From a virus, in IMG/VR virus record IMGVR_UViG_3300030104_003342, positions 1-22,285 of that record: a stretch of 22,285 nt of DNA; one strand, written 5' to 3'. The translations under genes were made by a program, and so were the position numbers. The notes under the pieces were generated by a model. It did not search any database. It had not been told where the DNA came from and saw only the letters and a list, made by a program, of their open reading frames with translations. Numbering within the stretch: position 1 is the stretch's first letter; each line of letters starts with the position of its first letter. This document shows positions 1 to 22,285 of this stretch, in pieces.

Positions 1-131
1 TCTTCAAGCGTGAAGAGAACGTGCATCGACTAGATGGTGAGAGACGCTTCTCTCGTAATACATCACTAGCGTCCAGTATCCCTACGGGATAAAGATATAG
101 TCAGTGCCATTAGAAATAATGGAATCACATG
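1..131 (+). ncRNA. Group I self-splicing intron, 3' catalytic half (5' part lies outside the window)
   Basis: All three + frames contain stops here (11-13, 31-33, 90-92, 117-119), so it is not capsid coding sequence. The bases fold as a group I core. GACTA (28-32) pairs perfectly with TAGTC (98-102) as P7, and the second strand sits in the hallmark AAGATATAGTC motif (92-102). TATCCC-TAC-GGGATA (77-91) is a perfect P8-like hairpin. GATG 33-36/CATC 61-64 enclose a GAGAGA/TCTCTC stem (39-44/49-54), as in P7.1/P7.2 of phage IA introns. CCATTA-GAAA-TAATGG (107-122) is a GNRA-capped P9. TCTTCA-AGCG-TGAAGA (1-16) is a further hairpin, perhaps part of P6. The conserved terminal G is placed at 131 by the downstream exon; 132 or 135 is possible. 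The motif is established knowledge; the subgroup and exact 3' splice site are inference. Confidence 0.8.
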
Positions 132-230
132 GATGTGATACTAGGTCGTTTAAGTTGCGGTTGCGATTACGTAAACCCTGCAGCTGCAGTTGAATTGCAT
201 ATTGGCGCAACAGCACCATCTGCATTCTAA
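132..230 (+). CDS. Major capsid protein, 3' exon (C-terminal ~32 residues, partial)
   Basis: After the intron end the frame reads DVILGRLSCGCDYVNP..., then AAAVELHIGATAPSAF and TAA at 228-230. It aligns by eye with the T7 gp10A C-terminus (DQIIAKYAMGHGGLRPEAAG...), and it sits directly before tail tubular protein A, where gp10 belongs. In T7-like phages this protein forms the icosahedral shell. The 5' exon is outside the window, so full length and intron phase cannot be checked. Alternatively it could be an unrelated short ORF starting at ATG 129; the similarity plus synteny makes capsid more likely. Confidence 0.66.
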   Translation, partial: DVILGRLSCGCDYVNPAAAVELHIGATAPSAF

Positions 231-237
231 GTTTAAT

Positions 238-266
238 GGGAGTCTATACGGCTCCCTTTTTTTTTT
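238..266 (+). terminator. Rho-independent terminator after the capsid gene
   Basis: GGGAG 238-242 pairs with CTCCC 252-256. The stem extends through a T-G and a C-G pair (243-244/250-251), leaving loop TATAC, and is followed by ten consecutive T (257-266). It lies 7 bases after the capsid stop and about 15 before the tail tubular A start, the same place as T-phi after T7 gene 10. It would let capsid mRNA outnumber downstream mRNA. Confidence 0.88.
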
Positions 267-281
267 AATCAATAAATAATT

Positions 282-899
282 ATGGCTTTTCCTACCACTA
301 ATGCTTCAACAGAATTACCTGCAATAAATCAAATACTAATGGCTTGTGGTCAGGCTCCAGTTACCACTTTAGATGAAACCAACCCTGACGTTGCGATTGC
401 TTATCAGACCTTACTAGAGATATCTAGAGAGGTTCAAAGTGAAGGCTGGACTTTTAACAAAGAGCCTCATTATGAGATGACACCTGACACAGTTACTAAT
501 CATATTGTCATCCCAAATAATGTATTACAAATAGATTTAAGTTCATCTAATGCTTCTAATAAAGAAGTAGTTAGAAGAGGAGGTAAATTATACGATAAAT
601 ATAACCACACCTACGAGTGGACAGATGGTCCTATCGATTGCGATATCGTATGGCTATTTGATTGGGTAGACCTACCACGCCCAATACAGGACTACATAAC
701 AGCTAGAGCAGCCACCATAGTTTCTAGTCGAATTATTGGAGATCAAACTCAATACCAAATGCTCCAACAGAAAGAGGCATATATGAGAGCAATGGCTGTT
801 GAATATGAATGTAATCAAGGTGATTATTCCATGTTCGGTAAGCCAGATGGCTCACAACCTTATGTCAGCTATGAACCTTACAAAGCACTTATGAGATAA
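282..899 (+). CDS. Tail tubular protein A (gp11-like, head-to-tail adaptor ring)
   Basis: 205 residues, close to T7 gp11 (196). In T7 this protein forms the gatekeeper ring between the portal and nozzle protein gp12 and also contributes to fibre attachment. Family-typical features are the helical N-terminus (LPAINQILMACGQAPV, about residues 13-28), the central segment around WTFNKEPHYEMTP (about 56-68), and the late helical region DLPRPIQDYITARAATIVSSRI. There is no signal or membrane segment. The start is the first ATG after the terminator T-run; no Shine-Dalgarno is visible, since the leader is T/A only. The stop overlaps the next gene as TAATG. Identification rests on length, sequence character and exact synteny. 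Confidence 0.9.
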   Translation: MAFPTTNASTELPAINQILMACGQAPVTTLDETNPDVAIAYQTLLEISREVQSEGWTFNKEPHYEMTPDTVTNHIVIPNNVLQIDLSSSNASNKEVVRRGGKLYDKYNHTYEWTDGPIDCDIVWLFDWVDLPRPIQDYITARAATIVSSRIIGDQTQYQMLQQKEAYMRAMAVEYECNQGDYSMFGKPDGSQPYVSYEPYKALMR

Positions 900-3580
900 T
901 GACAGCTGTAACACAAAGAATTGGAAACTATTTAGGTGGTGTATCTAAACAGCCAGATAGTAAGAAACAGCCAGGTCAGGTAAGAGAGTGTATTAACGGT
1001 TTACCTGATATAACAACTGGATTAGCAAAGAGACCTGGATTTAAGTTTATATCAGTATTAAAGAATTCAAGTGGTACTGCATATACTAATCAATTAGATG
1101 GAGCTAAATGGTTCTATATTAATAGAGGAGATGGTGATAAATACATAGGATGTATTACACCTAAAGCTAGTGCTAATGGTTCTATTTATATATGGAATGC
1201 TGATACAGGAGTAGCATGTACGATTACAGATACAGCTACGAGTTCAGCATTAGGAGCGCATACCTACTTAACTGGAGTCAAAACAAATTACGATGTTTTA
1301 ACTGTCCACGATAGTACGATAATTACTAACAATACAGTAACCGTCACCACTCAAGCTAATCCTACGTTTGTAGCCCAGACAAGGGGTACTCTTATACTTT
1401 TAGGTACAGATGCTCAAATGGCGAGCGAGACGTTTACAGCTACTGTGGCTGGTCAATTAGCGACATATACATCACAAGCTACTGATGGGTACGATGAAGT
1501 ATTAGCTGGATTAAAAACAGCTATTGAAGGTAAAAATATTAGTGGATTAACGGTTACTAAATATGGAACCTCACTTCAATTAGACCGTGTAGTTAGTGGT
1601 ACTCGTACAACATTCACTCTTACAGCTAAAGGTGGCAAAGATAATAAAGGTATAGTTGTTTTCCAAGATTGGGCAGAAAACTCTTCAGTATTACCTCCTC
1701 ACTCTTTCCATAATCATGTAGTAGAAATCATCAATACACATGAAAATGATCAAGATAACTACTACGCTAAATTTGTAGCAAACAATGGAGTTAATGATTT
1801 TGGATATTGGAAGGAAACTATAGGGCCAACAGCATCTCCAGGGCTAGTAAATACAACTATGCCTCATGTGTTGCTATGTACAGGTACTAATACATTCACC
1901 TTTGGACCTAAAACATATACCGAACGTAATGTTGGAGATAACATCACCAACTCACACCCCTCTTTTGTAGGGAAGACAATACAACAAGCATTCTTCCATG
2001 CAAACAGATTAGGGTTTTTAACTGAAGATAATATTAGTTTAAGTAGAGCAGCTGATCCTTTTAATTTTTACCATAGATCAGCTAGAACTCTGACACCAGA
2101 CGACCCTATAGATATATCAGCCACCTCAATCAGACCAGCAATTTTACATGCAGTAAAACCTACAACACAAGGTTTAGTTTTATTTTCAAAAAGTCAACAG
2201 TTTTTGATGTATTCAGATAGTGGTCCTATCACTCCTAGTACAACAAAAATCAGACCTATCTCAAACATGGAGATGGATAAAAATGTAGATCCTATTGATG
2301 TAGGAACTCATATGAATTTCATCAGTAAAACACCTAACTATACAAGGGTGTTTTCATTCCAAACGAGAGGATTACAGGAGAACCCTGCAATTCTAGATAT
2401 AGGAAGAGTGGTTAATGAATGGATAACTATTGATGTAGATACGCTTGTAGCAAGTATTCAAAACGAATTCATAGCTATGTCTGGTCAAGCTAGTGATGAG
2501 ATTTTCTTTTATAGAACATACTCAGACGGCGAAGACTTATTGATGGAAGCTTGGTTTAAGTGGAAGCTGCCTGGGACAGTACAGACAATGGCAGTAGACG
2601 AGGATGATATGTTTACAGTTACTAAACAAGGTAATCAGTACACAGTCTCCAGAGCCAACTTAACTATGAGTCCAGAGGCGTCTATTATTATTAGTAACGC
2701 AGGTCAAAAAGTTAATCCTTGTATAGATCTATACACACCAGCCACTAATGGCTTAACTGGTAGCAATTTAAAAACTGTAGTTTATGATGCTGCTAACGAT
2801 AGATCCCTATGTTATATACCTTTTGCAAATTTAACTGGTAAGAAACCAGCTGTTGTAGTTGGTGGTACAACTGCAGCAGGTACGTTTAATAATTCAGGTT
2901 TTACTATTACTCCCGAAGTAGGTAGTGATTCTAACGGCACATATTTCATTGTCCCTGGAAACAACTTTTCAACTGTAGCTAGTAATGTCTATGTAGGTTT
3001 TGCATATGACTTTGATGTAACCCTACCTCAAGTCTACTATGCTTTAGATGATGATGGAAAGTCAAAAGATTTTACAGCGAACCTTACAGTATCGAGATTG
3101 AAATTTGATGTAGGTCTTTCAGGTGTATTAGGTTTTAAACTTAAATCAGTTGGTAGATTAGCTTATAGTAAAAGTTATACAGCTGATGGGTCTAGAACTA
3201 ATTTTAATTGGATAGCAAGTGATATAGATTATATTGATAGAAACCAAGTAAAAGTAAAAGTTAATAATGTACTAAAAACTTTAACTACTGATTATTCATT
3301 TGTCAGTGATACAGAAATAGCATTTGGTAGTGCGCCCGAAGACGGTGATACTGTTTTAGTTTATGTAGACGAATGGTACACATTATCACCCATCATCAAC
3401 GCTAATACTTATTTAGCTGATGACGTACCACTAGAAGAGTCAACAGTATTTACATTACCAGTACATCAAAGAAGTAAGAATTTTACACTTAGAGTTTTTA
3501 ATGACTCACCATTTCCCGTCTCTCTCAACTCGATGATGTGGGAAGGAAACTACTCACCGAGATTTTATAAGAGGACTTAA
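899..3580 (+). CDS. Tail tubular protein B (gp12-like nozzle), with an extra fibre-like domain
   Basis: 893 residues versus about 794 in T7. gp12 forms the hexameric nozzle of the short tail. The N-terminus MTAVTQRIGNYLGGVSKQPD and the KRPG motif near residue 44 are typical, as is the C-terminal TVFTLPVHQRSKNFTLRV...WEGNYSPR. Much of the extra length is in two places. One is near residues 160-250 (TRGTLILLGTDAQM... onward). The other is at 759-825, where YTADGSRTNFNW...DTEIAFGSAPEDGD...VLVYVDE resembles the T7 gp17 N-terminal domain. The gene begins at ATG overlapping the gp11 stop (TAATG), implying translational coupling. Family call secure; the fibre-like domain is inference from pattern similarity. 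Confidence 0.92.
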   Translation: MTAVTQRIGNYLGGVSKQPDSKKQPGQVRECINGLPDITTGLAKRPGFKFISVLKNSSGTAYTNQLDGAKWFYINRGDGDKYIGCITPKASANGSIYIWNADTGVACTITDTATSSALGAHTYLTGVKTNYDVLTVHDSTIITNNTVTVTTQANPTFVAQTRGTLILLGTDAQMASETFTATVAGQLATYTSQATDGYDEVLAGLKTAIEGKNISGLTVTKYGTSLQLDRVVSGTRTTFTLTAKGGKDNKGIVVFQDWAENSSVLPPHSFHNHVVEIINTHENDQDNYYAKFVANNGVNDFGYWKETIGPTASPGLVNTTMPHVLLCTGTNTFTFGPKTYTERNVGDNITNSHPSFVGKTIQQAFFHANRLGFLTEDNISLSRAADPFNFYHRSARTLTPDDPIDISATSIRPAILHAVKPTTQGLVLFSKSQQFLMYSDSGPITPSTTKIRPISNMEMDKNVDPIDVGTHMNFISKTPNYTRVFSFQTRGLQENPAILDIGRVVNEWITIDVDTLVASIQNEFIAMSGQASDEIFFYRTYSDGEDLLMEAWFKWKLPGTVQTMAVDEDDMFTVTKQGNQYTVSRANLTMSPEASIIISNAGQKVNPCIDLYTPATNGLTGSNLKTVVYDAANDRSLCYIPFANLTGKKPAVVVGGTTAAGTFNNSGFTITPEVGSDSNGTYFIVPGNNFSTVASNVYVGFAYDFDVTLPQVYYALDDDGKSKDFTANLTVSRLKFDVGLSGVLGFKLKSVGRLAYSKSYTADGSRTNFNWIASDIDYIDRNQVKVKVNNVLKTLTTDYSFVSDTEIAFGSAPEDGDTVLVYVDEWYTLSPIINANTYLADDVPLEESTVFTLPVHQRSKNFTLRVFNDSPFPVSLNSMMWEGNYSPRFYKRT

Positions 3581-3583
3581 GAT

Positions 3584-4639
3584 ATGGTATTAAAAACAAT
3601 ACGAAGATTAGCGGGTCCAGTGATGACAGTTGCTGGGGTTGCAACAGGCAATCCAGCTTTGATGGCAGCGGGTGCTGGTGTATCAGCAGCTAGTTCTGGT
3701 ATGGACGACAGAGACGCTGCGAAAGACGCTCAACGAAAAGAGAACGATTACCTAGATAGATTAGAAGATTTTACTGATCAAAGCTATGACATGCGTAAAA
3801 GCTTGACCATAGCTAAAAGAGATGAAAGTGTTAGGGCTATACAACTAAGAGAAGCAAATGAAAGAAAGTTTGCAGAGCGTAAAGACCTAAACAATCAAAG
3901 AGCTTATGAGCAATCCTTAGCTATCTACAACTATCAAAACAAACAACTAAGCAGACAATTCGATAAATCAGAAGAATTATATAGAGATGCCTTATCTTTA
4001 AATGCTAGGGCTGCTCAAAGTGCAAGAGAGAAAGAAATAAGAGTTTTAATGGAGACTAGACAAAAGTTTGCTTTTGAAAATGAAGACAATATTATTCAAG
4101 ATTTAATTGCATCAGGAACAATTGCAGCATCAGGTGTACAAGGCCGTAGTGCAGCAAAAGCTGGACAATCTCAATTAGCAGCATTAGGTAGAAACCAAGC
4201 TGTAATGACTGAATCTATGGTGAGTGCTACTAGGAATTCACATAGCAATTTAAAAGATATTAGTCGCCAATTAGATCAAGCGAATACAGGTGCAAAAGCT
4301 CGAAGGATGTTGAAACCTGAGTTTGCTCCAGCACCATTAAAACCACTAACAACAATAATAAACGACTATCAACTACCTAGAGAATTACAAGACTTCGACT
4401 TTGGTGTTAGACCTATAAGAGGTCAATCAACTGTTTCAGTACCATCTTGGGGAAGTGTATTTGCTAATGCTGCAGCTGGTGCTGTTAGCTCATATGCAGA
4501 GAATTATACAGGCACACCAAGAGGTCAGAGCCAAGGAGTTGGACAAATGAGTTTCAATTATACTCCAAATTCTCAAAGTTCTACTACGAGTTGGGGAGGA
4601 ATGTTGGACAGCGGTCTATTAGATAAACCTTTATATTAA
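3584..4639 (+). CDS. Internal virion protein A (gp14-like)
   Basis: 351 residues, clearly longer than T7 gp14 (196). In T7, gp14 is an internal core protein ejected into the cell, where it helps form the outer-membrane end of the DNA channel. Seen here: a hydrophobic Gly/Ala-rich N-terminal segment (about 8-38), a long charged, probably helical region (about 40-160), and the gp14-typical DLIASGTIAASGVQGRSAAK (about 169-188). A proline- and serine-rich C-terminal extension follows from about residue 235 and is absent from T7. A good Shine-Dalgarno (AAGAGGA, 3569-3575) lies 8 bases before the ATG, one of the few clear ones in the window. Confidence 0.85.
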   Translation: MVLKTIRRLAGPVMTVAGVATGNPALMAAGAGVSAASSGMDDRDAAKDAQRKENDYLDRLEDFTDQSYDMRKSLTIAKRDESVRAIQLREANERKFAERKDLNNQRAYEQSLAIYNYQNKQLSRQFDKSEELYRDALSLNARAAQSAREKEIRVLMETRQKFAFENEDNIIQDLIASGTIAASGVQGRSAAKAGQSQLAALGRNQAVMTESMVSATRNSHSNLKDISRQLDQANTGAKARRMLKPEFAPAPLKPLTTIINDYQLPRELQDFDFGVRPIRGQSTVSVPSWGSVFANAAAGAVSSYAENYTGTPRGQSQGVGQMSFNYTPNSQSSTTSWGGMLDSGLLDKPLY

Positions 4640-4644
4640 TTACA

Positions 4645-7161
4645 ATGGCTACAAAATTCCAAGGGTACGCCCAAAGGAGTGGATTGCAAGAAAGTGATCC
4701 TGGCTATGCTGCACTTGCTAAAATGCAAGAAAGAGATGATCGTGTCATAAGTGGCTTAAGAGAGAATCTCAGAGCATTAGAAACTAGGAATAGACAATCT
4801 GAAAACGATCTACAACGAGCGCAGAGTCAACAAGAACAAAACATGAAAGACATCTTCATTGAAGAGGATGTTTTTAGAAATCAAGAAGCAGCATTAAATC
4901 AAAATATTTCAACGACTAGAAGAAATAAAGATGCTGTTGTTAAAAAAGCTTTAGATCCTATAGGGAAATTAAACAGTTTAGCTAAGTTCAGTGAAACTCT
5001 AGCTACAGGTCTAATAGCTGTAAGGAAGAAAGATATAAAAGCAACTGTAGATGATGAATACCATAAAGCTTTAGTCCAAGGTACTCCCTTTAATGTTCGA
5101 GAGAAGCAAGCTTTATCAGAACAAATTCTAAATAATTATGGTACTCAAATAGAGGGCCAAGCTGATATGGCAGCTATGCGTGGTGCTATGCCTCGTAGTG
5201 TTGCTGAGATTAGAGGGTTTAACCAAGCAAGAGATTATGGAAGGTTAAAAGCTTATGCAAAACTAGCTGGTGAAAACTGGGCTATGCATGCACAAACAGA
5301 ACTCAACAGATTAGGAATAACTGATCCAGAGGGAGCAGCTGTAGCTTTAAAAGTTATCCATCTTGATTACTTAAGAGCGCATAACTTATATGGATTAAGT
5401 ACGGAATTTCTTACTGAAACGCACGATGAAATGCGAAAAGGTAGAAATGCAATTCTAACTGAAATGACTGCTAGCCATGTAAAAGGTCAGAATGATCAAT
5501 ACATGAGCCAACGGTTATCAGAATATAGAGGTTCTCCAAATGAGGAAACTACCTACAACTTATTCAGACAGAAATCAGGTTATTCAGATGGAAAATCATA
5601 TAACAACAGAACTGACGGAGTAAACTATCTATTTAATGAAGTCTTTGCTGATCCAAGATTAACACCAGATTTAGATAAAGCCTTAAATTTTAGAACTAAG
5701 AATGAGAAGGGTGAATGGGGCCAAACTTGGGCTGAGAAGTTTCCTCATCGAATTCCAGAACTCATGAAATCTAGAGGAGAGAAAGAAGCTGAGATAGCAA
5801 GAGCAGAGCAAACAGCCGATAAGGTTGAACAGCATAAGGTAGAGAAGGAGACAAAAGATTGGATTGATAAAGAATGGGATTTAGATATAAAGAATTTTAG
5901 AAGCGTTAAAAAAGACTTAGAACTGCAGGGATATAATACAGACTTCATGAATATCTACGAAGCTCGTAGTATTCAACATCAAAACCAAGATTGGATCAAA
6001 AGTGATTTAGATGAATCAGTAGAAAATGGAACCTTATCAGTCTTCCATGAAGATGATGTCCGTTTACTAACTGATAAAGAAGATAGAAAATATTATTTTG
6101 ATTTAATTAAGGAGAATGAAACAGCAGCTAGAGGCTCTTTCCAATCCGACAAAATCAGTAAGGATGATTTCAAATCTCAGTTAAAGACTGCATTAGGTGA
6201 AGAGCAAGTTTTAGGTAATGATGCTGTTTTAACTTTAAATCAAGCTTTACATTATGCTAATAGTCAATATCTACAGAAACGTTATTCACTAAGAAAGTAC
6301 GGTGGTAAAGATGCTGGTACAGCGTCTAAAGAAGCTTACGACTATGTGATGAAACTAATTCTTGATGGTGAAGGAAAGTTTGAAGTAGTTAATGGTAGAA
6401 AAGATACTTCAATTAAAAATGATAGCCCATTAAAACAAGCTACATTTTTCAAAGAGTTTGTACCTCAAAGTATGTATAAGAGAGGGTACACTGCAAATCT
6501 CACCCCTCAAAACAACTATATTAATAGTGTAAAAGAAGTTCAACAAGATAAAACTGTTATAGATAAGAAGCCTTTAGTATCAGAGAACAAGCTTAGACAA
6601 GAAGCAATAGCTTATGAAAATGGTAAAGGTGTAGACATACCAGCCATCTATTACGACTTACATAAAGCTGATCCATCGTTAGGTACACCAGAGCAGATAT
6701 TTTTAAGACAATTAGCAACTTTAGAACCTCCTATAAAAGTCAATCCCAAGGGAGAGGATTGGAGATCTAAGTGGGCTTCAGATAGTACAGACCCAAGTGG
6801 TGAAAAACTAATCCAAAAGATAGATAGCTTAGATGGTGTCGCTAGGACATATGAAATCATCTACAACAATGGAGCTTCTAATCCTAAATATATGTCTAAC
6901 AGGACTCAGAAACTAATCATACCTGGATACAACGAAGCACCTGCACCTGTAGTAGCTTCAAATCCAATAATGTCTAAGTTATCTCAAGTTTCTGGAGGAA
7001 TGGTAAATGATGAAACATTTCAGTTTGTAGAAAATAAGGAAGGCAAACCAGAGCTTATACCTTTTAGCCCAGAAGCCACCAACTGGTTAATAGATAATGG
7101 AGCAGATTATGGTTGGTATTTCAATTATGAATCAGGAAACTTTGAATATACGGAGTTATAA
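4645..7161 (+). CDS. Internal virion protein (gp15-like)
   Basis: 838 residues, against 747 in T7 gp15. It is expected to be a stacked ring in the ejection core that, with gp16, spans the periplasm during infection. The protein is hydrophilic and mostly helical-looking. Residues ~25-105 (MQERDDRVISGLRENLRALE... onward) look coiled-coil, and there is a second Lys/Glu-rich stretch near 375-420. No membrane segment or enzyme motif is seen. It starts 5 bases after the gp14 stop, and its stop overlaps the gp16 start as TAATG. Assignment is mainly by position between gp14 and gp16, size and composition. Confidence 0.85.
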   Translation: MATKFQGYAQRSGLQESDPGYAALAKMQERDDRVISGLRENLRALETRNRQSENDLQRAQSQQEQNMKDIFIEEDVFRNQEAALNQNISTTRRNKDAVVKKALDPIGKLNSLAKFSETLATGLIAVRKKDIKATVDDEYHKALVQGTPFNVREKQALSEQILNNYGTQIEGQADMAAMRGAMPRSVAEIRGFNQARDYGRLKAYAKLAGENWAMHAQTELNRLGITDPEGAAVALKVIHLDYLRAHNLYGLSTEFLTETHDEMRKGRNAILTEMTASHVKGQNDQYMSQRLSEYRGSPNEETTYNLFRQKSGYSDGKSYNNRTDGVNYLFNEVFADPRLTPDLDKALNFRTKNEKGEWGQTWAEKFPHRIPELMKSRGEKEAEIARAEQTADKVEQHKVEKETKDWIDKEWDLDIKNFRSVKKDLELQGYNTDFMNIYEARSIQHQNQDWIKSDLDESVENGTLSVFHEDDVRLLTDKEDRKYYFDLIKENETAARGSFQSDKISKDDFKSQLKTALGEEQVLGNDAVLTLNQALHYANSQYLQKRYSLRKYGGKDAGTASKEAYDYVMKLILDGEGKFEVVNGRKDTSIKNDSPLKQATFFKEFVPQSMYKRGYTANLTPQNNYINSVKEVQQDKTVIDKKPLVSENKLRQEAIAYENGKGVDIPAIYYDLHKADPSLGTPEQIFLRQLATLEPPIKVNPKGEDWRSKWASDSTDPSGEKLIQKIDSLDGVARTYEIIYNNGASNPKYMSNRTQKLIIPGYNEAPAPVVASNPIMSKLSQVSGGMVNDETFQFVENKEGKPELIPFSPEATNWLIDNGADYGWYFNYESGNFEYTEL

Positions 7162-10100
7162 TGGAAGAAGAATTAAAAAATACGGGTAGTTCTCTGCAGT
7201 CATTAGTTGACGAAGCGGAAGCTGACAAACAAAGAGAGCTTAGTGTTAGTACATTAGAGCCTCAGCAAGAGCAAGTCACTAGAGCAGTAGATCAATCACA
7301 GAAAGAAACTTCATTACTACAAACTCCAACTACAATAAATCCTGAGATAGCACAGCCACAGGAAGAAAAATCTGCTTTAAATAAAAGTATCTTTGCTAAA
7401 ACACCCTTAGCTATACCCAGTGCAATAGGTTTAGGAGTTGTAGATTTTGGAATTGATGTAGCTACTAAATTAACTGGACAAGAACAGTTAGATGATAAGT
7501 GGGATAGGATTACTAAATTTGATAATCCTTGGGCACAACGATTAAGAAACTTTTCTTCTGTTGCTATACCTACATTCATACCTGTTGTTGGTTGGGCAAA
7601 ATATGTAAATGCCTTAAAACTACCAGCTTTGACAAGTGCTATGGCTCACATTGGCGGAGCCGCTGCTATTGACGCCGCTGTTATTGGTTTCAGTGATATG
7701 GGAGAGGAAGATAATACAGCTAGAGTATTAGCTGATAGCTTCCCTCAAACATTTGGACCACAAGGAAATCTACCTATACCAGAGGATTGGAAAGTATTAG
7801 ATGGTGACTCCGCTGCAGTCAGAAGACAAAAGAATATGCTGGAAAGTTCCATACTTAGTGGGGCTGCAGATATTTTAGGTTATGCAGTTGCTGGGGTAAA
7901 ACCTACATTACATTGGTTTCAAGGAAAAGATTTAAGAGCTAAAAATTATAAGAAAGCATTGGAGATGCAAAATGCAGATCCTGAATCTATTAAAGCTTTA
8001 GCTGCATTAATGGCTAGAAGAAAAATAGCTAAGAATCTAACTAAAAAAGATAGAAGAGTATTAGATCAGCAGATACTTAATTTAAAAAAACAAATCCGAC
8101 AAACTGGATATTCATCAGCAACACCAAACCCAGCCGAGTCTTATGTTAAACGGCACCAAGACGCGAAACTAAAACAAATAGATGAAGTTGCTGAGACTAA
8201 ACTAACTGAAATGGCTCCACCTGTACCAGGACAGCCAAGAGAATATGATCCTTGGATAAATGCAGGTTTGGCTAATAAAGCTGAGACTGCTGTAAATAGT
8301 GTTCCCCCTGCAGCGGCTGCTAGAAATGCTTTTGAAACAACTGTCATTAAAGATGGTTTAGCTGTAGGTGATGCTCCATCCATGCTCACTACCAATATGC
8401 TTAAGAAAGGTATTGGTTTAAATAAATTACACAGAGAAATAATTAGAGCTATTGCTGATTCAGGCAAGCAAGCTGGTGATTATGTAGGAAAAGTAGGTAT
8501 CATTAGACGTTCAAAAGAACAGATGAATGATGCTGCATGGAGGATTTATAGAGACATCATTACACCAGGAGCAGATCTGAGGGCTTTATTTAAAGATGAC
8601 AAGTCGATTTTAAATTTAGGTAAAGGCAAAGGCACTGTTGAATATATCAGTGAGGATGCAGCTAGAGGAGTTGCATTCGCCATGAGAGATCTATCTAGAC
8701 TTTATCTAGGTAAAGAAGTAACAGAAACTTCGGCAAGAATGATGGATACATTAGGCCGTGAAGTATCTAGTACAGCACAAGCCTCAATGGTATATGGAGA
8801 TTTAGTAGATGATGCACGTATCAAAGAAATGATTCTTGATAAGATGGAATTTCTAAGTGCTGAGTATGGTCTAAATAAATATATTTCTGGATGGCAATTA
8901 AGGAATAAAGGATGGTGGGCAAAACTTACAGGTCAACAAGTAGAAACAACAGCAAAAGAGTTTGATGCTGCACGATTAAAAAGGATAGAAGATTTCCAAG
9001 AATTAAGAATTAATCTTGAATTACTAGAGGAACAAGATCCTTTTGCAATGCGTCCTTTAATCGAAGCGTTTGCATATAGCGATGGTGATGTTGTATCCCT
9101 AAACCAACTACTTGAATGGGCGCATGATCAAGTGGATTGGAAAGGACTTTTAAAAAGTAAAGATCCTAATAAAATGAATGTCTTTGCTAAAGGAGCTTGG
9201 GGAGTCGTATATGCCAATACTCTCTCTGGATTATCTGGATTAAGAGCAGCGGTTGGTAATGGATCAGCTTTAATTCTCAAACCCATGACAAGTATTTTAG
9301 GTCATGGTATTGAGTCGGTAATTAAAAGAGATATAGAACCTCTTAGACGATCACTTTATTATCACTCTGCAATTGTCGAAACTACTAGAAGAGCTATAGG
9401 TGACGCAGTTAAAAGAATGAAGATGGTTCATAACGATCCTGAATTTATGATGAAAGCTATCCGTGAAGACTTCAAAGTACAGGATGACCAGACTTGGCAA
9501 GTTTTAGATGATATGAATGAGATATGGAAGAAAAGTGGAGACTTAGGAAATCAATTCCAATATGGTTGGGCTAAAGCCAATAGAGATGTCTCGAAAATGA
9601 GATGGATGAGAATTGGTACAACCTTTATGTCTGGAGTTGACGCAGCAACAGATACCTTTACATCTACTGCTTTAGCAAGAACAGATGCTTATTTAAAAGT
9701 TATTGAGAAAAAAGGTGGCTTTTCAGTTGTTGGAGATACGTTAAACGATGAGCTTAAAAGGGCTGAGATAGTAAACTTTAAAGCTATGAAAGATAAGCAA
9801 GGTTTAGTAACTAACGAATTTGCTAAGAATCAATCAGGTGAAATTGCTTTAAACCTAGATGATGCTGTTTCTACATGGATCAATACAGGAACTACAGCAG
9901 TACCAGCATTAAAGAACTTTTTCATGTTTCCAAGGACAGGAGTTAACTTCTTCAAAATGAGTATGTCCTACACTCCACTAACTTTAATACCTGGACTAAA
10001 TAAGTATTCAAAGATTCTTACAGCAGGAGACGATATTACAAAAATCAAGCTAGCCCTTAGAGAGCATGGTATTGAGGATTTTGATAAAGTTCCGAATTTT

Positions 10101-11192
10101 ATGCAGTATTACCAGAATCTAAAAAACGAATATCGTGGAAGATTAGCTTTATCAGGTATGACAGCTATCACCTTATATAACTTTGCTATGGGCGGTAATA
10201 TAAGAGGTAATGGTCCTGTTAATGGTTCAGAAAGACAGAAGTTAAGAGACAAAGGATGGAGACCTAAAACTATCAAGATAGGAGGTAATTGGGTTAACTT
10301 CGACGGGATACCAATGGTAGATACAGTATTGACTCTTGTTGGAGATTTAGCGTATTACCAGAATGATCTAGGTTCAGAATTAACTCACGATTTCATTGAT
10401 AAACTTACTTGGTCAATGAGCGCAACTTATTTAAACAACACACCTTTATATGGTTTAGAACCTTTCCAGGCAGCGATGTCTGGCGATGAAGCTGCATTCC
10501 AAAGGATTACAGCAAACCTTATTAGAGGTGCTATTCCTATGTCAGGTGCTTTAGGTGTAGTAAGTAATGCTATTTCTACATCACAGAAAGATATTTATAA
10601 AGATCTAACTGGATATGTAACTAATAGACTTCCTGTAGCAAACCTTGCATTATCTGAAAGGATCGACTACTGGACTGGGCAACCTATTAACGATATAGAC
10701 AACCCACTACTTAGAACGCTTAATGCAATTAGTCCTATTAAAGTAAGTCAAGGTGAAGAGCCTTGGAGAAAGTGGTTAATTGATACTGGTTTTGATGGTA
10801 TTGGTGTAATTAAAACTACATCATCAGGAAGAAGAGAATATACAGCGGCTGAAAGAGAGAAGATAGGTAGATATATAGGTGAACAACAGCTTTGGAAAGA
10901 AGTAGAAAAGATGAGTAAGAATCCATACTTTGCAAAAGAGATGGAACAACTACGAGCCTTTAGGAGAAGTGGTTTAACATATGACGATATCAGAGTAAGA
11001 GCCGAGCTTACGGAAACTTATAGAACGTTATCGGCGTTACTAAAGAGAGCTAAGATGATAGCAGAGGCTCGATTGATGTCAGAAAGTCCACAACTAAATC
11101 AGAGTGCTATTAATCAACAAGTAGTAGATAGTTTAGTTAAGAAAAACCGCATTCCAGAAGCAGACGAATTTTTAAGATTCCACCGCAAATAA
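7161..11192 (+). CDS. Internal core / DNA-ejection protein (gp16-like), no visible transglycosylase domain
   Basis: 1343 residues, close to T7 gp16 (1318). The N-terminal ~80 residues are Gln/Glu/Ser-rich and probably disordered. Hydrophobic stretches follow at about 85-105 and 140-180. A long helical body follows; near residues 990-1060 comes the conserved gp16 segment with LALSGMTAITLYNFAMGGN and the nearby KTIKIGGNWVNFDG motif. T7 gp16 carries a lytic transglycosylase at its N-terminus; I see no Glu-Ser-type SLT motif there, so peptidoglycan opening may be done elsewhere. The ATG overlaps the gp15 stop. Family identity is secure from order, size and C-terminal motif. Confidence 0.9.
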   Translation: MEEELKNTGSSLQSLVDEAEADKQRELSVSTLEPQQEQVTRAVDQSQKETSLLQTPTTINPEIAQPQEEKSALNKSIFAKTPLAIPSAIGLGVVDFGIDVATKLTGQEQLDDKWDRITKFDNPWAQRLRNFSSVAIPTFIPVVGWAKYVNALKLPALTSAMAHIGGAAAIDAAVIGFSDMGEEDNTARVLADSFPQTFGPQGNLPIPEDWKVLDGDSAAVRRQKNMLESSILSGAADILGYAVAGVKPTLHWFQGKDLRAKNYKKALEMQNADPESIKALAALMARRKIAKNLTKKDRRVLDQQILNLKKQIRQTGYSSATPNPAESYVKRHQDAKLKQIDEVAETKLTEMAPPVPGQPREYDPWINAGLANKAETAVNSVPPAAAARNAFETTVIKDGLAVGDAPSMLTTNMLKKGIGLNKLHREIIRAIADSGKQAGDYVGKVGIIRRSKEQMNDAAWRIYRDIITPGADLRALFKDDKSILNLGKGKGTVEYISEDAARGVAFAMRDLSRLYLGKEVTETSARMMDTLGREVSSTAQASMVYGDLVDDARIKEMILDKMEFLSAEYGLNKYISGWQLRNKGWWAKLTGQQVETTAKEFDAARLKRIEDFQELRINLELLEEQDPFAMRPLIEAFAYSDGDVVSLNQLLEWAHDQVDWKGLLKSKDPNKMNVFAKGAWGVVYANTLSGLSGLRAAVGNGSALILKPMTSILGHGIESVIKRDIEPLRRSLYYHSAIVETTRRAIGDAVKRMKMVHNDPEFMMKAIREDFKVQDDQTWQVLDDMNEIWKKSGDLGNQFQYGWAKANRDVSKMRWMRIGTTFMSGVDAATDTFTSTALARTDAYLKVIEKKGGFSVVGDTLNDELKRAEIVNFKAMKDKQGLVTNEFAKNQSGEIALNLDDAVSTWINTGTTAVPALKNFFMFPRTGVNFFKMSMSYTPLTLIPGLNKYSKILTAGDDITKIKLALREHGIEDFDKVPNFMQYYQNLKNEYRGRLALSGMTAITLYNFAMGGNIRGNGPVNGSERQKLRDKGWRPKTIKIGGNWVNFDGIPMVDTVLTLVGDLAYYQNDLGSELTHDFIDKLTWSMSATYLNNTPLYGLEPFQAAMSGDEAAFQRITANLIRGAIPMSGALGVVSNAISTSQKDIYKDLTGYVTNRLPVANLALSERIDYWTGQPINDIDNPLLRTLNAISPIKVSQGEEPWRKWLIDTGFDGIGVIKTTSSGRREYTAAEREKIGRYIGEQQLWKEVEKMSKNPYFAKEMEQLRAFRRSGLTYDDIRVRAELTETYRTLSALLKRAKMIAEARLMSESPQLNQSAINQQVVDSLVKKNRIPEADEFLRFHRK

Positions 11193-11207
11193 CAATGCAA
11201 AAACGCA

Positions 11208-13262
11208 ATGGCAGTTACAGAAAACAACATAACATCAACGGGGGCAACCTCGTACAATTTTACATTTCCATATCTCAAGACCACCGATATTAAAATACAA
11301 GTCGATGGCACGGATACAGCACAGTTCACCACCCCAACTGCTACATCCGTACAATTTAATACAGGACACGTACCAGCCAGCGGTAAATTAATTAGAATAT
11401 ACCGAGATACAAGTGATGACAATTTAACAGCTACCTTCTATGCAGGGTCTGCTATTAAATCTCAGGATTTGAATGAAAACTTTTTACAAACTTTATATCT
11501 ATCTCAAGAAGCTAAACATGATGCTGACACAGCTTGGCAAACAGGTTTTGAAACTATTATCAGTACTGAAACTTGGGAAAGCAATAACAACAGAGTTGCT
11601 ACTACTGGAGCTATCGATGGAAGAGTTGATGCCAAGATAGATACAGCAATAGAAAATGATGTACTAGCTGGTACAGATTTAGCAAAGACCCAATCAGGTG
11701 GTCAAGTCACTATTAACCACAGTGTAAGTGGAGCTAGTTCAGTTAATAACAGTAACGGTAGTGTCATTCAAGATATAACTTTGAATGCTAATGGACACGT
11801 AACTGCTGTAGGTTCCTATGATTTAGATGGAAGATACTATACTGAGACCGAACTAAATGCAGGTCAGTTAGATAATAGATATTATACAGAGACTGAACTG
11901 AACGCAGGTCAATTAGATAATAGGTATTACACTGAAAGTGAACTAATTGGAGGTGCTTTAGACGGAAGGTATTTCACAGAGACTGAAGCGGATGCTAGAT
12001 ATTTCAATATAAGTACTGGTGACACTATAAAAGATGGTGACACCTTTCCCGATAATGACACAACTATAGCTACAACAGCCGCTATTAATGATCGTATTAT
12101 TGATCTAGTAGATGATGTAGGTGGTTTTGTACCAATAGCAAATGAAACATCTTTTCCTAACGCCAACCCTGACGTTAATAACGGCACTGGAACTCTTGTA
12201 TCTATTAAGGCTCTAGCTAGCAACCTAACTTCTAATGGAAGTGGTGAAGCTACAGTTTCTAATGGTACTGTAGGTAACTCAACCGTAACTATTACTGGTT
12301 TAGATAACAGTACAACTTATGCTGCAGGTTTTGGAATGTTAGTAGAAACTTCTTCTACACTCCATACCTATACTTTTCATAGATTAGTACCTAAAGCTAC
12401 AGAGGTTTCAACAGTTGCTGGCTCAATCAGTAACGTTAATACAACAGCGTCAAATATTAGTAATGTTAACTCTGTAGCTGGGAATGCTTCTAACATTAAC
12501 TCAGCAGTTTCCAACGCAGCAAATATAAACACTGTTGCTGGAGCTATAACTAATGTTAATACAGTTGCTACAAATGTGGCAGATGTTAATAATTTTGCTG
12601 ATTTATATCAAATAGCTACATCCGCACCTAGTACAGATGGTGGAGGTAATTCTCTAGCAGCTGGTGATATGTGGTTTGATTCGTCTGCAAATAAAACTTT
12701 AAAAGTTCATAATGGTACAGCATTCCAATCAGTTTCACCGTCTCAAACGGTATTAAATGATATATCTATTGTATCTGGTCAGCTTACTTTTATCGAAGAC
12801 TTAGGTTCTATAGCAGATGCTTTACAAACTGGTACAGGTAATAACATTAATACAGTAGCGACAGATATTGCTAACGTTAACACTGATGCTAGCAATATAG
12901 CGAGTATTAATAGTGTAGCTGGGTCTATTTCAAATGTTAATTCAACAGCAGGTTCAATCGCAAATGTTAATACGGTTGCTGGATCAATAGCTGATGTAAA
13001 TAGATATGCTAACGAATATCAAATAGCATCAAGTCAACCTAATGGACCAAGTGAAGGAGATTTATGGTATGACAGTACAAACAACGTATTAAAATATCAT
13101 AATGGCTCTGGATTCATAGGTATATCTAGTGGATTAACAGCAATAGTACAAGACACTTCACCTGCTTTAGGCGGTCACTTAGACTGCAACGATAAAAACC
13201 TCACTGAAGTAGGAACTGTCAGTGGAAATAACTTACAAATTGACTTCGGAACACTTTCATAA
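11208..13262 (+). CDS. Tail fibre protein (gp17-like N-terminal domain, repeat-rich shaft)
   Basis: 684 residues. Residues 1-110 are the T7 tail-fibre N-terminal domain that attaches to the nozzle (TSYNFTFPYLKTTDIKIQVDG..., then FYAGSAIKSQDLNENFLQTLY and SQEAKHDADTAW). Residues 209-266 hold four copies of a 15-residue repeat (RYYTETELNAGQLDN). Residues 403-462 hold six decapeptides of the type AGSIxNVNTV, and 551-600 five more. Each decapeptide array is followed by a related YQIA...GD-W-DS...LK-HNG module. No endosialidase or other enzyme motif is visible. The shaft probably trimerises and the later proteins may form the tip. The start is ATG 11208; the ATG at 11195 is out of frame. Confidence 0.9.
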   Translation: MAVTENNITSTGATSYNFTFPYLKTTDIKIQVDGTDTAQFTTPTATSVQFNTGHVPASGKLIRIYRDTSDDNLTATFYAGSAIKSQDLNENFLQTLYLSQEAKHDADTAWQTGFETIISTETWESNNNRVATTGAIDGRVDAKIDTAIENDVLAGTDLAKTQSGGQVTINHSVSGASSVNNSNGSVIQDITLNANGHVTAVGSYDLDGRYYTETELNAGQLDNRYYTETELNAGQLDNRYYTESELIGGALDGRYFTETEADARYFNISTGDTIKDGDTFPDNDTTIATTAAINDRIIDLVDDVGGFVPIANETSFPNANPDVNNGTGTLVSIKALASNLTSNGSGEATVSNGTVGNSTVTITGLDNSTTYAAGFGMLVETSSTLHTYTFHRLVPKATEVSTVAGSISNVNTTASNISNVNSVAGNASNINSAVSNAANINTVAGAITNVNTVATNVADVNNFADLYQIATSAPSTDGGGNSLAAGDMWFDSSANKTLKVHNGTAFQSVSPSQTVLNDISIVSGQLTFIEDLGSIADALQTGTGNNINTVATDIANVNTDASNIASINSVAGSISNVNSTAGSIANVNTVAGSIADVNRYANEYQIASSQPNGPSEGDLWYDSTNNVLKYHNGSGFIGISSGLTAIVQDTSPALGGHLDCNDKNLTEVGTVSGNNLQIDFGTLS
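11832..12005 (+). repeat. 45-base tandem repeats in the tail fibre gene
   Basis: Three full units (11832-11876, 11877-11921, 11922-11966) and a shorter fourth encode RYYTETELNAGQLDN-type 15-mers. Units 1 and 2 give identical peptides but differ at silent positions, so the peptide has been conserved after duplication. Confidence 0.85.
12414..12593 (+). repeat. 30-base (10-residue) repeats, first array in tail fibre
   Basis: Six degenerate decapeptides with Val/Ile-Asn at fixed positions (AGSISNVNTT, ASNISNVNSV, AGNASNINSA and so on), fibre residues 403-462. The pattern suggests a beta-helix or triple-beta shaft rather than a coiled coil. Confidence 0.8.
12858..13007 (+). repeat. 30-base (10-residue) repeats, second array in tail fibre
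   Basis: Five decapeptides (ATDIANVNTD to AGSIADVNRY, residues 551-600), preceded by a partial unit NNINTV. They are related to the first array and are likewise followed by a YQIA-SS-P...GDLWYDS module. Confidence 0.8.
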
Positions 13263-13264
13263 CA

Positions 13265-14647
13265 ATGGCTAAATTATTAAAATTAAGAAGAGGTACAACC
13301 TCACAACATAGTAGCTTTACTGGTGCTGAAGGTGAAGTCACTGTAGATACAACTAAAGATACTGTTGTCGTACATGACGGTAGTACACAAGGTGGTTTTC
13401 CACTAATGAGAGAAACTGGTACAGCACCTGTTTCAACTGAAATAACAGTTACTGCTAATAACAGTACTAATGAAACTGTCTACCCTATTTTTGTAGATGG
13501 AGCAACAGGTTCACAAGGAGCTGAATCAGATACAGGATTAACATACAACCCATCTACAGGTGCATTAACAAGTACATCTTTTGTAGGTGCTGTGACTGGT
13601 AATGTGACTGGTAATGCATCGGGTTCATCAGGTTCTTGTACAGGTAATGCTGCTACTGCAACTGAAGCAACTAACGTAACTGCTGTTGCCAATAACTCTA
13701 CTAATGAAACTGTCTATCCAGTATTTGTTGATGGTGCTACAGGCACACAAGGTATAGAAACAGATACAGGTTTCACGTATAACCCCTCAACTGGAGCATT
13801 AGCAGCTACTACTTTTAACGGTAATGTGGTAGGTAACTTGACTGGTGATGTAACTGGTACAGTCTCAGGAACAGCAGCAGCAGTAACATTAGGTGCTCAA
13901 CCAGCAATTACTTCAGTTGGTACTTTAACCTCATTAACTATATCAGGTGATCTTACTGTTCAAGGTACGACTACTACTGTTTCATCTACAACTATTACAG
14001 TAGCTGATAAAAATATTGAGCTTGGTAAGGTAGCTTCTCCTAGTGATACAACTGCCGATGGTGGTGGTCTTACTTTGAAGGGAGCATCCGACAAGACATT
14101 TAACTGGGTTGATGCAACAGATGCTTGGACTTCTTCTGAACATATACATCTAGGAGATGATAAACAAGTAATCTTAGGTACTAACAGTGACTTCAAGCTG
14201 TACCATGCAAATACAGGTACAAAAGGAATAATTGCTAATACAACTGGAGCTATAAATCTAGCTGGTTTGTTATCTGAAAAGGTTACTATTACTGCTGGTA
14301 AGCTATCTGATAACCAGAATATCGATCTATCCGCAGGTAATGTTTTCTTATTCACTACTGCTGAAACCACAACCTCTACTCCTAACTTAAGATATAATGG
14401 ATCTACTGCATTAAATGATAGAGTAGATACAGGAGATACAATTTCAGTAGTCATTATAAACACAGCTGCAGCAGCAGGTTTTAGTGCTCAAATGACTATT
14501 GATGGTAATGCAATAACTGAAAAATGGGCTGGAGCTGCCGCACCAAGTGCAGGATCAGCAGCAGGACATGATGTTTATGCATATACAATTATTAAAACTG
14601 GAGCTAATGCTTGGACTGTTTTAGGTTCATTCTCAAACTTCGCGTAG
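13265..14647 (+). CDS. Fibre-like structural protein with Mtd/hyaluronidase-type N-terminus and duplicated module
   Basis: 460 residues, starting 2 bases after the tail fibre stop. The N-terminus (LLKLRRGTTSQHSSFTGAEG, then EVTVDTTKDTVVVHDGST) is the short beta domain found at the start of many phage fibre and receptor-binding proteins, including hyaluronidase-like and Mtd-like ones. A ~45-residue module, ANNSTNETVYP-FVDGATG-QG--TDTG-TYNPSTGAL, occurs twice (about 63-110 and 140-187). A Thr/Gly-rich TGNVTGNASG repeat region and a globular-looking C-terminus rich in Ala follow. No enzyme motif is seen. Likely part of the tail fibre or appended to it; the exact role is unknown. Confidence 0.72.
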   Translation: MAKLLKLRRGTTSQHSSFTGAEGEVTVDTTKDTVVVHDGSTQGGFPLMRETGTAPVSTEITVTANNSTNETVYPIFVDGATGSQGAESDTGLTYNPSTGALTSTSFVGAVTGNVTGNASGSSGSCTGNAATATEATNVTAVANNSTNETVYPVFVDGATGTQGIETDTGFTYNPSTGALAATTFNGNVVGNLTGDVTGTVSGTAAAVTLGAQPAITSVGTLTSLTISGDLTVQGTTTTVSSTTITVADKNIELGKVASPSDTTADGGGLTLKGASDKTFNWVDATDAWTSSEHIHLGDDKQVILGTNSDFKLYHANTGTKGIIANTTGAINLAGLLSEKVTITAGKLSDNQNIDLSAGNVFLFTTAETTTSTPNLRYNGSTALNDRVDTGDTISVVIINTAAAAGFSAQMTIDGNAITEKWAGAAAPSAGSAAGHDVYAYTIIKTGANAWTVLGSFSNFA

Positions 14648-14656
14648 GTAATTAAC

Positions 14657-16459
14657 ATGGCAATATTAGGTTATGTAAAAGAGATGCCTATGACTGGTGT
14701 CTTAGGCTTAGGTGGAGGTGTTGAAGCAAGGGTATTTCCTGGCGGAGGTGGTGATGAATATTGGTGGCATATGGCAAAAGGATTTCCCCACGAATCAAGC
14801 AACCATAGTGGATTAAGATGGCCTCTCAGTATTGAAGCTGATGGTGATGGTAACGTCTACGCTGCTTGGACTAAATGGGGACAAGGTGGTTGTATAGTTA
14901 GTAAGCATAATAAATTTGGTAAAGTACAATGGGTGAAACAAATTATGGTTTCATCCGATGGATCGGGAGGACTACAAGATCCAACAACAGGGTCAAGTAA
15001 TACTCGATGGGCTGGAGGTATGGCTAGATCACCTTATAACGGTAATCTTATATGTTCAGTTCTGGATTATCAACCATCAGGTACTACTTCTTATGGAGAC
15101 ATTGTACACGTAGCTATAAGTAGTAGTGGTGGTGAAGCATGGTCGGTGAGACATTCGGCTGCTCCTATTGCTGCGTCTGGGGGTTGGAATCTAGGTACAC
15201 CTGTATCCAATACCACAGGAAGTGGATATTGGAATGCTAAAGGAAATCGCCACGGTGCTACCCGTAGTCAATGGATAAAGTGCCACGCTAATGATTCACA
15301 AGATAGATATATTGACACCTCTATGCAATTAAAAGGAGTAGCTAGTGGTGGTTATGGTTCGAGTAGTTGGCCTTCAGTTGGAGCTACAGATAATGAGTTC
15401 ATGTGTGTTTACAAAGCTTCTGATGGTGATCATGCAGGTAATGATTTTGGTAAATCTGCTTGGTGGCGAAATAGCTCTTACCAGATCCAAGGCCGTCTGA
15501 ATACTGCTGATCATGCTGCTTACACCACTACTACAGGTAGTGATTGGACTATGTACCGTGTTGATTCTAATAATTATCACCAAAGTACCGAATATACAAT
15601 AAACAGTAGTGGTGAGATAGGGAGTAATTATTACGGAATAGACCATTGGTGGAAATTCCAAAATCAACATCCAAATACATATTATGGTCACGATACCTTT
15701 AGATGCACGGCTGTTAATACCTATCAATTTATAATGTGTGGCGGATTTACTTATCCAAGTGCACAAAAAAGGCAAGTAAGTGTACTCTTTGTTAATAGTT
15801 CAGATAGCGGAACATGTACTAGAGCACGCTGGGCGACTGATCAAGGTTTATGGATTGATTGCTTAGATTATAGTCAAAATGATAGTAGGTTATATGTATC
15901 TGGTTATGCAAAAAACAACTCACAAAAAAACACTCCTGTATTTGCTAGAGCTGAGTTTACTAATACTACAAAAGACTGGGACTGGGCCAAGAGAGTTACA
16001 GTAGAGCGAAATGGTTCCACTGTTAATGCAAGAGCAACGCTTATAAAAGAAGTTGGTGGTAAAGTTTACTGTGGTATAAAAATTGAAGAAGGTTGGCAAA
16101 ATGGAATTATTATGGTTTGGGATGCTGTAGATGGACCGACTAATGGTACTTATGGAGAAGGAACTACTGGTAGTCAAGATGTACAAATTACAATTGCTAC
16201 TTTAGGCGGTTCTGATGGTTGGGTAGGTGCTGGTAATGGTAACAATTATTTTGGAAATGGTGGGCAAGGACTTCAAAATACCAACTACACCGCTGCTGGT
16301 GGTAACGCTTATGCAACTGGAACAATTACAGAATCAGATAATGCGACTTTAACTAATTTAACCACTCCACAAAAAGTAGTAGATGGAAATACAAGTGCTG
16401 ATGCTGATTATAAAGGTTTTACTAACGAAGTTCAATCTATTGATCAAGAATCAGATTAA
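14657..16459 (+). CDS. Putative host-recognition protein / virion adhesin
   Basis: 600 residues, rich in Trp, Gly, Asn and Ser, with no recognised catalytic motif. The N-terminus is glycine-rich (GVLGLGGGVEARVFPGGGGD). Blade-like stretches recur, such as GNVYAAWTKWGQGG-IVSKHNKFGKVQWVKQI (about 67-94) and, later, SRLYVSGYAKNNSQ...PVFARAEF and GKVYCGIKIEEGWQNG. This suggests a beta-propeller-like fold. There is no signal peptide. Position after two fibre-type genes and before the small terminase suggests a receptor-binding tip or accessory adhesin; this is inference. The stop overlaps the next gene as TAATG. Confidence 0.6.
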   Translation: MAILGYVKEMPMTGVLGLGGGVEARVFPGGGGDEYWWHMAKGFPHESSNHSGLRWPLSIEADGDGNVYAAWTKWGQGGCIVSKHNKFGKVQWVKQIMVSSDGSGGLQDPTTGSSNTRWAGGMARSPYNGNLICSVLDYQPSGTTSYGDIVHVAISSSGGEAWSVRHSAAPIAASGGWNLGTPVSNTTGSGYWNAKGNRHGATRSQWIKCHANDSQDRYIDTSMQLKGVASGGYGSSSWPSVGATDNEFMCVYKASDGDHAGNDFGKSAWWRNSSYQIQGRLNTADHAAYTTTTGSDWTMYRVDSNNYHQSTEYTINSSGEIGSNYYGIDHWWKFQNQHPNTYYGHDTFRCTAVNTYQFIMCGGFTYPSAQKRQVSVLFVNSSDSGTCTRARWATDQGLWIDCLDYSQNDSRLYVSGYAKNNSQKNTPVFARAEFTNTTKDWDWAKRVTVERNGSTVNARATLIKEVGGKVYCGIKIEEGWQNGIIMVWDAVDGPTNGTYGEGTTGSQDVQITIATLGGSDGWVGAGNGNNYFGNGGQGLQNTNYTAAGGNAYATGTITESDNATLTNLTTPQKVVDGNTSADADYKGFTNEVQSIDQESD

Positions 16460-16938
16460 TGGAAGTTCCATCCATCAGACTTCCTAATGCTTTTCAATTA
16501 CCAAGTGCCTTTAATCTACCAAGACCAACAATAGAAGAGCCAACAGCTAACCTTCCTACTATCAAAACTATGGTTATAGCTCCATCCAAGCTAGCACCGC
16601 CTAAAGGTGTTCCAACGGTAGATATGGAAGAAATGATGCTAGCTGAGGAAAAGAGAAAAGAAGAAGGTAAACCAGAAAAACCAAAACCTCAAGCTGCGGA
16701 AGTAACACGTATAGATATACCCTTCACTGACCTGACGTTTCCAGTTCCCAAAGAAGAAATATTAGTAACTGCAGGAACGACGGCCTCAGTGTCGGTTATA
16801 GCTACATTAACTGTGACATCACTATTTAAACAGACAGTGAAAGTGATGAAACCAGTGATACAACAATTAGCAAAACGGATTCAAAAAAAATTTAATGGAA
16901 GTAAAGGAGGAGACGAAGCCCAAAGGACTAATAGCTAA
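16459..16938 (+). CDS. Small proline-rich protein with one membrane segment, unknown function
   Basis: 159 residues. The first ~60 are Pro/Leu-rich (PSIRLPNAFQLPSAFNLPRP), followed by an acidic/basic linker (about 66-85). Next comes EVTRIDIPFTDLTFPVPKEE, then a single predicted membrane segment (about residues 102-122, VTAGTTASVSVIATLTVTSLF), then a basic tail with QQLAKRIQKKF. I recall similar proteins at this place in marine cyanophages, annotated as hypothetical. It could be a virion or membrane-associated protein; a holin role is not supported. It begins on the upstream TAATG and overlaps the next ORF by 44 bases. Confidence 0.7.
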   Translation: MEVPSIRLPNAFQLPSAFNLPRPTIEEPTANLPTIKTMVIAPSKLAPPKGVPTVDMEEMMLAEEKRKEEGKPEKPKPQAAEVTRIDIPFTDLTFPVPKEEILVTAGTTASVSVIATLTVTSLFKQTVKVMKPVIQQLAKRIQKKFNGSKGGDEAQRTNS

Positions 16939-17023
16939 AATCAGAGAAAATGCACAAGATGAATTAGAAATTCTTGGAACTTTTGTAAGATTAGGAGTTG
17001 TAGTCTGGTCGGGCTTCATATGA
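16895..17023 (+). CDS. Small membrane protein, N-terminal part (frame breaks at 17021)
   Basis: Reads MEVKEETKPKGLIAKIRENA, then a hydrophobic segment ILGTFVRLGVVVWSGFI, and stops at TGA 17021-17023 after 42 codons. The coding character continues at once in the +1 frame (next entry) with ITLNYVEIPG, the natural continuation of the membrane segment. It is therefore probably one gene split by a frame change. Possible explanations are a programmed +1 shift at ATA TGA, a small insertion or deletion, or a sequencing error. It starts inside the end of the preceding gene. A strong AAAGGAGG lies inside it (about 16903-16910) but serves no visible start. Function unknown; a two-TM, holin-like role is only a guess. 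Confidence 0.5.
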   Translation: MEVKEETKPKGLIAKIRENAQDELEILGTFVRLGVVVWSGFI

Positions 17024-17210
17024 AATAATTACCTTAAACTATGTTGAAATACCAGGAGTAAAAAAGACTCAAAACACGGATATAACCTTTGTTGCTAGCG
17101 TGTTTGGAAGTGCCCTTTATTCCTTCGGTTTACAGACAAATAATAATAAAGGTAATAATAAACCACCCGTAAACTGTCCAATGATGAATAAGAAAAAAGA
17201 GACAACATGA
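17004..17210 (+). pseudogene. Continuation of the small membrane protein in the +1 frame
   Basis: Open from a TAG at 17001-17003 to TGA 17208-17210. From 17025 it reads IITLNYVEIPGVKKTQNTDI, then the second hydrophobic stretch TFVASVFGSALYSFGLQ and an Asn/Lys-rich tail. There is no ATG, GTG or TTG early enough to start it independently; the first ATGs are just before the stop. It therefore needs the upstream frame or is broken. Its stop overlaps the next gene's ATG (ATGA). Marked as a pseudogene segment only because no start is visible; the encoded peptide looks conserved, not decayed. Confidence 0.45.
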
Positions 17211-17566
17211 AAAAGTATTTTCTACTTTTATTTTTATTGGTACCAACAGTTGCCAAAGCAAATACTGTTACCCCAAGTTGGACTAATGGTTCAATGAATT
17301 CCACCACCAATTCTACTCAGTCTGTAGTTGAAACGGTGACTACTAATGTATATTCTGGAGATTATTCGAGTTGGACTGGACACAATGTTACAGCAACTGG
17401 TGCATTAAATTCAGGACAAGCTACATTCGATATTACAACACCTGGAGAAAACTTTCAGCTAGAGATTGTAAACAGAGTAGCGGGTCAAGTTATAGAAAAT
17501 ACAGTCATCAACCGCACCATAGATACCACCTCTACTACTACATCCTTATCGGTATTCTCTCAATAG
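17207..17566 (+). CDS. Small secreted protein, unknown function
   Basis: 119 residues. A classic signal peptide is seen: MKK, hydrophobic core YFLLLFLLVP, cleavage after AKA (residue 18). The mature part is Thr/Asn/Ser-rich beta-type sequence (NTVTPSWTNGSMNSTTNSTQ...) ending TTTSLSVFSQ. I recall a pair of neighbouring exported proteins of this kind at the same place in marine cyanophages, always annotated hypothetical. The ATG overlaps the upstream TGA, so expression is probably coupled. Being exported, it may act at the periplasm or envelope during lysis or modify the host surface; that is speculation. Confidence 0.72.
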   Translation: MKKYFLLLFLLVPTVAKANTVTPSWTNGSMNSTTNSTQSVVETVTTNVYSGDYSSWTGHNVTATGALNSGQATFDITTPGENFQLEIVNRVAGQVIENTVINRTIDTTSTTTSLSVFSQ

Positions 17567-18063
17567 GAATACCAGTTAAAGCTGGAGAAGGTGATACAGT
17601 ATTAAACCCCCAAACATCAGCCGCTGCAACGGGAAATGTAACTAACCAAGCGGTGCAATTCCAGAACAATTCTGGTGTATCTAGACAACAATATGGAGGC
17701 GGTCTGGTCTGTAATGGATCAGTACTTACCGTCTCTCCATATTACTTAGGCAATGAAGTTAAACCATATGATGAAGAGTCATATAACATAAATCAAAACT
17801 GGGGGTTACAGATGACATTTATGATTCCATTGCAAGGTGATATGGTTAGATTATGTAAGAATCTAGCTAAAAAACGCTTAGAAAAAGAAAGGTTAAATTA
17901 CGAATTAGTTCGTATAGATAATTGTACAAGATTTATGCAACGTGGTTTTACTATTTTGCCTGGATCAAGATTTGAATCTATATGTTCAGATGTCGTACCT
18001 ATTGCAGCCTTAATAGAAGCAGAACAAGAACAATTAACTAAACAAAATGAGTACACTCAGTGA
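17371..18063 (+). CDS. Second exported protein, start codon unclear (coding character from about 17521)
   Basis: The coding-like part is YYYILIGILSIGIPVKAGEG (a signal-peptide-like stretch from about 17533) followed by TVLNPQTSAAATGNVTNQAV, YGGGLVCNGSVLTVSPYYLG, a charged helix (AKKRLEKERLNYELVRIDNC) and GFTILPGSRFESICSDVV. Upstream of about 17521 the frame is only the shadow of the overlapping secreted-protein gene. There is no ATG in frame; the only standard alternative is TTG 17371, which would add ~50 implausible residues. It may begin at ATT/ATC, be made by a -1 shift from the previous gene, or have lost its start. Four Cys in the mature part could form disulfides. Function unknown. It ends overlapping the next gene. 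Confidence 0.6.
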   Translation: MDWTQCYSNWCIKFRTSYIRYYNTWRKLSARDCKQSSGSSYRKYSHQPHHRYHLYYYILIGILSIGIPVKAGEGDTVLNPQTSAAATGNVTNQAVQFQNNSGVSRQQYGGGLVCNGSVLTVSPYYLGNEVKPYDEESYNINQNWGLQMTFMIPLQGDMVRLCKNLAKKRLEKERLNYELVRIDNCTRFMQRGFTILPGSRFESICSDVVPIAALIEAEQEQLTKQNEYTQ

Positions 18064-18142
18064 TGCTATAGCGAAGCAACGAGAAGCTGACGCTAAGAAA
18101 AAAACTAAAAAAACTACCACTAAAAAAACTACTAAAGAATGA
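18047..18142 (+). CDS. 31-residue lysine/threonine-rich peptide, unknown
   Basis: Reads MSTLSDAIAKQREADAKKKT followed by (K)KTTTKKTTKE. A short amphipathic start is followed by a very basic repeat tail. It overlaps the preceding gene by 17 bases, and its stop overlaps the next ATG (ATGATAA). The tight nesting between real genes and similarity to remembered cyanophage peptides support it as a genuine gene. It may bind nucleic acid by charge; no domain is seen. Confidence 0.55.
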   Translation: MSTLSDAIAKQREADAKKKTKKTTTKKTTKE

Positions 18143-18300
18143 TAATTTTAATCAAGCCCATCCTATTAGCTTTTGTTAGATCTAATGCAGTAAAAAAGCT
18201 AATCGTTGATCTTTTAAAAAAATTAGTTTCAACTACAGATAACAAAGTTGATGATAAAGCAGTTGAGTTTATAGAACAGCAATTATTCACTAAGAAGTAA
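18139..18300 (+). CDS. 53-residue conserved hypothetical protein
   Basis: Reads MIILIKPILLAFVRSNAVKK, then LIVDLLKKLVSTTDNKVDDK and AVEFIEQQLFTKK. It has a short hydrophobic N-terminus and amphipathic helices. The phrase DxLLxxLVxTTDNxxDDKAVxFIE matches a small protein I recall just upstream of TerS in T7-like cyanophages. It could be a membrane-associated peptide; no function is known. The start overlaps the upstream TGA, and the TAA overlaps the TerS ATG (TAATG). Confidence 0.65.
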   Translation: MIILIKPILLAFVRSNAVKKLIVDLLKKLVSTTDNKVDDKAVEFIEQQLFTKK

Positions 18301-18542
18301 TGAAAAAAGCCACTGAAAACCAGTTTAACGAATTACATAATCTCGTCACAAAAGAATTCCTCAAGCGGGTAAAAAGTGGCGAAGCTTCTACCCAAGATCT
18401 AAAAGCAGCCTGTGAATGGCTGAAAACAAACGATATATCAGGTGTAACTTTTGAAGGCAATCCACTCAGTAAATTAGCTTCAGTTATGCCAAAAATCGAT
18501 CCTGAACTAGTAAAGAGTAGACTTAATGGCAAGCACAGCTGA
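18300..18542 (+). CDS. Terminase small subunit (gp18-like)
   Basis: 80 residues, near T7 gp18 (89). TerS binds the concatemer and regulates large-terminase packaging. The sequence is helical: KATENQFNELHNLVTKEFLK (residues 3-22), then SGEASTQDLKAACEWLKTND with an HTH-like feel, then GVTFEGNPLSKLAS and a short C-terminal helix IDPELVKSRL. This is the pattern of marine T7-like TerS. It starts on TAATG. The next gene starts 17 bases before its end. TerL follows about 1.4 kb later, with three or four small genes in between, as in cyanopodoviruses. Confidence 0.85.
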   Translation: MKKATENQFNELHNLVTKEFLKRVKSGEASTQDLKAACEWLKTNDISGVTFEGNPLSKLASVMPKIDPELVKSRLNGKHS

Positions 18543-18777
18543 GTATTACAGATCAAACCCTGCAGCTAGAAAGCGCAGGTTAAAACAACAAGCCAAATAC
18601 AACAAAACTAAAAAAGGTTTAGCTATACGAGTTAATGCTAATCGGTTAAATAGAGATCTTGGCACATACGGCAATGGTGACGGCAAAGATGCTGCTCACT
18701 ACAAAGGAAGTACAACAAGAGGAAGACTTCAATCTCCATCTACAAACCGTAAAAGCAGATTAAAAATTCGTACATGA
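18526..18777 (+). CDS. Basic small protein, unknown
   Basis: 83 residues, strongly basic: MASTAEYYRSNPAARKRRLK, then QQAKYNKTKKGLAIRVNANR, then NGDGKDAAHYKGSTTRGRLQ and a RKSRLKIRT tail. The signature AEYYRxNPxARKRRLKQQ and YGNGDGKDAxH recurs in marine T7-like phages next to the terminases; the function is not known to me. Basic composition suggests DNA contact or a virion role. It overlaps TerS by 17 bases and the HNH gene by 4 (ATGA). Confidence 0.7.
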   Translation: MASTAEYYRSNPAARKRRLKQQAKYNKTKKGLAIRVNANRLNRDLGTYGNGDGKDAAHYKGSTTRGRLQSPSTNRKSRLKIRT

Positions 18778-19103
18778 CACCTTTACTACCAAACCCTGAT
18801 CACTATTTATTCAATCTAATAACCATGACAAGTCCTGACGCAAAACGTTTGTGGCGAAAAGCCATTAAGGAGAAATTCAATTGTCAATGTGTTTATTGCG
18901 GAAATAATTATGAACTACACCAACTTACGCTTGATCATGTCAAGCCACGAACTTTTGGAGGAGAAAGTATTACGAGCAATCTCGTACCCGCCTGCAGAAA
19001 ATGTAATCAGGGAAAAGGTAGCAATCCTTGGCGCGAATGGATGCGTCAAACATTCGGACATCAACCCACAAGAGAACAGATGATCCTTACACATATTAAT
19101 TAG
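18774..19103 (+). CDS. HNH endonuclease (small, stand-alone)
   Basis: 109 residues with a complete zinc-framed HNH module: C39-x2-C42, L53-D54-H55 with VKPR, N69 and C74-x2-C77-N78. In this family the His acts as general base and the metal is held by the Asp/His/Asn side chains, giving DNA nicking or cleavage. Either ATG 18774 (overlapping the upstream stop) or ATG 18825 (MTSPDAKRLW) may be used; the first 17 residues are outside the fold. Its place between TerS and TerL fits a packaging cofactor as in HK97-type gp74 or a free-standing homing nuclease; sequence alone cannot decide. Confidence 0.87.
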   Translation: MTPLLPNPDHYLFNLITMTSPDAKRLWRKAIKEKFNCQCVYCGNNYELHQLTLDHVKPRTFGGESITSNLVPACRKCNQGKGSNPWREWMRQTFGHQPTREQMILTHIN

Positions 19104-19105
19104 CG

Positions 19106-19765
19106 ATGTCACTAACAAACAGGTTAAAACTTAAAAAAAGTAGAGAAAAGTTTAAAACCGAGAAAAAACACGGTCAATCAAGAAGCATTGGTGGTAGAGG
19201 TAATCGAAGAACTGAATACTGGAATGCTAAGACTCAGAAATGGCAAAGAACTAAACCAGCACCCATACCTAGAAAGGTAAAAGTAGAACAAACTAAACCT
19301 GAAACTAGACAGGAAAGAATTAAGCGTGAAGGCTTGGCTGATTGGCGTGTTGATTCTAACGAACAGAAAAAACTCAATATTAATAAGAAAAAAGTACAGG
19401 TTGATAAACCTCAGACTAAGACTAATAAAACTACGTCTAATAAAACTACGTCTAATAATGGACGTAAGAGAATACCTGGAGAGTTCCCAGGCACAAGGGA
19501 AGAGTTTGATAAAAAGTACGGTACAGGAGATGCTGGGAAAAAGAAAACAGCAGATAAAGATCTAACAATTAAAAAAGATAAAGTTAAAACAAAAACGTCT
19601 AATCAAAAGAAAGAAAAGTCACAAGAACAGATAGATTGGGAAAAGAAAACTAGAAATAGCCCAGCGCGTAAGTCAGGAAAATTTAGTGATGAAGAACTTT
19701 GGTTAAGGCATAAGGAACACCAAGATTGGAAGAAGAGAAACAATAGACTAAAGATAAGAAAGTAA
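19106..19765 (+). CDS. Very basic, low-complexity protein, unknown
   Basis: 219 residues, Lys/Arg/Thr/Asn-rich (MSLTNRLKLKKSREKFKTEK, GGRGNRRTEYWNAKTQKWQR), with no hydrophobic core or signal. A tandem TNKTTSNKTTSN lies near residue 106. An EFPGTREEFDKKYGTG segment (about 126-141) and a C-terminal DEELWLRHKEHQDWKKRN helix look better ordered. Composition suggests a nucleic-acid-associated or virion protein. It begins 2 bases after the HNH stop and its stop overlaps the next gene (TAATG). No family recognised. Confidence 0.65.
   Translation: MSLTNRLKLKKSREKFKTEKKHGQSRSIGGRGNRRTEYWNAKTQKWQRTKPAPIPRKVKVEQTKPETRQERIKREGLADWRVDSNEQKKLNINKKKVQVDKPQTKTNKTTSNKTTSNNGRKRIPGEFPGTREEFDKKYGTGDAGKKKTADKDLTIKKDKVKTKTSNQKKEKSQEQIDWEKKTRNSPARKSGKFSDEELWLRHKEHQDWKKRNNRLKIRK
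19422..19451 (+). repeat. Perfect 15-base tandem duplication inside the basic protein gene
   Basis: CTAATAAAACTACGT occurs twice without mismatch, followed by a partial third copy (19452-19458). It keeps the frame and encodes the TSNKT-type repeat, so it probably arose by recent slippage. Confidence 0.9.
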
Positions 19766-19899
19766 TGGCTAAAGAATTTACAGGAACGGCTACCTACGAA
19801 TCTCCTAAAGATAAAGCCGACGCTAAAGAGTACTCAGACATGAAGAGTGCAAAAGATGCTTACTTTGAAGAGCGTTCTAAACGTCTCAGCAAGCGTTAA
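19765..19899 (+). CDS. 44-residue charged peptide, unknown
   Basis: Reads MAKEFTGTATYESPKDKADA, then KEYSDMKSAKDAYFEERSKR and LSKR. Hydrophilic, probably helical in the second half. It starts on the TAATG of the preceding gene and ends 23 bases before the large terminase, so it fills what would otherwise be a gap. No function known; the coupling supports it being real. Confidence 0.6.
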   Translation: MAKEFTGTATYESPKDKADAKEYSDMKSAKDAYFEERSKRLSKR

Positions 19900-19922
19900 A
19901 ACATATCAAACGATAAACCTAT

Positions 19923-21665
19923 ATGAGCAACGTTATAGAGGCTCTACAGGGTGATTTCAAGCTGTTTCTGAGTGCTTTATGGGAACAGCTTGCTCTACCT
20001 CCACCTACTAGGGCGCAATACTCCATTGCAGACTACTTACAACACGGTCCTAAACGTCTACAGATTCAAGCCTTCCGAGGAGTCGGAAAATCTTGGATTA
20101 CTGGGGCTTTTGTTTTATGGACTCTATTTAAAAATAACGAAAAGAAGATAATGATTATCTCTGCCTCCAAAGAGAGAGCAGACAATATGTCTATCTTCTT
20201 ACAAAAACTAATAATCGAAACACCGTGGTTACAACACCTACAACCAAAAGGAGATGACAGCAGATGGTCCAGAGTTTCATTCGACGTAGAATGCCCACCT
20301 CACCAAGCTCCATCAGTCAAATCTCTTGGTATAACATCGCAGTTAACAGGAAGTCGTGCAGATCTGATGATCCTAGACGATGTGGAAGTGCCAGGAAACT
20401 CTATGACGGAGTTGATGCGTGAAAAACTTCTTCAACTTTGTACAGAAGCCGAAGCTATCCTTACCCCGAAAGACGATAGCCGTATTTGTTATCTTGGGAC
20501 TTGCCAGAGTTGCTTTACTATTTATCGTAAGTTGGCTGAGCGTAACTATCGGCCCTTCGTTTGGCCCTCAAGATACCCAAGAAAAGATAAAGTCTCCCAA
20601 TACGAAGGATTACTCGCACCTCAAATACAAGAAGACTTAGATAATGGTGTGGAAGAGTGGTCTGTAACTGATCCAGATAGATTTACTGACGAAGACTTAC
20701 TTGAACGTGAAGCGTCTATGGGTAGGTCTAACTATATGCTCCAGTTTCAACTGGATACTTCACTATCTGATGCTGATAAGTTCCCTCTTAAGAATGCTGA
20801 CCTTATCGTTACCTCAGTTAACCCTAAAGAAGGCCCAGACCAAATAGTTTGGTGCTCTGATCCAGTTAACGTCATTAAGGATTTACCGACCGTAGGACTC
20901 CCAGGAGACTACTTCTACAAGCCTATGAAAATTCAAGGTGAATGGACTCCTTATACTGAAACAATTTGTTCTTGTGATCCCTCTGGAAGAGGAGCCGATG
21001 AAACAGCAGTTTCTTACATATCTCAAAAGAATGGTTTCCTCTACCTTCACGAAGTACGCGCTTACCGTGACGGCTACTCAGACAAAACTCTTCTAGATAT
21101 CCTTAGAGGTTGTAGAAAATATAATGTCACTAAACTACTCATCGAATCTAACTTTGGTGATGGTATCGTCTGTGAACTCTTCAAAAAACACCTTCAGATG
21201 ACAGGTCAAGCCATAGATATTGAAGAAACTAGAGCTAACGTACGAAAAGAAGAACGTATCATTGACGCTCTAGAACCTGTTATGAACCAACACCGTCTTG
21301 TAGTTGATAGAAAAGTAATTGAATGGGATTATAAATCTAATCCTGATGATGCTCCTGAAATTAGACTACAATATTTCCTCTTCTTTCAATTAAGTCGTAT
21401 GTGCCGTGAAAAAGGCGCAGTTACTAGAGACGATAGACTCGATTGCCTAGCTCAAGGCGTTAAATACTTTACTGACGCTATGGCTATCTCTGCTCACGAA
21501 GCAATTAAATCTAGAAAGAATGAAGAATGGCTATCTTTATTCCAAGATTATCTAGACAACCCTACTTCCTCAGCTAATCATCTCGTACTCGGTATGGACA
21601 AAGATCAAAGGGATAAAGCTCGTAATATTGAAAATAACAACTCTTCAGTCCCTACCTGGGTTTAG
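19923..21665 (+). CDS. Terminase large subunit (gp19-like packaging ATPase/nuclease)
   Basis: 580 residues versus 586 in T7 gp19. The ATPase is seen as Walker A F51-R-G-V-G-K56-S57, Walker B LMILDDVE (D152, D153, E155) and the coupling motif LGTCQS (191-196). The nuclease part has D352 (SCDPSGRGADETAV), E408 (LLIESNFGDG) and D504/D507 (RDDRLDCLAQ), which fits the RNase H-like metal triad. It packages concatemeric DNA through the portal and cuts it. The start ATG 19923 has no visible Shine-Dalgarno; the frame begins with a typical short N-terminal helix, so no other start is needed. Intact and full length. Confidence 0.96.
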   Translation: MSNVIEALQGDFKLFLSALWEQLALPPPTRAQYSIADYLQHGPKRLQIQAFRGVGKSWITGAFVLWTLFKNNEKKIMIISASKERADNMSIFLQKLIIETPWLQHLQPKGDDSRWSRVSFDVECPPHQAPSVKSLGITSQLTGSRADLMILDDVEVPGNSMTELMREKLLQLCTEAEAILTPKDDSRICYLGTCQSCFTIYRKLAERNYRPFVWPSRYPRKDKVSQYEGLLAPQIQEDLDNGVEEWSVTDPDRFTDEDLLEREASMGRSNYMLQFQLDTSLSDADKFPLKNADLIVTSVNPKEGPDQIVWCSDPVNVIKDLPTVGLPGDYFYKPMKIQGEWTPYTETICSCDPSGRGADETAVSYISQKNGFLYLHEVRAYRDGYSDKTLLDILRGCRKYNVTKLLIESNFGDGIVCELFKKHLQMTGQAIDIEETRANVRKEERIIDALEPVMNQHRLVVDRKVIEWDYKSNPDDAPEIRLQYFLFFQLSRMCREKGAVTRDDRLDCLAQGVKYFTDAMAISAHEAIKSRKNEEWLSLFQDYLDNPTSSANHLVLGMDKDQRDKARNIENNNSSVPTWV

Positions 21666-21723
21666 CTTTGAACCCTGACCTATACAGGGAAAGAGAAGGG
21701 TGGACTCAGAACCTGTAGTAAGT

Positions 21724-21775
21724 GGGAGAGGAAACTGAAAAGTCGGATATGTCCTAAGACACAAATCTCCCTTTT
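21724..21775 (+). terminator. Possible terminator or structured RNA after the large terminase
   Basis: GGGAGA 21724-21729 pairs with TCTCCC 21766-21771, followed by TTTT. The 36-base interior can form a small second hairpin (GGA 21745-21747 with TCC 21752-21754; GTC/GAC outside). The T-run is short and the loop long, so it would be a weak terminator. Confidence 0.35.
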
Positions 21776-21839
21776 ACTTATTAACGATGAATGTTAATAC
21801 TTTAAATACTACTCTACACCTACGTTAACGACGTTATAT

Positions 21840-21923
21840 ATGGACAATATACTAATACTATTATACGTATTAACACTGTCAGCTATGTTGATGGATGTGT
21901 TGTTATTGGCTAGGGTTATATAG
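21840..21923 (+). CDS. Possible 27-residue single-membrane-segment micro-protein
   Basis: Reads MDNILILLYVLTLSAMLMDV then LLLARVI, followed by TAG. Almost the whole peptide is one hydrophobic helix. T7 has a small membrane protein (gp19.5) directly after its large terminase, so the position is suggestive. There is no Shine-Dalgarno, and the surrounding AT-rich palindromes could produce such an ORF by chance. Confidence 0.3.
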   Translation: MDNILILLYVLTLSAMLMDVLLLARVI

Positions 21924-22110
21924 ACGTTAAATTTTGGCAAAAATCTTTCTCACCTATATACGACCTCCCAAGGACGGCAAGACCCCCCAATGACCCCAAA
22001 AGAAGTACATTTGTACCAGAAAATCAATCAATTTAATTGTTGAATGGTCCAGTTCTTGTCCAAATAGATTTTGAGTTTCAACTAGCTAGTCATATCAATA
22101 GGTTTCAAGG

Positions 22111-22141
22111 CTGCAGAACTGTGTGTAAAGCAGTTATGCAG
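22111..22141. repeat. 11-base inverted repeat
   Basis: CTGCAGAACTG (22111-22121) and CAGTTATGCAG (22131-22141) are complementary with one mismatch around a 9-base loop. It lies directly before the 40-base-spaced direct repeats, so it may be a protein-binding site or RNA hairpin. Confidence 0.6.
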
Positions 22142-22142
22142 A

Positions 22143-22200
22143 ACATATGTACTATTATTTGAGGATATTTATAGATATTAGTAGATATGTACTATTCTTT
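22143..22200 (+). repeat. Pair of 18-base direct repeats, 40 bases apart
   Basis: 22143-22160 and 22183-22200 share A-ATATGTACTATT-TTT with only two differences, including a perfect 12-base core (22145-22156, 22185-22196). They are outside any gene. Possible phage RNA polymerase promoters or regulator sites; this is inference. Confidence 0.6.
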
Positions 22201-22285
22201 TGTGTTGGTATGCTGACCTGTCGATGTGTTGCGATCTGTCTGGTCATAATTCTTAACAAAGCTGAGATGCACTGCGCTGCAATGG

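What the first reader, a model, noticed from the sequence alone, without database searches (positions are those of the whole stretch)
1..131. Group I intron in the major capsid gene
The first 131 bases cannot encode capsid but contain the diagnostic AAGATATAGTC with a perfectly matched P7 partner (28-32/98-102), a perfect P8 hairpin, a P7.1-like extension and a GAAA-capped P9 leading to the exon. A self-splicing intron in the most strongly expressed late gene of a T7-like phage is unusual, and the missing 5' half may encode a homing endonuclease.
Basis: partly seen in the sequence, partly recalled or inferred. Interest (0 to 1): 0.82.

Follow-up and report, generated by a model that had tools for sequence, protein, structure and literature searches.

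The report
Group I intron splitting phage capsid gene
The first 131 bases are the back half of a small RNA that almost certainly cuts itself out of the capsid message of an ocean virus of cyanobacteria; related introns sit at about seven places in this same gene in other wild viruses and seem to move between viruses without carrying their own cutting enzyme.

Summary
Bases 1-131 are the 3' part (P6a to the terminal G131) of a group IA-type intron in the major capsid gene of a T7-like cyanophage: Rfam Intron_gpI matches 1-123, 36.5 bits, E 1e-7, cut off at the contig start. Capsid coding resumes exactly at 132, P-SSP7 codon 344. It is not held for this record, but 19 of 20 IMG/VR contigs found by pattern keep a joinable 5' exon at the identical site. 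Complete copies are 225-228 nt without an endonuclease, so that suggestion is not supported. Covariation is strong: 29 of 68 pairs change on both sides, 98% of cells paired. Relatives carry such introns at about six further capsid sites; 8 of 58 capsid genes chosen through the next gene have at least one. A relative 98.5% identical downstream (L006) lacks this intron. Introns are commonly 88-98% identical between phages whose capsid genes are about 69-77% identical: lateral spread, agent unknown. Splicing is untested. Capsid-gene group I introns are known from other phages.

The parts
1..131 (+). 3' part of a group I intron (about 131 of about 226 nt); 5' part beyond the contig start
   Evidence: cmscan RF00028 1-123; alignment with 12 complete introns at the same site; 92% identity to L094 intron
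1..16 (+). P6a hairpin (1-6 with 11-16)
   Evidence: alignment and pair counts, helix 7, five pairs with double changes
28..32 (+). P7 5' strand GACTA
   Evidence: pairs with 98-102 in all 13 sequences
33..64 (+). P7.1 (33-36/61-64) and P7.2 (39-44/49-54), the group IA extension
   Evidence: helices 9 and 10, eight of ten pairs with double changes
70..76 (+). P3 3' strand CGTCCAG (5' strand lies in the missing part)
   Evidence: helix 3 in relatives
77..91 (+). P8 hairpin (77-82/86-91)
   Evidence: helix 11; C-G to U-A compensatory change in the window against L094
98..102 (+). P7 3' strand TAGTC within AAGATATAGTC (92-102)
107..122 (+). P9 hairpin with GAAA loop
   Evidence: helix 12
131..131 (+). 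terminal intron guanosine (omega-G), 3' splice site 131/132
   Evidence: capsid homology begins at 132; same position is G in all aligned introns
132..230 (+). 3' exon of the major capsid gene, DVILGRLSCG...SAF and stop; P-SSP7 codons 344-375
   Evidence: blastn and tblastn to P-SSP7, S-B28 and others
132..154 (+). exon stretch next to the intron, 7 of 23 bases differ from L006 (all synonymous); possible co-conversion tract
282..899 (+). tail tubular protein A gene (gp11-like), used to find relatives
   Evidence: Pfam PF17212 E 2e-45

Best explanation
Bases 1-131 are the 3' portion of a compact (about 226 nt), endonuclease-free, group IA-type self-splicing intron inserted between codons 343 and 344 (P-SSP7 numbering, GGT|GAT) of the major capsid gene. 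In late mRNA the 5' exon end (..AGGGU) would pair with the internal guide to form P1 with a U.G pair at the 5' splice site; a guanosine bound in P7 attacks there, then the freed exon attacks after G131, helped by P10 pairing of exon GAUGU with intron ACAUU, restoring the capsid frame. An early in-frame stop (AAA TAA in most relatives) should end translation of unspliced RNA. The intron persists because splicing makes it nearly neutral, and it spreads laterally between cyanopodoviruses into the same site, with gain and loss frequent enough that near-identical phages differ in it. Shown here: sequence, structure, insertion site, covariation, presence/absence polymorphism, horizontal pattern. Inferred: splicing, the 5' part in this phage, and the agent of mobility (most likely an endonuclease acting in trans, less likely reverse splicing).
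For: RF00028 hit, 5'-truncated. Capsid homology begins at exactly 132. Relatives with an intron of 225-228 nt at exactly 343|344 with collinear exons. 98% of cells paired and 29 of 68 pairs with double changes, against 2-7 pairs for slid structures, including an exon-intron compensation in P1 (G-C to A-U, columns 5/25). The L094 full intron folds alone into P1-P6, P3, P8 and P9. Introns group by insertion site, and are commonly 88-98% identical where capsid genes are 69-77% identical. L006 is 98.5% identical downstream without this intron, and L259 lacks it with one difference in 132 exon bases around the site against L092.
Against: The 5' 95 nt and the 5' exon of this phage are not in the record. 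No RNA evidence of splicing. The Rfam score of the truncated piece is below the gathering threshold. The mover is unidentified: no endonuclease was found in the introns or beside the capsid gene.
Confidence: 0.95

Rival explanations
1. A degenerate, non-splicing intron relic or an assembly chimera: the intron 3' half was joined to the capsid exon by misassembly, or the element no longer splices and the gene is broken.
For: The contig ends inside the intron, and nearly identical L006 lacks it. Related introns at other sites could serve as a mis-join point.
Against: The junction is at the exact site used by 20 other loci; all window helices remain paired, with compensatory changes in P7.2 and P8 against L094; the adjacent exon still codes correctly and its differences from L006 are synonymous. 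L006 has no related intron at this site to cause a mis-join.
Confidence: 0.04
2. The missing 5' part holds a homing endonuclease gene, making this a self-mobile intron like that of LittleE.
For: Some phage group I introns carry one; a related intron in S-CBWM1 psbA does.
Against: All complete relatives at this site are 225-228 nt without room for such a gene, as are introns at the other capsid sites, 194-229 nt. No GIY-YIG or HNH_3 match in intron-bearing records.
Confidence: 0.05
3. Vertical inheritance with repeated loss, rather than lateral spread, explains the scattered distribution.
For: Introns group by site, and the minimum number of changes on the capsid tree (7 at site 343) cannot tell gain from loss.
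Against: Intron identity far exceeds capsid identity in most pairs, e.g. 98% against 77% (L091/L099), and the window intron is 92% identical to that of L094 although their tail-tube genes give no nucleotide alignment longer than 30 nt. Strong constraint on the RNA could explain part of this.
Confidence: 0.15

Closest known systems
Mycobacteriophage LittleE capsid-gene intron (PMC3706429)
   Same: Probable group I intron in a major capsid gene; 5' exon ends in U, intron ends in G; intronless close relatives
   Different: 819 bp with an HNH endonuclease gene; one site; splicing demonstrated by RT-PCR and protein sequencing
Cyanophage S-PM2 psbA group I intron with free-standing F-CphI (PMC5931967, PMC6083498)
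   Same: Cyanophage intron in a highly expressed gene, reported to interrupt the target of a separately encoded endonuclease
   Different: In psbA of T4-like phages; its endonuclease is encoded downstream, whereas none was found beside the capsid gene here
Terminase introns of Vibrio phages VnaP and vB_VpaM_R16F
   Same: Closest annotated nucleotide match, 75-76% over 6-116; same group I architecture
   Different: In terL of 129-139 kb phages; several introns in that gene, preceded by a gene annotated as GIY-YIG in VnaP
T4 td, nrdB and nrdD group IA2 introns (from general knowledge)
   Same: P7.1 and P7.2 extension, early stop after the 5' splice site (td), phage protein-coding gene
   Different: Carry endonuclease ORFs or remnants; sites in nucleotide-metabolism genes

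Membership tests
Group I intron (Rfam RF00028) | Covariance match to the group I core | tested here: met
   36.5 bits, E 1e-7, 5'-truncated, below gathering 50; complete same-site relatives 98-112 bits
Group I intron (Rfam RF00028) | P7 pairing and P3-P8, pseudoknotted core | tested here: met
   P7 invariant and paired in 13/13; P3 and P8 with double changes in relatives; the P3 5' strand is missing in the window itself
Group I intron (Rfam RF00028) | 5' exon ends in U forming U.G in P1 with the guide sequence | tested here: met
   In all 12 aligned relatives, with exon-intron compensation; not visible in the window
Group I intron (Rfam RF00028) | Intron ends in G (omega-G) | tested here: met
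   G131, exon homology from 132
Group I intron (Rfam RF00028) | GTP-dependent self-splicing | not testable with these tools
   needs RNA or in vitro transcription
Subgroup IA (P7.1/P7.2) | P7.1 and P7.2 between the P7 5' strand and the P3 3' strand | tested here: met
   33-36/61-64 and 39-44/49-54, eight of ten pairs covary
Mobile intron with its own homing endonuclease | Endonuclease ORF within the intron | tested here: not met
   Complete same-site relatives are 225-228 nt; the window's own 5' part is unseen
Trans-mobilised intron (S-PM2 psbA / F-CphI type) | Free-standing endonuclease near the target gene, cutting the intronless site | tested here: inconclusive
   None beside the capsid gene; the HNH gene in the window lies by terL and is also in intronless isolates; the Endonuclease VII search had no positive control

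The most novel reading that the evidence does not exclude
A family of compact, endonuclease-free group I introns specialises in the capsid gene of wild cyanopodoviruses, occupying about seven sites and moving between lineages by an endonuclease supplied in trans by co-infecting phages, or by reverse splicing; incomplete splicing at codon 343 could also yield a truncated minor capsid form.
Probability: 0.3. Interest if true: 0.7.

Novelty: new member of a known kind. Interest (0 to 1): 0.5.

Why it matters
The major capsid gene is a common marker gene and a highly expressed late gene. Introns in about one in seven of these genes (8 of 58 in a sample drawn through the neighbouring gene) would split gene calls and bias capsid surveys. 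Endonuclease-free introns that nevertheless spread laterally into several sites of one gene make the question of how such introns move directly testable, with intron-plus and intron-minus alleles in near-identical phages.

Tried and rejected
Exact 37-mer scan of viral contigs for the window's intron found no other record, so no longer copy of this phage was obtained. The genome-contig scan with GGTAAATNACATTGCC used too weak a pattern; its 118 hits in unrelated bacteria are what chance would give and were not used. The HNH gene at 18774-19103 was considered as the homing enzyme and rejected: it is 70-75% identical in intronless isolates and sits near terL. P-SSP2/P-SSP3 capsid genes with 186 extra bases were checked as a cultured example of an intron; the frame is open throughout, so this is an in-frame insertion. 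A covariance model of the family was not built: the one attempt had a structure string one character short, and it was not needed. The binomial p-value for the exon mismatch cluster (2e-8) is not relied on, because mismatches cluster elsewhere too (6 in 23 near 1410).

Full report
Observation. The window is a 22,285-base virus record whose sequence starts inside the feature. Infernal with Rfam 15 matches Intron_gpI over 1-123 with 36.5 bits (E 1e-7), model positions 118-253, flagged as cut off at the 5' end. It falls short of the gathering score (50) because the first 117 model positions are off the contig. The piece folds only moderately better than shuffles (z -2.15), so the case rests on homology and covariation, not on folding energy.

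Exon and insertion site. From base 132 the sequence is homologous to the end of the T7-like cyanophage major capsid gene (P-SSP7, S-B28 and others), in the frame DVILGRLSCGCDYVNPAAAVELHIGATAPSAF followed by a stop at 228-230. Downstream lie tail tubular proteins A and B and, further on, the terminase large subunit. The intron therefore ends with G131 and interrupts the gene between P-SSP7 codons 343 and 344.

Relatives supply the missing half. A pattern scan of IMG/VR for the P7 motif followed by the exon found 20 contigs. In 19 of them the 5' capsid exon ends at codon 343 (..CAGGGT or CAAGGT) and the 3' exon begins at codon 344, with 225-228 nt between; with L238, a second copy of the L087 contig, the chained tblastn table lists 20 such loci. 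Complete introns at this site score 98-112 bits, well over the Rfam threshold. Thus about 95 nt is missing from the window, and there is no room for an endonuclease gene.

Structure. An alignment of 12 complete introns plus the window, tested against a hand-written structure with P1, P2, P3, P4, P5, P5a, P6, P6a, P7, P7.1, P7.2, P8 and P9, gives 98.0% standard pairs, 29 of 68 pairs with a change on both sides and a covariation score of 0.290, against 0.028-0.056 for structures slid by 1-3 columns. The structure was drawn on one of the sequences, which favours it on percentage paired more than on double changes. P1 shows a compensatory change between exon and intron (G-C in eleven, A-U in L094). 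The complete L094 intron alone folds into P1, P2, P3, P4, P5, P6, P7.2, P8 and P9 as its minimum-energy structure. P10 (exon GAUGU with intron ACAUU) is my reading of the alignment and was not counted. P7.1 and P7.2 place it in subgroup IA by general knowledge.

A recurrently invaded gene. Mapping capsid exons in all 184 loci with a capsid match shows introns of 194-229 nt at further sites: 36|37, within codon 75, 117|118, near 186, near 209 and within 339. Several genes hold two: L006 and L045 (75 and 117), L100 (209 and 343), L105 (117 and 343), L070 (36 and 75). In loci chosen through the neighbouring tail-tube gene, hence without regard to introns, 8 of 58 full capsid genes have at least one. 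None of the cultured cyanopodoviruses listed among the capsid matches shows one, and the intron sequence finds no cyanopodovirus isolate among the listed hits.

Movement. L006 is 98.5% identical to the window over 5,765 bases from 132 on but has an uninterrupted site 343|344. Next to the junction 7 of 23 bases differ, all synonymous, against 1.4% afterwards; this is the densest cluster in the 5.7 kb, though another stretch reaches 6. It fits co-conversion of exon flank during homing, or a recombination edge in the lost upstream part; the truncated record cannot decide. L092 and L259 differ by presence of the intron with one exon difference in 132 bases around the site. Introns group largely by insertion site in a maximum-likelihood tree, the window being nearest to L094. 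Among phages with the 343 intron, intron identity is commonly 88-98% while capsid nucleotide identity is about 69-77% and third positions of conserved codons 50-65% identical; the window intron is 92% identical to that of L094 although their tail-tube genes barely align. At least 7 changes of state at site 343 are needed on the capsid tree. Lateral spread into one site is the best reading, with RNA constraint contributing.

Agent. No endonuclease was recognised in the introns or around the capsid gene in seven inspected loci (by reading the ORFs). GIY-YIG and HNH_3 searches of intron-bearing records are negative; the Endonuclease VII search is uninformative because its control was silent. The HNH gene in the window is conserved in intronless isolates. 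Many records are fragments, so a distant endonuclease is not excluded. By analogy with the S-PM2 psbA intron and F-CphI, an enzyme acting in trans is my first guess.

Known or new. Group I introns in phage capsid genes have been reported for Tuc2009 and LittleE, the latter shown to splice (PMC3706429), and a free-standing endonuclease is tied to the intron in cyanophage psbA (PMC5931967). Searches of the open-access library held here turned up no report of capsid introns in cyanopodoviruses, which does not exclude one elsewhere. I file it as a new member of a known kind, with an interesting multi-site, endonuclease-free distribution.

Noticed in passing
L096 record, G010:20596-20837 (L430 1597-1838): A second group I intron in the same phage interrupts what looks like the ribonucleotide reductase small-subunit gene, after ..MRTVSADISRD.
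   Followed up: partly
L002 2134-3992; L003 2199-4227: terL of Vibrio phages VnaP and vB_VpaM_R16F is broken by three (VnaP) or four (R16F) group I introns over the Rfam cut-off and is annotated as several separate 'terminase large subunit' genes.
   Followed up: partly
L006 2934-2988; L096 3431-3483; L100 1830-1885 (minus strand): A Glutamine-II riboswitch aptamer lies a few hundred bases upstream of the capsid gene in three intron-bearing cyanopodoviruses.
   Followed up: no
L428 1001-2314 (P-SSP2), L429 1001-2314 (P-SSP3): Capsid protein with an in-frame insertion of about 60 residues relative to P-SSP7, open frame, not an intron.
   Followed up: partly
window 18774-19103: Small HNH endonuclease gene upstream of terL, 70-75% identical in many cyanopodovirus isolates; probably packaging-related rather than homing.
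   Followed up: partly
L100, intron at capsid codon 209: This intron goes from the P7 motif to the exon (GTCCAAATTG|CAATAT) with hardly any P9, an unusually short 3' end.
   Followed up: no
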